Below, one piece after another: positions 1 to 64,000 of a stretch of 64,000 nucleotides of DNA (position 1 is its first letter; each line of letters starts with the position of its first letter). The position numbers were made by a program, and so were the translations under genes. The stretch is from Rhodothermales bacterium (GTDB taxonomy: Bacteria; Bacteroidota; Rhodothermia; Rhodothermales; UBA10348). The notes below the pieces were generated by a model. The model had not been told where the DNA came from and searched no databases. It saw only the letters and a program-made list of their open reading frames with translations. The DNA lies in NCBI GenBank assembly GCA_028284865.1, contig JANQQV010000018.1:124001-188000 (forward strand). Direction: 5' to 3'.

Positions 1-731
1 ATTACCAGGCGAATGGCAACAATGCCGGAAAGAAAGGCAGCGATCATACCCGGAGTCATCACACTCCATGCGGCTCCATCGAGCGCACTGTAGGCCTCAC
101 CGAGTTTGAGCATGGTCGCTCCGATAACTACGGGAAGCAGCATCAGGAATGAAAAGTCCGCCGCCTCTTCTGGATTGATCTTCTGATACATGGCCGTGCA
201 GATCGTCGCGCCGGATCGGGAAATTCCGGGAATCATGGCTGCGGCTTGAGCCAGGCCGATCAGGACCGCGTTGCCCGGGCCCACTTTGCGGGTGCCCTTG
301 TTGCTCCACATGGTCAGGAGCAGCAGTGTACCCGTTACGAGCAGCATGCCTGCGGCCAGCTTGGGCGATGTGAACGCCTCTTCGATACGATCCCCAAAGA
401 AGACGTAAATCAGACCGGTCGGAATCATGCTCAGCAGGACATGAATACCGAGCCGAAAATTGGCGTCTTGCTGATAGCTGGTATTCCATTGGCCAGGGCG
501 AACCAGCCCCTTGAGGATATCCGTGGTCAGGGCCCCCAGCCGATGGCGATACACCCAGGCGATACTCAGAACCGTTCCAAAATGGACCAGAACCTCGAAC
601 AACACGCCATCGTTGCCGGACTCCAAGCCCAGAACGTACTGCCCCAACACCAGATGTCCGGATGAGGACACTGGAAGGAATTCAGTGAGCCCTTGAATCA
701 GGCCGAGTATGATGGACTCCCACCAGGTCAT
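1..731 (-). CDS. uppP: Undecaprenyl-diphosphatase UppP (BacA), 3' end cut by window edge
   Basis: Reading the minus strand from the ATG at 731 gives an open frame that runs off the window start; about 243 residues are present and the family is about 270 long, so only the C-terminal tail is missing. UppP is a polytopic membrane enzyme that dephosphorylates undecaprenyl diphosphate to recycle the lipid carrier for peptidoglycan and surface polysaccharides. Two family signatures are visible: GLIQGLTEFLPVSSSGHL near the N-terminus, and AAMIPGISRSGATI in the second half. These hold the conserved Glu, Ser and Arg residues of the active site. Hydrophobic segments fill most of the remainder. No partner gene is in the window; the next gene (NFACT) is on the same strand but about 140 bases away. 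Identification is secure. Confidence 0.95.
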   Translation of the reverse strand, partial: MTWWESIILGLIQGLTEFLPVSSSGHLVLGQYVLGLESGNDGVLFEVLVHFGTVLSIAWVYRHRLGALTTDILKGLVRPGQWNTSYQQDANFRLGIHVLLSMIPTGLIYVFFGDRIEEAFTSPKLAAGMLLVTGTLLLLTMWSNKGTRKVGPGNAVLIGLAQAAAMIPGISRSGATICTAMYQKINPEEAADFSFLMLLPVVIGATMLKLGEAYSALDGAAWSVMTPGMIAAFLSGIVAIRLV

Positions 732-871
732 GGGTTCTGGAATTGGCTGAGTGCGTGAAGAAGCGAGAATCTACAACGCGGTTATCGGCCATGTGACGGG
801 CAACCTCACCCTTCGCAATAAATCGACAGCGAGCCCGCATAACAACTCACTGCTGGTCTGATGATCCGCGC

Positions 872-2464
872 TCAGTTCGGCAGGCCAGGCTCGATCAGAA
901 TGACCTCTTCCCTTTCAATGCGGACGGCGCCCTGCGCTGCCTTGCGAGGCTTGCGGACATACTTCCGCTGGGTCACGATGACCGGAGCCAATGCGCTGGT
1001 TCGTGCCTTGCTGAACCAAGCTGCCACGGCTGCGGCTTTCTCAACGACGTGCCGAGGTGGCTTGTCAGTGCGTCCCTTGACCCGCAAGACAGCATGTGAC
1101 CCGGCGACACCACGTGCATGCATCCACAGATCGAATGGACGCGAATCACGCAACGTCAACTCGTCATTCTGGCGCGCATTCCGGCCGACCCAGATTTCGT
1201 ATCCCTCTCCCAGATCGATCCTTCGATAGGGAATCCCGTCTTCGTCTCCCGCAGCTTGTTGGAGTGTTGAAATGACATCGGCATTGCGCTGCTTGAAATC
1301 CCGAACAGCGGCCACATCTGCCAGCTCCTTCACCTCGGAGTGCAAGATCTCCAGTCGGCTGGCCTGGGAACGCAATCCCTCCAAACGCTCTTGTGCAACT
1401 TCCCTCGCGGCCCGGCTGGATTTTGCCTTTTCGTAGTAGCGTTGGGCGTTTTCAACGGCGGACAACGTGGAATCCAACCGGATGGTCACTGTCGATCCAT
1501 CCCCGAGCAAGTCGGGCAACTGGGCCACCTCCGCCCCGGCTTTCACCTGATGCAGTTGGGCCATCAGCAAATGACCGAGATGCTCATAGTGCTCGGCCCT
1601 CGAAGGCTTGGCCAACTCGCTCTCAACTCGTTGCAGCGATCGCTCAGCCTGTGCGAACCGTTTGCGAATGGCTCCCAGCAGCGGTTTGTATTCCCCGTCG
1701 AATCGGGTTTGGGCCAGTTTGATGCGCGCGCAGACCCGGACCGCTTTATCGACCGAATCGAATCGCTCAGCTTCTGTCCCCAGGTGACGAAGCTCGGCCA
1801 ACGCCAAGGTCGGTTCTCCATCCTCGTCTTTGTACAGGCGAGGCGTTGGTTGATCCAATTCTCGGAGCAGGTTCTGACCTGTTTCAAACAGCCTGGCTGG
1901 GTCCTCTGTACCCCCCACCCTGAATAGCAATTCATCCCGGAGCGGCCCGGATAGAAGCGGCCAAAGTTTGGAGGCTGGCTTGCCGGAGGTCAATAGTCTC
2001 TCCACTTCGTCTACCGAGGCTGGCATGGAGGCCGACAGCGGCTCAGGCGCATTTTCGGGCGCGTTGCTTTTGAATGAGGCTACAATGGCCCCTTCGCCGT
2101 CCAGGTGGAGCGCATTGGCCCGGGCTCCGAAGGGAATCATGACGAGAACATGCCCCTCTTCAAAAGTCCACGTGATCAGTCGGTCCCCTTCAGCAATGGA
2201 GATATTCGTCAGAACCTTCGATCGAAGCCGAGGAAAATGATCGACCACATTCCTGCGCGACCGATTCGAGCTTTCATAGCGAAACAGGTGTCGGACCGGG
2301 GACTGCACAGACAGGTTTACCGACTGTACGTGTTCCTCCTCATCAACGAACACCATTACCAGACTTCCTTTGTGCTGGGAATAGGCATCAACCAGTCTGG
2401 AACCAGTCAACAAGGGAATCCACTCCCTGACAAGGGCACGGAGGGTGTAGTAGTTGGTCAGCAA
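872..2464 (-). CDS. rqcH: NFACT family protein (RqcH/Rqc2/FbpA-like)
   Basis: A 530-residue protein of the NFACT family. In bacteria such as Bacillus, RqcH binds the 50S subunit carrying a stalled peptidyl-tRNA and adds C-terminal alanine tails that mark the chain for proteolysis; I infer that role here. The N-terminal NFACT-N domain covers about residues 1-200 and keeps the Asp-Arg pair (D94-R95, in EGDRLITW) that is needed for tRNA recruitment in characterised members. A charged helical coiled-coil section lies around residues 240-390. The C-terminal NFACT-R domain (about 410-530) has the typical FDLWMHARGVAGSHAVLR motif. Length is a little below the 550-590 of Firmicutes homologues. The gene upstream on the same strand is a small membrane protein 45 bases away, so they may be cotranscribed. 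Confidence 0.9.
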   Translation of the reverse strand: MLTNYYTLRALVREWIPLLTGSRLVDAYSQHKGSLVMVFVDEEEHVQSVNLSVQSPVRHLFRYESSNRSRRNVVDHFPRLRSKVLTNISIAEGDRLITWTFEEGHVLVMIPFGARANALHLDGEGAIVASFKSNAPENAPEPLSASMPASVDEVERLLTSGKPASKLWPLLSGPLRDELLFRVGGTEDPARLFETGQNLLRELDQPTPRLYKDEDGEPTLALAELRHLGTEAERFDSVDKAVRVCARIKLAQTRFDGEYKPLLGAIRKRFAQAERSLQRVESELAKPSRAEHYEHLGHLLMAQLHQVKAGAEVAQLPDLLGDGSTVTIRLDSTLSAVENAQRYYEKAKSSRAAREVAQERLEGLRSQASRLEILHSEVKELADVAAVRDFKQRNADVISTLQQAAGDEDGIPYRRIDLGEGYEIWVGRNARQNDELTLRDSRPFDLWMHARGVAGSHAVLRVKGRTDKPPRHVVEKAAAVAAWFSKARTSALAPVIVTQRKYVRKPRKAAQGAVRIEREEVILIEPGLPN

Positions 2465-2509
2465 GATGGTGCACCGCCCATTCCGGGCGACGTAATCAAT
2501 CGGAGAAGA

Positions 2510-2890
2510 TCAGGAAGCCTTTCGTGCCTTTGGACGACGTCGGGCCTCGGCAACGACAGAAAGGATCCAGATGGCCGCCCAACCGGCCGCAGCCCAATAG
2601 AATTCGGCCCGAAGCAGCAGCACCAGGTTGGCCGCATACAGGAGATGGTAGAACCATGCCGGGACATCGCTGGCCTTCTGCTGAACAGCCGTCGCAGCGC
2701 TGGAGAGGCCGAAAACCTTGAGTAACAGCATCAAAGGTGTGTAGATGGCGATGATCCACCATCCCCAGGTCGCACCGGTGAACGCATAGACACCGATGAC
2801 GATGGTGACAGCAATATCGATGATGGCATTCTTGATCCAGTTCATACCGGCGAGACAGTCTGAGTAGAGAGGGAGGTCAAAGATCCACAT
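2510..2890 (-). CDS. Small polytopic membrane protein of unknown function
   Basis: I do not recognise this protein. The frame stays open to a GTG at 2989, but that start would lie inside the operator of the divergent ArsR gene, so I prefer the ATG at 2890 (126 residues); an internal ATG at 2845 is also possible. Three to four hydrophobic helices are visible: AIIDIAVTIVIGVYAF, WWIIAIYTPLMLLLKVF, a stretch through WFYHLLYAANLVLLL, and YWAAAGWAAIWILSVVA. The C-terminus is Arg/Lys rich (EARRRPKARKAS), which suggests a cytoplasmic tail by the positive-inside rule. It lies 45 bases upstream of the NFACT gene on the same strand and is divergent from arsR. No functional residues can be named. Confidence 0.7.
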   Translation of the reverse strand: MWIFDLPLYSDCLAGMNWIKNAIIDIAVTIVIGVYAFTGATWGWWIIAIYTPLMLLLKVFGLSSAATAVQQKASDVPAWFYHLLYAANLVLLLRAEFYWAAAGWAAIWILSVVAEARRRPKARKAS

Positions 2891-2952
2891 CACCTGTTCG
2901 GGGATCAAGAAGGGCTCCAAAGACCTGAATTCGGACGAACAACCCAGTCGGG

Positions 2953-2980
2953 TTGACAAAAGAATGCGAAGTTGTATATT
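2953..2980 (+). promoter_or_regulatory. Promoter of the arsR-SRPBCC operon
   Basis: A consensus-like sigma-70 promoter: TTGACA at 2953-2958 and TATATT at 2975-2980, 16 bases apart. Expected transcription start is about 2986-2990, which falls inside the palindrome described next and practically on the ATG at 2990. Confidence 0.75.
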
Positions 2981-2998
2981 GGTAACCACATGGTTACC
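2981..2998. promoter_or_regulatory. Perfect palindromic operator overlapping the arsR start codon
   Basis: GGTAACCA-CA-TGGTTACC is an 18-base perfect inverted repeat (8-base arms, 2-base centre). It abuts the -10 element, covers the predicted transcription start and contains the ATG of the ArsR-type regulator. ArsR-family dimers bind such dyads, so autorepression by blocking polymerase is the natural inference. Confidence 0.75.
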
Positions 2999-3406
2999 TA
3001 TTCATCCATACCTACACCTGGCGCCTTGTCTCCTGAATCGGACCCGGAACGGGAGAAGCAGCTGGACCTGACTTTCGGAGCATTGTCAGATCCGACGCGG
3101 CGCGCCATCCTCGGACAACTGTCTGGTGGTCCTTCGACCGTTGGCAAGCTGGCCGAACCCTTCGACATGTCCCGCCCTGCGATTTCAAAGCACCTTCGCG
3201 TGCTTGAACGTGCCGGTCTGGTGACAACAGAGAAGGACGGCAGGGTCAGCCGGTGCTCGCTTGATGCCCGTCCCATCCGGGCAGCAGCGGAATGGGTTGA
3301 GGTCTACAGGATGTTCTGGGAACAGCAACTCGACTCGCTGGCTCGCTATTTCGAGCAGCGGGATCACTCCCCGTCACCCAATCAGCCTGAGAGGGAATCC
3401 AAATGA
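2990..3406 (+). CDS. ArsR-family winged-helix transcriptional regulator
   Basis: A 138-residue repressor of the ArsR/SmtB type. The winged helix spans about residues 25-100, with the family opening LSDPTRRAILGQL, the helix-turn-helix around KLAEPFDMSRPAISKHLRVL and a beta wing at TTEKDGRVSRCSL. No Cys-rich metal site is present, so it belongs to the non-metal branch that is usually paired with SRPBCC/AHSA1 proteins, and the ligand is unknown. I chose the ATG at 2990 because it is the only ATG before the conserved domain and an upstream TTG lies in the -10 element. That start makes the mRNA leaderless or nearly so. The last four bases overlap the next gene (ATGA), indicating translational coupling. 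The palindrome on the start codon points to autoregulation. Confidence 0.9.
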   Translation: MVTYSSIPTPGALSPESDPEREKQLDLTFGALSDPTRRAILGQLSGGPSTVGKLAEPFDMSRPAISKHLRVLERAGLVTTEKDGRVSRCSLDARPIRAAAEWVEVYRMFWEQQLDSLARYFEQRDHSPSPNQPERESK

Positions 3407-3852
3407 ACAAGACCACCACCACAACCTCTTCCCTTCAAATGACCCGGATTATTCCGGCAGCAATCGAAGAGGTTTTCGAAGCCTGGACCAACCCTGAAAT
3501 CCTATCCCGCTGGTCTGCCCCAGAAGGGATCGAGCATATCTCCTATGACGTCGACCTGCGCGTAGGTGGGGCCTACACCCTGGTCATGAAAACGCCTGAG
3601 GGCCAGTTGCATACAGCTGTTGGGACCTACAAGGAGATCAACGCGCCGCACCGACTCGTTTACACGTGGGACTGGGTCGAAGAAGACTACCACATGGGTA
3701 TCGAAACCGTTGTGACGGTCGAACTGAGCGCTATCGGCGAACATACGGAAGTACTCCTCACCCATGAGCTCTTCCCGGCAGAAGAAGCGGTCCAAGGACA
3801 TAGCGAGGGCTGGACCAGTTGCCTGAATCGACTTGAAGGCCTGTTTGGGTGA
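3403..3852 (+). CDS. SRPBCC/AHSA1 domain protein (START-like fold)
   Basis: A 149-residue protein of the AHSA1-like branch of the SRPBCC superfamily, small helix-grip proteins with a deep hydrophobic pocket. Recognisable elements are the opening RIIPAAIEEVFEAWTNPE, the RWSAPEG turn, VGGAYTLVM, and the C-terminal helix ending in GWTSCLNRLEGLF. Genes like this are very often cotranscribed with a non-metal ArsR regulator, and here the ATG overlaps the regulator stop by four bases. The bound ligand and any enzymatic role are unknown. It may sense or sequester a small hydrophobic molecule; that is inference from the family only. It is followed by two strong hairpins. Confidence 0.88.
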   Translation: MNKTTTTTSSLQMTRIIPAAIEEVFEAWTNPEILSRWSAPEGIEHISYDVDLRVGGAYTLVMKTPEGQLHTAVGTYKEINAPHRLVYTWDWVEEDYHMGIETVVTVELSAIGEHTEVLLTHELFPAEEAVQGHSEGWTSCLNRLEGLFG

Positions 3853-3857
3853 CCGGT

Positions 3858-3882
3858 GGCCCGAGCCGAGATGGCTCGGGCC
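3858..3882 (+). terminator. Hairpin after the arsR-SRPBCC operon
   Basis: GGCCCGAGCC / GGCTCGGGCC forms a perfect 10-base stem with a 5-base loop beginning six bases after the SRPBCC stop codon. There is no T run behind it, so it may be a Rho-type or mRNA-stabilising end rather than a classical intrinsic terminator. Confidence 0.55.
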
Positions 3883-3934
3883 TACAACCCGCCTTCACGG
3901 CGTCTTTACAAAGTCGTCCGAAATCCCTACCGTT

Positions 3935-3966
3935 GTGGTGCGCGCGGCATGCGCCGCGCGCACCAC
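3935..3966 (+). repeat. Long perfect GC-rich inverted repeat
   Basis: Fourteen-base perfect arms (GTGGTGCGCGCGGC and its complement) flank a 4-base loop ATGC. The element ends 15 bases before the ATG at 3982. It lacks a T tract on either side. It could insulate the downstream gene or control its translation; the function is not shown by sequence alone. Confidence 0.55.
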
Positions 3967-3981
3967 TCATCGGACAGACTT

Positions 3982-4293
3982 ATGAAACGCGCCTTCGTCA
4001 TCGTGGCGGCAGTAGCATTCCTCGGATTGCTATTTGCCAAGCCATTGGACTTCATTTCCCATTACTCCGAGCACGCGACCCACGCAGCGCACGCCATCAA
4101 TACGGACAGAGACGTACCTGCTGATCGTCACATCCTGGCCGAATTCGAGAGGGCCTCTTCAGACACTGGACACCTGGGCATGGGCGCTTGGCTGATCATT
4201 GTCACCGTCCTTGGAGTCGGGACCGTTGTCGGACTGACGTCGCTGCGCAAGAAGCAGGCTGAGCGCAAGAACCGGAAGCGTGGCCTGACCTGA
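3982..4293 (+). CDS. Small His-rich two-helix membrane protein, unknown
   Basis: A 103-residue protein that I do not recognise. It begins MKRAFVIVAAVAFLGLLFA, a membrane helix or uncleaved signal anchor, followed by a His-rich stretch (HYSEHATHAAH, about residues 29-39) and a polar loop. A second helix GMGAWLIIVTVLGVGTVVGL lies at about residues 71-90, and the tail is strongly basic (RKKQAERKNRKR). That pattern predicts a hairpin with an exported loop and cytoplasmic basic tail. The frame is open further upstream, but that part would translate the two GC-rich hairpins, so I take the ATG just after them. It is convergent with the PrsW gene, with 27 bases between stops. Confidence 0.6.
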   Translation: MKRAFVIVAAVAFLGLLFAKPLDFISHYSEHATHAAHAINTDRDVPADRHILAEFERASSDTGHLGMGAWLIIVTVLGVGTVVGLTSLRKKQAERKNRKRGLT

Positions 4294-4302
4294 GCCGGCC
4301 TT

Positions 4303-4330
4303 AGCTGCCTCTACATGTCCTCAGGCAGCT
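4303..4330. terminator. Possible shared hairpin between convergent genes
   Basis: AGCTGCCT and AGGCAGCT form an 8-base stem with a 12-base loop in the gap between the small membrane protein and prsW, overlapping the prsW stop codon. No T tract follows, so this is a weak terminator candidate. Confidence 0.3.
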
Positions 4331-5334
4331 TCCCGCTCCGACAGCATGTTCAGCTGCCAGAGTTCTTTGCTGGACCATCGCTGAATCGGTTCGATCGCCA
4401 GCATACCCGCCTTGCCGATCGAGTCTTCGAGGTACTCGAGCTCCGTGAACTTGGCCCGAACACTCTCATCGGGTGGTGGCACGAATCCAGCTTCCTGCAT
4501 CATCAGCATCCCCTTGGCCCGGATCGAAAGCTCCACGCGTATGCGGATCAGGCAGAGCATGTCAGCCACAATGGGGCCCTCGAAATGATCACGGAGCGAC
4601 GTGAGATACTGCCCGATGCGTGAGGCAGAGAAGTCGCCACTCATCAACAGCGTCATCAACTCCTGATCGGTATCGAAACCCGTACCCAGCCAGGACCTCG
4701 TTTGCCGTTCGCTGTGATGGAACACCAGCATCACAACCAGAGGTGCGGTGACCATCAGAGTGGCCGTAGAGACAGCTGGGGTGAAGGGGAAATGGTTGTA
4801 GGCACTGTGTAGTACGATGGCCGGTGCGAGTGCCAGCAGAGCACCACCCAGCTTTGATCGCGCCGTATCGTGAACAAGCGTGCGCAGGATTACTGCGAAC
4901 ACCGTTGTCGCAACTCCATGCATGATCGCCGTGCCAAATCCTCGAATGACCCAAGTCTGCGTACCCGCGTCGAGCGCACTGAGGAAGTACAGATTCTCAA
5001 CCACGGCGAATCCGGCCCCAACGGAAAAGCCGATGATGGCCGCATCAACGCTGAACCCCACACGGTCGGCGTAGACGACAAACAGGATCCACGATGCCTT
5101 GAGCACCTCTTCGGTCACCGGAGCGATATACCTGGAGAGGAAAACCTGATCCACGTCCAGCAGACCGTACAGCCCATTGTTGACTAGCCACGCAGCTCCG
5201 GCAGCCACCATTCCCGCCGCGAGCGCGATGAGAACGGATCTGAATCGGACCAATTTGTAGCTGTCGATCAACACCAAGCCGGTCAAGAAAAAGACGACCG
5301 GGAGCAGGCTGATCAGGATGTGGATGGCGAACAT
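4321..5334 (-). CDS. prsW: PrsW-family intramembrane metalloprotease with C-terminal cytoplasmic extension
   Basis: A 337-residue polytopic membrane protein. PrsW of Bacillus performs site-1 cleavage of the anti-sigma factor RsiW; the family belongs to the CPBP-like glutamic/metalloprotease clan. The expected residues are present: E75-E76 in APVTEEVLKA, E113-N114 in GFAVVENLYF, H139 in TAIMHG, and H176/H181 in HSAYNH. About seven hydrophobic segments occupy residues 1-205. The last 130 residues are soluble and highly charged, with no motif I recognise. It lies just downstream of a sigma/anti-sigma block on the same strand but behind a terminator. Whether it cleaves that anti-sigma factor (a single-pass membrane protein) is an attractive but untested idea. 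Confidence 0.85.
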   Translation of the reverse strand: MFAIHILISLLPVVFFLTGLVLIDSYKLVRFRSVLIALAAGMVAAGAAWLVNNGLYGLLDVDQVFLSRYIAPVTEEVLKASWILFVVYADRVGFSVDAAIIGFSVGAGFAVVENLYFLSALDAGTQTWVIRGFGTAIMHGVATTVFAVILRTLVHDTARSKLGGALLALAPAIVLHSAYNHFPFTPAVSTATLMVTAPLVVMLVFHHSERQTRSWLGTGFDTDQELMTLLMSGDFSASRIGQYLTSLRDHFEGPIVADMLCLIRIRVELSIRAKGMLMMQEAGFVPPPDESVRAKFTELEYLEDSIGKAGMLAIEPIQRWSSKELWQLNMLSEREAA

Positions 5335-5365
5335 GGCCCGATGAGCAATGCGGGCAATCGCTCAC

Positions 5366-5409
5366 AAAACGAAAACGGCCCGCGGCAAATGAGTAGTGCC
5401 GACGGGCCG
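5366..5409 (-). terminator. Intrinsic terminator of the sigma/anti-sigma operon
   Basis: On the minus strand CGGCCCG and CGGGCCG form the outer stem and CGGCA/TGCCG the inner stem with a single-base bulge. The stem is followed by TTTTCGTTTT (plus-strand 5366-5375). It lies 40 bases after the anti-sigma stop. Confidence 0.8.
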
Positions 5410-5448
5410 AGTATAGGGTTTCAAGCGGTAACCGGAAACGGTGGGCAC

Positions 5449-6042
5449 TCAGGGCCGATTGATCGGAATACTGATCGAATCGCCGTTCGGCAGATTGATG
5501 ATGATCGCAGCACTGCTACCTGCTGGCATGCTGCCAACCAGTTGGGCAGTGATGCCTGAATCGTCATTCCAGATGGAGACGTCCACGGCATGGGAGTCGT
5601 CGAGCGTTACCGTTTCCTCGATGTCCGGATTGATGTCCGGGGTAATCATCGAGCCGCTGACACCTTCGATGGGCACAGCATCCGGCTGCAAAACAGACAT
5701 GGCTGCGAACATCACGAATGCGCCAACGACGAGTCCATAGGCCAGGTTGGCCCACGGACGGGCCCATAGCTTGATGGCAGGTCTGGCGGGTGCCTGTTGC
5801 TGGACGTGACTGCGCGCCCAAGCGGGTTCATCCGGCAGTGCATTCATCACCCGGGAGGAAAATCCATCGGGTAGCCGAGCGTCCGAGAGATGGTTGAGCG
5901 CTCTCCCCACGGCCATGGCAGCATCCAGCTCCGTCTGAATGGCTGGATCCTGGCGACAGAGTTCTGCCAGTTTCTGCGAGTCTGACGATGTGTTCTGACC
6001 GTCGACTTCGGCCTGGATAAGGGTAATGATATCCTGTGTCAT
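5449..6042 (-). CDS. Single-pass membrane anti-sigma factor
   Basis: A 197-residue protein that overlaps the ECF sigma gene by four bases (ATGA), the standard arrangement for an anti-sigma factor. An N-terminal cytoplasmic helical domain (about residues 1-90) resembles the anti-sigma fold but lacks the His-Cys-Cys zinc motif of ZAS proteins; only one Cys (C29) is there. One membrane helix covers about residues 98-118 (LAYGLVVGAFVMFAAMSVL), and residues 120-197 form an exported domain with Asp/Thr-rich beta-like sequence. It would hold the ECF sigma factor inactive at the membrane until released, perhaps by proteolysis. Assignment rests on context and topology rather than strong sequence similarity. 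Confidence 0.75.
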   Translation of the reverse strand: MTQDIITLIQAEVDGQNTSSDSQKLAELCRQDPAIQTELDAAMAVGRALNHLSDARLPDGFSSRVMNALPDEPAWARSHVQQQAPARPAIKLWARPWANLAYGLVVGAFVMFAAMSVLQPDAVPIEGVSGSMITPDINPDIEETVTLDDSHAVDVSIWNDDSGITAQLVGSMPAGSSAAIIINLPNGDSISIPINRP

Positions 6043-6587
6043 GCTTGGATCTGAATTCCGCGTTGCTCGAAAATCTGACGCAGTCGCTGCCGTGCGGTGT
6101 ACAGCCGCGACTTCACTTTCTTTTCCGTGATATCCATGATGTATGCGATATCCGGATAGGAAAAGTCCTGATAGTGACGCAGAATGATGATGGCACGATC
6201 GGGTGGAGTCAGCTCCATGAGCGCCTCCCCGATGCGTTCTTCCATCTCGTTTTCTTCCGTGAGCGCATCCGAGCTTCGCTGCTCGACCGCTTCGGCGTGC
6301 TCTACACCCGTCAGTGGCTTCTTCTTGCGGCGAAGATTGATCGATTCGTTCACTGCGATGCGATACAGCCAGCTGAAGAACTTGTATTCCGGCTTGTACC
6401 GATCCAGGTGCTCATACGCCTTCAGAAAAGCGGACTGGGCCGCATCTTCTGCATCGGGCGCATTTCGCAGGACGTTATATGCTACGGAGTACACGGCTGT
6501 CTGATATCGCTGAACCAGTTGGCCGAATGCAACCCGCTCTCCTTTGAGCGTCTGTTCGATCAGCTGGTCATCACTCTGTTCATTCAT
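6039..6587 (-). CDS. ECF RNA polymerase sigma factor (RpoE-like)
   Basis: A 182-residue extracytoplasmic-function sigma factor. Region 2 spans about residues 10-80 with QRYQTAVYSVAYNVLRN, DAEDAAQSAFLKAYEHL and the FFSWLYRIAVNESINLRR promoter-melting segment. Region 4 spans about 125-175 with LMELTPPDRAIIILRHYQ and a helix-turn-helix at YPDIAYIMDITEKKVKSRLY. It directs RNA polymerase to a stress or envelope regulon when freed from the membrane anti-sigma factor encoded by the overlapping next gene. Upstream, on the same strand and 49 bases away, lie a STAS protein and an RsbW-like kinase, so four regulators could be cotranscribed and end at the terminator at 5366-5409. Confidence 0.93.
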   Translation of the reverse strand: MNEQSDDQLIEQTLKGERVAFGQLVQRYQTAVYSVAYNVLRNAPDAEDAAQSAFLKAYEHLDRYKPEYKFFSWLYRIAVNESINLRRKKKPLTGVEHAEAVEQRSSDALTEENEMEERIGEALMELTPPDRAIIILRHYQDFSYPDIAYIMDITEKKVKSRLYTARQRLRQIFEQRGIQIQA

Positions 6588-6636
6588 GACCTTTTCCGAG
6601 GCAATTACAATTCAGTGCGATCAAAGTTGGAAATGG

Positions 6637-6921
6637 TTATCCCATGTCGAATATCTGGTCGAAACCAGCGTATTCGAACACCAGCTTGACGTGCGGATTG
6701 AGCCCTCGCAGCTTGAGAGAGCCACCTGACCCTGACAGTCGTTGTTGCGTGTGGAGAAGGACCGACAGACCGGCGCTGGAGATGTACTCCAGCTGATCAA
6801 AATGGACGGTCACTTCTCCGTCAAGTGTGTCGAACTCGGCAAAAGCCATTTCCGACTGGGTGGCATCCAGCCGCCCTTTGAGTCGCACTGTTTGCGCGCT
6901 CTCCCGAATGATATCAAGCAT
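6637..6921 (-). CDS. STAS-domain anti-sigma factor antagonist (SpoIIAA/RsbV-like)
   Basis: A 94-residue single STAS domain. The landmark is YISSAGLSVLL (about residues 45-55), which matches the loop and helix of SpoIIAA/RsbV where the first or second Ser is the phosphorylation site. The fold order beta-strands, TVRLKGRLDA, then the phospho-loop and KLRGLNPHVKLVFEYAGF is as expected. In the partner-switch scheme the unphosphorylated form binds the RsbW-like kinase and releases the kinase's target. The gene overlaps the kinase gene by eight bases, so the two are translationally coupled. No PP2C phosphatase that could reset it is in the window. Confidence 0.88.
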   Translation of the reverse strand: MLDIIRESAQTVRLKGRLDATQSEMAFAEFDTLDGEVTVHFDQLEYISSAGLSVLLHTQQRLSGSGGSLKLRGLNPHVKLVFEYAGFDQIFDMG

Positions 6922-7324
6922 CTTGCGTCAGCTGTTTTCCGAGTCGAATCGTCGTTTTCCGGTCCTTGTATTCATACACGATCTCATCCATGAATCGCTT
7001 GACCAGATGAATCCCCAGTCCACCCGGGGTGCGTTCGTGAAGGGTGGCATTCGTGTCTACTTCGCCAGCCTGTGTGTAGTCGAACGGCTCTGAGTCGAAG
7101 TCCACGAGGTTTACCAGCATCCGGTCGTCTTTGCGATCCACCTCTACCATGATGTCGTCCGCGCCGTGACCGTTGTATTTGACCATGTTGGTATAGAGCT
7201 CTTCGACGACCATGTTCAGGGCGAAAGACGCGCCCGTGTCGAAAGCGTAGTGATCACTCGCCTCGCCGAGGAACGCCACGATGGCCGACAATTCGTCGAT
7301 GTCCCGTCGGAAGTGGCGTTTCAT
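6914..7324 (-). CDS. RsbW/SpoIIAB-like serine kinase, anti-sigma regulatory factor
   Basis: A 136-residue GHKL ATPase domain (HATPase_c_2 type). The N box is VVEELYTNMVKYN, the G1 region is LVDFDSEPFDY, and the G2 box is PGGLGIHLVKRFMDE; together they form the ATP site. Family members phosphorylate a STAS antagonist and bind a sigma factor or other target. I start at the ATG at 7324 (MKRHFRRDID) because the frame upstream to 7420 shows no conserved sequence. It overlaps the STAS gene by eight bases, and the sigma/anti-sigma pair follows. The natural partner is the neighbouring STAS protein; whether the output is the ECF sigma factor or something elsewhere in the genome cannot be told. Confidence 0.87.
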   Translation of the reverse strand: MKRHFRRDIDELSAIVAFLGEASDHYAFDTGASFALNMVVEELYTNMVKYNGHGADDIMVEVDRKDDRMLVNLVDFDSEPFDYTQAGEVDTNATLHERTPGGLGIHLVKRFMDEIVYEYKDRKTTIRLGKQLTQDA

Positions 7325-7504
7325 GAATGGTGGGGCGATGGGGTGGGGATGCGAACGAAGGATATTGGTTAGCTGCTGATTGGGCAAGGCCACCAAGACG
7401 CGAATCCACGGGTGCGACACGAATCCCTGCCACGTCCCAAGTCATCGCGCATTTCATTCTGCATGGTATGGCGCATGTCGTCTCGTATGTAGTTGCGCGG
7501 CAAC

Positions 7505-7538
7505 AAAAAAGGGGCGGCTCCCATTCGGGAGCCGCCCC
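7505..7538 (-). terminator. Intrinsic terminator of the primary sigma factor gene
   Basis: On the minus strand GGGGCGGCTCCC / GGGAGCCGCCCC forms a perfect 12-base stem with a 4-base loop, followed by TTTTTT (plus-strand 7505-7510). It lies about 20 bases after the sigma factor stop codon. Confidence 0.93.
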
Positions 7539-7559
7539 TTCAAGCGGTAACGACCAGCG

Positions 7560-8399
7560 TCAACCAATATGCATCTGAAGCTCTTCGCGACGATGCTTCT
7601 GACGAAGCTTGCGGAGGGCTTTCTCCTTGATCTGACGAACACGCTCACGAGTCAGTCCGAAGCGCTGCCCGATCTCCTCGAGCGTCAACGGGTGTTCGCG
7701 ACCGATACCAAAGTACAGGCGCGTGATCTCGGCTTCGCGAGGATGCAGCAGACTGAGGGCGCGCTCGATGTCGATCTTGAGCGACTCGTCCATCAGCGTG
7801 TCATCCGGCTTGATGTCTTCGTCATCGGGAAGGACATCCAGCAGGCTGTTGTCATCGTCCTCGTTGAACGGAGCGTCCATCGAGAGATGACGGCCCGTGT
7901 GCTGGAGGGCTTCGCGGATCTTGTTGACGTCGACTTCCAGCTCGGTGGCCAGCTCCTCAATGTTGGGCTGGCGCTCGTGGATCTGCGCGAGCTTGGCGCT
8001 CGTCTTGCGGATCTTCGAGATCGTTCCAATTCGGTTGAGCGGCAGTCGGACTACGCGGCTCTGCTCGGCAAGCGCCTGCAGAATGGCCTGGCGAATCCAC
8101 CAGACGGCGTAGGAGATGAACTTGAACCCACGCGTTTCATCGAAACGCTGGGCAGCCTTGATCAGACCGTAGTTTCCTTCATTGATCAGGTCAGCAAGCG
8201 TGAGACCCTGGCCCTGATACTTCTTGGCCACCGAGACCACGAAGCGAAGGTTGGCTCTCGTCAAACGATGCAATGCATCCTGGTCACCCTGCTTGATCTT
8301 CTGCGCTAGATCGACCTCTTCATCGGGAGTCAGCAGTGGAATCTGACCGATCTCCTGAAGATACTGGTCCAGCATGCGCTGCTGGCGTGGGACGTACAT
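7560..8399 (-). CDS. rpoD: Primary sigma factor, Bacteroidota short RpoD/SigA type
   Basis: A 279-residue group 1-like sigma-70. Region 1.2 starts at [20 protein letters not shown]. Region 2 is textbook, with [34 protein letters not shown] and region 2.4 [18 protein letters not shown]. Region 3 follows, and region 4.2 ends in [20 protein letters not shown]. Region 1.1 is absent and the protein is under half the length of E. coli RpoD. This is the known form of the primary sigma factor in Bacteroidota, where it recognises promoters with a TTTG-type -33 element and a TAnnTTTG -7 element. It is monocistronic with its own strong terminator; about 190 bases of non-coding DNA lie upstream. Confidence 0.95.
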
Positions 8400-8588
8400 A
8401 TTCCCCTTCCTCTGTCCTGATTCTTGGTAGCTGTAGGGTTCCGGCAGTACCGGTTGTGCCGAGCTGGTGGGTCGGCGGGTTGAGCATGGTTTCTTCTAAC
8501 GGGACCCGCGAAACCGAGCGGGCCTGATTCACGCGGGCCGTGGGGCGTTGTTCCCCCCTTCCCGACGTAAGTCCTTATTACTTCATTG

Positions 8589-10133
8589 TTACGGATTGTT
8601 TCCTGAAATTTTCAGTAGGGCATCCGCAATTTCCCGTCCCTCGCTCATTCTCGGGACCTTGGTCTGGGCACTCACGCGCTTCTTGGTTTGCTGCAACCAC
8701 TCGAAAAATGTCCCTCGATGTAGCGACGAGATCTTCGGGGGCAGGAAGGCTTGGGCCTCGCGGCGAATCACGTAGTGTCGGTTGATCTCCTGGAGATGAC
8801 GATCGATGACGTTCGAGAACGCCTCCACGTCTGACGGCGGCTCGTCAAACTCGATGCACCACTCGTGGCCGGGCAACGAAGCCTGTGATGCCGGGATGGG
8901 AGCGATGTGGTAGTTGGTGGTCTGAGCACCGGTTTCCTCACAGGCCTTCTCGAGCGCCTTGCGGGCCTCATCGCCATACACTGCTTCGCCATAGGTGTCG
9001 AGCACCTCATTCGTACGGCCCGCCACGACCAGTCTAAAAGGATCGGTCGATGTGAACTTGACGACATCACCGATCTCGTAGGCCCAGAGGCCGCTGCACG
9101 TTGAGACGAAAATGCGATAACGCACACCGGTCTCGACACCCTCGATGGACACCCGGGGGCCGCTGCCATCTACCGGCTCGAATTCGAAAAACACACCAGT
9201 GTCCAGATGGACCAGCATGTCATCGGCATTCGGGTTGTCCTGGAACGAAACGTATCCCTCGCTCGCGCCATAATTCTCGACGAAGTTGACCGATCCGCCA
9301 ATCTGCTCCTCGAGCAAGGTTTTGTACGAAGACAACGCGACACCACCTGAGAAGAACACTTCCAGGTTGGGCCAGATTTCGGACACCGTCGTCGCTGAGT
9401 CGCCATTCAGCTTGTTGTGGTGAGCGATCAACTTCCTGAACAGGACCGGGGCCCAGGACGGCACCATGGCCATCGCCCGGATGTTCATGTTGTAGGTGTG
9501 CTCGACAATGGCGTCCAGTTTTTGCTCCCAGTTCGGTAGGAAGAGGATGTCTCGCGGCACCGCCTGATAGAACTTCCGGATCACCGCAGGAGTGACCAGG
9601 AATTGCAGGCCGGATACTTCACCGATCCACGATCCGGGATGTTCAGGGTCATCCTCTATGCGGCCGGGGATCGACAGCAGTCGTCCGAACAGGAAAGAAG
9701 GATCCGCTACGGACTTGAAGTACGACATGGCCACGGCCATCGTGAAGCGGCGATTCACGTCCAGCATGTCCTGGGAGAGCGGAATGATCTTTCCGGCGGA
9801 AGCCGTTCCCGACGAAACGGCGAAGTGTTTGAACTCTCCTGGCCAGATGATGTCCTGTTCGCCCTTCCGGATGCGATCTACATCGCTGCGATACGCGTCA
9901 TAATGGTGAAACGGTACGCGCTCTTGATACAGACGCACAGGGTCCGAAGCATTCGCAATGTCTGAAAACCCGAATCGCTTCCCCCACTCCGTCCCGGAAG
10001 CTTTCCGGGTGAGGTCCTTGAGCAACCGGACCTGAGTCCCCACCGGGTCAGCCTTGAACGATCGGATGACCTGTAAGGGAGATATGGACGAGGGTCGGCG
10101 GACCTTGTCAATGACCGGAAAATTGAACGGCAT
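8589..10133 (-). CDS. GH3-family acyl-adenylase/amidotransferase-like protein
   Basis: A 514-residue protein of the GH3 family. Plant GH3 enzymes adenylate carboxylic acids such as auxin or jasmonate and conjugate them to amino acids; bacterial members are widespread in Bacteroidota but their substrates are unknown. Family landmarks are HFAVSSGTASAGKIIPLS (ATP-binding Ser/Thr loop, about residues 97-114), VENYGASEGYVSFQ (about 285-298), the GLWAYEIGDVVKF motif and VAGRTNEVLDTYGE (hinge to the C-terminal domain), and a conserved C-terminal Lys in LPPKISSLHRGTFFEWL. Length matches bacterial homologues (500-515). It is divergent from folP with about 120 bases between the starts. Confidence 0.88.
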   Translation of the reverse strand: MPFNFPVIDKVRRPSSISPLQVIRSFKADPVGTQVRLLKDLTRKASGTEWGKRFGFSDIANASDPVRLYQERVPFHHYDAYRSDVDRIRKGEQDIIWPGEFKHFAVSSGTASAGKIIPLSQDMLDVNRRFTMAVAMSYFKSVADPSFLFGRLLSIPGRIEDDPEHPGSWIGEVSGLQFLVTPAVIRKFYQAVPRDILFLPNWEQKLDAIVEHTYNMNIRAMAMVPSWAPVLFRKLIAHHNKLNGDSATTVSEIWPNLEVFFSGGVALSSYKTLLEEQIGGSVNFVENYGASEGYVSFQDNPNADDMLVHLDTGVFFEFEPVDGSGPRVSIEGVETGVRYRIFVSTCSGLWAYEIGDVVKFTSTDPFRLVVAGRTNEVLDTYGEAVYGDEARKALEKACEETGAQTTNYHIAPIPASQASLPGHEWCIEFDEPPSDVEAFSNVIDRHLQEINRHYVIRREAQAFLPPKISSLHRGTFFEWLQQTKKRVSAQTKVPRMSEGREIADALLKISGNNP

Positions 10134-10254
10134 GTCGTCGCGATGAGTCTTTCTGGACCCTCGATTCCGTCTTCCGAACGGTTCGAGCAGGGGTGTCTAT
10201 CTTCACAGCTCCCATGTACCCCATGCGCCCGCACCGGTTCTCCCTTCGCCCATA

Positions 10255-11175
10255 GTGTCCGAGTCGCCCCACATCCTTCGCTCCGGATCCCTGACACTGG
10301 ATTGTTCGCTTCCCGTGCCGAGAGGTGCTCACATCATGGGTGTTCTAAACGTGACACCGGACTCGTTTTCAGACGGAGGTCAGTACCTGGATCCAGATGT
10401 CGCGGCGGATCGAGCCGAAGAAATGGCGGAAGGAGGCGCGGTCATTATCGACATCGGAGGAGCCTCTTCTCGACCGCGTGGCAACACCTATGGAAAGGGG
10501 GCCGACCTGATCAGTGCTGATGAGGAGATGCGTCGCATCCTCCCGGTGATCGAACGCATTGTGAGTCGCCTGCCTCAGACTTGGATCTCTATCGACACTT
10601 TCCGCTCCGACGTTGCCGGACAAGCGCTGGCCGCGGGCGCGCACATGATCAACGACATCACCGCCCTTCGCTTCGACCCGGACCTGGCCCATGTTGTCGC
10701 AAAGGCCAACGCCCCTCTGGCCGTGATGCATTCGGTCGGGCTTCCGGGAGAAATGCCCCACGTCGCTCCTTCAGCAAACATCATGGATGATGTCCTGAGC
10801 GATATGAAACGCGCGATTGCATTCGCCTCCGACTGCGGCTGCTCCCAGTTTGTCGTGGACCCGGGATTCGGATTCGGGAAAACGGTGGAAGACAACCTGC
10901 GACTGATGTACGGGGTACGGGAGATGCTGGATCTGGGTGTGCCAGTCTTGATCGGAGTGTCACGAAAGAGCAGCATTGCACAAGCTGCTGCGGGAATCGA
11001 CGCTCCGAAAGAGCTTCTTCCCCCTCCCGATCAGCGGTTGCCCGGATCGCTGGCTGCGACAGGAATCGGAGTTCAAGCGGGGGCGAGTATCGTGCGAACG
11101 CATGATGTGGCGGCCACACGGCAATTCCTGAGGGTCCTGGACGCAACCATTCGAGTCAAGGATGGTCAGAACTAG
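10255..11175 (+). CDS. folP: Dihydropteroate synthase
   Basis: A 306-residue TIM-barrel enzyme that condenses 4-aminobenzoate with the pterin diphosphate to make dihydropteroate in folate synthesis. Motifs in order: MGVLNVTPDSFSDGG (28-42), VIIDIGGASSRPRG (63-76; usually DIGGESTRPG, so the Glu-Ser-Thr is replaced by Ala-Ser-Ser), SIDTFRSDVA, MINDITALRFD, VVDPGFGFGKTVEDN, VLIGVSRKSSI and a C-terminal RTHDV. The start is GTG at 10255; no ATG precedes the conserved part in frame until residue 28, which lies inside the first motif. The changed second motif sits in a substrate-binding loop, but the residues differ conservatively and the other motifs are intact, so I expect activity. cdaA follows after about 100 bases, a pairing common in Bacteroidota. 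Confidence 0.95.
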   Translation: MSESPHILRSGSLTLDCSLPVPRGAHIMGVLNVTPDSFSDGGQYLDPDVAADRAEEMAEGGAVIIDIGGASSRPRGNTYGKGADLISADEEMRRILPVIERIVSRLPQTWISIDTFRSDVAGQALAAGAHMINDITALRFDPDLAHVVAKANAPLAVMHSVGLPGEMPHVAPSANIMDDVLSDMKRAIAFASDCGCSQFVVDPGFGFGKTVEDNLRLMYGVREMLDLGVPVLIGVSRKSSIAQAAAGIDAPKELLPPPDQRLPGSLAATGIGVQAGASIVRTHDVAATRQFLRVLDATIRVKDGQN

Positions 11176-11277
11176 ACCTCAGAGCCGTATACTTGAGCGG
11201 TACCTGACGAGCGTGCCGGTCAGGAGCAACGTCTTCCAATCGACTCCTGAGCTGGCCTTCATGAATAACCCGATCGC

Positions 11278-12078
11278 GTGACGCTGATCCCCTGGGTCAT
11301 ACCAATCCGTGTCGTCGATCTTCTCGAGATCGGCCTGGTCGCGTACATCCTGTACAAGCTGTACCAGTTGATGCGCGGAACGATTGCCGTCCAGATTTTC
11401 GTCGGGATCCTGGCGCTCTATTTGATTCAGTTGATCGTGACCGCAGCGGACATGACGATCCTGCGGGCGTTGTTCGGATCGATCTCTGAAGTGTTCGTGC
11501 TGGCGGTGATCATCCTGTTCCAGCCAGAGATCCGCCGATTGCTGCTCCTGCTTGGACAGAATCCGCTGGTTCGGCGATTCATGCGGTCGCCGGCTCAACA
11601 AGAGCGAATCGAGGAAATCGTCCTGGCGGTCAGGGATTTGAACCATCGCCGAATCGGTGCCCTGATTGTGTTTGAGCGATCAACGGGCCTTCGAAGCTAT
11701 ATCGAGACCGGGGCTCAGCTGCATGCCCAGGTCAGCAGGGACCTGCTGGTAACGATCTTCTATTCGCAGAATCCGCTGCATGATGGTGCCGTCATCATAC
11801 GCGATGGGCGCATCGAGGCGGCGCGTTGCATCCTGCCCATCTCGACCAACATGAATCTGGATACGACTCTCGGCCTGCGTCACCGCGCCGCGGTTGGATT
11901 GACCGAGGTGTCCGACGCATTCGTGATCGTGGTCTCCGAAGAAACCGGGCAGATCAGCACGGCCAGCAATGGCGAGCTGAAGCGAAACGTCAGCATTGAC
12001 TTGCTCGACAACTATATCGTCGAGGCGCTTGCACCCAACTTCGATGCGGAGCCCGAACCAGCACCCGCCACCGCCTGA
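11278..12078 (+). CDS. cdaA: Diadenylate cyclase CdaA (c-di-AMP synthase)
   Basis: A 266-residue membrane-bound diadenylate cyclase. Three hydrophobic helices lie at about residues 8-28, 38-56 and 68-82, followed by a DisA_N catalytic domain. The two diagnostic motifs are present: DGA at 169-171 (in NPLHDGAVII) and RHR at 201-203 (in LGLRHRAAVG). It joins two ATP molecules to c-di-AMP, a second messenger for osmotic and cell-wall control. The start is GTG at 11278; a nearby ATG at 11261 runs into a stop after six codons. The C-terminus (PEPAPATA) is short and flexible. pcm starts four bases after the stop codon. No CdaR or GlmM gene is adjacent, unlike the Firmicutes arrangement. Confidence 0.95.
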   Translation: MTLIPWVIPIRVVDLLEIGLVAYILYKLYQLMRGTIAVQIFVGILALYLIQLIVTAADMTILRALFGSISEVFVLAVIILFQPEIRRLLLLLGQNPLVRRFMRSPAQQERIEEIVLAVRDLNHRRIGALIVFERSTGLRSYIETGAQLHAQVSRDLLVTIFYSQNPLHDGAVIIRDGRIEAARCILPISTNMNLDTTLGLRHRAAVGLTEVSDAFVIVVSEETGQISTASNGELKRNVSIDLLDNYIVEALAPNFDAEPEPAPATA

Positions 12079-12082
12079 GCCC

Positions 12083-12742
12083 ATGACCGAGGACTGGAAA
12101 TTCCAACGACGCCGCGCCCGACTGGTCGACGAGCTGCGTGAAAAAGGCATTTCCGACGAGCGTGTCCTGCAGGCCATCGGCAAAGTTCAGCGCCAACAGT
12201 TCGTCGACCCGGCGTTCCTTTCGCGCGCCTACCACGACGAAGCGCTGCCCATCGGCCTGAAACAGACCATCTCGCAGCCTTTCACGGTCGCCTATCAGAG
12301 CCAGACCCTGAATCCGCAGCCAGGAGAACGCATCCTGGAGATCGGTACTGGAAGTGGCTACCAGGCCGCGGTGCTGTGCGAAATGGGGGCACGCGTGTAT
12401 TCAATCGAGCGCGTTCGCGGTCTGTATGAACGCACCGCCCCACTGCTGCGCAGCCTGGGCTATCGCATCAATTGCCGCTTCGGAGACGGTATGGCCGGCT
12501 GGGAGTCGATGGCCCCGTTTGATGGCATCATCGTGACGGCAGGGGCCCTGGACATTCCCGACTCGCTGCTCCGTCAACTCAAACTGCCTGAAGGGATGAA
12601 GCCCGGCGGGCGGATGGTCATTCCCGTCGGCGGTCGCGACAAGCAGATGATGACCTATATCGTCCGGATGGGCGAAGATGAGTTCGACCGTGTCGAGATG
12701 GAGGCATTCCGATTCGTTCCGTTGCTGGGAAACACGGACTGA
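12083..12742 (+). CDS. pcm: Protein-L-isoaspartate O-methyltransferase
   Basis: A 219-residue SAM-dependent methyltransferase that starts the repair of isoaspartyl residues in aged proteins. Visible motifs are the N-terminal RARLVDELREKGISDERVL, the substrate region ALPIGLKQTISQPFTVAY, motif I RILEIGTGSGYQAAVL (about 83-98), VYSIERV (post-I) and FDGIIVTAGALDIPDSLL (motif II). The length equals the usual 210-225. I take the ATG just after the cdaA stop; the longer in-frame start inside cdaA would add a non-conserved, Pro-rich leader. It is the last gene of the folP-cdaA-pcm run and is convergent with the microcompartment protein genes. Confidence 0.95.
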   Translation: MTEDWKFQRRRARLVDELREKGISDERVLQAIGKVQRQQFVDPAFLSRAYHDEALPIGLKQTISQPFTVAYQSQTLNPQPGERILEIGTGSGYQAAVLCEMGARVYSIERVRGLYERTAPLLRSLGYRINCRFGDGMAGWESMAPFDGIIVTAGALDIPDSLLRQLKLPEGMKPGGRMVIPVGGRDKQMMTYIVRMGEDEFDRVEMEAFRFVPLLGNTD

Positions 12743-12791
12743 GCGCGACGGACGTTGTTGACGCCGTTGAGAATGAATCGGTGACCAAGCG

Positions 12792-13091
12792 CTAATTCGA
12801 TTCTGTCGCCGGCTTCCAGCTTCCACTGGTGTGGTCAACCCGGTCCACAACGCCCACGATTGTGGCATCGGTGGGCGTCAACTGCGGCTTGAAAGGCACC
12901 GTGGCTTCTGTCGAGGAGACGTAGATGACTGTATCGCCCACACCGGCATCGACAGTATCCAGCGCCACGATTCGCCCGCCGATCTCTTTGCCCGAGAACG
13001 TGTGGGGCTGCACAAACAGCATCCGCTGCCCTTCCAGACTTCCATCCTTGCGCGTTGCCCACACCCGTCCGGTGACTTTACCCAGGTTCAT
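12792..13091 (-). CDS. BMC-P (EutN/CcmL-type) microcompartment vertex protein, divergent copy
   Basis: A 99-residue EutN/CcmL (Pfam EutN_CcmL) domain. It opens MNLGKVTGRVWATRKDGSLEG, the family hallmark, followed by ALDTVDAGVGDTVIYVSS and DATIVGVVDRVD. Family proteins form pentamers that cap the vertices of icosahedral protein shells. Compared with the neighbouring copy, the GSSAR segment is lost (SSTEAT) and the C-terminus has about 12 extra residues (SGSWKPATESN). It is last in the run membrane GGDEF-like protein, deoB, BMC-P, BMC-P, separated from its paralogue by nine bases. No shell hexamer (BMC-H/T) gene is in the window, so its structural role is open. Confidence 0.9.
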   Translation of the reverse strand: MNLGKVTGRVWATRKDGSLEGQRMLFVQPHTFSGKEIGGRIVALDTVDAGVGDTVIYVSSTEATVPFKPQLTPTDATIVGVVDRVDHTSGSWKPATESN

Positions 13092-13100
13092 GATGGCGGG

Positions 13101-13367
13101 TCAGGGCGTGTCGAGCTTGTCAACGATGGCCGTAATCACGGCATCAACGGGCTTGTTGCGCGTCAATTCGGTCTGACGGGCACTGGAGCCCTGGGCAAAC
13201 AGCACCACCTCTCCCACACCGGCTCCGACACTGTCGACGCAAACCACGACCCGGCTCTTGTCCTTGCCGTCCTCATCAATCTCCCGGACCAGCTGGAGCT
13301 TCATGCCTTTGAGCTGGTCATCCTTGCGGGTGGCCCAGACGGTGCCGATGACTTTTCCGAGGATCAT
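13101..13367 (-). CDS. BMC-P (EutN/CcmL-type) microcompartment vertex protein, canonical copy
   Basis: An 88-residue EutN/CcmL domain close to the family average in length. It has [43 protein letters not shown] and [14 protein letters not shown], which match characterised vertex proteins such as CcmL, CsoS4 and GrpN. It is the first of two tandem copies, 27 bases after deoB and nine bases before the second copy, all on the minus strand. Phosphopentomutase and deoxyribose-phosphate chemistry occurs near some catabolic microcompartments, so a link to nucleoside or pentose breakdown is possible. Without hexamer genes here, either the shell is encoded elsewhere or the pentamers act alone. Confidence 0.92.
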
Positions 13368-13394
13368 GTCTACCTGGAGGAGTGGTTCTATCTG

Positions 13395-14555
13395 TCAGAA
13401 CGATTCGAACGACGTTCCGCCGAATGATTCGTCCAGCCCGAAGAACGCCGCAACGGTCGCCGCATGGTCCACGAAGGATGTGCGGGTACCGAGATCGGCA
13501 GAGCCGGACGCTCCATAATACAAAAGGGGTACGTACTCACGGGTGTGATCCGTGCCGGGAAAGGTCGGATCGTTGCCATGATCAGCCGTGATCACCAAAC
13601 GAGCGCCTGCTGGCAACGAATCGACGATGTCCGGAAGGGCCCGATCGAACTCCTCGAGGGCTGCGGCGAAACCATTCGGATTATTCCTGTGGCCGTACTC
13701 CTGATCGAAATCGATGAGGTTGGTCCAGACGAAACTCGGGCCTTCTGCTTGCTGGATCTCCCTGATGGTGGCAGCGATGCCGTCGGCGTTCCCTGAGGTC
13801 TTTATCGTTCGATCGAATCCAACGCCGCCGAACAGGTCGGCCACTTTGCCCACAGAAACCGTAGCGACACCCTTTTCTTGGAGCATCTGTTGTACCGGAG
13901 TCGCTTCGGGAAGACGTGAGTAGTCTTTCCGCTTGCCTGAAATACGAGACCAGGCACCAGGTGAACCCTCGAACGGCCGAGCAATCACACGACCGACTCC
14001 GTGCGGTCCAACACAGACCTCATTCCGGGCGAGTTCGCACAACCGGTACAGCTCGTCCAACGGCGTCGTTTCAACATGTGCCGCTATCTGGAAAACGCTG
14101 TCAGCCGATGTGTACACGATCGGCAACCCCGTTCGCTGGTGCACTTCGCCGAACTCGTCGATGATGACCGTGCCTGATTCCGGGCGATTCCCAAGAATGC
14201 CGTCGACCCCGGCCCGCTCGCAGAAGTCCTGCACGACAGCTTCGGGAAACCCGTCTGGGTAGACTGGAAACGGCTCTGCCAGCGTCAGGCCTGCCAATTC
14301 CCAATGGCCCGTTGTTGAGTCCTTCCCTGCAGAGTGCTCCTGCATCCGACCCCAGGAGGCCAAGGGTGCAGTGTCTGGGGGTACTCCAATCAACGCGCGG
14401 ATACGACCCAGGCCAGCACGCGAGAGATTGGGGAGAGACGGATTGCAGGTGGCCAGCACATGTCCGAGCGTGTCGGCGCCACGATCGGCGTATCGATCAG
14501 CATCAGGCTGCCACCCGATTCCCACGCCATCCAGAACGATGGTGACGAAGATCAT
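13395..14555 (-). CDS. deoB: Phosphopentomutase
   Basis: A 386-residue alkaline-phosphatase-superfamily enzyme that interconverts (deoxy)ribose 1-phosphate and 5-phosphate in nucleoside salvage and catabolism. Metal ligands and motifs are visible: VLDGVGIGWQPDAD (D9), KDSTTGHWE (the phosphorylated Thr is T81 or T82), FVWTNLIDFDQEYGHRNNP, VITADHGNDPTF and DHTREYVPLL. Length fits the family (385-410). It lies four bases after the GAF/GGDEF-like gene and 27 bases before two BMC-P genes, so it is probably part of that operon. No deoA, deoC or deoD gene is in the window. Confidence 0.95.
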   Translation of the reverse strand: MIFVTIVLDGVGIGWQPDADRYADRGADTLGHVLATCNPSLPNLSRAGLGRIRALIGVPPDTAPLASWGRMQEHSAGKDSTTGHWELAGLTLAEPFPVYPDGFPEAVVQDFCERAGVDGILGNRPESGTVIIDEFGEVHQRTGLPIVYTSADSVFQIAAHVETTPLDELYRLCELARNEVCVGPHGVGRVIARPFEGSPGAWSRISGKRKDYSRLPEATPVQQMLQEKGVATVSVGKVADLFGGVGFDRTIKTSGNADGIAATIREIQQAEGPSFVWTNLIDFDQEYGHRNNPNGFAAALEEFDRALPDIVDSLPAGARLVITADHGNDPTFPGTDHTREYVPLLYYGASGSADLGTRTSFVDHAATVAAFFGLDESFGGTSFESF

Positions 14556-14559
14556 GCGT

Positions 14560-15906
14560 TCACCCTACGATGACGCACTCGCCGGACTGGAAGGACTCTT
14601 GCAGGGCCGCCGTTGCTTCGGAACGCAATTGGTCCGCTCCTTCATGGCGGTCCTGGAGAGGAGCCACACCGACGCTTACGCCGCCCTCGAAGGAATCATC
14701 TTCTTCAGGGAAGGCCTCCTTGATCCCGGATGCCCAATCGGCCAGGGATTCGTGTGATCCGTGGTAGAAAATGCCGTACGTGAGTTCGCCGAAACGCTCG
14801 ACTCGAGCATCGAGGGCCACGGATCGCAGGCGGTCCGAGAACAGGTCCTCAAGATCATCGACGTCGGCTAAGCCGTCACCGGAGAGCGCTTCTCCGCGGT
14901 TCAGATAGACCAGCGCCAGCGACAATGGGTGCGACAGCGAGCGAGCCTGCTCCATTTCATCGGCGATGATCTCACGCCGCGGGCGTGGCTCTTCGGACTC
15001 CTCGTCGGCCGAGGCGGAGGTATCGATCGTATCAAGAATGGTCGTGGCCAGTCGCGCATATTGCTCAAGCAGCACGCGAACAGAGGCAGCCTCCAGACCA
15101 TCCTCGTTGACCGTGTCGACAACGAGGAGAAACAGGTCGTCGTACTGCTTCGGAATGACGGGAACGATGGCGACCTGGCGCACATTGATCGGCTCGTGGT
15201 AATAGCCCAGCTTTGCTTTCGGGAAGCCGTTGGGACCGACCCTTGGGTAGACGACGGGTACCAGCGCCTTGTGGCCGGAAAGCATGGGTTCTTTCGCCGA
15301 ATACGTACCGCCGCCGCGGGCATAGGAATTCTGGCTGACCATGACTTCCACTTCGTAACGAAGCGGCACGTCCTCCTGGCGCAACAGGCATACGGTGTAG
15401 GCATCGAGGGAGGCCCGCAGCGAGCGAAGGGCAGGAATCAGCACATCTGCTTTGGTCTCAGACGAGGCCTCGGACACCATGATCCGGGCACGCGGGCGTC
15501 GTTGACGGGCTTTGGAAACACCGGCAACGTGGGCCTGGGCAGCCGTCGGAGAGACCGATCGGTCCTTGGCTTTTGTCGCGGTTTCGACGACCTCGGCTTC
15601 GCCAGCGTCTTCAGCCGTTTCTTCGATGTCTGAAGCGGTCTGCGGGGTCGTCTCTCCGTCTTCTTCTCCGGCCCCTTTCGGCTTGATATCGAGAATGCCC
15701 AGGGACGCAAGATCTTCATCTGGCTGCTCGGGCGCCTGCATGAATGTCTCTGGGACATCCTTGTGACGACGACGCATGTTCATGGTCACCAACAACCCAG
15801 CCCCGATGAGCAGGGCCAGCGCAAGCAGATACAACATCGGTTGTCCGAGCACGATGGCCAACGCAATCGAGACCACAGCAAGGATGATGAAAAGGACTCG
15901 CAGCAT
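14560..15906 (-). CDS. Membrane-anchored GAF-like protein with degenerate GGDEF domain
   Basis: A 448-residue protein I recognise only by domain shape. Two N-terminal helices (LRVLFIILAVVSIALAIVLG and MLYLLALALLIGAGLLVTM) are followed by an acidic, low-complexity linker (about residues 50-150). A GAF-like sensor domain lies at about 155-305 (LIPALRSLRASLDAYTVCLL to LLEQYARLATTILDTI). The last 130 residues look like a GGDEF domain: AHPLSLAL-type strand (SHPLSLALVYLNRGEAL), RFGELTYGIFYHGS where a cyclase would have GG[D/E]EF, and FEGGVSVGVAPL. The missing signature means it should not make c-di-GMP and might instead bind nucleotide or protein. I start at ATG 15906 because the longer frame to 15972 places 22 polar residues before the first helix. 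Confidence 0.7.
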   Translation of the reverse strand: MLRVLFIILAVVSIALAIVLGQPMLYLLALALLIGAGLLVTMNMRRRHKDVPETFMQAPEQPDEDLASLGILDIKPKGAGEEDGETTPQTASDIEETAEDAGEAEVVETATKAKDRSVSPTAAQAHVAGVSKARQRRPRARIMVSEASSETKADVLIPALRSLRASLDAYTVCLLRQEDVPLRYEVEVMVSQNSYARGGGTYSAKEPMLSGHKALVPVVYPRVGPNGFPKAKLGYYHEPINVRQVAIVPVIPKQYDDLFLLVVDTVNEDGLEAASVRVLLEQYARLATTILDTIDTSASADEESEEPRPRREIIADEMEQARSLSHPLSLALVYLNRGEALSGDGLADVDDLEDLFSDRLRSVALDARVERFGELTYGIFYHGSHESLADWASGIKEAFPEEDDSFEGGVSVGVAPLQDRHEGADQLRSEATAALQESFQSGECVIVG

Positions 15907-16261
15907 GCAGTCCGGGACGACGTTTATCGGTGCGGATGGGCGATCGAGGCAAGCTATCTGCACCCACCTCAAAAGTCAATGATTGGGGATAACCCTGAAC
16001 CCGCGTCTTGGTTCGAGTGCCGGGATGGGTACAGGAATGAGACTGGAACTGGAGTCGATGATGCGATATCGACGATTTCAGGTTGATTGAGAGGATCCTC
16101 AAGGTTTTGGCACGGCGTTTGGAAGACTCCCACTGCGTCACGAGCACCGCACCGGATACCCGCATTGACATGCCTCCTTCAGTGCGACCCGGACCCTCTC
16201 GTTCCCGCGGTTTGAGTGACGGTTTTCATGCGACCATCCAACGCCTCTCTGGATAGTCCCA

Positions 16262-16296
16262 AGCGGCCCCGCGGGCCCTCGGCTCGCGGGGCCGCT
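16262..16296. terminator. Strong GC-rich hairpin upstream of the giant gene
   Basis: AGCGGCCCCGCG and CGCGGGGCCGCT form a perfect 12-base stem around an 11-base loop. The 3' side reads GTGCTTT, so it lacks a full T tract. It could be a terminator or leader structure. Confidence 0.5.
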
Positions 16297-16298
16297 GT

Positions 16299-16435
16299 GC
16301 TTTAGGGTCACCGCGCTTCGATCCGCCTGTTTTCGGGCAACACGCTTTGGGGTTATCGCGCCTTCGACCCGCATGCATTCGGGCAATACGCTTTGGAGTC
16401 CCCACGCCTTCAGGGCACCAGCTCGCGCTGTCCAA
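16299..16435. repeat. Degenerate tandem repeat, 45-46 base period
   Basis: Three units begin GCTTTAGGGTC (16299), GCTTTGGGGTT (16344) and GCTTTGGAGTC (16390). The first two share the pattern GCTTTrGGGTyAyCGCGCyTTCGAyCCGC..TTCGGGCAAyAC; the third is truncated. Periods are 45 and 46 bases. Confidence 0.7.
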
Positions 16436-16737
16436 CAAGCTCGGAATTGGCCTGCGGAAATGAACAGACCGGCCGATAACCGACTTCCCAAAGCTGGACC
16501 AGAAGTCTCGAAACGAACCACGATGCCCATTTCGAAAACCACCCTCAGTGGCCTGAAATGCAGATTCGACTGCTTCAAAATGAGACTGGCACGTCTTTTG
16601 ACAAAGTGTTTCGCGTGCGCCTGAAAGCGCCCTGTTCCACCAAACATCCCCTCACAATGCGACTCGATCTGTTCCCCACCCCAGCTGCTGCAACCCCTGC
16701 ATGCCGCACCCCTCGGTCCAGATCAGTCGAAACCATC

Positions 16738-19700
16738 ATGCGTTCCAACTCCCCCGTTTCCGGAAACATGCACGTTCCATTCTTTGCTCTCCTGCTCTCG
16801 ATCATGATGCTTGCCTCGGCCATGATGCCAGGTACGGCTTCTGCCCAGCAGGACCCGAACGACGTCCTCTGCTACCTCTCAGCCGACAACGACGGCTTCA
16901 ACAGTAGCAACGACGGTATCACGTTCGTCAACCAGGCATTCTCAGAAACGGCGCTCGGTTTGACCGGCACCCGCTCCATCGAAGCCATCACCCGCGTTCC
17001 TTCTACAGGTAAGCTCTACGCTGCTGACGGTGGCGACTTCGGTGAGATCGATCTCACTGATGGCGACTTCACCGAGATTGGCTCGTTCGGCTCCGGAGAT
17101 GGTGCTCAAGGCGAGATCGACTTCGAAGATGTCGACGGCCTCGCTTGGGACCCGTTCACACAGACCATGTATGGATCCGCCCGCCGCTCCGGCGGAGAAG
17201 ATGATGTCCTGTTCATTCTGGACATCACCACGGGTGAGGTGATCGAGGATGCATTTGGTGCAGGCGTCGATTACATCGTAGTGGAGAAGATCAATGGCCT
17301 CGATGATATCGATGACATTGCCATCTCCACGGACAATGGCATGATGTACGCCATCCAGAACACGAACGGCAATGACAGCCGTCTCATCACGATCGACAAG
17401 GCAACGGGGGCCACGACGGATATCGGTGATCTGGATGTACCCAATGTAGAAGGCCTGGCCTTCCACCCGGACGGTCGCTTGCTGGGAGTCAACGGGGACT
17501 CCTTCCGCAGCGTAATGCAGATTCCGCTGAACCCATTCAGCAGCACGACGATTCCAATCTCGAATCTTGGCGTCAACAACTGGCGCGACTATGAAGGTAT
17601 CGCTTGCTTGAGTGAACCTGACAACACGATCCAGGGATCGGTATTCGGTGATCCTGATCGCATCGACCTGGAGCTGGAAAAAACTGCACAGGTCACGCCA
17701 GGTCAGGCATCTGACGCTGTCGAATACACCATCACGGTGACCAACGACAATCAGAATCCCGTTCAGGGCGGCAACCCCGTTTCCGGTTCTGCTCTTGCCG
17801 GTGTTACTGTCCGACTCTATCGCGACAAAGGCACTATTGGTATCTGGGATCCGGCTGACGAATTCGTGGCTGACACACAGACGGCCCTCAACGGATCGTA
17901 CGAATTTGTCGTTTCGGCAAACGGTGCGTTCATCGTTCGCGTTGATCTTTCCACGATCACCAACAATGCCTACGATCCGACGGACAACGAAGAAGCGCTC
18001 TCCTTTGCCGGCTTCGGCGAAACGTCCTCGGGCAATGACTTCGCTTTCTACCAGTTCACGGACGCCGACAACATCATCGTATCGGATGTCCTTCCTGCTG
18101 GTGCCTCCTACGTATCCGATACACCTTCACAGGGTTCGTTCAACAGCGGAAACGGCAGCTGGGATGTGGGCACGATCGCTCCAGGTGCTTCAGCATCGTT
18201 GGTGATCAATGCTACAACAACAGTGAACGGTCAACTGGAGAACTGTGCTGAGGTCCTGCAGGCCGGCGAAATCGATATCGATTCCCTTCCAGGCAACGGT
18301 GTCAAGAACGGTGAAGACGATCAGGACTGCGCCCCGACCCAGCATGATCGTCCTGATCCCGACATTGACCTTTCACTGGAAAAAACAGCAGACGTACAAG
18401 AAGCTGGTCTGGGTGACACGATTGTCTACACCCTGACTGTGACCAATGAGAGCTCGGAAGACGCGACGGATGTCTTCGTTACGGACTCACTGCCCTACGG
18501 TGTCAGCTTTGTCAGCTCAACTCCGGCCGCAGCCTACGATTCCGGTGATCACACGGTGACCTGGAACGTCGGCGATGTAGACGCCGGTCAGAGCAAGAAT
18601 CTGGAAATCGAAGTAGTCTTTGACGGCTTCAGCGGCAACATGCCGTCCTCCATGTTCCTGGCTGATGGCGAGTATCTGCTTCGCAACCACCCGGATGGCA
18701 ATGCCCAGCCGCCGCTCTACGGCCTGCGCCTCGACGAGCTCTTCGGTGGTTTCGGTACCATCACCTTCGACTTCAACCACCCGCAGTCTGACATGCGCAT
18801 GACGCTGTCTGAAAGCGGTGCCACGGCTGTGATCTCCGGTACCACCTGGGGTGGCGCAGACGTCGGTGGTTCCTACGACCATGCCGGTCTCTGGAATGTC
18901 TCGTTCACATTCGACGATGTCCTTTCCAACTATCCGAGCGACGATGACCTCGCTGCACTTGGTGGCGACGCCGAGATCAGCTCCGGATTCATCACTCCGC
19001 TGTACGACACGGCCTGGTTCACTTCTGGCAACTCCTACCAGTTGTCGGACAAAGAATCTGGTGGATACTCATTCCGCCTGGGCGATCGTTCGGACGACAA
19101 TGGACATCGCGGTCATGATGGTATCTCCGGCTGGGGATGGCTGAATCACGATGGTGATGGCGTCCTCGACCACAAGCATACCTCGGACTTCCTGTTCACG
19201 GCTTATCCGATCCCGGACATGCTGGAGAACTGCGCCGAGATTACGGCTGCGGGTCAGAACGATTCGGACTCCACACCCAACAACGCACCTCCGTTCGATG
19301 CAGAGGATGACGACGCATGCGTGCGCGTCCCACGCATGGAAGAGGATCCTGAGGTCGACATCGAAGTCGAGAAGACGGCCAGCACGCTGTCTCCCGAGTT
19401 CGGCGAAGCCTTCACTTACACGATTACGGTTTCCAACCTCGGACCGGATGAGGCCACCAACCTGGTCATCACGGAATTCCTGCCTGCCGGCGTCTCGTAT
19501 GTCTCGCACGTGGAAAGCCTCGGCACCTGGGATGAGGGCACCGGTCTCTGGTCCATCGCATCCCTGGCTGCAGGCGCATCAGCGACGCTTGATATCACCG
19601 TCACGGTGGATGGCGTCTCCGGTTCGCTCTCCAATGGCCAGTACCTGCTGCACAACCATCCTGGCAACGACATGGCGCCTCCGGGCTACGGTCTGCGTCT

Positions 19701-22700
19701 TGATGAGCTGTTCGGTGGTCTGAAAGGCATCACCTTCGACTTTGACCATCCCGACTCCGAGGTCATCATGACCATCGATGGTGACGATGTAGTCATCGAC
19801 GGTGTTGTCTACGGTGGCCATGACGTGGGCGCTGCCTACGATCCAGCTACGGAAGGTCTGTGGAATGTCCACTTTGAGTACAATAATGTGGTCACGAGCG
19901 TACCGGGTGATGACGATCTGTATGTAGAGGATGCCAACGCTGGCGTCAGCACAGGAACGATCGTTCCCCAGTACACGACGGCTTATTTCACCGCTGGTGA
20001 GGTCTTCGACCTTCTCGACAAATCGGACGGATCCTTCTCCTTCCGCCTCGGCGATGAAGACAACGACAACGGCTATAATGGCTACGACGGCATCAGTGGC
20101 TGGGGCTGGCTCATGCACGGCCAGAATGGCAACCTCGTGCATGCTCCGATCTCCGATTGGCTCTTCACGGCCGCACCGATCGTCAGCAGCATCGAGAACT
20201 GTGTCGAGCTTACGTCAGTGACGGAAGACGATGTCGACTCGACTCCGAACGACGGACAGGGCGACGATTACTCCTGCATCACGATCACACCGGGCGACCC
20301 GGCCGTTGATCTGTCGCTCGAGAAAGATGTCGACCAGAGCGAAGCCTCTGTTGGCGATACGATCTTCTACACGTTGACCGTGTCCAATGACGCCAACGCA
20401 GGAACGACAGCTACCAACGTTCTCGTTCAGGATGTCCTTCCTGAGGAACTGCTCTTCGTCGACACCACGCCGTCCTCCAACGTCTCCTATGACGCTGGCA
20501 CGCGCACGCTGTCTTGGCTGATTCCAGCCATCGCACCGGGTGATTCCTATGAGCTGGAAATTGAAGTCCAGATCATCGAAGACGGATTCATCTGCAACTG
20601 TGCCCAGGTCGTGAGCGCTGATCAGCAGGACGTCGACGATATCTACGGCGACGATACGGGTGAAGACTACGATTGTGCTGTGACCACCACGGACGAGCCG
20701 TTCATCGACCTCTACGTCGACAAGCAGGCCTATCCGACCAATCCTGGTCTCGGTGATGTCGTGGACTACACGATCACGGTCCGCAACGACGGTGCTGCCA
20801 CGCAGACCGCCTACGGTATCCAGGTCGTGGACAACGTGCCTGCTGGCATGAGCATCCAGTCGACCAACCCGACGACCAACGTTGCCGTGAACAACGCAAC
20901 GAATGTTGTCAGCTGGCTCATCCCGAGCCTGGCACCAGGTGATGAGGTTACCCTCCACATCTACGCCCAGGTCAATGAGCCGGGGCAGTGGGAAAACTGC
21001 GCCGAGATCATGGCCGCACAGGGCAATCCATTGGATTCCACGTTCGGCAATGGCACGGGGCAGGACATCGACTGTGTCACGACTGACACGCCTGATCCGA
21101 CCATTGACCTGAGCCTGGTCAAGACGGTGGACAATACCAACCCGGCCATCGGCGACGAAATCATATACACGCTCACGCTGACCAACAGCCCTGACGCCAC
21201 CGAAGACGCAACCAACGTCATCGTGGAAGATCATCTGCCGGCTGGTGTCAGCATCGATCCGGGCTGGAGCGCCTACGAAGTGACCGTCAATCCAGGCGGA
21301 CACATCGTTTGGGAAGCTGGAACGCTCGAGATCGGCGAAGTCGAAATCATCAACATCCCTGTCACGGTCAACGTCAACGCCATCCAGCAGAACTGTGCTG
21401 AAATCACGGCACACGATCAGGACGACGTGGACTCTGTTCCTGGCAACGGCGTCGGAGCCGGCGAAGACGATTCGTCCTGTGTGACGATCACGCCGAACCT
21501 GAATCCGCCGAACCTGATGTGCTACGTGGTCGCTGACAACGAAGACCACACGGGCAGCGCAGACGTGCTGACCTACATCAAGGGCAACGGCCAGGAAGTA
21601 TCCATTGGCCTGACCGGTACGAACAACATCAACGCCATCGAGTACGTCGGCGCCAACAGCAAGCTCTACGCAGTGGATGGCGGCACCTTCGGTACGCTCA
21701 ACCCAGGCAATGGACTGTTCTCACCGATCGGCTCGCTTGGCAGTGGCCAGGGTGCTCTCGGTGGTCAGAACTTCGACAGCATAAGCGGCATGGCGCTGGA
21801 TCCCTACACGGGCGTCCTTTACGCTACGGTCCGCAAGGCCGGTGCTGATCTGCTCATCCAGATCAACCTGCTCAACGGACAGGCAGTCACGAATGCCTTC
21901 GGCCCTTCCATGACCTACGTCGTCATTCCGGCCGTCTCCGGTGCGGATGAAGTTGACGACATCGCCATCCACCCGAACACGGGCGAGATGTACGGTGTAG
22001 TCAACGGTGGTGGCGTCAGCCGACTGATCACCATCGACAAGGCAACGGGTGCTTCGGCGCTGACAGCCAATATCGATGTCGCATCGGTCCGCGGCCTGGC
22101 CTTCCGCTCGAATGGCCAGCTGCTCGGTACGCTGGGATCGACGACCAACGAAGTTCGCCGCATCAACCTGAATACGGGCGCGACGACGCTGGTCTCGAAT
22201 CTGGGCATCAACGGCAACTTCGACTATGAAGCCATCACCTGTAACACCAATGTCCCGAACACGCTCAGTGGTACGGTTTACCTCGACAACAACGAGGACG
22301 CCAACCTGGACGCAGGCGATGTTGGCCAGAGCGGTGTGACGGTTGAGCTGTGGCGAGACAAGAACAGCAATGGCGTCCTTGACGGCCCGGACTACCTGGT
22401 AGGCACGCTGGTAACGGATATGGATGGCTTCTACGCCTTCCAGGTCCTGACGAGTGGCTACTACATCGTCCAGACCGATCTGGGTACGTACCCAGCTGGT
22501 GCAGCCTTGACGACCGACAACATCGAAACGGCCCACTTCCCGGGTTACGGCGATGAAGACACGGGCAATGACTTCGGCTTCAAGCTGGAGCCTGTCGTCC
22601 TCGGTTCGATTGGCGATGAGGTCTTCTCCGATGACAACGGCAATGGTGTCCGCGACAACGGTGAAGGTGGTCTGACCGGAATCCTGGTACGCCTCTATGA

Positions 22701-25440
22701 CGGCGCTTGCCCGGCAGCAGGAACACCCCTCGCCACGCGCGTCTCCAACCTGAGCGGTGGGTACGACTTCACCATGCTGCCTGCGGGTACGTATTGCGTG
22801 GACGTTGACAACGCTACGGTACCGGCTGGCTACGCACTCACGACGGCCAACGACCCGATGACGGTCGTGATTGGCAACGGTGAGGACTTCGACCTGGCTG
22901 ACTTCGGATTCTACTTCGATCCACAGGCCGTCGAGGCTGATCTCGAACTGACCAAGGAAGTCGACACGAGCTCACCGGCTCTCGACGACGTGGTCGAGTT
23001 CACCATCACGGTGACCAACAACGGTCCTGCTGATGCCACGGGCCTCATCGTCCGCGACATCATCCCTGTCGGTCTCGTCTTCCAGGACTACGAGTCCACG
23101 AATGGAACGTACGAAGCCAACAAGCTGGGCTACTGGACCATCGGCGATCTGCCTGTCGGACAGACGGAAACGCTGAAGATCCGCACAAAAGTGGTCATCA
23201 CGAACATGATCGAGAACATCGCACAGGTCTCGCATGTGGATCAGGAAGATCCTGATTCCACACCAGGCAACGGTGTACCGACCGAAGATGATCAGGACAA
23301 CGCGCTCGTCGAGAGCCGTGGACCTGGCTCTGTTGGCGACATCATCGCTGTTGAGTGCGCGGATCTCGGTACGGTCAATGCTCTGCAGTACAGCACCTTC
23401 GACGACCAGATCTACGCTGGTACGGAGATCGGTACCGTCCACATCTCCAATGATGATGGACAGAACTGGCCTGCCTTCCTGAACACGGACAACGAAGCTC
23501 CGGTACGCGACATCGTCATCGATGGCAACGGCTGGGTCTACGTGGGCTCCTTCGGTTCGGGTGTCTACCGCTCGACCAACTCGGGCGACAACTGGACGAA
23601 CATCGGTCCGTTCGGTGGCAAGGTGAATGATCTGGACATCGACGACAACACCAACACAGCCTACGCAGCAGTAGAGGACGAAGTCCTTCGTCTCAACGGC
23701 CTCGTGTGGGAGACGGTTGGAGCAGGTACCAACCCGTTCGCGGGTGATCAGGTACTGGCTGTTGTCTACCAGGAGACGAACAACACCGTGCTTGCCACGT
23801 CGGCAGCCAGTGGTACGTGGGTCTTCTCGGGCGGTGTATGGTCATCTGCAGACATGGGACTGCCGACCGGCAAAGTCAACGTTCTCTACCGCAGCCCGGA
23901 CGGAATCGTCTTGGCCGGTCACAACAACAGTGGTGTGTTCATGTGGGGCGGCGGCTCCTGGATGCAGCTGGGTCTTGGCCTGGACAATGAGCCGATCGAA
24001 TCGATCGGGTCGGGTCCGAATGGTGAGATCCTTGCTGGATCCCGCGAAACGGGTGCCTACTTCCTGAACAAGATCACAGGTGAGTGGCTGTCCATCGGTA
24101 ACCTGCCGGTCTTCACGGTGAGCGCCATGACGGGCGGTCCAACCGGTGAAGTGTACGCAGGTGCGCCGGGCGAAGGCATCTACGTCATCTATGACCAGGA
24201 CTTCGACGGTATCCCGGATATCGCACACCAGGTCGCCAACTTCATGACGAGTGCCATCATCCAGGACCTCGTCGTGGCACCGAACGGTGACATGTGGGCA
24301 GCGACTTACGGCTACGGCATCCTCTACTCGAGCGATGGTGGTAACTGCTGGACGCGCATGAACCGTGGTCTGGACAACCTCTGGACGTTCGCCATCGACC
24401 GTACATCAGACGGCACGCTCTTCATCGGCATCTGGGCCGACGGACTGGGTGGTATCTGGCGCTCGACGGACGACGGCCGCAACTGGGAATTCCTGGCCTA
24501 CGGCACGCGTCAGATCATCTCGCTGGCTGTTGATCCGGTCGATGAGAACATCGTCTACGCCGGTGCGAACATCTCTGGCGAAGGCGCCCTCTTCCGCTCA
24601 ATGGACGGTGGTGACACCTGGAGCGAAGTCGGCAACTTCATCTATCCGGTCTGGTCGGTCACGGTTGACCCGAACGACAACAACCACATCTACGTGGGCA
24701 CGATGGGCGCGGGTATCTATGAGTCCTTTGATCAGGGCCTGACCTTTGATCAGATCGGCTCGCCGTCAAACGGCCTCGACAACCCGTACGTTTTCGACAT
24801 GGTCTACGCACCAGTCGGTACGCCGTACGCCGGACAGCTCTTTGCCGCTACCGACGCAGGAGTCTATCGCTACGACGCCTTCGCCGAGACGTGGTCCCTG
24901 TTCGGACTGTACAGCGAGAACTTCCAGTTCCGCACGATCGCCTTCACGGGCAACGAGATCTACGGTGGTACCTGGAATGCCGGTGTCGTCCAGTACAATG
25001 CTCTGACCAACGAATGGAATGACTTCGGTCTCTCCGACATGCCGGTCATTGCCTTTGCAGTACACCAGCAGACGGAAACGCTGGTCATCGGTACGAGTGG
25101 TGCAGGTGTCTTCCTGGCTCCGAACATGAAGATCTCCACGAACACCGAAGACGAATTCGGCGGAAGCGAGATTCCAACCTCGTTTGCTCTCGAGCAGAAC
25201 TATCCGAACCCGTTCAACCCGCAGACGACCATTCCATTTGATCTGCGCGAGACCTCGCGCGTGACGATGGCGGTCTATGACATGCTGGGTCGTCAGGTCG
25301 GCATGCTGGTCGACGGCATGATGCAGGCTGGCACGCATCAGGTGACATGGGATGCAGGCGATGTACCGAGCGGTACGTACCTGGTCCGCATGGAAGCTGG
25401 TGGCCAGACGTTCACGCGGACAATGATCCTGCTGAAGTAG
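16738..25440 (+). CDS. Giant T9SS-secreted multidomain surface protein (DUF11, SdrD_B, propellers)
   Basis: A 2900-residue exported protein. The start at 16738 gives a signal peptide ending at ...PGTASA-QQ (residue 36); ATG 16768 is an alternative. Order: propeller-like domain (about 43-300); interleaved SdrD_B/DUF11 (300-535); DUF11 B and C, each carrying a nested domain with NHP and YGLRLDELFGG signatures (542-865, 872-1180); DUF11 D-F (1189-1590); second propeller-like domain (1594-1838) related to the first; two SdrD_B modules (1842-1950, 1955-2062); DUF11 G (2066-2195); a BNR/sortilin-like propeller with repeats such as GVYRSTNSGDNWTNIG (2202-2795); and a T9SS type A sorting domain from about 2811 with NYPNPFNPQTTIPFDL and GTYLVRMEAGG. 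It is probably anchored or released at the cell surface. Asp-rich loops suggest Ca2+ binding. Function is unknown; adhesion or matrix formation is inference. Codons favour C-ending synonyms, as in highly expressed genes. Confidence 0.9.
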   Translation: MRSNSPVSGNMHVPFFALLLSIMMLASAMMPGTASAQQDPNDVLCYLSADNDGFNSSNDGITFVNQAFSETALGLTGTRSIEAITRVPSTGKLYAADGGDFGEIDLTDGDFTEIGSFGSGDGAQGEIDFEDVDGLAWDPFTQTMYGSARRSGGEDDVLFILDITTGEVIEDAFGAGVDYIVVEKINGLDDIDDIAISTDNGMMYAIQNTNGNDSRLITIDKATGATTDIGDLDVPNVEGLAFHPDGRLLGVNGDSFRSVMQIPLNPFSSTTIPISNLGVNNWRDYEGIACLSEPDNTIQGSVFGDPDRIDLELEKTAQVTPGQASDAVEYTITVTNDNQNPVQGGNPVSGSALAGVTVRLYRDKGTIGIWDPADEFVADTQTALNGSYEFVVSANGAFIVRVDLSTITNNAYDPTDNEEALSFAGFGETSSGNDFAFYQFTDADNIIVSDVLPAGASYVSDTPSQGSFNSGNGSWDVGTIAPGASASLVINATTTVNGQLENCAEVLQAGEIDIDSLPGNGVKNGEDDQDCAPTQHDRPDPDIDLSLEKTADVQEAGLGDTIVYTLTVTNESSEDATDVFVTDSLPYGVSFVSSTPAAAYDSGDHTVTWNVGDVDAGQSKNLEIEVVFDGFSGNMPSSMFLADGEYLLRNHPDGNAQPPLYGLRLDELFGGFGTITFDFNHPQSDMRMTLSESGATAVISGTTWGGADVGGSYDHAGLWNVSFTFDDVLSNYPSDDDLAALGGDAEISSGFITPLYDTAWFTSGNSYQLSDKESGGYSFRLGDRSDDNGHRGHDGISGWGWLNHDGDGVLDHKHTSDFLFTAYPIPDMLENCAEITAAGQNDSDSTPNNAPPFDAEDDDACVRVPRMEEDPEVDIEVEKTASTLSPEFGEAFTYTITVSNLGPDEATNLVITEFLPAGVSYVSHVESLGTWDEGTGLWSIASLAAGASATLDITVTVDGVSGSLSNGQYLLHNHPGNDMAPPGYGLRLDELFGGLKGITFDFDHPDSEVIMTIDGDDVVIDGVVYGGHDVGAAYDPATEGLWNVHFEYNNVVTSVPGDDDLYVEDANAGVSTGTIVPQYTTAYFTAGEVFDLLDKSDGSFSFRLGDEDNDNGYNGYDGISGWGWLMHGQNGNLVHAPISDWLFTAAPIVSSIENCVELTSVTEDDVDSTPNDGQGDDYSCITITPGDPAVDLSLEKDVDQSEASVGDTIFYTLTVSNDANAGTTATNVLVQDVLPEELLFVDTTPSSNVSYDAGTRTLSWLIPAIAPGDSYELEIEVQIIEDGFICNCAQVVSADQQDVDDIYGDDTGEDYDCAVTTTDEPFIDLYVDKQAYPTNPGLGDVVDYTITVRNDGAATQTAYGIQVVDNVPAGMSIQSTNPTTNVAVNNATNVVSWLIPSLAPGDEVTLHIYAQVNEPGQWENCAEIMAAQGNPLDSTFGNGTGQDIDCVTTDTPDPTIDLSLVKTVDNTNPAIGDEIIYTLTLTNSPDATEDATNVIVEDHLPAGVSIDPGWSAYEVTVNPGGHIVWEAGTLEIGEVEIINIPVTVNVNAIQQNCAEITAHDQDDVDSVPGNGVGAGEDDSSCVTITPNLNPPNLMCYVVADNEDHTGSADVLTYIKGNGQEVSIGLTGTNNINAIEYVGANSKLYAVDGGTFGTLNPGNGLFSPIGSLGSGQGALGGQNFDSISGMALDPYTGVLYATVRKAGADLLIQINLLNGQAVTNAFGPSMTYVVIPAVSGADEVDDIAIHPNTGEMYGVVNGGGVSRLITIDKATGASALTANIDVASVRGLAFRSNGQLLGTLGSTTNEVRRINLNTGATTLVSNLGINGNFDYEAITCNTNVPNTLSGTVYLDNNEDANLDAGDVGQSGVTVELWRDKNSNGVLDGPDYLVGTLVTDMDGFYAFQVLTSGYYIVQTDLGTYPAGAALTTDNIETAHFPGYGDEDTGNDFGFKLEPVVLGSIGDEVFSDDNGNGVRDNGEGGLTGILVRLYDGACPAAGTPLATRVSNLSGGYDFTMLPAGTYCVDVDNATVPAGYALTTANDPMTVVIGNGEDFDLADFGFYFDPQAVEADLELTKEVDTSSPALDDVVEFTITVTNNGPADATGLIVRDIIPVGLVFQDYESTNGTYEANKLGYWTIGDLPVGQTETLKIRTKVVITNMIENIAQVSHVDQEDPDSTPGNGVPTEDDQDNALVESRGPGSVGDIIAVECADLGTVNALQYSTFDDQIYAGTEIGTVHISNDDGQNWPAFLNTDNEAPVRDIVIDGNGWVYVGSFGSGVYRSTNSGDNWTNIGPFGGKVNDLDIDDNTNTAYAAVEDEVLRLNGLVWETVGAGTNPFAGDQVLAVVYQETNNTVLATSAASGTWVFSGGVWSSADMGLPTGKVNVLYRSPDGIVLAGHNNSGVFMWGGGSWMQLGLGLDNEPIESIGSGPNGEILAGSRETGAYFLNKITGEWLSIGNLPVFTVSAMTGGPTGEVYAGAPGEGIYVIYDQDFDGIPDIAHQVANFMTSAIIQDLVVAPNGDMWAATYGYGILYSSDGGNCWTRMNRGLDNLWTFAIDRTSDGTLFIGIWADGLGGIWRSTDDGRNWEFLAYGTRQIISLAVDPVDENIVYAGANISGEGALFRSMDGGDTWSEVGNFIYPVWSVTVDPNDNNHIYVGTMGAGIYESFDQGLTFDQIGSPSNGLDNPYVFDMVYAPVGTPYAGQLFAATDAGVYRYDAFAETWSLFGLYSENFQFRTIAFTGNEIYGGTWNAGVVQYNALTNEWNDFGLSDMPVIAFAVHQQTETLVIGTSGAGVFLAPNMKISTNTEDEFGGSEIPTSFALEQNYPNPFNPQTTIPFDLRETSRVTMAVYDMLGRQVGMLVDGMMQAGTHQVTWDAGDVPSGTYLVRMEAGGQTFTRTMILLK

Positions 25441-25460
25441 AGCTTAAGTAGGTCCAGCGC

Positions 25461-25496
25461 GCCGCCCGGCCTCGTGTGAATCACGGGCCGGGCGGC
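25461..25496 (+). terminator. Hairpin after the giant gene
   Basis: GCCGCCCGGCC and GGCCGGGCGGC form a perfect 11-base stem, extended inside by CGTG/CACG. It begins 20 bases after the stop codon. There is no T tract. Confidence 0.65.
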
Positions 25497-25689
25497 ATCG
25501 CCGGACCCCTCCAGCTCCCGTCCTCAGATTCGCCGTGGTCGTGTACAAGGACGGCTTCCATCCAACCGGACGACTTTCAAACGACGGCTTCCTTGCAAAC
25601 CAAACGACTTTTGAGAGTGACAAGCTGACCGATACCTGAAGATGGACACCTGTCCATCATTCCCCTTGCCTCACATGGAGGGCCCCCTC

Positions 25690-25896
25690 ATGTTCGAACA
25701 TACCCGACTCCTCAGCGGCCAGAGCGAATACCGTACAACGGCATCCTTGATAGAAGCTGTTCGCGAGCGCGCTGCCACAGAATCCCGTCCTGTCAGACGA
25801 TCACGCAATCGACGACTGGACACCTTGCAACGCGCTTCTACGCGGCGGGCCAAGGTTCGAAAACACAACCTTCGCCGTCACAAGACGGCCAGCTGA
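25690..25896 (+). CDS. Possible small basic protein
   Basis: A 68-residue frame starting MFEHTRLLSGQSEY. A GGAGG sequence lies seven bases before the ATG, a good ribosome-binding site. The second half is very basic (VRRSRNRRLD, STRRAKVRKHNLRRHK), like a nucleic-acid- or ribosome-binding peptide. I recognise no family. It overlaps the 3' end of the convergent KamA-like gene by 19 bases, which counts somewhat against it. No other gene occupies the 250 bases before it, so it is the only coding candidate there. Confidence 0.4.
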   Translation: MFEHTRLLSGQSEYRTTASLIEAVRERAATESRPVRRSRNRRLDTLQRASTRRAKVRKHNLRRHKTAS

Positions 25897-27092
25897 CCGG
25901 TCTCCATCGAGATCGTCTGTGTACCGGGCGGACACACTACTTCGTCCAGCTCGGGCCAGGCGTCAGCATCGACATCCAAGAGGGAGGATCGCGCGGGGCG
26001 CGGATTGGGTTCAGCCCAATTCGCGCCCCTCGTGCTTTTCATGAGCACCCGATCGCCATCCCGTCCGACGATGTAGTCGCGGGTCAGCGGAATCTTTCCG
26101 AATGGGGTGTCGAGTACGTATTTGGGAATCGCGAACCCGGTCAGATGCCCCTGCAGCTCCCGCATGATGTGCATGCCCGTTTCGATGGAAGTGCGCAAAT
26201 GGGCTGTGCCTCCAATGAGCTGGGCCTGGTACAGGTAGTACGGGCGAATGCGCATCCGGACCAGACCTTCGCACAGCTCCCGCATCACGTCGGGAGAGTC
26301 ATTGATCCCCTTCAGCAGTACGGTCTGGTTACCGACCGGGACGCCTGCCCGCAGTAGACGATCGATGGCGGCACCCGCCTCTGGCGTCAACTCCTTGGGA
26401 TGATTGAAATGCGTATTCACCCATACCGGATGATGCTTTTCAAGGATCGCGCATAGCTCAGGCGTGATACGCTGCGGCAGCTTGACGGGCATGCGCGAGC
26501 CGATACGCACAATGTCGACATGTTCGATAGCTCGAAGCTCGGTCAGCAGCCAGTCAATGTTCGCGTCGCCCAGCGTCAGCGGATCGCCGCCCGTGAGGAG
26601 AACATCCCTGATTTCCGGGTGGTCAGCGATATAGGCGATGGCATCGCGGAGTTCGTCCTTGCGCATCATGAACTCGGCCTCACCCACCATCCGCTTTCGC
26701 AGACAATACCGACAGTAGATGGCACACTGGCTCGTCACACAGAATGCGACCCGATCCCGGTAGTTATGGATCAGGTTTTTGACCGGTGAGTGCGCTACTT
26801 CTTCCAGCGGATCGGCTACGCCCACAAAATCAGGGGCCAGTTCGTCGTCCAGCGGCACGACCTGGCGACGTACCGGACACGATGGGTCATTCGGATCCAT
26901 CAGCGAAGCGTAATACGGCGTAATCGACCATTGAAATACGCCTTCCGTACCACGGATACCCTCAGACTCGTCCTTGGTAGGCACAAGCCAGTCGCCCAGC
27001 GCATCTGCCGAACGGATCCGGTTGCGCATGTGCCATCGCCAGTCATTCCACTGGTCGGCAGTCGGAGAAAGGGGTGTCTCGGGAAGGGTCAC
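25878..27092 (-). CDS. KamA-family radical SAM aminomutase-like protein
   Basis: A 404-residue homologue of lysine 2,3-aminomutase, which uses a 4Fe-4S cluster, SAM and PLP to move an amino group from the alpha to the beta carbon. The cluster motif CAIYCRYC gives C123, C127 and C130. LLTGGDPLTL follows, and the PLP-binding Lys appears to be K333 in FGKIPLTRDY. From memory of the clostridial enzyme, the substrate's epsilon-ammonium is held by D293 and D330: D328 here matches D330, but the D293 position holds Gln (Q291 in YLYQAQLIGG). The glutamate mutase signature (Lys and Asn) is also absent. The substrate may therefore be neither lysine nor glutamate. An ATP-grasp ligase gene lies 39 bases upstream in the same direction. 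Family is secure, substrate unknown. Confidence 0.88.
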   Translation of the reverse strand: MTLPETPLSPTADQWNDWRWHMRNRIRSADALGDWLVPTKDESEGIRGTEGVFQWSITPYYASLMDPNDPSCPVRRQVVPLDDELAPDFVGVADPLEEVAHSPVKNLIHNYRDRVAFCVTSQCAIYCRYCLRKRMVGEAEFMMRKDELRDAIAYIADHPEIRDVLLTGGDPLTLGDANIDWLLTELRAIEHVDIVRIGSRMPVKLPQRITPELCAILEKHHPVWVNTHFNHPKELTPEAGAAIDRLLRAGVPVGNQTVLLKGINDSPDVMRELCEGLVRMRIRPYYLYQAQLIGGTAHLRTSIETGMHIMRELQGHLTGFAIPKYVLDTPFGKIPLTRDYIVGRDGDRVLMKSTRGANWAEPNPRPARSSLLDVDADAWPELDEVVCPPGTQTISMETGQLAVL

Positions 27093-27131
27093 AGAGCGAA
27101 CAATGGTGGAATCACACGAGCCCGGGGTGGA

Positions 27132-28127
27132 TCAGGGTGATACCCGGCGCAGGGCCTCTTCAAGCACCTCGGCCAGGAAATCCGGGTAAGACTGCCCCAT
27201 CAACTCCGCCATGATGGCAAAAGTGCCATCGGGCGCAAAGGTCGGCAGCGGGTTGATCTCCAGAAACCAGGGTGCACCGTTGCGATCGACGCGGAAGTCC
27301 AGACGGGCAAAGTCTCTGCACTCCAGCTTGTGGAAAATGGCCAGCGCATCCCGCTGCAATTTTGTTTCTAGTTCGGCCGTCAGATCACCCGGCAATGCCC
27401 ATTTCCGTTCGATCTCGGGAAGGCCTTTCCGATCCAATACATGCAGACCGATTCCGGAAGTCGGTTCGATGGCGCGTTGGATGACGGGAAGCGTGCGCGC
27501 GGGATCATGACCGACCACCGCAACCGTGAACTCAGCTCCCTCAACGAAGGCCTCGACCAATACATCCTGCTGGTACGTCGTCGCGATGTGCGACACCTGA
27601 GCTTCTAGCATATCGACCGACTCGACCCGGCTGGCTTCGGTAAGCCCCTTGGCTGACCCCTCGTAGCGCGGCTTGACAAACAATGGGAAATCGGAGGGCC
27701 GCCTCACAACGGTGCCGGGCGACCCAACGCCGCCTTCCGACACAATCGAGTAGGCTGGCGTAGCGACACCTGCCGCCCGCGCCAGGTCCTTCGTCCAGGC
27801 CTTGTCCAGACTGAGCGACATGGTCAGCGCATCCGACCCGAGAAACGGTACGCCCATCAACTCGAACAAGGTCGGAGCCTCTCCTTCCCGGTTTCGACTC
27901 CGGGCGCCCTCTGCGATTGACAAACCCACATCGAAGCCGGGCTCGTCCATTCTTGTCAGCAGATTTCGCGCCGGTCCGATACGAAGGGTCTCGTGTCCGA
28001 GCGCTTTGAAGGCCGACTCCAATGCCTCGACCGTCTCTTCAGGCTCGTTTTCGGCGTCCGCATCGAACGGCTCCCCTTCAATCCAGGGGTAGTCGTCAAA
28101 TAGGTCGTATACAAGTCCGATGCGCAT
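27132..28127 (-). CDS. ATP-grasp ligase related to D-alanine-D-alanine ligase
   Basis: A 331-residue ATP-grasp enzyme of the carboxylate-amine ligase type. The N-terminal domain opens MRIGLVYDLFDDYPW, and LFELMGVPFLGSDALTMSLS followed by DKAWTKDLARAAGVATP matches Ddl. The central ATP-binding strand is FPLFVKPRYEGSAKG, and the metal-binding C-terminus is DFARLDFRVDRNGAPWFLEI-NPLP. True Ddl ends this region with EVNTLPG and a conserved Ser in the omega loop; here the sequence is EINPLPTFAPDG, so the acceptor may differ from D-Ala. It is upstream of, and probably cotranscribed with, the KamA-like gene. A product joining a beta-amino acid to another carboxylate is conceivable. It is divergent from the cyclase-family lipoprotein gene. 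Confidence 0.85.
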   Translation of the reverse strand: MRIGLVYDLFDDYPWIEGEPFDADAENEPEETVEALESAFKALGHETLRIGPARNLLTRMDEPGFDVGLSIAEGARSRNREGEAPTLFELMGVPFLGSDALTMSLSLDKAWTKDLARAAGVATPAYSIVSEGGVGSPGTVVRRPSDFPLFVKPRYEGSAKGLTEASRVESVDMLEAQVSHIATTYQQDVLVEAFVEGAEFTVAVVGHDPARTLPVIQRAIEPTSGIGLHVLDRKGLPEIERKWALPGDLTAELETKLQRDALAIFHKLECRDFARLDFRVDRNGAPWFLEINPLPTFAPDGTFAIMAELMGQSYPDFLAEVLEEALRRVSP

Positions 28128-28179
28128 GGTGGTGTCCGTCGAGGCGAGCCGAACCTACAACGATATGACCGGGACACGC

Positions 28180-28185
28180 TATACT
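28180..28185 (+). promoter_or_regulatory. Possible -10 element for the cyclase lipoprotein gene
   Basis: TATACT lies 28 bases before the ATG at 28214 in the divergent gap. No convincing -35 is seen at the usual spacing, so support is weak. Confidence 0.25.
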
Positions 28186-28213
28186 GGGGCACCACAATTC
28201 ATCCCTTCCTGTC

Positions 28214-29023
28214 ATGCGCCGCCTCACTTTCCTTTTCCTCGCCGTTCTGGTTTCCGCATGCACGGTGGACTACCACGCTCCGGACACCATCTCCGTATTC
28301 CCGGCCGGAGAAATCGTTGACCTGTCGTACGCCTACAACGAAGACACTATCTATTGGCCAACGGCACCTGGGTTCACCAAGAACACGGACTTCAAAGGCA
28401 TCACAGATGACGGGTTCTACTACACGGCATTCACGGTCACGACGGCCGAACACGGTGGCACGCACCTGGACGCGCCGATCCATTTCTACGCCGAAAGGAA
28501 TACGGCAGATGAGGTCCCCCTCGATCGATTGATGGGCTCAGCGGTTGTCGTTGATGTCAGCGCTCAAGCCGCTGCTGATCGGAATCACCAAATTTCCATT
28601 GCAGATATCCAGGCCTGGGAAAGCGAACATGGCGCAATTCCTGACGAATCCATCCTCCTGTTTCGAACGGGATTCGGTCAGTACTGGCCGGATCGCGAGG
28701 CCTATATGGGAACGGCTGAGCGCGGCGCGCAGGCCGTTTTCAAGCTGCGATTCCCCGGAATCCATCCGGATGCCGCCCGCTGGCTGGTCGAGAATCGAGT
28801 CATCAATGCGGTGGGGATTGATACCCCGAGCATTGACTACGGTCAGTCCCGGTTCTTTGAAAGCCATCAGATCCTGTTCGAACAGAACATTCCGGCTTTC
28901 GAGAACGTGGCCAATCTGGATCAGCTTCCTGAAGTTGGGTCAACTGTCATCGCGCTTCCGATGAAAATCGAAGGAGGGTCAGGAGGGCCGCTCCGGATCG
29001 TTGGGATCGTACCCGAGAGCTGA
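28214..29023 (+). CDS. Cyclase/kynurenine-formamidase-like lipoprotein
   Basis: A 269-residue member of the cyclase family (Pfam Cyclase), metal-dependent hydrolases that include KynB and isatin hydrolase. The metal motif HGGTHLDAPIHF (about residues 76-87) is intact, with further ligands expected near FRTGF and the SHQILFEQN segment. The N-terminus MRRLTFLFLAVLVSAC ends in a lipobox with C16, so the protein is a lipoprotein exported to the periplasm or outer membrane, which is unusual compared with cytoplasmic KynB. No tryptophan-degradation genes are near, so kynurenine formamidase activity is not supported by context. It is convergent with ftsX, whose stop is 20 bases away. Confidence 0.85.
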   Translation: MRRLTFLFLAVLVSACTVDYHAPDTISVFPAGEIVDLSYAYNEDTIYWPTAPGFTKNTDFKGITDDGFYYTAFTVTTAEHGGTHLDAPIHFYAERNTADEVPLDRLMGSAVVVDVSAQAAADRNHQISIADIQAWESEHGAIPDESILLFRTGFGQYWPDREAYMGTAERGAQAVFKLRFPGIHPDAARWLVENRVINAVGIDTPSIDYGQSRFFESHQILFEQNIPAFENVANLDQLPEVGSTVIALPMKIEGGSGGPLRIVGIVPES

Positions 29024-29043
29024 TCCGATCAGTACAACGACGA

Positions 29044-29919
29044 TCAGTGCAGCGAGACCTGTTTCAGGAAGCGGCGCACGGCGCTTTCGGAGCCAATCCA
29101 TCCCAGGAGGAATCCGGCGCCTACCAGAACGGCGCTGAAGAACACAGACTCGGACCAGGGTAGCGGCGGCAGCTGCGGCACATAGGCAATGGCCACCTGG
29201 TGAATGACCCAAAGAATAAACAGGGCCAGCAAGGAGGATATAAGCCCTTGTAGGATGCCCTCCACGATGAATGGCTTGCGGATGAATCCGTCCGTGGCCC
29301 CGACCAGCTTCATGGTCCGAATCATTAGCCGCCGCGCATAAATAGCCAGCCGGATCGTATTGGCGACCAAGAAGATGGATGCCAACAGCACCAGCGCGCC
29401 GATCGAGACCCCGATCAAGGACAGCAGTCTCAGATTGTCCTGGACTTTGGCCAGGAGCGGTCGATTGTAGACCACCTCTTCGACCCGATTCCAGCTGGAA
29501 AACTCGGCAACCATGGCATTCAGACTGTCCGTATTGATGTAGTCCGGCTCTACGCGCACCCGGATGGATGCGGGCAAAAACGCCCCGTCAAAGAAGATGT
29601 CTGCTTCCTCCCCGAATTCCTCGCGGAAGATTTCTTGAGCACGCTCCTTGGAGATGTACTCGGCCTCCGCCACCCCGGGCGTGGCCTCGGCGCGGGCGTA
29701 CAACGTTTCTGCAATCTGGTCAGAGGTGTCCTCAAGAAACAGTTCGACTTCGCCTACCCGCTGTTTGAGCCACTCGGATACCCCGCGCGCTTGCCAGGAG
29801 ACCACGGCAAAAAGGCCCACCATGACTAGCGCCACGGTCATCGCGCTGGTGGCGGCGACCGAAGAAAACGAGGCTCGCTTGAAGCCTGCCAGTCCTTCTT
29901 TGATTGCGTAGGGAAGCAT
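29044..29919 (-). CDS. ftsX: Cell division ABC transporter permease FtsX
   Basis: A 291-residue FtsX. The topology is classic: one N-terminal helix (VAATSAMTVALVMVGLFAVV), a periplasmic domain (about 45-165) with LYARAEATPGVAEAEYISKE and FLPASIRVRV, then three helices in the C-terminal FtsX domain, with RTMKLVGATDGFIRKPFIVEG in the coupling region. FtsX and the ATPase FtsE form a complex that activates peptidoglycan hydrolases at the division site. The ftsE gene is not adjacent here, as is usual in Bacteroidota. The gene starts 22 bases after the stop of the M14 peptidase on the same strand. Confidence 0.92.
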   Translation of the reverse strand: MLPYAIKEGLAGFKRASFSSVAATSAMTVALVMVGLFAVVSWQARGVSEWLKQRVGEVELFLEDTSDQIAETLYARAEATPGVAEAEYISKERAQEIFREEFGEEADIFFDGAFLPASIRVRVEPDYINTDSLNAMVAEFSSWNRVEEVVYNRPLLAKVQDNLRLLSLIGVSIGALVLLASIFLVANTIRLAIYARRLMIRTMKLVGATDGFIRKPFIVEGILQGLISSLLALFILWVIHQVAIAYVPQLPPLPWSESVFFSAVLVGAGFLLGWIGSESAVRRFLKQVSLH

Positions 29920-29941
29920 CTCGATTGCGAGTGATCGTCGG

Positions 29942-32572
29942 CTACATGCCGTGCATCAACATGATGCTGTTGACCAACATCCGGGTCGGCCCAAGCCAGA
30001 ACATGCGGTACTGCGTCTTGTCGAGCAGGAAGACGACCTTGCCGGATCCCATCTGCTGAACACCCGCAAACATGTTGCCGGCAAGCTTCTCCCGGTTCTC
30101 CTGAGAGGCAAATCCGGAAGCGAGCAGGTTTTCGGCATCCCGGTCGTAGTAACCGACCGTGTGGATGGACCGAGAAGGCTGCAGGGCATCGGTTCCAAAC
30201 TTGAGCGTGAACATCCGCTCGGGCATTCCGGCAGCCAATGGGTGCGAGTTGTCCAGAATGGCCCGGAAGGCAGAGCCCGATACCCGCTCGGCATTGGTCG
30301 AATCCCGTCGATCCTCATAGCGGGTATAGACGCGCTCATCGATTTCAGGCTCATCTTCTTCATCCTGCTCGACGCGTACGAGTTCTGCTGAACTCAGTCC
30401 CGTTCGAGATCCAGTTAGATACGAGGCGGCGCTTTCCGAACCAATCAGTGTGCCGCCCTGGCGAATCCAGCGGCTGACCCGCGCGGTCTGGACCGAATCC
30501 AGCATTGCACTCAGATTCCCAGGAGGAAACACGAGCACGTCGACTTCATCCAGATCCAGAGAAGCGAAGTTATTGCCGCGCACGCGATCGATGCCCCACT
30601 CGATGCGCTGATCAAACAGGTACCAGATCTGACCGGCGGTCTCTGAGCCGAACGGACTGTCGAGCATCAGAACGACGCGCGGCTTTTCAATCACTCGGGC
30701 ATCTGCTGATGCCAGATCCATGCCTCGATCGACGCGGCTGTCATCGTACCCTTCAATCTGAACGCCCGCTTCTGAAGCAATACGCTGCATGTCCGTGGCA
30801 ATCCGATCCATCCGATCGCGGTTGCGACCGTTGAGAACGATGATGGAGCCGACCGGGTAATCCTTGTCGCCCACGCCAAGAGTTCGGCGTGCTGATCGAA
30901 CATCGTATCCGGCCTCCCACATCATGCCTAGCGCTTTGGGTGCATGCTGCTGGCGCCAGTCCATGACGTAGCCATAGCGTGCATCCGGATTTGTGACGCC
31001 AGACTCGCGCGACGGAGCCTCGGTTACGGTACTGGTAGCGACCCGGATGTCCTGCTCGGTCCACGCGGCCCCTTGCAGGTTGAAGGCCAGCGGAATGGAC
31101 CACGTAGACATGTCGTACATGTCGTAGGATTCGATTTCCATCTGGCGTTGCATGAGCGTATTGACCATCACGTGTCGAGCCTGGTCGGTGCGAACAATCC
31201 AGGTCCCAGCCTCAAAAGAGTGCCGTGAAGGGGAAGCCGTCCAGTAATCCGACGCTTCCAGAGAGAATGCTTCGTCCGCCTGCTCGACCTCAACACCGTG
31301 TTTGAGCAGGAGGTCGATGACATCACCTGCATATCCGTGCCCCTGGTCGTCCGGAATGATGTAGGCGGTGGTTGCGCTTTCGGCCCGCTCAGGGTTGAAG
31401 AACTCCCGGAAGTAGGCCAGCAGCTCCTGTCGATGTTGAACAGCCGCTTCCACCACTGCCATCGACGTGGCAAAGTGATCCCAGGTGCGCTGGCGAAGCG
31501 TCAGGACATAGCCGTCGTTGGTCTCAACGGCCCGGCCACCCCGACTGTGGCCGCCCTGCTCGGTTAGCATACCGATGGCGCCCATGATGCTGGGGTACGA
31601 AGAGCCGTATCCCGGGTAAAAGAACTCGAAGGACTCCCGGGTGAAATAGTTGACTTGGTTGTCCGCCAGGGCCTCTCCGGTTGCACGACCGAACATGTCT
31701 GCCCAGGAATCATAGTCCTCCGGCAGGTTCAGATTGCGCGGAGGCTTCCCGGGCATCGTGAAATAGTTGTTGTTGAAGCCCTGCTCGTGGTAGTCGACGT
31801 GTACCTGGGGCATCCACTCCTGGAAAACCCGAATCCGACCTTGGGACTCTGGATGCACGAGCCAGACCCAGTCCCTGTTCAGATCAAACCAATAGTGGTT
31901 TGTCCGACCTCCTGGCCACGGCTCTGTGTGCTCTAGATCATCCGCACTCACCCGCAACTGCTTCGACCGCATGGACTTGTACCAGTACACGTATCGATCG
32001 CGCCCATCCGGATTGAGTACGGGATCGATCAACACTACCGACTGATCAAGAAGATCGGTTATGGCCGGGCCCTGTCCGGCAGCCAGGAGATAGAGCACCT
32101 CCATTGCAGTCTCGGAGCTGGAAGGTTCATTCCCGTGCACGTTATAGCTCAGCCACGTCACGATAGGGTTATTGGCCACGAGCTCAGCTGCACGCGCACT
32201 ATCTGTCGAGGGGTCTGCGAGTTCGCGATTGGCTTCGCGAATGGACTCCAGACGAGCATGGTTTTCAGGCGACGTCACCGTCAGAACGTGAAGCGCACGT
32301 CCCTCATACGTCCGGCCGTATTCCTGGATCGTAACCCGATCCGATGCCTCAGCGACGGCATGGATGTAGCGAACCACGTCCGAGTGCATCGTGTAGTATT
32401 CACCCGTTTCGCGACCGAGAAAGTCCTCGGGCGAAGGCACAGATGCATCGCGTGGAATCTCGGGAGCAAAGTCGAACGCCTCGGGCAACAGCTGGTCCTG
32501 AGCAACCGTAACCACGGAGGTACTCAAGGCCAGCACGAAGAGCAGGAGCGTTCGGAAGGGGCGAATCGTCAT
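29942..32572 (-). CDS. Secreted M14-family zinc carboxypeptidase
   Basis: An 876-residue exported peptidase. The start MTIRPFRTLLLFVLALSTSVVTVAQ gives a signal peptide; the frame extends 35 residues further but that part is not signal-like. The M14 catalytic domain (about 55-400) has its zinc ligands at H146 and E149 (NVHGNEP) and H262 (VDYHEQGF). The substrate-binding region NPDGRDRYVYW lies between them. Downstream is a domain with FPPGNLSAM and SESAASYLTG of the class I glutamine amidotransferase-like fold seen in large Bacteroidota M14 proteins. It probably trims C-terminal residues of extracellular peptides. It is followed by ftsX; the next upstream gene is another secreted metallopeptidase. 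Confidence 0.88.
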   Translation of the reverse strand: MTIRPFRTLLLFVLALSTSVVTVAQDQLLPEAFDFAPEIPRDASVPSPEDFLGRETGEYYTMHSDVVRYIHAVAEASDRVTIQEYGRTYEGRALHVLTVTSPENHARLESIREANRELADPSTDSARAAELVANNPIVTWLSYNVHGNEPSSSETAMEVLYLLAAGQGPAITDLLDQSVVLIDPVLNPDGRDRYVYWYKSMRSKQLRVSADDLEHTEPWPGGRTNHYWFDLNRDWVWLVHPESQGRIRVFQEWMPQVHVDYHEQGFNNNYFTMPGKPPRNLNLPEDYDSWADMFGRATGEALADNQVNYFTRESFEFFYPGYGSSYPSIMGAIGMLTEQGGHSRGGRAVETNDGYVLTLRQRTWDHFATSMAVVEAAVQHRQELLAYFREFFNPERAESATTAYIIPDDQGHGYAGDVIDLLLKHGVEVEQADEAFSLEASDYWTASPSRHSFEAGTWIVRTDQARHVMVNTLMQRQMEIESYDMYDMSTWSIPLAFNLQGAAWTEQDIRVATSTVTEAPSRESGVTNPDARYGYVMDWRQQHAPKALGMMWEAGYDVRSARRTLGVGDKDYPVGSIIVLNGRNRDRMDRIATDMQRIASEAGVQIEGYDDSRVDRGMDLASADARVIEKPRVVLMLDSPFGSETAGQIWYLFDQRIEWGIDRVRGNNFASLDLDEVDVLVFPPGNLSAMLDSVQTARVSRWIRQGGTLIGSESAASYLTGSRTGLSSAELVRVEQDEEDEPEIDERVYTRYEDRRDSTNAERVSGSAFRAILDNSHPLAAGMPERMFTLKFGTDALQPSRSIHTVGYYDRDAENLLASGFASQENREKLAGNMFAGVQQMGSGKVVFLLDKTQYRMFWLGPTRMLVNSIMLMHGM

Positions 32573-32706
32573 GAAAACGGGGAAATGGGTGGGAATCTGC
32601 GCGAAGTGACGTGAATCTACCATCGCCAAAGGGCACATGCTCATTCGGGCCAGATCGCGGCCAGAAAAGCTCGTCACAATAGATGCGTCCGCCCCGTCTG
32701 GTGCAC

Positions 32707-34233
32707 TCAGTGCATCTTCAGGAACAGGGCGCTGCTCATAGTATCATCGACACGCACGGTGACCCGATATAACCCGGATGTCAGATTCGAGATGTCGATG
32801 GAAGCGGGCTGAGAATCAGTCATCGCGCCTTCAAGGACCTGACGACCCAGCAAGTCCGTGAGCGTCCAGATCGCTGGTCCTTGTGATCGCGCCGAATTAC
32901 GATGGAGACGCAGATGAACCGAGTGCTCGGCAGGGTTGGGCCACACGTCGATCGAGAGTGAAACAGGGAGGTCGCTTTCAGGTCGATCCAGTCCCGTGTC
33001 GACAGAAACGAGAAACCCTCGCTGTTCGAATGCGGCAGCAACTGCCCCCGCCACATTGGGGCCGTATCTGCCTTCTGCCTCGTCCATGACGTGGGTCAGT
33101 GCTTCATCAAGACCGGTTTCGGATGTGTGACGGCGAACGGCCGCAAGCGCGATGCCATCCGCAATTTCGGCTCCGACTGCCGTCCGCACATCCCAGAGTG
33201 CTGCACCCCAGATCATCCCCCAGACATACACACTGGTGAAGTTATTCCAGGACTGCTTGCACTTGCGATCGCCTTCGTGGTAGCGCAGGCAAGCACCATA
33301 CTTGAGTGTCTCCGACGGTTGGCCCTGGCGCCAATTCCATGTTTCTGCATCCAGAATCAGGGTCCTCAGGTCCGTGTCGTCCGGAGGTCCTTCGCAATGG
33401 AGTCGCGGTGGACACGTGACCACCCATTCAGCGATGCGGGGATCGTCGGTCCAGGTTGCCATGAAGTAGTCTGCATAGGCTTCGTGCAGGGCACGGGTCT
33501 CCTCGGACACACCGACCCCGATCTCGAATCCCAGCGAGGCCATCACCAGATGATTGTACTCGTGATAGATCAGGTCATCCGACAGGGCGCTGTTCTTCAT
33601 GAAGATGTTGCCCACCCCCAGCTTCATGGAGCGTGTGGGCCAGTCAGCGAATCCTCCATCACCCGCCGTATGGACTCGGGCTTCTGCACGAAAGGTGATG
33701 TCGACCTCCATGCGATCCTCCCAGAATTCCCGGGCGTACGAATCCACATGATGGTACACGTTCACCGCGTCAAATCGGGGGCACTCGGCCAGATCCGTGA
33801 TGCAGTGAACCGCTTCCGTTGTGTCGGGAGCGAAGCGATAGTCGGCACTTGGACTGGAAGCAAGTACTCCTGCACCATCCAGGCGATCAGACCCTACTCG
33901 GACGAACTCGCCATCCAGCACGGTCCCGTCTCCTACCAGTCCCTGAAGCTCCACTTCCACGGCGTCACCGCCGTCCGGATCTGTAGCGAAGACGTGGGCG
34001 GGCGCGGTCACGCGCATGCCGCGAACAGGCGAATACGGGATCGTCCACGAGGGGGACGCAGGGCCATCACCGATCACGGACGCGATTTCGGAGGTGAGTG
34101 GCAATCCGGGAGACTGGAACGCTGCCAGGTGGTCCAGCCTTTCGACCGGACAGATCATCGCTGACCGAGCTACCTCCTGGGCGTGCGCATGCCCGGCGAG
34201 CAAAAAGCTGAGAATGATCAGAAGCCGACGCAC
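32707..34233 (-). CDS. T9SS-secreted gluzincin-type metallopeptidase
   Basis: A 508-residue exported protein. The signal peptide is MRRLLIILSFLLAGHAHA. The zinc site HEYNH is at residues 224-228 and the downstream Glu is E251, in EAYADYF, the gluzincin pattern HExxH + ExxxD seen in M4 and M36 peptidases. The N-terminal 200 residues have no clear M4/M36 propeptide match, so the family cannot be fixed. The last 85 residues form a T9SS type A sorting domain (IDVWPNPAEHSVHLRL, LTDLLGRQVLEGAM, LTSGLYRVTVRV). Several Cys (C28, C144, C151 and others) suggest disulfides outside the cell. It lies 34 bases downstream of the short asparaginase gene. Likely role: extracellular protein digestion. Confidence 0.8.
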   Translation of the reverse strand: MRRLLIILSFLLAGHAHAQEVARSAMICPVERLDHLAAFQSPGLPLTSEIASVIGDGPASPSWTIPYSPVRGMRVTAPAHVFATDPDGGDAVEVELQGLVGDGTVLDGEFVRVGSDRLDGAGVLASSPSADYRFAPDTTEAVHCITDLAECPRFDAVNVYHHVDSYAREFWEDRMEVDITFRAEARVHTAGDGGFADWPTRSMKLGVGNIFMKNSALSDDLIYHEYNHLVMASLGFEIGVGVSEETRALHEAYADYFMATWTDDPRIAEWVVTCPPRLHCEGPPDDTDLRTLILDAETWNWRQGQPSETLKYGACLRYHEGDRKCKQSWNNFTSVYVWGMIWGAALWDVRTAVGAEIADGIALAAVRRHTSETGLDEALTHVMDEAEGRYGPNVAGAVAAAFEQRGFLVSVDTGLDRPESDLPVSLSIDVWPNPAEHSVHLRLHRNSARSQGPAIWTLTDLLGRQVLEGAMTDSQPASIDISNLTSGLYRVTVRVDDTMSSALFLKMH

Positions 34234-34266
34234 GATTTCATCTGTTCCGGAAGTGGAAAACCCGGG

Positions 34267-34755
34267 TCAGATGATCTCGAATCGATTCTCTGCCCGGTTC
34301 TTGCGAACAGACTCAGGATCGAAAATTCGACCATTCATGGCAAGGTATACTCCGGGGGACAATGCCTGGGCGGCTCCGACGGCGACGCCGATGTTGAATT
34401 CGGCGTCCGTCTCGCGGAATCGAGCGGGGGTCAGAGACCCCACCAATACGACCGTTTTTTCAAGACCAAGACGCTCCTTGAGTGCCTTTGCCGTCGCAAC
34501 CATGGTATCCGTTCCGTGCGTCACGATGACGTGCGTGGCATCCGTTCCAGCTACCGCCTCAACAATGGTTTTTCGGTCTTCATCCGTGATATCCAGACTG
34601 TCTTTGTGAAACAGTTCGTGGACTTCGAACGGGAAGGTCACCCCGACACGCTCCAGGATTCCGTTGATCTGAGGCTTACCCACCTTGAAGTCACTCTTGG
34701 CATCGAAGTAGACCTTATCGATGGTCCCTCCGGTCGTGACGATGGCAAGCTTCAT
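34267..34755 (-). CDS. Single-domain asparaginase-like protein
   Basis: A 162-residue protein that matches only the N-terminal domain of L-asparaginases. VTTGGTID (nucleophile Thr near residue 11) and VTHGTDTM (79-86) give the two active-site threonines and the Asp; the Lys of the second triad and the C-terminal domain that completes the active site across the dimer are missing. Short forms like this are recurrent in bacterial genomes, so it need not be a pseudogene, and the frame is clean to its stop. The longer frame to 34977 would add a non-conserved leader overlapping hutI. It is downstream of hutI by 67 bases. Whether it hydrolyses asparagine is doubtful. Confidence 0.82.
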   Translation of the reverse strand: MKLAIVTTGGTIDKVYFDAKSDFKVGKPQINGILERVGVTFPFEVHELFHKDSLDITDEDRKTIVEAVAGTDATHVIVTHGTDTMVATAKALKERLGLEKTVVLVGSLTPARFRETDAEFNIGVAVGAAQALSPGVYLAMNGRIFDPESVRKNRAENRFEII

Positions 34756-34822
34756 GGGAATCGGAATTGAGTGGTGATAGACCGCCGGATGGCCGTACGT
34801 TCGCGGTCCCTGCTGACCAGAA

Positions 34823-36085
34823 TCAGGAGAGGGCGCGTCCGCCAATCCACGTCCGTTTGCAGACGTTCGGCCGGAAATGATACAGCCACTGATCCACATT
34901 GTCCGCAGAAAGTTCGACGAAGTCTGCGCTCTTGCCTGGCTCAATGGATCCAACTTCGTGGTCCAGGTCCAGTGCACGCGCTGCCATCAACGTGGCGCCT
35001 TTGAGCGCCTCAGCCGGCGTCAATCGACTCATCGTGCAGGCCAGCATCAGCGCGAGGGGCAGGTCGTAAGAGGGAGCCGACCCGGGATTGAAGTCTGTTG
35101 CCACCGCTACCTCCACTCCATCCTCGATGAAGGCCCGCCCGTCCATTGGTGGTTGGTTGAGGTAGAGGGAAGCAAAAGGCAGGCAAACGGCTACGGTCCC
35201 GGCGGCGGCCATCGCTTTGCGGCCGGCCGGTGAGGTGAACTCAAGGTGATCGGCACTGATCGCGCCGACCTCGGCGGCCAGATGGCCGCCGCCGACATCA
35301 TGCAACTGGTCGACGTGGAGCTTCGGACGAAGGCCATGCTGAAGACCCGCGCCCAGAACGCGACGCGCGTCGTCGGACGTGAACGCTCCTTCCTCGACGA
35401 ATATGTCATTGAACACAGCCAGCTTTTCCCTCGAAACCGCGGGTATGAGCTCGTTCACGATCATTCCGATGTACGCTTCCTTGTCGAACTCAGGAGGCAC
35501 CACGTGCGCGGCCAGCAACGTGCCGATCAATCGTTGCGGTGTCTGGCTTTGCAATTCGGCGACTGTTCGCAGGATGCGCAGCTCATCGTCCAGCGAAAGA
35601 CCATACCCCGATTTGCATTCGACCGTCGTCACTCCCAGGCGACTCATTTCCCGCAGACACGCCATCGCGTGATCCTTCAATGCATCACCGGACGCTTCAC
35701 GGGTCTGTTTCATGGTGCGCTTGATGCCTCCGCCCGAAGCCGCGATGTCCAGATAAGACTCGCCGGCCAGCCTGCGTCGGAACTCGTCCGCTCGCCACCC
35801 TCCGAACACGAGGTGCGTGTGACAATCCACGAGACCGGGAATCACCATGCGACCTTCCGCCGAATGTGCCCGACGATCCCGGTACATGCCGGGCAGGTCG
35901 CGAGCGGGTCCAACCCAATCGATTCGGCCACCGGAGTAGGCGATAGCAGCATCGGTGATCGCGTGAACCTCATGCTGAGAACCGTGGTCAGCACACGTGG
36001 CCAACCAGCCAATATCCGTCAGTACCCCATCCTGGCCGGGTTCGAAATCCGTCCGGGCGTATCCAATGACATGTTCGTCAGTCAA
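34823..36085 (-). CDS. hutI: Imidazolonepropionase
   Basis: A 420-residue amidohydrolase that opens the imidazolone ring in the third step of histidine breakdown, giving formiminoglutamate. The metal motif is VDCHTHLVFGGWR, with the substrate loop around AASGGGIKRTMKQTR. Further landmarks are GVTTVECKSGYGL, the metal-binding His in LRPKLHVDQL, and the catalytic Asp in VAVATDFNPGSAPSYDL. It overlaps hutH by eight bases. The enzyme that removes the formimino group (HutG or HutF/glutamate formiminotransferase) is not in the window. Confidence 0.95.
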   Translation of the reverse strand: MTDEHVIGYARTDFEPGQDGVLTDIGWLATCADHGSQHEVHAITDAAIAYSGGRIDWVGPARDLPGMYRDRRAHSAEGRMVIPGLVDCHTHLVFGGWRADEFRRRLAGESYLDIAASGGGIKRTMKQTREASGDALKDHAMACLREMSRLGVTTVECKSGYGLSLDDELRILRTVAELQSQTPQRLIGTLLAAHVVPPEFDKEAYIGMIVNELIPAVSREKLAVFNDIFVEEGAFTSDDARRVLGAGLQHGLRPKLHVDQLHDVGGGHLAAEVGAISADHLEFTSPAGRKAMAAAGTVAVCLPFASLYLNQPPMDGRAFIEDGVEVAVATDFNPGSAPSYDLPLALMLACTMSRLTPAEALKGATLMAARALDLDHEVGSIEPGKSADFVELSADNVDQWLYHFRPNVCKRTWIGGRALS

Positions 36086-37580
36086 GGTGAACGCCTCCTG
36101 ACTCGATGTGACGTTGCAGAGCGGACGATCGAATCAACTCCACGCTGGGTGCCAGGTCATCCTGGAAGAGGTAGTCGCCTTCGCGATGCGGGATCCGCTC
36201 GCGAACCAAGCCATGCGCCTGTTCCACCCCTTTGCCGGGTCGCAACGGGTGCCTATAGTCGAGCGCTTGGGCTGCGGTCAACAACTCGATGGCGAACACA
36301 TGCTGCACGTTTTCGAGCACCTGCAGCAGTTTGATGGCGCTGATACTTCCCATCGACACGTGGTCCTCTTGTCCAAGCGATGTCGGAATGGAGTCCACCG
36401 ATGCCGGGTGGCAAAGCACCTTGTTCTCGGAGACCAACGCAGCAGCCGTGTACTGTGGAATCATGAAACCCGAATTCAGGCCTGTCTCCTGCATCAAGAG
36501 TCTCGGCAAGCCATCGTGACCCTCCAGAAGCAGGTAAATCCTTCTCTCCGAGATCGAAGCCAGCTCGGCCAGTGCAATGGCCGCGAAATCAAGTGCCAAT
36601 GCAAGCGGTTGCCCGTGGAAGTTGCCACCGCTGATGACATCCCCATCATCAAAAACGAGCGGATTGTCGGTGACCGCGTTCATCTCGGTCTCGAGCACAC
36701 GTACAGCATGAGATAACGCATCGCGACTGGCCCCATGGACCTGCGGCACGCAACGGAGGCAATACGGGTCCTGGACCTTGCCGCAATCCCGGTGGGATTC
36801 GAGGATCTCGCTTTCGACGAGCAAGCCTCGCATGTTGCGCGCTACATCCAACTGTCCGGGATGCGGGCGCGCGTTGTGAATGCGCTCATCAAAGGGGTGC
36901 GCGCTGCCTTGAAGAGCTTCGAGGCTCATGGCGGCCAGGATATCTGCCGTGCGAACAAGTTTGGTCGCCCGATGCAAAACCCACGCGCCATAAGCAGCCA
37001 TGAACTGGGTCCCGTTGATCAGGCTCAGGCCATCCTTCGCTCCGAGTGCTATTGGAGACATGCCATATCTGGCTAGCACATCGGCTGCCGGCTCCGACTG
37101 CCCGTCGGCATTCCAGAAAAAGCCCTGACCGATCAACGGCAATGCCATGTGGGCGAGCGGGGCCAGATCGCCGGAGGCCCCGACTGAACCTCGCGAGGGA
37201 ATGACTGGAAGCAGATCCTTCTCAGCGAAGGCCAACAAGCGGTCGAATGTGGTGGGAGAAACCCCTGAGTAACCCAACCCAAGCGAATGCAGCTTGAGAA
37301 CGAGCATGATTCGGGTGATGTCGCGCGGAACGGGATCCCCTACGCCCACGGCATGGCTCACCAGGAGATTCCGCTGCAGATCGGAGAGCTTTTCGTCCGG
37401 GACACGCTGGTTCGCCAGCTTCCCGAAACCAGTGTTGACCCCGTACGTCGCCTGTCCGGCCGCGATGCGTGTCTCCAGCGTCGCTCGGGAGGCTGCCACC
37501 CGGGAGCGATCCTTGACAAGCGCCTCGATGGCATTTGTCAGGTCGCCAGGCAAGTTTGCGATAGAAATGCGATGGGACAT
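36078..37580 (-). CDS. hutH: Histidine ammonia-lyase
   Basis: A 500-residue aromatic amino acid lyase that deaminates histidine to urocanate. The MIO prosthetic group forms from Ala-Ser-Gly in GSVGASGDLAPLAHMAL. The catalytic Tyr loop is near ATYGVNTGFGKLA, and the tail contains SMGSISAIKLLQVLENV and the DYRHPLRPGKG segment typical of HAL. Tyrosine lyases have other residues after the MIO; the complete hut context settles the substrate. It sits 22 bases after hutU and overlaps hutI, so hutU-hutH-hutI is one operon. Confidence 0.95.
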   Translation of the reverse strand: MSHRISIANLPGDLTNAIEALVKDRSRVAASRATLETRIAAGQATYGVNTGFGKLANQRVPDEKLSDLQRNLLVSHAVGVGDPVPRDITRIMLVLKLHSLGLGYSGVSPTTFDRLLAFAEKDLLPVIPSRGSVGASGDLAPLAHMALPLIGQGFFWNADGQSEPAADVLARYGMSPIALGAKDGLSLINGTQFMAAYGAWVLHRATKLVRTADILAAMSLEALQGSAHPFDERIHNARPHPGQLDVARNMRGLLVESEILESHRDCGKVQDPYCLRCVPQVHGASRDALSHAVRVLETEMNAVTDNPLVFDDGDVISGGNFHGQPLALALDFAAIALAELASISERRIYLLLEGHDGLPRLLMQETGLNSGFMIPQYTAAALVSENKVLCHPASVDSIPTSLGQEDHVSMGSISAIKLLQVLENVQHVFAIELLTAAQALDYRHPLRPGKGVEQAHGLVRERIPHREGDYLFQDDLAPSVELIRSSALQRHIESGGVHLD

Positions 37581-37602
37581 GTGCCGCCTCAGTTGCTGAG
37601 AA

Positions 37603-39279
37603 TCACTGCGAAGGCGATCCGTTGATCATGGGCAGATCGACTCCGCGATCATTTGCGGTTTCGATGGCCTCATCGTAGCCGGCGTCTGCGTGGCGCATGA
37701 CGCCCGTTCCTGGATCGGCAGTGAGCACACGTTCCAGGCGACGATCGGCCATGTCGGTCCCGTCCGCCACGCTGACCATGCCAGAATGGATGGAGTACCC
37801 GATACCGACGCCACCGCCGTGATGGAGGGATACCCAGCTGGCACCGCAGGCCGTGTTCAGCAAGGCGTTCAGCAATGGCCAGTCGGCGATGGCGTCTGAT
37901 CCGTCCTTCATGCCCTCTGTCTCGCGGTTCGGTGAGGCTACGGAGCCTGAATCAAGGTGGTCACGGCCGATGACCAGTGGCGCTGACACACGACCGGTCT
38001 TCACCAGCCAGTTGAATTTCAGTCCCATCTCGGCGCGCTCACCGTACTCCAGCCAGCAGATTCGAGCCGGAAGTCCCTGGAAATGCACCTGCTCGCGCGC
38101 TTTTTGGATCCAGCGGGCCAAGGCCTCCTTCTGGGGAAAGGTCTCCAGCACGGCATCATCAGTCACGGCGATGTCAGTAGGATCGCCTGAGAGCGCTGCC
38201 CAGCGGAACGGACCGGATCCGCGGCAGAATAGCGGACGGATGAACTCAGGCACGAAGCCCGGGATGTCGAAGGCTTCGGTCATGCCGCGATGGTCGGCCA
38301 CCTGGCCTCGCAGGTTGTTGCCATAATCGAATGTGATGGCGCCGGCTTCCTTGCAATCGAGCATGGCCTGGATGTGGACCTGCATGGCATCGAGGACCGC
38401 TTCCTTGTACCCAGCGGGGTCCGATTCGCGGAAAACCGCCGAGGACTCAACCGTGTGGCCTACAGGCAGGTACCCCAGCTCCAGGTCGTGCGCCGATGTC
38501 TGATCTGTAAGCACGTCTGGGGTGATTCCACGCTTTACCATCTCGGGAAGCACATCGGCAATGTTGCCCAGCAGGCCGATGGATAGCGCTTCCTTGCGTT
38601 CGCGGGCGGCCAACAGTTTGTCGAGGGCCTCGTCCAGATTGTCGGATCGCTCATCGCAATAGCCGGTCTCGACACGACGGTCGATGCGCGTTGGGTCAAT
38701 CTCAACGCACAGGCACGCAGCTCCATTCATGGTCGCGGCCAGTGGTTGTGCCCCACCCATGCCGCCGAGACCCGCCGTCACTACCAATCGCCCTTCCAGC
38801 GTCCCGCCGAAGTGTTGATTCGCGCATTCCGCGAAGGTCTCATAGGTCCCTTGCAGGATGCCCTGTGTGCCGATGTAGATCCAGGAGCCGGCCGTCATTT
38901 GGCCGTACATGGTCAGTCCCAGGGCATCTAGTCGCCGGAATTCGTCCCAGTTGCCCCAGCGTGGTACCAGATGGGCGTTGGCAATCAACACCCGCGGCGC
39001 TTCCTCGTGCGTGCGGAAGACCCCAACGGGTTTTCCCGACTGGACAATCAGCGTCTCGTCATTCTCCAGGCGCTTCAGGGTGGCAATGATGCGATGGTAG
39101 GCCTCCCAGTTGCGAGCTGCCTTGCCTCCCCCGCCGTAAACGATGAGCTCTTCTGGATGCTCGGCTACGGCCGGATCGAGGTTGTTCATGAGCATGCGCA
39201 TGGCGGCTTCCTGGTGCCAGCCTTTGCAGCTCAATTGGGTACCGTGGGGCGCGTGGATCGCGGAATGTCTGGCCTGCAT
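37603..39279 (-). CDS. hutU: Urocanate hydratase
   Basis: A 558-residue urocanase that adds water to urocanate using NAD+ as an electrophile, giving imidazolonepropionate. NAD-binding and family motifs are [18 protein letters not shown] and [11 protein letters not shown]; the catalytic Cys lies in [34 protein letters not shown] and [13 protein letters not shown] mark the C-terminal region. First gene of the hut operon. A TATATT sequence on the minus strand (plus 39312-39317) could be its -10 element about 33 bases upstream of the ATG; no -35 match or HutC-like operator was seen. Confidence 0.95.
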
Positions 39280-39385
39280 GCGTGTCGGGTAATAAAGCGT
39301 TCAGCGGACGCAATATACCCCGCTGGACCGGATCACCCGAGGACTCTTTCTCGGTGGTTGCTCGTGGCCGAGGTCGTCGCTGTGA

Positions 39386-40051
39386 TCACTCGAACTGGGA
39401 TCGGAAGGTGCGGAATTCTTCCTCCAGCGCATCGAATCGGGCTTTGAGGTCTTCCAATTCTTCGCGCAGGGCACTTTTGGGAGGTGGTGCAGGCGCCGCC
39501 GAGGCCTCCAGTTCTTCAACGTCCACCGCTCCAGACAAAACATGCGCCATGCGCGCCTCTTTTTTGCCTGGCTGCACAGGAAGCTGCACCAGGAGCGAAG
39601 GCTCGTGATCGCGCAGGCTTCGCAATGTGTCGGCGGTATCGTCCAGGTCTTCAAACTCAGCCATCCGTGACGTGCGGCCTTTGATCTCTCCGATGGTCTG
39701 GGGACCACGAAGTAACAGACACGCCAGCGCAGCTCGCTCTTTTTGACCCAGCCCCCAGTGCTCAGCCACCGCATGACGATACTTCAATGATCGACTTCCG
39801 GCGACCGAGGCGTGACCGGCGAGCTTCTGGTGATACAGCTCATCCAGTCCTTCCTGGACCTCGGATTCCTGAAGTGCCATCACCGGATCCCGATTCGACT
39901 TCTGATTGCACCCGTTTGTGAGCGCGTTCAGCGTCATGGGGTAGTACTCGGGTGTGCTGAGCTCTTTTTCGATCAGAACACCGAGGACCCGAATGGCCAG
40001 TGGTGAAAGGGGCGTCAGTTCGTTTTCCATAGCATGCATGTGTTGGTCCAC
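39386..40051 (-). CDS. YceH/DUF480 family protein
   Basis: A 221-residue member of the DUF480 (YceH) family, which has two winged-helix domains and unknown cellular role. Signatures are RVLGVLIEKELSTPEYYPMT, LNALTNGCNQKSNRDPVM and the second domain LACLLLRGPQTIGEIKGRT. The C-terminal 35 residues form a predicted coiled coil (LREELEDLKARFDALEEEF), which follows a short Ala/Pro linker; E. coli YceH has a similar helical tail. The ATG at 40030 (MENELTPLSP) is an equally good start. It is 15 bases after the stop of pepE in the reading direction of the same strand's next upstream gene order, so cotranscription is possible. Confidence 0.88.
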   Translation of the reverse strand: MDQHMHAMENELTPLSPLAIRVLGVLIEKELSTPEYYPMTLNALTNGCNQKSNRDPVMALQESEVQEGLDELYHQKLAGHASVAGSRSLKYRHAVAEHWGLGQKERAALACLLLRGPQTIGEIKGRTSRMAEFEDLDDTADTLRSLRDHEPSLLVQLPVQPGKKEARMAHVLSGAVDVEELEASAAPAPPPKSALREELEDLKARFDALEEEFRTFRSQFE

Positions 40052-40066
40052 CCGTTGCCCGGCCGG

Positions 40067-40771
40067 TCAGAGCCAGGTGCTCAGGTCAGCACCTGTCGTC
40101 AGTTCTTCAGGCTCTCGGTCGCCGTGAAAGAAACGGCCGCCGTTTTCGCCTCCAAGCACCATTGATTCACCTTCAATCTGTAGCCAGGCGCCTTCACGAA
40201 GCCCGGCAACCGGGATGTCGGGATTCATGATCGCAAACTCCTGGATGCGCTCCTCGCGCGTCTCGCCCATGTGCTTGTCGGGATGGGCATCGAGGTAGTG
40301 CGGGTTGAACTGCATGTTCATCAGCCCCAGCGTCGTGAATGAGTCCGATTCTACAATCGGCATGTCATTCGTCGTGCACAATCGGGGCGATGCGACATTG
40401 GCGCCAGCGCTCCACCCCATGTAGGGTACGCCGGCCAACGCCCGTTCGCGGACGCGTTCCATCACACCATTGGCCTGCATGTCGCGGACCAGCTTGAATG
40501 TGTTTCCCCCGCCAACCGCGATCACGTCGGCGTCATCGACCGCCTGCACCGGATCATCGTAGCGATGAATGCTCGTCACCTCGTGATCCGGCATGCCGCC
40601 TGCGACGAAATCTTCGTAGTCATCGTAGGAGAAGCGAACCGCAGCGTATGGGATGAACAGGATTCTCCGGCGCGATTCGCCCAGCAACCAGGACACACCC
40701 TCAGCGGCATGCTCCAGGTATCCGGTGCTGTGGGTGCGTGAAGTAGACAGAAGGAGATGCTTGCGAGCCAT
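40067..40771 (-). CDS. pepE: Dipeptidase E (peptidase S51)
   Basis: A 234-residue aspartyl dipeptidase that cleaves Asp-X dipeptides in the cytoplasm. The catalytic Ser is in YMGWSAGANVASP, the His in FNPHYLDAHPD, and the oxyanion region GGGNTFKLV precedes them, as in the Salmonella enzyme. I use ATG 40771 (MARKHLLLSTSR), which fits the family start; the frame open to 40951 adds 60 non-conserved residues overlapping the ald gene. Together with the secreted peptidases and the hut/gdh/ald genes it points to peptide use. Confidence 0.9.
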   Translation of the reverse strand: MARKHLLLSTSRTHSTGYLEHAAEGVSWLLGESRRRILFIPYAAVRFSYDDYEDFVAGGMPDHEVTSIHRYDDPVQAVDDADVIAVGGGNTFKLVRDMQANGVMERVRERALAGVPYMGWSAGANVASPRLCTTNDMPIVESDSFTTLGLMNMQFNPHYLDAHPDKHMGETREERIQEFAIMNPDIPVAGLREGAWLQIEGESMVLGGENGGRFFHGDREPEELTTGADLSTWL

Positions 40772-40824
40772 GGCGTGTCGCAGAAAAAGTGACGGACTTC
40801 TAGCCAGTGTGGCGGATCGAGAGC

Positions 40825-42045
40825 CTAAATGCCGGAGGCGATCAACAATTCGATGTCGCGGTGCGGAATGCCGAACATCTGAGCAAGACTCTTCTTGGTC
40901 AGATGCTTCCGATAGACGTACGTCCCGTTGCGCAATCCAACGTCCATCCACAGCGCCTCGTTGACCGAAGCCGCCTCGCCAATCTTGATGACGTACGGCA
41001 CGAGCACGTTTGTCAGAGCATACGTGGCCGTTCGCGCCGCGTTGGACGGCATGTTGGGGACTCCGTAATGGATTACACCGTGTCGTCTGAACACAGGATC
41101 GGAATGGGTCGTGCGCTGACTGGTTTCGATGCAGCCGCCCTGATCCATCATGGTGTCCACGATGACAGCGCCATCGCGCATCGAAGCGACCATTTCCTCT
41201 GTCACGATGATGGGTGAACGTTTCCCGGCCGCCATCATGGCACCGATCACAACATCAGCCGTCTGCAGCGCTCCTGACAGATACTGCTCCGTGGCCATAG
41301 CTGTCGTAATTCCACGACCGAGATAGTGCTCAATTGATCGCAGCGCTCCCAGGTCGTTGTCGAGGACGATGACATGCGCTCCAAAACCAAGTGCCGTGCG
41401 AGCCGCCCATTCGCCCACCACGCCGGCACCAAGGATGACCACATTTGCTGGTGGAACTCCGGAGATGCCGCCCAGCATCACGCCGCGTCCGTCCTCAGCG
41501 CTTTCCAGATAGCGAGCCGCGATCTGGATGGCCATCGAGCCCATGATTTCGTGCATCATCCGGACGATGGGCAGGCTGCCGTCTGAATCCCGGATGAACT
41601 CGAAGCCCAAACCCGTGACGCCTCGATCAATCGTGGTTTTCAGGAAATCGGGTGATGTGTTGCCCAGATGGAGGGCCGAAATGAGGACCTGTCGCTCCTG
41701 CAGCATGGCCGCTTCGTCCTCGGTCGGGGGACCAACCTTCACAATCAGGTTGCTGTTGGCATAGACATCGGCTGCCGATGGGGAGATTTCTGCTCCCGCA
41801 TCTGCATACTCCGTATCAGCGAAGTTTGCGCCTTCGCCGGCACCCTGTCCAACCAGCACGCGATGGCCGTTGGCTACCAGCGTGGCTACACCGGCTGGCG
41901 CTATGGCAACGCGCCGTTCGTCATCCGAGGCCTCCTTGGGCACGCCAATGATCAGCGTCTGGCCCTTGCGGTCAACCGGCTTCTTTTTCTCCTTGGTCAG
42001 GACTCCGGCTTCGAGTCCCAATCCTTGTAGCGAAGGTACTTCCAT
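40825..42045 (-). CDS. ald: Alanine dehydrogenase
   Basis: A 406-residue NAD-dependent enzyme that interconverts alanine and pyruvate plus ammonia. The N-terminal catalytic domain has IIGVPKEASDDERRVAIAP and a conserved Lys/His pair further on (NLIVKVGPP, LISALHLG). The dinucleotide fold is VVILGAGVVGEWAARTA, ending strand 2 with IVLDND. GVPNMPSNAARTATYALTN is diagnostic of the family. About 25 extra residues precede the conserved start, with KEKKKPVDRKG; this matches a subgroup of Bacteroidota sequences rather than the Bacillus enzyme. It is between pepE and the TrmH gene on the same strand. Confidence 0.93.
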   Translation of the reverse strand: MEVPSLQGLGLEAGVLTKEKKKPVDRKGQTLIIGVPKEASDDERRVAIAPAGVATLVANGHRVLVGQGAGEGANFADTEYADAGAEISPSAADVYANSNLIVKVGPPTEDEAAMLQERQVLISALHLGNTSPDFLKTTIDRGVTGLGFEFIRDSDGSLPIVRMMHEIMGSMAIQIAARYLESAEDGRGVMLGGISGVPPANVVILGAGVVGEWAARTALGFGAHVIVLDNDLGALRSIEHYLGRGITTAMATEQYLSGALQTADVVIGAMMAAGKRSPIIVTEEMVASMRDGAVIVDTMMDQGGCIETSQRTTHSDPVFRRHGVIHYGVPNMPSNAARTATYALTNVLVPYVIKIGEAASVNEALWMDVGLRNGTYVYRKHLTKKSLAQMFGIPHRDIELLIASGI

Positions 42046-42069
42046 GGGGCGGGCGGGATGATGAGGATT

Positions 42070-42864
42070 CTAATATACGGTGTCGCCCGGCGAGCGCATC
42101 CAGTGACTCATGATGATGCCACCTGCAACTGCAGCATTGAGACTCTCCACACCGCGTGTGCGATCGTTGCCTGCCCCGCCAGGGATGGAAATTGCTCCAT
42201 TGGCTTTCCGGCGCACGGCGTCGGAGACGCCGTGCGCCTCACTTCCGATGACAACAATCGACGGCGCAGAAGGATGACCATCCCGAACTGATTCGCCCGT
42301 CATGTCCGTGTACCAGGTCGACGCGCCAGCACTCGCGGCGCGTTCCAGCCATTCATCCAGATCGTCGATCAGGTGGATGTCAACGTCCCACAAACCACCC
42401 ATGGTGGACCTCACCACTTTGGGCTGGAATGGATCGGCCGTTCCAGGTCCGATCCCCACGCTCTGAACCCCCAGCCATGCAGCCGTGCGAATCAGCGTCC
42501 CGACATTGCCTGGATCCTGAATGCCATCCAGCAGCAGAACGCGAGATGGCCACGGCTCGAGTGGGGCCAGATCCGGATATCGCACGACAGCCAGAATACC
42601 AGGAGGTGTGGCTACATCGGAGAGGCGCTTCATCTCCCGTTCCGAAATGTCGAAGACACGCGTTGTGCGCTGTAGATCGGCACGCTGCGCGGACGTCAGC
42701 TCAAGTCCCGGCGAGAGGAAAACGTGTTCGATGGTCGCCCCTGCCTGAATGGCAGATGCGACGGATCGCCACCCTTCCACCGCAAAGCATCCCATGGCCT
42801 CGCGGTTTTTTCGGCGACCCAATCCGGCAGCTTCCTTGAGTTGTCGAGCGGTAGGAGTGGACAT
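42070..42864 (-). CDS. TrmH/SpoU-family RNA 2'-O-methyltransferase
   Basis: A 264-residue SPOUT methyltransferase. Residues 1-95 form the RNA-binding substrate domain (ANREAMGCFAVEGWRSV-like opening). The knotted catalytic domain has motif 1 LLLDGIQDPGNVGTLIRTAA, motif 2 IVVIGSEAHGVSDAV and motif 3 ISIPGG...VESLNAAVAGG. Members methylate 23S rRNA (RlmB type) or tRNA (TrmH type); the N-terminal domain suggests rRNA, but the target cannot be fixed. It is 24 bases upstream of ald in the same direction and divergent from gdhA. Confidence 0.9.
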   Translation of the reverse strand: MSTPTARQLKEAAGLGRRKNREAMGCFAVEGWRSVASAIQAGATIEHVFLSPGLELTSAQRADLQRTTRVFDISEREMKRLSDVATPPGILAVVRYPDLAPLEPWPSRVLLLDGIQDPGNVGTLIRTAAWLGVQSVGIGPGTADPFQPKVVRSTMGGLWDVDIHLIDDLDEWLERAASAGASTWYTDMTGESVRDGHPSAPSIVVIGSEAHGVSDAVRRKANGAISIPGGAGNDRTRGVESLNAAVAGGIIMSHWMRSPGDTVY

Positions 42865-43074
42865 GCCTGCCGGAATAAGGATGAATGGTGAAGATTAGGG
42901 GAGTATCGCCCGGAAAGCCGGAGGTTTCCAAGTGGGGGTTCATACCTTTTGCGCTCAGGATCCAGAGGGCGTTTGTCCTGGTGGATCCGGTCTGGTTCTT
43001 CCGATAATCCTGTTGCATCTCCCCAATCGACAATCCGGCCCGGAAGCGCTTTTCCGGCCGATCGAGGTACCCTG

Positions 43075-44382
43075 ATGAAGTTTAGTGATCCCCACGGCAA
43101 AGCCATTTACTCGGAACCGGCTCCGGTCAAGCGTAGCCACGAAAATCCATTCGAGGCCATGGTCGAGCGATTCGATGTCGCGGCCAAGATTCTCGAACTG
43201 GACGAGGGGTTCTACGAGTACCTCGTGACACCGGCTCGCGTCCATATCACGGCTATCCCCGTGGTCATGGACACCGGCAAGATCAAGATGTTTGAGGGTT
43301 ACCGGGTCATCCACAGCGATATCCTCGGCCCCTCGAAAGGTGGCATCCGCTATGCACCGGATGTCTCCCTGGATGAGGTGAAGGCGCTTGCCTCCTGGAT
43401 GACATGGAAGTGTGCCATCGTCGACGTGCCTTTCGGCGGCGCCAAAGGCGGCGTGATCTGCAACCCGCGCGAAATGAGCGGCTCGGAACTCGAGCGGTTG
43501 ACGCGTCGATATGCCGCCAACCTGTCTGACGTATTCGGACCGGAAAAGGACATCCCGGCCCCGGACATGAATACGAATGAGCAGATCATGGCGTGGATTC
43601 TGGATACCTACTCCATGTCCGTAAAACGCACCGAGCCCGCCGTTGTCACCGGAAAGCCGATTTCACTCGGTGGATCGCAGGGACGTCGCGAGGCGACTGG
43701 TCGCGGAGTAATGACGGTCACGCTGGCGGCCATGGAACGCCTGAACATGAAAGTCGCCGGCAGCACGGTTGCCATCCAGGGCTTCGGAAATGTCGGCTCG
43801 GTCGCTGCTGACCTGCTGACCCAGCAAGGATGCAAAGTGGTTGCCGTCAGTGACATTTCTGGAGGGTACTACAATGAGAACGGCCTGGATATTCAGGCGA
43901 TGCTCAAATACTCCGCAGAAAACGGCTACAGCCTGGAGGGCTACAAGGACGCAGAGCCGATTACCAACGACGAATTGCTGGCTCTCGAAGTGGATGTTCT
44001 GGCTCCGTGTGCCAAGGAAGACCAGATCACCTCGCTCAATGCTCACACCGTAAACGCCAAGATCATTTCCGAGGGCGCCAACGGTCCGACTTCGCCTGGA
44101 GGCGACAAGATCCTCGCCGAGAAAGGCACGCTGGTCATTCCAGACATCCTGGCCAACGCTGGTGGCGTAACGGTCTCCTACTTCGAGTGGGTGCAGGATC
44201 GCCAGGGCTATTTCTGGACCAAGGACCGCGTGGAGCGTCGCCTCGACCGCATGATGAGCAAGGCGTTCGACGAAGTCTATGACCGCGCCCAGAAGCACGA
44301 CACCACGATGCGAATTGGTGCCTATGTGCTGGCCATCAAGAAAGTCGCTGACGCCTTGAGACTGCGCGGCATCTACGCCTGA
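43075..44382 (+). CDS. gdhA: Glutamate dehydrogenase (Glu/Leu/Phe/Val family)
   Basis: A 435-residue oxidoreductase that interconverts glutamate and 2-oxoglutarate plus ammonia. The catalytic region is GGIRYAPDVSLDEVKALA then WKCAIVDVPFGGAKGGV, with the active Lys in the GGAKGG segment. PAPDMNTNEQIMAWILDTY and the coenzyme fold STVAIQGFGNVGSVAADL follow, then EGANGPTSPGGD. I start at ATG 43075 (MKFSDPHGK); the frame upstream is Arg/Ser rich without homology. Length and motifs fit the hexameric catabolic type. It links histidine breakdown to the citric acid cycle. A strong terminator follows. Confidence 0.94.
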   Translation: MKFSDPHGKAIYSEPAPVKRSHENPFEAMVERFDVAAKILELDEGFYEYLVTPARVHITAIPVVMDTGKIKMFEGYRVIHSDILGPSKGGIRYAPDVSLDEVKALASWMTWKCAIVDVPFGGAKGGVICNPREMSGSELERLTRRYAANLSDVFGPEKDIPAPDMNTNEQIMAWILDTYSMSVKRTEPAVVTGKPISLGGSQGRREATGRGVMTVTLAAMERLNMKVAGSTVAIQGFGNVGSVAADLLTQQGCKVVAVSDISGGYYNENGLDIQAMLKYSAENGYSLEGYKDAEPITNDELLALEVDVLAPCAKEDQITSLNAHTVNAKIISEGANGPTSPGGDKILAEKGTLVIPDILANAGGVTVSYFEWVQDRQGYFWTKDRVERRLDRMMSKAFDEVYDRAQKHDTTMRIGAYVLAIKKVADALRLRGIYA

Positions 44383-44459
44383 TCATATCCTGCGCCGGGC
44401 GAATCTGTCTTGAAACGGATAGACCCACTCCGAACGCAGGACGTCATGTTGACTGTGGA

Positions 44460-44498
44460 GCGGGCTGGTCGCATCTTGCGACCAGCCCGCTTGCTTTT
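44460..44498 (+). terminator. Intrinsic terminator of gdhA
   Basis: GCGGGCTGGTCGCA / TGCGACCAGCCCGC forms a perfect 14-base stem with a 3-base loop, followed by TTGCTTTT. It ends 23 bases before the next start codon. Confidence 0.93.
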
Positions 44499-44521
44499 CC
44501 AACGCCGCCCGGAATCCGTCC

Positions 44522-45118
44522 GTGTCTCGACTCCTTTTCGCCATCCTCCTGCTGCTCCTGTTGCCGCACCAGGCCAGTGGCCAAGTCGCGGATGAAGCTC
44601 CATCGCATGTCGAGCAACTGACACTGTTGGCGGCAGGATGTCTGGAATCGCCAACCGATGATGCGAGTGCATTCCGCTTCCTTGCCCAGGAGCGGACGGT
44701 GTCGTTTGCCTCTCCCCTTGCTGCGTCCTGGACGGCCCAGGGGAAAACAGTCTATCAAGCACCCTCTGATGCCGATGCACCACTTCTGGTTGTAACGACC
44801 GACCAAGCGGAGATTACCCTTGAGCGTGCATCCAGGAATACGGTGGATCGCACGGCGCGTCTCAACCTGACCTGGTGGTTGTCTGCTGCTGATGGAGCCA
44901 TTCTGGGCACCGCCTCGTGCCAGGCGACCGAAACGGATGAATTGACCCGGGATCAGGCCCTCGAATTTGCTGTTGCAGGCACCACCGGTTTGGATCCGGA
45001 CCTCCCTCCCCGTTCCCGAATCCTGAATGCAGCACAGCCAGTTGTGCTGCTTGGGGCTACGGCGGTGGGGACCTACCTGTTGTTCAATCTGCGCAGTCGG
45101 CGCAGCGATGGTGGATGA
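44522..45118 (+). CDS. Exported protein of unknown function with C-terminal membrane anchor
   Basis: A 198-residue protein that I do not recognise. GTG start followed by a signal sequence (MSRLLFAILLLLLLPHQASG). The mature part has two Cys near each end of the soluble domain (AAGCLES, TASCQAT) that could pair. A hydrophobic segment near the C-terminus (PVVLLGATAVGTYLLFNL) precedes a basic tail (RSRRSDGG), as in a tail anchor with cytoplasmic end. It overlaps the following lipoprotein gene by four bases, so the two are translationally coupled and may act together in the envelope. Confidence 0.75.
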   Translation: MSRLLFAILLLLLLPHQASGQVADEAPSHVEQLTLLAAGCLESPTDDASAFRFLAQERTVSFASPLAASWTAQGKTVYQAPSDADAPLLVVTTDQAEITLERASRNTVDRTARLNLTWWLSAADGAILGTASCQATETDELTRDQALEFAVAGTTGLDPDLPPRSRILNAAQPVVLLGATAVGTYLLFNLRSRRSDGG

Positions 45119-46899
45119 GCATTGTTCAATCACGGAGGCGACCCTCTCGCAATCTCCCTTTCCGCTTGCGACTGCGCTATAGCTGCTCAATCGTATTGCT
45201 TGCTGCGCTGACAGCATGCGCCGTTCCTGTCCCACCCACGGGTGGACCACCGGACTCCACGCCACCTGCTCTTGAATCGTCCGAACCAGCTCCGGGTGCG
45301 GTGAACGTCGAAACCGATCGACTTCGGTTCACCTTTTCCGAACCCGTGGACGAAGCTTCTTTCCGGACCGCATTCTCGATCGCGCCCGAAATGAACGGGG
45401 CTATCGATTTTCGCGGATCGGGACGAACCGTGGAAGTTCGCCTGCCTGAAGCGCTGCGGGCTTCCACGACGTATCGCGTTACCCTGGACGTTTCCCTCAG
45501 GGATCGAAGAAGCGTCACGCTGGACGCACCCATCACCCTGGCATTCGCCACAGGCTCCGAGATCGATCGGGGTCGCCTGTCGGGTCGAATCCTGCAGGCG
45601 CGAGACGGACAACCGGCCGCAGGGGTGGATGTGCTGGCTTTCGCATCTGCTGACTCGACCGACCTGAACGAGGGCCCGCTTTATCGTACACAGACTGGGT
45701 CCGATGGTCGCTTCCGTCTCGAGTACCTGAGCGAGGGTTCTTACTTCGTAGTGGGGCTCGAAGATGACAATCGGAATCGCCAGATCGATACAGGCGAAGC
45801 CCTTGCCGTTCCGCCCCAGGCTGCCATTCCGGCCGATACCAGCATGACCGCCGTTGCTCGTCCGTGGGTCCTGGCTCGGTTTGACGAATCAGCGCCAACC
45901 GTGGAGCGCGTGCGTGCGATATCCACTGGTGAACTGGAAATCCGCCTCTCGGAACCGCTGGCCTGGCGACTCGACGATGCCATTGCGCCGCCAGAAAACC
46001 TGTTTGTGGTGGACTCTCTTCGATCCCGTTCTGTCCGTGTGGATGCACTTTGGTTCTCGCAGAACAACCCCCGCATCATTTACGGCGCGGTCGAGGAGCT
46101 GGCTCCTGGTTCGTGGACCATGGAAGGGGTATTTGCAGCAGCGGACTCGTCCGGAAACGAGCTGGCCCCCTCCCAACAGCCTTTCTCAGTCTCGCCCGGC
46201 CTGCCTCCACCCGACCCGGTGACGTTCCTTTCGTGGACACCCGACTCGCTTGGAGCCGTGCCAGCCGGTGATGATGTGCCCGCCACGTTCCGGGTGGTAT
46301 GGCCGTTCGAGGCGCCCGGCGTGCGGCTCTCTGGGCCAACCGTGGATTCCGAGATCACGTTTGTCGATTCGAGCGGCATTCAGATGGCATTCCAGGTGGA
46401 CTACTCCGATCCGGCAGCACCGAAATGGTATCCGGACGTACGCGGACGTTTTACCTACAAAGCGATGCTCCGCATTGCTGAAGATGACTCTACCCACGCC
46501 ATCTGGTTGCGGACAGCAACCGAACGGGACATGGGTGCGCTCGGTCTCGTGGTCGAAGCGGGAGAGTTCGACCCGGAGGAGATCGTCGGCATACTCTGGC
46601 GTACTCGTGATAGTGGACCGTCGATTGCGACCACCTCGCTTGAAGGCGATATGCTGCTGTTCGAAGAGCTTTCGGGAGGCTTCAGGGGTCGCGCGCTGGT
46701 CTTCGTGGATCAGGACGGAGATGGCACCTGGAGTCCGGGATCCCTGCTTCCCTATCGCGCCGCCGAGCCTGTAGGTTGGCATGCGTTCGGCGAACCGGTC
46801 CGACCGCGATGGGATACGATTGCTGCCGACACACTGCGATTGGCGCCGCTTATGATTCCGGGCATGGCGCCGACTGAAGACGTCCCGTCGCAAGAGTGA
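45115..46899 (+). CDS. Lipoprotein with bacterial Ig-like (Big_5) domain
   Basis: A 594-residue Bacteroidota-type lipoprotein. The N-terminus is basic and then hydrophobic, ending in LLAALTAC with the lipidated Cys at about residue 35; the mature end begins CAVPVPPTGGPPDSTPPALE, the usual opening of this group (often C-x-PTGGPxDxTPP). A Big_5-type Ig domain follows at about 45-145 (LRFTFSEPVDEASF, STTYRVTLDVSLRD). Next is a carboxypeptidase-regulatory-like beta domain at about 155-215 (GRILQARDGQPAAGVDV, DGRFRLEYLSEGSYF). The remaining 350 residues are beta-rich without a family I can name. Exact role unknown; probably outer-membrane anchored. The short exported protein gene overlaps its start. 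Confidence 0.85.
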   Translation: MSIVQSRRRPSRNLPFRLRLRYSCSIVLLAALTACAVPVPPTGGPPDSTPPALESSEPAPGAVNVETDRLRFTFSEPVDEASFRTAFSIAPEMNGAIDFRGSGRTVEVRLPEALRASTTYRVTLDVSLRDRRSVTLDAPITLAFATGSEIDRGRLSGRILQARDGQPAAGVDVLAFASADSTDLNEGPLYRTQTGSDGRFRLEYLSEGSYFVVGLEDDNRNRQIDTGEALAVPPQAAIPADTSMTAVARPWVLARFDESAPTVERVRAISTGELEIRLSEPLAWRLDDAIAPPENLFVVDSLRSRSVRVDALWFSQNNPRIIYGAVEELAPGSWTMEGVFAAADSSGNELAPSQQPFSVSPGLPPPDPVTFLSWTPDSLGAVPAGDDVPATFRVVWPFEAPGVRLSGPTVDSEITFVDSSGIQMAFQVDYSDPAAPKWYPDVRGRFTYKAMLRIAEDDSTHAIWLRTATERDMGALGLVVEAGEFDPEEIVGILWRTRDSGPSIATTSLEGDMLLFEELSGGFRGRALVFVDQDGDGTWSPGSLLPYRAAEPVGWHAFGEPVRPRWDTIAADTLRLAPLMIPGMAPTEDVPSQE

Positions 46900-46933
46900 T
46901 CTGAACCAATACCGTCACTGATTGCCCCTTAAC

Positions 46934-48553
46934 ATGAGCGATCCAAGCACGCCTTATTCGATACCGCACTCAGCGCTGCTCGATCCGGTTCTGGACGCGG
47001 CCGCCATGCGGGCCGCAGACGCGTTTACGATCGAGTGGCTGGGTATTCCGGGCTTTACGCTGATGGAAGTGGCTGGACGGGAGTCAGCCCGCCTGGCGGC
47101 CGCGCACCTGGATGGGCCGTCTGATGTCCTGGTCTGTGTGGGCAAAGGTAATAATGGTGGTGACGGACTCGTGGTCGCACGATGGCTGGCTGACAAAGGA
47201 CACCGCGTTCGCGTGCTCATGACAGCCACGGTACCGGAATTGTCTCCGGATTGCGCTGCCAATCACGACATCCTCACCCGCATGGTCCTGGACGATTTGG
47301 CCAAGGAATTGTCCATTCTTGAATCGGGATCATGGTCGCTTGACGAGCTCGTCGACATGCCGGCGGATCTGATCATTGACGCTTTGTTCGGCACGGGTCT
47401 CGAGTCTGCGCTGCGAGCGCCTTACGCCGATCTGGTGCGCGCAATCAATACGCACCCCGCCCCCGTACTCGCGCTCGACATGCCTTCGGGGCTTTCCGCG
47501 ACATCGGGGATTGCCTTCGATCCCCATATCCGCGCGGTCGCAACGGTGACCATGGGGGCCTTGAAAGCAGGCCTTTTGCTCGAACAAGGTCCAGACTGTT
47601 CAGGCGAAGTCCATGCGGTGGACATCGGTATCCCCGCTTCGGTCTTGCGCCGGGAAGCAGCGAACCGAGGCTCGGGGTTTCGGTCTACAGATGACTGGGT
47701 TTCGGCACACCTTCGGCCCCGCGTCCGGACAGATCACAAATACACGACGGGACCAACGCTGATTGTGGGAGGCTCCGAAGCATTCCCCGGCGCGCCCGCC
47801 TTGGCAGCACGCGCTGCAGCTCGGACGGGAAGCGGCTATGTTGTGGCCATCGGGCCTGAGTCCATCCGGGCACGCATGCAGGAATCGCTGGATGCCATAC
47901 CCGTAGCTGGATTCGACCCAGCGGCGTCAGCGGACACGATCGTTTCAACGCTCGAGGAGGAGCTGGACAATCGATGGACAAAGGCCCGGTCCTTGCTGAT
48001 CGGCCCGGGATTGGGCCGCGAAGAAGGAGTCGCTGAGCTGGTTCTCGCGCTTGTTGCTCGTTTTGATGGCTCGATTGTGCTGGATGCGGGCGCTTTGTTC
48101 GCGATCGCACCGTTTCGTGACCAGATCGCGACTCAAGCGAAGGGTCGCGTGATCCTGACGCCTCACGACGGCGAGTTGAGCCGGCTCGATCCGGAAGACG
48201 CCATGCCGGGTGCAGACTCCAGTCGGATCTCTAGGGTGGAGCGGATCGCAACAGCCTGGCAGTGCACGGTCCTGGCGAAAGGACAACCCAGTATCACAGC
48301 GGCGCCGGATGGTCGAGTGATCGTAAATGGATCCGGGCATCCGGCCGCCGCGACGGCGGGAAGTGGGGATGTCCTGGCAGGTATCGTTTCCGGATTGCTG
48401 GCTCAGGGACTGGAGCCATTCGCCGCCGCGGCGGCCGGCATCCATATCGGCGGAACAGCCGTCAGCCAGTTCGTAGAACGGGGCGCTTCGCAGTCGCTCG
48501 TTGCTTCAGACATCATTGAAGCACTGCCAGCAACACTCCGAAGCCTTTCCTGA
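46934..48553 (+). CDS. nnrD: Bifunctional NAD(P)H-hydrate epimerase/dehydratase
   Basis: A 539-residue fusion of NnrE (YjeF_N) and NnrD (carbohydrate-kinase-like) domains that repairs hydrated NADH and NADPH. The epimerase part (about 15-215) has EVAGRESARLAA, VGKGNNGGDGLVVARWL and LALDMPSGLSA. The dehydratase part (about 230-530) has GPTLIVGGSEAFPGAPALAA, LLIGPGLGREEGV, VILTPHDGELSRL and ATAGSGDVLAGIVSGLLA, the last carrying the catalytic Asp. I start at ATG 46934 rather than an upstream TTG. It is 35 bases after the lipoprotein stop and 26 bases before a VanZ-like gene. Confidence 0.93.
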   Translation: MSDPSTPYSIPHSALLDPVLDAAAMRAADAFTIEWLGIPGFTLMEVAGRESARLAAAHLDGPSDVLVCVGKGNNGGDGLVVARWLADKGHRVRVLMTATVPELSPDCAANHDILTRMVLDDLAKELSILESGSWSLDELVDMPADLIIDALFGTGLESALRAPYADLVRAINTHPAPVLALDMPSGLSATSGIAFDPHIRAVATVTMGALKAGLLLEQGPDCSGEVHAVDIGIPASVLRREAANRGSGFRSTDDWVSAHLRPRVRTDHKYTTGPTLIVGGSEAFPGAPALAARAAARTGSGYVVAIGPESIRARMQESLDAIPVAGFDPAASADTIVSTLEEELDNRWTKARSLLIGPGLGREEGVAELVLALVARFDGSIVLDAGALFAIAPFRDQIATQAKGRVILTPHDGELSRLDPEDAMPGADSSRISRVERIATAWQCTVLAKGQPSITAAPDGRVIVNGSGHPAAATAGSGDVLAGIVSGLLAQGLEPFAAAAAGIHIGGTAVSQFVERGASQSLVASDIIEALPATLRSLS

Positions 48554-48579
48554 ACTGACGCACCGCGACCGTATTCCGC

Positions 48580-48972
48580 ATGTTTCTAACGTCCCCCCGT
48601 TTCCTGGCCGTCCTTTGGACGATGCTCATTATGGTGGGACTGACGCTGCCGGGATCTCAGCTTCCCCAGTCCTCGCTTCTCGAGTTTGACAAGCTGATCC
48701 ATGGTGGGCTCTTCCTGGTACTAACCCTGCTCTGGCTCGTAGCGATCAGCAAAGGCGAGGTTGGCCCCGGTGTTGCCGTATTGACAATCATACTGGCATT
48801 TTCTGTTTTGTCAGAGTTGTACCAAGGCTGGTTGCCATTCGGTCGACACGCCGATTTCCTTGATTCAGCGGCCGATGCAGCTGGCGCTGTAATCGGGTTT
48901 GTTGTGTGGCTACCGCTGCGTGACCGCCTGAACCGGTGGTCGGAACGAGGACGCGGTCGATCCGTTGAGTAG
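48580..48972 (+). CDS. VanZ-like family membrane protein
   Basis: A 130-residue protein with four hydrophobic helices and the VanZ-like pattern: SSLLEFDKLIHGGLFLVLTLLW-type first half (DKLIHGGLF) and the charged helix ending SELYQGWLPFGRHADFLDSA, where Glu, Asp and His residues are conserved in the family. The C-terminus is basic. VanZ contributes to teicoplanin resistance in enterococci, but the family at large has no assigned role, and nothing here suggests antibiotic resistance. It follows nnrD by 26 bases. Confidence 0.85.
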   Translation: MFLTSPRFLAVLWTMLIMVGLTLPGSQLPQSSLLEFDKLIHGGLFLVLTLLWLVAISKGEVGPGVAVLTIILAFSVLSELYQGWLPFGRHADFLDSAADAAGAVIGFVVWLPLRDRLNRWSERGRGRSVE

Positions 48973-49174
48973 CACCGACTGGTATTCAGAAAAGTCTCCA
49001 GAAAAAGACGCACGGACCCGGCAACTTTGCCGACACCCATCGGTCCTGTTATTGAATCCACGAAGAGAACACGTTCATTCGGCGTGAAATGGCGCTTCTG
49101 AGAGGGAGGCTGGGGTCATGCGAATTCGCAATCGACCCGCCGTTTTTCACTTTCGATTCTGGACGCGCTCTACG

Positions 49175-49180
49175 TATACT
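49175..49180 (+). promoter_or_regulatory. Possible -10 element for tonB
   Basis: TATACT lies 50 bases before the tonB ATG in a 258-base gap without genes. No -35 of good quality is present at 16-18 bases. The rest of the gap shows nothing recognisable. Confidence 0.3.
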
Positions 49181-49230
49181 CTACGTTCCGACCGATTTCG
49201 TGCCCTCCAGGCACTCAGCTCAGCACTACT

Positions 49231-49890
49231 ATGGCTCTCAAAAAGACAGATAAAGCCGACATCAAGCGGAGATACCCGCTGTATGTCGAGCTCGGAATGG
49301 TCATGACCTTGGCCGTTTTGATCGTTGCTTTCCGTCTGGACATGTCCGTCGACGATTCCTTCGATGTTCAGCTCGAAGAACAGGAAGTGGTACAGATGGA
49401 AGAAATCCAGCAGACTCAGCAAATCGAGAAACCACCGCCACCACCGCGTCCGCCGGTACCGGTTGAGGTTCCCAACGATGAGGTTCTCGACGATGTCGAG
49501 CTTGACCTGGACGTTTCCCTCGATCTCGACGAAATGGTAGACCTCCCGCCTCCGCCACCACCGGCTGAGGAAGAGGAAGAAGAAGAGCCGGAAATCTTCG
49601 TCATCGTGGAGCAGTCTCCTGAGCTTATCGGTGGTCTCGCCGGTCTGCAGAAGAAGATCCGCTACCCGGAGATTGCAAAGAAAGCCGGCGTCGAAGGCCG
49701 TGTGTACCTGCAGTTCGTCGTTGACGAGCAGGGCAACGTCCACGATCCAATCGTCACCCGCGGCATCGGTGCCGGATGTGACGAGGAAGCCATCCGAGCC
49801 ATTCTCGAAGCCAAGTTCAAGCCGGGCAAGCAGCGCGGTAAGGCCGTGAAGGTGAAGATGTCATTGCCGATCACGTTCAAGCTGAAATGA
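49231..49890 (+). CDS. tonB: TonB-family energy transducer
   Basis: A 219-residue TonB. One N-terminal helix (VELGMVMTLAVLIVAFRL, about residues 18-35) anchors it in the inner membrane. A periplasmic linker alternates proline runs and acidic runs (KPPPPPRPPVP, LPPPPPPAEEEEEEEP), and the C-terminal domain (about 135-219) has IRYPEIAKKAGVEGRVYLQF and GCDEEAIRAILEAKFKPG, typical of the Bacteroidota type. It transmits proton-motive force from ExbB/ExbD to outer-membrane receptors. ExbB and ExbD genes are not adjacent. The following gene overlaps its stop by four bases. Confidence 0.93.
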   Translation: MALKKTDKADIKRRYPLYVELGMVMTLAVLIVAFRLDMSVDDSFDVQLEEQEVVQMEEIQQTQQIEKPPPPPRPPVPVEVPNDEVLDDVELDLDVSLDLDEMVDLPPPPPPAEEEEEEEPEIFVIVEQSPELIGGLAGLQKKIRYPEIAKKAGVEGRVYLQFVVDEQGNVHDPIVTRGIGAGCDEEAIRAILEAKFKPGKQRGKAVKVKMSLPITFKLK

Positions 49891-50618
49891 GCGAGCCGGC
49901 CAGAAAGCTTTCAGAAGAAGGGGCGGAGCGCGAAGCGCGCCGCCCCTTTTCTTCTTTCTTCAAGCGGGTCTTTGGTAGGTCCGACGATGCCGCTGTGGAA
50001 TCAAGCGAGCCGCGTCGATCGCACGAAGAGCCCGAGCCTGAAGAAAAACCGGAAGAGTTCTGGAATCCCAAAGAGGGTTCGCCTCAAATGGAAGCGGTCC
50101 GTCCCATGCGGCCGCAGTTTCCTGTATGGAAGAAAGAGTATCCAGGTCTGACCGCTGAAGACATTGACCTGGAGGATGATGACTGGTTGCGACATCAGTC
50201 CGTGGACCAGAATCACCCATACTCGGACGCACCGCCTACCGCAACGTCCAACAATGGGGAGCAACACCCGTCGGACGCGCAAAATCCCGGGTTTTCAACG
50301 TTCCCAGAAGAGCAGAGGGGCGGATTTGTCCCCTCAGGGGATCCATACCCTCCCCATCTTCGAAAGCTTGAGCCGATTGCCACCATGGAACCACAGCCTG
50401 AACGTCAAGAAAATCTCGATGCCGTCGTCGACCGGCTGCTCAGGGACAAGGACTTCCTCTTGGCTGAAGAGTTGAAGCACAAGGCCGAAGAGATCAATCA
50501 GCTCCTGGTACAGGCACAGCGCCAGAAGATGAAAGTGGAGCTGTCAGTTTCCGAATTGGAAAGCCGTCCTGGCAACAAAGTCTCCTGGCTCGACGTGCGC
50601 ATCTTCAAAGAGATCTGA
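49887..50618 (+). CDS. Hydrophilic protein of unknown function downstream of tonB
   Basis: A 243-residue protein with no signal peptide, membrane helix or family I can name. The N-terminal third is rich in Glu, Arg and Pro (EEPEPEEKPEEF), the middle is disordered-looking, and about residues 170-225 form a predicted coiled coil (LDAVVDRLLRDKDFLLAEEL then KAEEINQLLVQAQRQKMKVE). It starts with ATGA overlapping the tonB stop, so translation is coupled. Codons 12-25 encode the stem and T-rich tract of a terminator-like hairpin (49920-49959), an unusual use of coding sequence. The reading frame is intact throughout and codon use resembles that of its neighbours. Confidence 0.7.
   Translation: MSEPARKLSEEGAEREARRPFSSFFKRVFGRSDDAAVESSEPRRSHEEPEPEEKPEEFWNPKEGSPQMEAVRPMRPQFPVWKKEYPGLTAEDIDLEDDDWLRHQSVDQNHPYSDAPPTATSNNGEQHPSDAQNPGFSTFPEEQRGGFVPSGDPYPPHLRKLEPIATMEPQPERQENLDAVVDRLLRDKDFLLAEELKHKAEEINQLLVQAQRQKMKVELSVSELESRPGNKVSWLDVRIFKEI
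49920..49959 (+). terminator. Terminator-like hairpin inside the start of the gene after tonB
   Basis: GGGGCGG (49920-49926) pairs with CCGCCCC (49940-49946). GCGC/GCGC and a GAA loop lie inside, and TTTTCTTCTTTCTT follows. It lies 30 bases after the tonB stop and within the next reading frame. Confidence 0.75.
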
Positions 50619-50657
50619 TCCCGAGATCAATCTCCAACGGCCGTAAAGCGTCCAGCC

Positions 50658-51914
50658 TCAGCGCATCTCGTTTCGGACGATCTCGCCGCCCTTCATGACC
50701 AGCATCACGTTTCGCACTGCGGAGACGTCATCGGCTGGATTTCCACTCACGGCGACCAGATCGGCAAGAAGCCCCTCCTTTACCCGTCCTCGATCCGATA
50801 GGTGAAACGTATCGGCATTCAATGAGGTGGTCGCTCGCAATACGTCGAGAGGAGTCATTCCGTACTCCACCATCAATTCCATCTCCCAGGCGTTATCCCC
50901 GTGGTCGTAGACGCCAACGTCTCCACCCATTCCGATTTTCACGCCTATCTCCATGGCTTGTCTGAAAATCGTCTTCTTGTTTGCAATGCGAGCGGGATCC
51001 GGGTCGATTCCTTTTCGCCAGCCATTGTAACCCATGATGGCCTCGACTGCTGCCAGTGTCGGATACCAGACAACGCCACGCGCGGCCATCATTCCAAAGA
51101 TCTGTTCGGTCGCTCCGTCACCGTGCTCAATGGTCTCGACACCGGCCATGATCGCACGACGCATCCCCTCCTCCGTAGCGGCATGTGCAACGAGTGGCCG
51201 GCCACTTGACGCCGTGATTTCCCGCATCAGGGTCAGTTCTTCCAACGTGAAGCTCGGCATGGCTTCTCCATTGGGGCCCCAGCGATAGTCTGCGTACACC
51301 TTGATGAAATCCGCTCCGTTTCCGATCTGCGTTCGGGTCTCCCGAATCAGATCGTCCACACCGTCGGCGGCATGCGCACCCAATGGTTGCCCGACCTCGG
51401 GATGGAATCCCTTCGGACCATAGCTACCCGTTGCCACTATCGCTGGACCCGCCACAAGCAGGCGCGGACCTTGAATCACGCCCTTTTCGATGGCCGCCTT
51501 CACTCCGACATCGGCATAGGCCGCTCCCTCAGATCCAAGATCACGAAGCGTTGTGAACCCCGCCATCAGCGTCGCTTCGGCATGCACGGCTGCCCGGATC
51601 GCCCGTTCAGCCCTTGATTCCTTGAGGACCTGGTCGTTCCAGTTCGTCTCGTCATACGGATGCAGCAGCAGGTGGCCATGCCCCTCAATCATCCCGGGAA
51701 GCAACGTGGCTCCCGGCAGGTTCATCTGCTCGTCTGCCTGATCAACCAGATCCGATACGGGACCAACCGCGGCAATGACCTCGCCGTCCACGAGGACTGC
51801 CCAATCCTCGTGCATCTCCTCACCGTCAAATACCCGATCCGGAACCAGTAGCGTCTGCGCCACGGCCGGGCTGACCAGGACAAGAAGCATGGTGAGAATG
51901 AGAGTCGAGCGCAT
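50658..51914 (-). CDS. Secreted amidohydrolase (imidazolonepropionase-like/prolidase-like)
   Basis: A 418-residue exported amidohydrolase. The start MRSTLILTMLLVLVSPAVAQ gives a signal peptide; the longer frame overlaps the divergent gene and is not signal-like. Metal ligands visible are LLPGMIEGHGHLLLHP, the carbamylated-Lys region GADFIKVYADYRW, VAHAATEEGMRRAI (His), VETIEHGDG (His) and MGGDVGVYDHGDN (Asp). The set matches the secreted amidohydrolases often annotated as Xaa-Pro dipeptidase or organophosphate hydrolase-like; a peptide or small amide is the likely substrate. It is convergent with the tonB-downstream gene (39 bases apart). Confidence 0.88.
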   Translation of the reverse strand: MRSTLILTMLLVLVSPAVAQTLLVPDRVFDGEEMHEDWAVLVDGEVIAAVGPVSDLVDQADEQMNLPGATLLPGMIEGHGHLLLHPYDETNWNDQVLKESRAERAIRAAVHAEATLMAGFTTLRDLGSEGAAYADVGVKAAIEKGVIQGPRLLVAGPAIVATGSYGPKGFHPEVGQPLGAHAADGVDDLIRETRTQIGNGADFIKVYADYRWGPNGEAMPSFTLEELTLMREITASSGRPLVAHAATEEGMRRAIMAGVETIEHGDGATEQIFGMMAARGVVWYPTLAAVEAIMGYNGWRKGIDPDPARIANKKTIFRQAMEIGVKIGMGGDVGVYDHGDNAWEMELMVEYGMTPLDVLRATTSLNADTFHLSDRGRVKEGLLADLVAVSGNPADDVSAVRNVMLVMKGGEIVRNEMR

Positions 51915-52030
51915 GGGAGCCTCCGTGAGTGGATACGACGTCAGGATACCCAAACCGCGGACGCTCGGCAAGAAATACGCTGCACCGCCAATCGTACATT
52001 CCGTCATTCTGATCCCCAGCCCGAACACCC

Positions 52031-53269
52031 ATGCCATACGATATCGATCTCATCCGCAGCGAATTCCCTTCTCTCGCAGTGACGGATGACAACCAAGCCC
52101 GCGTGTATTTCGACAACCCGGGCGGTACCCAGATTTGTCAGCGATCCATCGATCGCATGAACGACTATCTGGTTCGGGCGAACACGAATACGCACGGACC
52201 CTTCATCACGTCCCGGTTGACCGACCACTTGATCGAAGAGACCCACGAGGCCCTGGCTGATTTCGTGGGGGCTTCCGATCCGGGAGAAATCGTGTTCGGA
52301 CAGAACATGACAACCCTGACACTCCATCTGTCACGGTCGATTGGACGCACCCTGGGGCCTGAAGATGAGGTCGTGGTCACTCGGATGGATCATGACGCCA
52401 ACATCAGCCCCTGGCTGTTGATGGCTCGTGACGCCGGATGTACTGTTCGCTGGATCGACTTTGATCCGTCTACCTATCGGTACGATCTCGCCTCAATTGA
52501 TGCAGCAATCACCTCGAAAACCAAGCTGGTAGCCGTCAATTACGCTTCTAACGCGATCGGGACGGTCAACGACGTTGCCATGGTGGTTGAGCGTGCCCAT
52601 GCTGTTGGCGCCTTGGTCTACGTCGACGCTGTACAGTTCGCGCCTCACTTCCTGACCGACGTGAATGCCATCAACTGCGATTTCCTGACATGTTCGGCAT
52701 ACAAGTTTTACGGTCCCCATCAGGGACTAGTTTGGGGACGACGCGAACTGCTCGAATCACTCGAACCCTACAAAGTCCGTCCGGCCGACAACACGCTCCC
52801 GAGCCGTTTCGAGACGGGCACGCAATCACACGAGGGGATGGCGGCCACACTGGGCGCGATCGATCACTTTGAATGGATCGGGGCGACGATGGGCGGCGGT
52901 GGCGAAACCCGCCGAGACCGCTTGACCTCCGGCTTCAAGGTGATGGCGGAATACGAGAAAGACTTGTGCCAACACCTGGTTGACGGCCTGTTGGCGATTC
53001 CCGGTGTCACCGTCCATGGATTGACGGCCAGTGAGGACATGTCTGATCGTGTGCCGACTGTGGGCATCGTCAAAGCAGGCGAACATCCCGATGCCATGGC
53101 AGAAAAACTGGCAGCCGCAAACATCTTCGTCTGGCCGGGTCACTACTACGCCATCGAAGTCATCGAGCGGCTGGGTCTCACGGATGCCGGAGGCATGCTT
53201 CGCATCGGGCTTGGGCAGTACAACACACGAGAAGAAGTAGACGCACTATTGAACGTCCTGGACAGCTGA
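52031..53269 (+). CDS. Class V aminotransferase, cysteine-desulfurase-like (VC1184 subfamily)
   Basis: A 412-residue PLP enzyme of the SufS-like fold. It opens YFDNPGGTQICQRSIDRM, has the cofactor His near RMDHDANISPW, the Asp in LVYVDAVQFAPH and the PLP Lys in CSAYKFYGPHQGLVWG. Where SufS has its mobile catalytic Cys loop, the sequence is WPGHYYAIEVIERLGL with no Cys, as in the VC1184 subfamily (TIGR01976). Desulfurase activity is therefore doubtful, and a role in another elimination or transamination reaction is as likely. No Suf or Isc genes are near. Start ATG at 52031 is convergent in layout with DUF493. Confidence 0.9.
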   Translation: MPYDIDLIRSEFPSLAVTDDNQARVYFDNPGGTQICQRSIDRMNDYLVRANTNTHGPFITSRLTDHLIEETHEALADFVGASDPGEIVFGQNMTTLTLHLSRSIGRTLGPEDEVVVTRMDHDANISPWLLMARDAGCTVRWIDFDPSTYRYDLASIDAAITSKTKLVAVNYASNAIGTVNDVAMVVERAHAVGALVYVDAVQFAPHFLTDVNAINCDFLTCSAYKFYGPHQGLVWGRRELLESLEPYKVRPADNTLPSRFETGTQSHEGMAATLGAIDHFEWIGATMGGGGETRRDRLTSGFKVMAEYEKDLCQHLVDGLLAIPGVTVHGLTASEDMSDRVPTVGIVKAGEHPDAMAEKLAAANIFVWPGHYYAIEVIERLGLTDAGGMLRIGLGQYNTREEVDALLNVLDS

Positions 53270-53291
53270 ACGCTCGGAGCCGCGAGCGCAA

Positions 53292-53579
53292 TCAGAGCGC
53301 AATGACGCCTTCGATCTCTCCCGCTGCACGATAGTAGCCAACGACCTCGTCGCTGCTTTCCACGTGAATGCGCATCGTTAAGCTCAGGTAGTTGCCCTTC
53401 TTGGAGGCCTTGACATCGATCTCATGTCCGTCAAAGACGGCTTTGAGTGATTCCAGCTCTGCTTTCGGCACGATGAACTTGAACAGATAAGTAGCCGGCC
53501 ACTCGTTGTTGTCGTCGAGCAGCTGCTGGAAGTTGGTCCACCAGTTCGGATCGGTCAGGGGTAGCTTCTGAGGTGCCAT
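53292..53579 (-). CDS. DUF493 (YbeD-like) family protein
   Basis: A 95-residue ferredoxin-like small protein of the DUF493 family, whose E. coli member is YbeD. Landmarks are WPATYLFKFIVPKAELESL and SKKGNYLSLTMRIHVESSDE, with VVGYYRAAGEIEGVI at the end. The family is thought to be regulatory (ACT-like fold), with no agreed function. I take ATG 53579 (MAPQKLPLTD); the frame extends 18 residues to 53633 with an Arg-rich leader. It is convergent with the class V aminotransferase, 22 bases apart. Confidence 0.88.
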   Translation of the reverse strand: MAPQKLPLTDPNWWTNFQQLLDDNNEWPATYLFKFIVPKAELESLKAVFDGHEIDVKASKKGNYLSLTMRIHVESSDEVVGYYRAAGEIEGVIAL

Positions 53580-53723
53580 ACCGCACTTGGGAGATTGATG
53601 TCGGCGCCAGAATCGGCGCAGGCGCCTATACACCCTCGGATTGATTGTTGGTTTCGTGAATCACTCGTGACCCTACCGACGTATCTTTTCGTTCTCACCC
53701 GCAATCCAGCCATCACGACCGAC

Positions 53724-54785
53724 ATGCTTCCAGATTGGGCCCCGAATATCCATCCCTTGATCGTCCACTTCCCTATCGCGCTGCTGTTTACGGCAGCGGC
53801 AGTGGACACGGTCGGAATGTTCATGCGCTCGAATGACTTCCTTCGAAAAGGAGCATTCAGCCTGTACCTGCTCGGATCCCTGGGTGTTGTTGCCGCCTGG
53901 TTCAGTGGTCGTCAAGCCGGTGATTCAGTCTTTCTGCCTACGGAGGCCAATGTCGTGTTGACCGAGCATGCGGATCTGGGTCAGTACCTGCTGATCTTTT
54001 TCGGCGTTTACGCCGTGATCCGACTCATCATGTTCGGACTGAGCCTGGAATCCCGAACGGCACTGCGCGGTGTTGTTTGGATTGTTGGGCTGGTCGGGAT
54101 CGGGCTGACCTGGGTGACGGCAGATCACGGAGCCGAGTTGGTCTTCAAACATGGAGCGGGCGTTCAGGCTGCGCAGGTCGAAGCACTGGTATTCACTCTC
54201 CCCGACTCATCAGAGACCTCCGGCCCGGTGATGAATGATGAGGGGGGATGGACGCTCAAGCCAACACGTGCAGCTGTCTGGCTGGACGATATGACCGTCT
54301 ATGGCAATGCTGACGGACTGGTCGCGTCTCTTCAGGATGGCGGTGAACGTGGGGATGTCCTCGCCCTGACAGTCGAAGGCGATCCGGTCATGATCGTATT
54401 TGACCATTCGATGGCCTCCGTTCAGATCGATGCCCCCATGAATCTCGATCGATTCGACGGCACGTTGATGATGGTCACACACGTCCAAGACGAAGAGAAC
54501 TACTATTTCACTTCGTTCTCGGACGAGTCCGTCCGTCAAGGCGTCAGTGAGTCTGGAGACCTGATCCTGATGGACAATCAAGACTACACCCCTGCCGGAT
54601 GGGTTACCTATCGGGCCGTCGCCGATCAGACTCACTTCCGAGCTTATGCCGATCAGCAGATGATCGCTCACGGTCACGGGGCTGATGGAGGTACGGGACC
54701 AGTCGGTATACGATTGAATGGCACCGGAACTGTGCTCATCGATTACATCCAGACGGCTTCTCTGCGTCCGGGTCAGCCTCACTAG
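53724..54785 (+). CDS. DUF2231-type membrane protein with C-terminal beta domain
   Basis: A 353-residue protein. The N-terminal half has the DUF2231 pattern: PNIHPLIVHFPIALLFTAA with the conserved His pair, then three more helices (LYLLGSLGVVAAWFSGRQA, YLLIFFGVYAVIRLIMFGL, VVWIVGLVGIGLTWVTADHG). Such domains are common in Bacteroidota and may bind heme or act in respiration; the role is unsettled. The C-terminal half (about 165-353) is soluble and beta-rich (ENYYFTSFSDESVRQG, GPVGIRLNGTGTVLID), resembling a concanavalin-like laminin-G fold seen in exported domains. It ends one base before the stop of the convergent MFS gene. Confidence 0.8.
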   Translation: MLPDWAPNIHPLIVHFPIALLFTAAAVDTVGMFMRSNDFLRKGAFSLYLLGSLGVVAAWFSGRQAGDSVFLPTEANVVLTEHADLGQYLLIFFGVYAVIRLIMFGLSLESRTALRGVVWIVGLVGIGLTWVTADHGAELVFKHGAGVQAAQVEALVFTLPDSSETSGPVMNDEGGWTLKPTRAAVWLDDMTVYGNADGLVASLQDGGERGDVLALTVEGDPVMIVFDHSMASVQIDAPMNLDRFDGTLMMVTHVQDEENYYFTSFSDESVRQGVSESGDLILMDNQDYTPAGWVTYRAVADQTHFRAYADQQMIAHGHGADGGTGPVGIRLNGTGTVLIDYIQTASLRPGQPH

Positions 54786-54786
54786 T

Positions 54787-56001
54787 TCAGGGACGGAGCA
54801 ACCAGCCCGCCCATAGTCCGGATAGCACAGTCAATCCACCGATGGCCTTGATGGCACCTTCGGGTCCAACGGAGTCGGCCAATAGTCCTGCAAGGACGGC
54901 GCCCACCACGTAGCCACCGTCACGCCAGAGCCGATAGACTCCGAGCGCAGATGAGCGCCAGGCGGGAGCGGCGTGGTCCGAGATGACAGCCAGCAGTGTC
55001 GGATACACGAGCGCGGTTCCTATGCCCATGCCGACCATGGCGATGGCGTAGGTCGGCAAGTCATTGGCTGAGAGCAAGAACAGAATGCTGATCCCCTGAA
55101 GGACCATTCCGGCGGTGATGGGCCCTCTGCGTCCCACGCGATCTGACCATCCTCCTGTGAACAATTGACCCACGCCCCAGATGAGCGGATAAATCGCCAA
55201 CAGCCAGGCTGAATGCCCTGTGGAAATCCCGACCTGCAGGAAGAAAATCGGCAGAAGGCCCCAGGCCAGTCCGTCGTTCAGGTTGTTCACCAGCCCCGCC
55301 TGCGAGGCCGCATGCAGATGGCGTTCCTTCCAGGAAACGCCTTTGAAAATGGCCGCCCAAGAAAGCGTCTCTTCTTCAGTTCCGTCGTGCGCGTCTTGCT
55401 CCAGTGCCACGTGATCCATCGTGTCCCGGATGAACAGCATGGACACGACCAGCCCGGTCACTGCCAGCCCGGCTCCCAGCGCGAATGTCCACTCCGCATG
55501 ACCTGCGGCCAGCCAGAATCCGGATACCAGAGCTGCGAGCGATACCGCTGCATAGCCGGCGCTTTCATTGATGCCCAAAGCCAGACCCCGCTGTTTCGGG
55601 CCGACCAGGTCGATCTTCATCACGACTGTCATGGTCCACGCGAATCCCTGATTCAATCCCAGCAAAGCGTTTGCTGCCACCACCCACGCCCAGGATGGCG
55701 CCCAAAGCAGCATCAGCGGAACGGGAATTCCCAACAACCAGCCGAGAATCAGCAATCGCTTACGGCCGGCTCGCTCCGCGAGCCGGCCGGCCACGGTATT
55801 GGCCAGCGCCTTCGCCAATCCAAAGGTGACGATGAACGAGAGCGCGGCCACATAGCTCTCCACTCCCCAACGAGAACTGGCCAGAACAGGCAGGATCACC
55901 CGCTCGAGACCGACCATCGCGCCCACAAACGCATTGACGACCACCAAGAGGACAAACTGCGCCAGATTGGCGCGAAGTCCGAGGCGGGGTGAGTCCGTCA
56001 T
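54787..56001 (-). CDS. MFS transporter
   Basis: A 404-residue major facilitator with twelve predicted helices. The loop 2-3 signature is visible as AGRLAERAGRKRLLILGWLLG (GxLaDrxGrkxxl type), and the second-half equivalent is GGWSDRVGRRGPITAGM. The first helix begins LAQFVLLVVVNAFVGAMVGL. The 70-residue central loop is charged. Substrate cannot be told; drug efflux and metabolite export both fit. It is divergent from clpB and converges tail to tail with the DUF2231 gene, leaving only one base between stops. Confidence 0.9.
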   Translation of the reverse strand: MTDSPRLGLRANLAQFVLLVVVNAFVGAMVGLERVILPVLASSRWGVESYVAALSFIVTFGLAKALANTVAGRLAERAGRKRLLILGWLLGIPVPLMLLWAPSWAWVVAANALLGLNQGFAWTMTVVMKIDLVGPKQRGLALGINESAGYAAVSLAALVSGFWLAAGHAEWTFALGAGLAVTGLVVSMLFIRDTMDHVALEQDAHDGTEEETLSWAAIFKGVSWKERHLHAASQAGLVNNLNDGLAWGLLPIFFLQVGISTGHSAWLLAIYPLIWGVGQLFTGGWSDRVGRRGPITAGMVLQGISILFLLSANDLPTYAIAMVGMGIGTALVYPTLLAVISDHAAPAWRSSALGVYRLWRDGGYVVGAVLAGLLADSVGPEGAIKAIGGLTVLSGLWAGWLLRP

Positions 56002-56182
56002 GTGATTGATCGAATGGGTGAAGAAGAGGGCATTCTACGGCACGCGAGACCCGCCTGCTGCCATGATGTCAGCCAAATCGGCTTGGTATGCTTTTCGCTA
56101 CGTAAGTGGAAGCACGATTATCGCCCGAATGCTGCCATTTCGTCTGAATTGCGCCAGCGGGCACAACACGGTCGAGAGAGCC

Positions 56183-58888
<2,706 letters not shown>

Positions 58889-58904
58889 GCTGATTGACAG
58901 CGGC

Positions 58905-61604
58905 TCAGCCGTTTCGGATCGATGCGATCTGCGCGCCGAGTTCGTCGTCTGGGTTTTCTGAAAGCCACGCCTCGGCGCGCTCCAGATTGGACTCGGCCGC
59001 GTCCGCGCGACCATTCTGCATCTGCACCCGCGCGAGGTTGATGAGGTCTTGAGCGTGACGGCCGTTTCGAGGGCCTTCGTCACCGATTGCATCGACTACA
59101 ATTTGGCCATAGCGAATGGCTTCCGGCAGCCGGTTCAGCGATTCCAATGTGCTGGTCAGTTTTCTGCTGACTCCCACGACGCGACCATGTTCGAGCGCAT
59201 AGCTCAGACGCAGAATTTCGAAAGCTTCGAAATAGTGGCCGACTGCTGCATTCAGGTCGTCTCGCTTGACTTCGAGATCCCCAAGCCACTGATGGTCGAG
59301 ACCTATGATGAAGGACGACGCAGGAAGGAGTAGTTCATGCACGCGAAGGGACTCTTCGAATAGCGGGGCTGCTTCCTCCGTCCGACCAAGGGCCAGATAG
59401 ACGCGACCCTTCCAGTTGACCGAGTTTGCCGTCACGTTGTGATCGCGTCCGTAAATGGCGGTTCGGCGAACAATCGCTTCTTCAAATTGGGTCAGCGCCT
59501 CCGTATAGGCCTGCTTGTCAAAGAGAAGGGCTCCGTAATTGTGGAGGTTTGAGGCGTAGAATGGATGGTTTTCACCGATTTCACGCCGCGTCATCGGTAG
59601 ACCACGCTCGAAATAGTCTTCAGCTATTCGGAACGTCTCCTCTTCCAACCCCCCGAGGTAATACAACACGCCATAAACCGCTCCAAGATTGGCCAATGAC
59701 TCAGCCACATCTCGGTGCGCGCCATCGTGCAGAGATTCCCTGATGGCCAGCGCTTCTTCCCACACAACTCTTGTGGTGTCGTACTTGCCCATTCCGTATA
59801 GGGTGACGCCGAGATCGTTCAAGCTCTGCGCGACGTCCAGATGTTGCTCTCCGTAGATCTGACGGTGCATGGCGAGCGCCGATTCGTGCAGTTCACGAGA
59901 GCGCTGCGAATTGCCGATGTCGTCTTCCAGCACGGCAAGCGCGTACGTCGCTTTTGCCAGGTCAGATGTTATCTCACCGTCCGCAAGCGACTCCTGGACT
60001 GCAAGAGCGGCTTCTGCCAATACATGGCCCTCATTCTCCTCTCCAAGCCCTGCATACACCAAACTGAGCACGCGCATCAATTCGCTCTGCACTTCGGGGT
60101 GTTCGTCGAGTCGGTCTCGGACATTTTCTGCGCCGATATCAACCATCTCACGGACCGTCACATCCCTTCCCTGGGCAACTTCCGGATTTGCCGCATCAAA
60201 CAGCGTCACCAGGAAATCGATCACCTCCCGTGACTTCTCGGCTTCGAGCGCTATTTGCTCGCGCTGGCGCTCCGTTACTGCCGCGGAGTAGACCGCAATG
60301 ACCGTTGTCAAGACCAGAAGGACGGCGACAGCGGCTGCAGCAGCTACCGCAATCTTGTTACGCTGGACGAACTTGCCGACGCGATACCCGAACGTATCGT
60401 CCTGGGCACTGACCGGACGACCCCCGAGGTAGTGTCCAATGTCGAGCTGAAGCTGATCGGCGGACTGGTAGCGCCGATCCATCTCCTTGCGAAGCGCCAT
60501 CAAAACGATGCGATCCAGGTCGCCGCTTAGCTGCTTGCGCAGGCTGGCAAGCGGCGTCCGACGCTTCGTGCTCACCATCTCGGGGCTGGGACCGTCCACG
60601 GTCGCATCGACCGCCGTGTCCACCCTCGAGATCATGGTACTCGGTTTCTCTGGAGCTTTCTCGAGGATGATCTTTTCGATCTCCCCTTGAACCCGCGTCT
60701 GGAAAGTGAATGGGCGATGCCCAGTCAGCAATTCGTAAAGCAGGACCCCGAGCTGATAGACGTCAGACGCCGTCGTCAAAGAGTTACCCCGTACCTGCTC
60801 GGGCGAAGCATACTCTGGCGTCATAACACGCTGTTCCTCCCGGGTCATGGGAAGCGTGTATCCTGTCAGGTCCGGGTTCAGGAACTTCGCGATCCCGAAA
60901 TCCAGCAGCTTGACGTTTCCATCCTTGGTGACCAGGATGTTCGAGGGCTTCAGGTCCCGATGAACGATCAGGTTCTGGTGCGCATAATGGACGGCCGCAC
61001 AAACCTTCTGGAATAGCTTGAGTCGATCCTGGAGGGATAGTCGATTCTCGTCACAGTATTTGGTAATGGGGTCGCCATCGACGTACTCCATGACGAAGTA
61101 TGAAACGCCTTCATCAGTCGCCCCGCCATCGAGAAGCTGTGCGATGCCCGGGTGATTCAAACTGGCGAGAATGCGCCTTTCCACCCGGAATCGTTTCAGG
61201 ATGTCATCTGTGTCCATCCCCCGGCGGATGACCTTGACGGCAACGTAACGCTTGAATGCCTCGTCATCACGGACACCGAGGAATACCTGACCCATGCCAC
61301 CGCGGCCCAGCTTCCGGATCAACCGATAAGGACCCGCGCGCTCGATCTCCGCGTCACCGCTCTCTTCTTCAACAACCGAGGACATGCGAGCCAGCGCTTC
61401 TTCGAGATCCGAGCGATTCGTGTTGTCCAGGAACGTGTCCGCCTTGTCCGAAGCAGCCAGCATCTTCAGGACTTGTTCTGCCAACTCCACGTCTTCGCCC
61501 GCTTCTTTGCGAACGAGTTCTTCCCGCTGATCGCGATCAAGCTCCAGGGCCTCGTCCATGATGGACTCGATCCGCTGCCATCGTTTCGGGTCGATGTTCT
61601 TCAT
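58905..61604 (-). CDS. Transmembrane serine/threonine protein kinase with TPR receptor domain
   Basis: An 899-residue Hanks-type kinase. The kinase domain (about 92-350) has the P loop RKLGRGGMGQVFLG, VAVKVIRRG (catalytic Lys), VHRDLKPSNILV and LLDFGIAKFL, plus YASPEQVRG in the activation segment, so all essential residues are present. An N-terminal helical segment precedes it. One membrane helix is at about 408-430 (IAVAAAAAVAVLLVLTTVIAVY). The exterior part has about ten TPR-like repeats (ALAMHRQIYGEQHLDVAQSL, AAPLFEESLRVHELL). It is 64 bases downstream of an ECF sigma gene of the TIGR02999 type; this pairing recurs in many genomes and implies that the kinase controls the sigma factor. Convergent with clpB. 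Confidence 0.93.
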   Translation of the reverse strand: MKNIDPKRWQRIESIMDEALELDRDQREELVRKEAGEDVELAEQVLKMLAASDKADTFLDNTNRSDLEEALARMSSVVEEESGDAEIERAGPYRLIRKLGRGGMGQVFLGVRDDEAFKRYVAVKVIRRGMDTDDILKRFRVERRILASLNHPGIAQLLDGGATDEGVSYFVMEYVDGDPITKYCDENRLSLQDRLKLFQKVCAAVHYAHQNLIVHRDLKPSNILVTKDGNVKLLDFGIAKFLNPDLTGYTLPMTREEQRVMTPEYASPEQVRGNSLTTASDVYQLGVLLYELLTGHRPFTFQTRVQGEIEKIILEKAPEKPSTMISRVDTAVDATVDGPSPEMVSTKRRTPLASLRKQLSGDLDRIVLMALRKEMDRRYQSADQLQLDIGHYLGGRPVSAQDDTFGYRVGKFVQRNKIAVAAAAAVAVLLVLTTVIAVYSAAVTERQREQIALEAEKSREVIDFLVTLFDAANPEVAQGRDVTVREMVDIGAENVRDRLDEHPEVQSELMRVLSLVYAGLGEENEGHVLAEAALAVQESLADGEITSDLAKATYALAVLEDDIGNSQRSRELHESALAMHRQIYGEQHLDVAQSLNDLGVTLYGMGKYDTTRVVWEEALAIRESLHDGAHRDVAESLANLGAVYGVLYYLGGLEEETFRIAEDYFERGLPMTRREIGENHPFYASNLHNYGALLFDKQAYTEALTQFEEAIVRRTAIYGRDHNVTANSVNWKGRVYLALGRTEEAAPLFEESLRVHELLLPASSFIIGLDHQWLGDLEVKRDDLNAAVGHYFEAFEILRLSYALEHGRVVGVSRKLTSTLESLNRLPEAIRYGQIVVDAIGDEGPRNGRHAQDLINLARVQMQNGRADAAESNLERAEAWLSENPDDELGAQIASIRNG

Positions 61605-61668
61605 GATTCGTGTCCCGCGCGTTCTGACCCGTCCATGACCAGACGCCCTCTGGTATCATCGCGCATTA

Positions 61669-62235
61669 TCATTCGCCCCCTTTCAGCGCCAGGAAAAGGA
61701 ATGATTTCGCCTTCAACCAGTCACGGTCCACCGTTCGCGAAGACACATCCAGTAGGGCAGCAGTTTCCTCGATGGACATCCCTCCAAAGAACCGACACTC
61801 AACGATTGTGGCCAGACGCGGATTGAGTGCTTCGAGCTCCTTCATCGCATCATCCAGATCGAGGATGTCCACGTTGTTGGAGGTGTCCGAAATCAACGAG
61901 GCATTCAGCTCAGTGTGGTGTGCTCCTCCCCCTCTCTTCTCCGCTTTGACTCGGCGGGCATAGTCCACCAGAATCTGTCGCATGGCCCGTGCGGTAACCG
62001 AGAAGAAGTGGACCCGGTCATTCCAGCCGTTCTCATCCCGATCAAACAGCTTCAAATAGGCCTCGTGAACGAGACCTGTCGTGTTCAACGTTTCGCCTGG
62101 CTTGCGGTATCGAAGCTGACGACGCGCCATCGCGTGCAGTTCGTCATAGACGAGCGCAAAGAGGCGATCCCCGGCACGGTCATCACCGTTCCGGTGGGCG
62201 GCTATCAGCTGAGTAACCATCCCCTCGTCGTTCAT
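61669..62235 (-). CDS. ECF-type sigma factor, Sig70_X6/TIGR02999 family
   Basis: A 188-residue sigma factor of the family TIGR02999. Region 2 has LFALVYDELHAMARRQLRYR and TGLVHEAYLKLF, with VHFFSVTARAMRQILVDYAR; region 4 has LDDAMKELEALNPRLATIVE, FFGGMSIEETAALLDVSSRT and a helix-turn-helix with VDRDWLKAKSFL. These factors have no classical anti-sigma factor; they are encoded next to a Hanks-type kinase with a sensor domain, as here, which suggests control by phosphorylation. A permease gene lies 141 bases upstream, in the same direction. Confidence 0.94.
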   Translation of the reverse strand: MNDEGMVTQLIAAHRNGDDRAGDRLFALVYDELHAMARRQLRYRKPGETLNTTGLVHEAYLKLFDRDENGWNDRVHFFSVTARAMRQILVDYARRVKAEKRGGGAHHTELNASLISDTSNNVDILDLDDAMKELEALNPRLATIVECRFFGGMSIEETAALLDVSSRTVDRDWLKAKSFLFLALKGGE

Positions 62236-62375
62236 GGAGTCGAAGGGTTATGCTGTTGTAGGGGTGGAGCTTACAGGGTACGGCAACCACGCCGGAATGG
62301 AAACCCTTATCGTACAAGGCTTTCGGGCCGATTTCCCACCCGTCCAAAACGTCAATTTCAGCGGGTTCGAGTCTC

Positions 62376-64000
62376 TTACTCGTATCGAATGGTCTCGATA
62401 GGATCGGACCACGCCGCTCGTGTCGCATGATAGCCCACAGTCACTACTGTCAAGATCAAGGCAGCCGCGCCAGCCATGAGGAACGCTTGAGGTTCGACAC
62501 CCACCCGATAAGGAAAGTTGGACAGCCATCCGCGCATGATGTACCAGGCAATTGGAGAAGCGATCACAAACGCGATGGAGACGAGAATCACAAACTCTGA
62601 AACCAGCAGGCGAAGGATCGACGTCGAGCTGGCACCCATCACTTTGCGGATTCCAATCTCGCGCGTTCGGCGGGATGTGGAATACGAAGCGAGCCCCAGC
62701 AAGCCCAATCCAGCCAATGCGATGGCCAGCAGGGAAAACAGTCTGAACATGCGAGCTGATCGTTCTTCGGCCGCATACAGATTGTTGAAATGATCATCGA
62801 GGAAGAATGCCTCGAAGGAATCATCCGGATACACTTGTGCCCAGGCCTGCTCAAGCCCCTGCATCGTCGCAGACAAATCTTCAGTTCGAACCCGGGTCAT
62901 GATGTAGGAGGGGACGTCTGCAGTGGCCACCAAAACCAGAGGTTCCACCTGAGTGTGCAGCGATTGGAAGTGAAAGTCGTCGAGCACGCCAACGACCCTG
63001 CCTTCCATGACATCCGGAGTCGAGCCATCCAGACTGGAGGGCCAGACAATGGATCGGCCCACAGCCTCTGACGCCGTCCACCCCATCCGTAGTGCGGCCG
63101 TTCGATTGATTAAAAAAGCTTCATCCAGATCAGCTGGGCGGTCTGGATCGAATCGACGGCCGTTCAAAACCGAAACATCCATCAAGTCGGAAAAACCGGG
63201 GCGCACATGGAGCATGGCCACACTGACGCCATCCTCCCCGCTCTCAACACCTTCAGGCATAAGGAGCACGCCTCCCGCACCATTCCCCAGCAAAGAACTT
63301 GACGCGGTCACGCCTTCGACGCCTGCTTGGCGTTCAAATTCCGAGATGAGCGTCGCTCCCGACCGTCGCATTTCCGGCGTGCGCATGCGCGTAACCAGTA
63401 CCTGCTCCTCATCAAACCCGAGCGGCCGATCTTGCAAGTACGACAGTTGACGATTCACGATCAGCGTGCCAACGATCAATACGATTGACACGGTAAACTG
63501 AAACACCACCAGCGCGCGACGGAAGAAGCTGCTGCCTGACTGTCCCGCGAGCAGGTCCCCTTTCAGCACCACGACGGGATTGAACCGCGCCAGTACAAGA
63601 GCCGGGTAGAAGCCTGAGAGCAGGCCTACGAACAGCACAAAGCCCACCAGCCCAGCGAGGAAGCCGGGATGAACCAGAAGAGAGAGATCGAGCGGTCGAC
63701 CAGCGAGCTCTGAAAAAATGGGTTCGAATACGAACGTCATGCCCAAGCCTACCAGTAGGGCGAGCGCAGACAACATGATGGTCTCCCCCAGAAACTGGGA
63801 TATGACCTGCGTTCGATGTGCGCCAACCGCTTTTCTAACGCCCACCTCCCGCGCTCTTCTCGCGCTACGTGCCGTCGAGAGATTGATGAAGTTGACGATA
63901 GCCAGGATCAGGATGAACAATGCGATCATCCCAAGAATCAAAAGGGTCTCGACAGAGCCATTCGGTTCAAGCTCTCCATCCATGTGGGAGTGCAAATGGA
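62376..64000 (-). CDS. FtsX/MacB-type ABC transporter permease, 5' end outside the window
   Basis: At least 541 residues of a permease of about 800; the frame is open through the right window edge, so the N-terminal part (first helix and part of the MacB-PCD domain) is missing. Two FtsX domains are seen: VNFINLSTARSARRAREVGV then VRKAVGAHRTQVISQFL early on, and YSTSRRTREIGIRKVMGA near the end, each with three further helices. Between them is a periplasmic MacB-type domain (about 200-420). Single-chain duplicated permeases of this sort are frequent in Bacteroidota and Acidobacteria, often near sigma/kinase pairs. The matching ATPase gene is not in the window. Substrate unknown. Confidence 0.9.
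   Translation of the reverse strand, partial: HLHSHMDGELEPNGSVETLLILGMIALFILILAIVNFINLSTARSARRAREVGVRKAVGAHRTQVISQFLGETIMLSALALLVGLGMTFVFEPIFSELAGRPLDLSLLVHPGFLAGLVGFVLFVGLLSGFYPALVLARFNPVVVLKGDLLAGQSGSSFFRRALVVFQFTVSIVLIVGTLIVNRQLSYLQDRPLGFDEEQVLVTRMRTPEMRRSGATLISEFERQAGVEGVTASSSLLGNGAGGVLLMPEGVESGEDGVSVAMLHVRPGFSDLMDVSVLNGRRFDPDRPADLDEAFLINRTAALRMGWTASEAVGRSIVWPSSLDGSTPDVMEGRVVGVLDDFHFQSLHTQVEPLVLVATADVPSYIMTRVRTEDLSATMQGLEQAWAQVYPDDSFEAFFLDDHFNNLYAAEERSARMFRLFSLLAIALAGLGLLGLASYSTSRRTREIGIRKVMGASSTSILRLLVSEFVILVSIAFVIASPIAWYIMRGWLSNFPYRVGVEPQAFLMAGAAALILTVVTVGYHATRAAWSDPIETIRYE

What the first reader, a model, noticed from the sequence alone, without database searches (positions are those of the whole stretch)
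12792..15906. Orphan pair of microcompartment pentamer genes in an operon with phosphopentomutase and a degenerate GGDEF protein
Two tandem EutN/CcmL (BMC-P) genes, nine bases apart, follow deoB, which itself starts four bases after a GAF/GGDEF-like membrane protein gene. No shell hexamer (BMC-H/T) or encapsulated signature enzyme is in the window. The two copies differ: one has the canonical GSSAR segment, the other lost it and gained a C-terminal tail. Either the shell is encoded elsewhere, or these pentamers do something other than cap a shell, perhaps with pentose-phosphate metabolism. The fixed spacing suggests a functional unit.
Basis: partly seen in the sequence, partly recalled or inferred. 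Interest (0 to 1): 0.65.

Follow-up and report, generated by a model that had tools for sequence, protein, structure and literature searches.

The report
Vertex genes of a scattered microcompartment
These two genes encode corner proteins of a bacterial protein organelle whose other parts lie elsewhere in the genome; its two likely cargo enzymes point to breakdown of the DNA sugar deoxyribose, a job that fits the neighbouring gene and gives a testable function to a class of organelles listed in 2021 as having none.

Summary
In detail: deoB and two EutN/CcmL pentamer genes (P1, P2) follow a membrane GAF/degenerate-GGDEF gene at the stated spacings. The pentamers are not orphans. The same genome encodes two BMC-H hexamers, a third pentamer (P3) and an acetylating acetaldehyde dehydrogenase (AldDH) at three other places. 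In 114 genomes of the order (named relatives are Rhodothermales), pentamers occur in 52, hexamers in 49 and this AldDH in 48; hexamers and AldDH never occur without pentamers. The matching type is the 'FRAG' BMC of Sutter et al. 2021, listed there without a signature enzyme. The missing enzyme is probably DeoC: 29 of 29 sampled DeoCs from BMC-bearing genomes of the order have an N-terminal helix plus linker resembling an encapsulation peptide, the sampled BMC-free genomes lack that leader motif (0/18), and FRAG-like genomes in Ignavibacteria, Calditrichota and KSB1 have a comparable leader. AldDH has a matching C-terminal tail. deoB lies upstream of P1-P2 in 39 of 48 genomes of the order and 53 of 80 named loci. 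A clustered Gemmatimonadota SPU-type locus carries the same pentamer triplet with deoC and rpiB. Best reading: a dispersed deoxyribose-5-phosphate metabolosome. Encapsulation is inferred, not shown.

The parts
13101..13367 (-). P1, BMC-P (EutN_CcmL) vertex protein with GSSAR segment
   Evidence: PF03319 108.6 bits; best PDB match 5v74, EutN/CcmL-type pentamer; ortholog group
12792..13091 (-). P2, second BMC-P paralogue, 9 bases after P1
   Evidence: PF03319 90.1 bits; separate clade 100/100
13395..14555 (-). deoB, phosphopentomutase; no extra N- or C-terminal targeting tail seen by eye, so probably cytosolic
   Evidence: NF003766 464 bits, TIGR01696 410 bits, both over cut-off
14560..15906 (-). 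membrane protein with GAF and degenerate GGDEF domains, first gene of the unit
   Evidence: fold match to GGDEF domains; proteins at the same place in Ignavibacteria have GAF x2 + GGDEF; degenerate site
7560..8399 (-). sigma-70 factor gene downstream on the same strand; in Ignavibacteria a homologous sigma gene follows P2 directly (orthology not tested)

Best explanation
The two genes encode vertex pentamers of a metabolosome whose parts are scattered over the chromosome: P1-P2 with deoB, P3 beside an AAA ATPase gene, two BMC-H hexamers beside ybbR, and the core enzymes AldDH and DeoC each alone. Proposed mechanism: DeoB converts deoxyribose-1-phosphate from nucleoside breakdown to deoxyribose-5-phosphate in the cytosol. 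[quoted passage not shown] Shown: gene content, co-occurrence, conserved linkage, and the tails on both enzymes. Inferred: encapsulation, flux, substrate, and co-expression of vertices with DeoB.
For: Hexamers and a third pentamer in the same genome. In 114 genomes pentamers in 52, hexamers in 49, AldDH in 48 (one further 38% hit, in G020, set aside); no hexamer or AldDH without pentamers. AldDH resembles acetylating acetaldehyde dehydrogenase TIGR02518 (541 bits, cut-off 620). A DeoC leader motif in 29/29 sampled BMC+ DeoCs of the order, 0/18 BMC-, 25/28 in FRAG-like genomes outside it. AF2 of own DeoC: helix 4-26, linker 27-44 under pLDDT 50, then barrel. Conserved C-terminal tails of AldDH across phyla. 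deoB upstream of P1 on the same strand within 5 kb in 39/48 genomes and 53/80 named loci. Locus L268 joins cdd, P1, rpiB, P2, P3, deoC and a pyrimidine nucleoside phosphorylase gene; its pentamers fall in the same three groups.
Against: deoB is not obligatory: the single-contig, 99% complete genome G019 has shell, AldDH and tagged DeoC but no deoB. No PduL in 114 genomes, so CoA recycling in the shell is unexplained. A hydrophobic-moment test of the tails was not informative. Calditrichota genomes G132 and G138 have leadered DeoC but no AldDH hit at E 1e-60. Some BMC-free DeoCs have other N-terminal extensions. The leader motif was defined after viewing the alignment.
Confidence: 0.8

Rival explanations
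1. The shell is a real dispersed metabolosome built around the acetylating AldDH, but the acetaldehyde comes from another source (ethanol, ethanolamine, threonine cleavage); DeoC and deoB are incidental.
For: AldDH co-occurs almost perfectly with the shell; deoB missing from some BMC+ genomes; DeoC itself is near universal in the order (111/114).
Against: DeoC carries the leader motif in BMC+ genomes and not in BMC- ones; clustered loci outside the order join the same pentamers with deoC.
Confidence: 0.12
2. The deoB-P1-P2 linkage is inherited synteny without functional coupling, as P3 next to an AAA ATPase gene seems to be. (Compatible with the best explanation for the organelle itself.)
For: The AAA gene is in 108/114 genomes, BMC or not; the block also holds a GAF-GGDEF gene and, in Ignavibacteria, a sigma factor gene; gaps of up to 4.8 kb in some families.
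Against: Same order and strand from Rhodothermales to Ignavibacteria and Calditrichota; deoB makes the substrate of the tagged DeoC.
Confidence: 0.3
3. The pentamers act outside any shell, for example in pentose-phosphate metabolism.
For: No BMC-H gene next to them; G104, G027 and G013 have pentamers without detected hexamers.
Against: Those three are drafts (72-92% complete), and G013's match is a fragment; 49 of 52 genomes have both, never hexamers alone.
Confidence: 0.03

Closest known systems
FRAG bacterial microcompartments (Sutter et al. 2021, PMC8217296)
   Same: Shell genes at several places, BMC-P triplet, AldDH, occurrence in Ignavibacteriae and related phyla, Gemmatimonadetes and Planctomycetes.
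   Different: The paper names no signature enzyme for FRAG1-7; here DeoC with an EP-like leader is proposed, and the deoB linkage is described. Subtype not assigned.
SPU (sugar phosphate utilization) BMC (PMC4207490, PMC8217296)
   Same: DeoC aldolase, AldDH, orthologous pentamer triplet, deoxyribose breakdown.
   Different: SPU genes are clustered with RpiB; here they are dispersed, RpiB was not tested, and deoB sits with the pentamers.
HO BMC (Haliangium ochraceum)
   Same: Pentamer triplet; the paper notes a pfam01791 enzyme elsewhere with an EP-like N-terminal extension in some HO genomes; P1's best PDB match is 5v74, whose entry also holds chains labelled HO-5815.
   Different: Myxobacterial and oligoflexian loci have hexamer, P1 and a more distant AldDH (29-33%) together and no deoB.

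Membership tests
FRAG BMC | shell genes at several genomic locations without one main locus | tested here: met
   P1-P2, P3 and BMC-H pair on three different contigs
FRAG BMC | BMC-P triplet (three distinct paralogues) | tested here: met
   Three pentamers falling into three groups; P2 and P3 clades 100/100; the paper's clade colours could not be mapped
SPU BMC | DeoC-type aldolase (pfam01791), presumed cargo | tested here: met
   DeoC gene on contig 10 with EP-like leader; encapsulation itself not shown
SPU BMC | RpiB-type isomerase (pfam02502) | not tested
   No genome searches left; seen only in other organisms' loci such as L268
SPU BMC | enzymes and shell genes clustered in one locus | tested here: not met
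   Dispersed
Canonical metabolosome | pfam00171 AldDH | tested here: met
   Contig 9, TIGR02518-like but under its equivalog cut-off
Canonical metabolosome | PduL-type phosphotransacylase | tested here: not met
   0 of 114 genomes; other phosphotransacylases not tested
EutN_CcmL (BMC-P) | PF03319 domain over curated cut-off | tested here: met
Phosphopentomutase DeoB | equivalog score over cut-off | tested here: met
Active diguanylate cyclase | GG(D/E)EF active-site motif | tested here: not met
   'ERFGELTYG' at the site in the window protein; similar in relatives

The most novel reading that the evidence does not exclude
FRAG microcompartments of Rhodothermales, Ignavibacteria, Calditrichota, KSB1 and Chlorobi-like bacteria form one widespread deoxyribose-5-phosphate organelle, a dispersed SPU, in which vertex proteins are made together with DeoB, so that shell closure may be matched to the supply of DNA-derived sugar, possibly under the GAF-GGDEF membrane protein.
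Probability: 0.55. Interest if true: 0.7.

Novelty: new variant of a known kind. Interest (0 to 1): 0.62.

Why it matters
FRAG BMCs were catalogued from shell genes alone and left without a signature enzyme; the 2021 catalogue expected environmental correlations to reveal their function. Looking for targeting leaders on enzymes encoded elsewhere gives a specific candidate, DeoC, with substrate deoxyribose-5-phosphate and intermediate acetaldehyde. Stygiobacter electus, a named strain, carries deoB, P1, P2, tagged DeoC and tailed AldDH, so direct tests are possible. It also shows that a working organelle may be missed when only gene clusters are searched.

Tried and rejected
AAA ATPase next to P3 as a BMC component: rejected, it is in 108 of 114 genomes. 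Class I fructose-bisphosphate aldolase near P3 as signature enzyme: not favoured, it matches the ordinary enzyme (NF006707) with no leader seen by eye; co-occurrence not tested. PduL as part of the core: absent. Hydrophobic moment as proof of encapsulation peptides: uninformative; a PduP peptide recalled from memory also failed. A cluster upstream of the hexamers in relatives (c23) was suspected to be AldDH by size but reads as a polytopic membrane protein. The Rfam scan of the window gave nothing.

Full report
Observation. The four genes are as described, all on the - strand: membrane GAF/GGDEF-like protein (15906-14560), deoB (14555-13395), P1 (13367-13101) and P2 (13091-12792), with gaps of 4, 27 and 9 bases. 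P1 and P2 are clear EutN_CcmL proteins (108.6 and 90.1 bits against a cut-off of 25). DeoB passes NCBI's equivalog cut-offs. The upstream protein has no family match of its own; its model matches GGDEF domains, and proteins at the same place in Ignavibacteria score as two GAF domains plus GGDEF. Its active-site segment reads ERFGELTYG, so cyclase activity is unlikely.

The pentamers are not orphans. The genome (3.48 Mb, 97.7% complete) has two BMC-H genes on contig 18 beside a ybbR gene, and a third pentamer on contig 26 beside an AAA ATPase gene. No further BMC-domain gene was found. A search for aldehyde dehydrogenases gave six genes; one, on contig 9, resembles acetylating acetaldehyde dehydrogenase (TIGR02518, 541 bits, under its cut-off of 620; best solved relative 5j78) and ends in a long tail closing with LSQDRIDQIAAQYRKS.

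Co-occurrence. Over 114 genomes of the order, pentamers are in 52, hexamers in 49 and this AldDH in 48, with no hexamer or AldDH outside the pentamer set (a 38% AldDH hit in G020 was set aside). Fisher p values near 1e-28 ignore shared ancestry. Better evidence are contrasts within families: in family f3, G015 and G017 have all three, G013 only a pentamer fragment, and its other genomes none; in f5, G021 has all three and G020 none. The AAA ATPase is in 108 of 114 genomes and so is not a BMC part. PduL is in none.

Signature enzyme. deoB is in 63 genomes, 45 of them BMC+, and upstream of P1 on the same strand within 5 kb in 39 of 48 genomes with a P1 place. That pointed to DeoC, which uses DeoB's product. 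DeoC is in nearly all genomes, but its form differs. Sampled BMC+ DeoCs of the order begin with a leader like MNxxEKxxIVxRLxARY, a variable linker, and a GAxRxG segment before the barrel (29 of 29). The leader motif was absent from 18 of 18 sampled BMC- DeoCs; family f11 and genus g12 have little or no leader, while family f13 has a different extension and G012, G013 and G016 have what may be relics. The motif was chosen after viewing the alignment. AlphaFold of the own DeoC gives helix 4-26, a linker (27-44) under pLDDT 50, and a confident barrel, matching the published description of encapsulation peptides (15-20 residue helix plus flexible linker, PMC8217296).

Beyond the order. A scan of named genomes with P1 gave 80 loci. 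deoB lies upstream on the same strand within 5 kb in 53, in Rhodothermales, Ignavibacteria, Melioribacteraceae, Calditrichota, Chlorobiaceae and others; some of the rest have contigs too short to tell. In 30 chosen genomes outside the order, DeoC was found in 29; 25 of 28 readable ones have the leader motif, two more have a variant of it by eye, and one (L311, genome G140) lacks it and also lacks AldDH. AldDH was found in 27 of 30, mostly at 46-60% identity, with tails ending in segments like GISEEEIQKIIKEFSK. In Gemmatimonadota locus L268 the order is cdd, P1, rpiB, P2, P3, deoC, pyrimidine nucleoside phosphorylase, the SPU arrangement; its pentamers fall into the same three groups as those of the window's genome. 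Three Planctomycetota loci also join the pentamers with deoC.

Interpretation. The features match the FRAG type: shell genes at several sites and a BMC-P triplet. The 2021 catalogue lists FRAG1-7 among types lacking an obvious aldehyde-forming enzyme, although it made a similar remark about EP-bearing pfam01791 enzymes for the HO type. I found no paper in the held library that assigns DeoC to FRAG; supplementary tables could not be read, so prior notice there is possible.

Weak points. Encapsulation is inferred. The hydrophobic-moment test was uninformative. deoB is dispensable (absent in G019, a one-contig genome). CoA recycling is unexplained. Whether deoB and P1-P2 share a transcript, and whether the GAF-GGDEF protein regulates them, is untested. 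RpiB was not searched for. Many genomes are drafts, so single absences mean little.

Noticed in passing
L006:9715-10155 (- strand): The second BMC-H has a conserved C-terminal tail (..LESMTVRELRALAR..IQGREIARANKxQLLxAL) in relatives of the sampled families, weakly like the Rho_N nucleic-acid-binding domain (E 0.04, below cut-off).
   Followed up: partly
L071:1477-3129 and relatives: The AldDH tail holds a second conserved segment (WMEEIEARLRERAGN) upstream of the terminal one, from Rhodothermales to Ignavibacteria.
   Followed up: partly
L295, L302, L307, L320 (DeoC leaders): DeoC leaders in several genomes outside the order carry Cys-rich motifs such as CAGCGYC or CCRDGICADNLC, purpose unknown.
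   Followed up: no
L229:9607-9990, L237:9601-9987, L262:9588-10001: In Ignavibacteria a PIN-domain protein gene, at times with a small gene before it, sits between deoB and P1.
   Followed up: no
L007:10512-10736 (+): A Phd/YefM antitoxin-like gene lies opposite the AAA ATPase gene near P3 and recurs in relatives.
   Followed up: no
window 16558-25440 (+): 2960-aa secreted repeat protein ending in what looks like a type IX secretion sorting domain (read by eye).
   Followed up: no
window 8589-10133 (-): 514-aa protein that looks like a GH3-family member (by eye), between the sigma factor gene and the pentamer block; conserved there in relatives.
   Followed up: no
G013, G012, G016 (L210, L202, L205): BMC-free f3 genomes whose DeoC keeps leader-like remnants; G013 also keeps a pentamer fragment, suggesting recent loss of the organelle.
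   Followed up: partly
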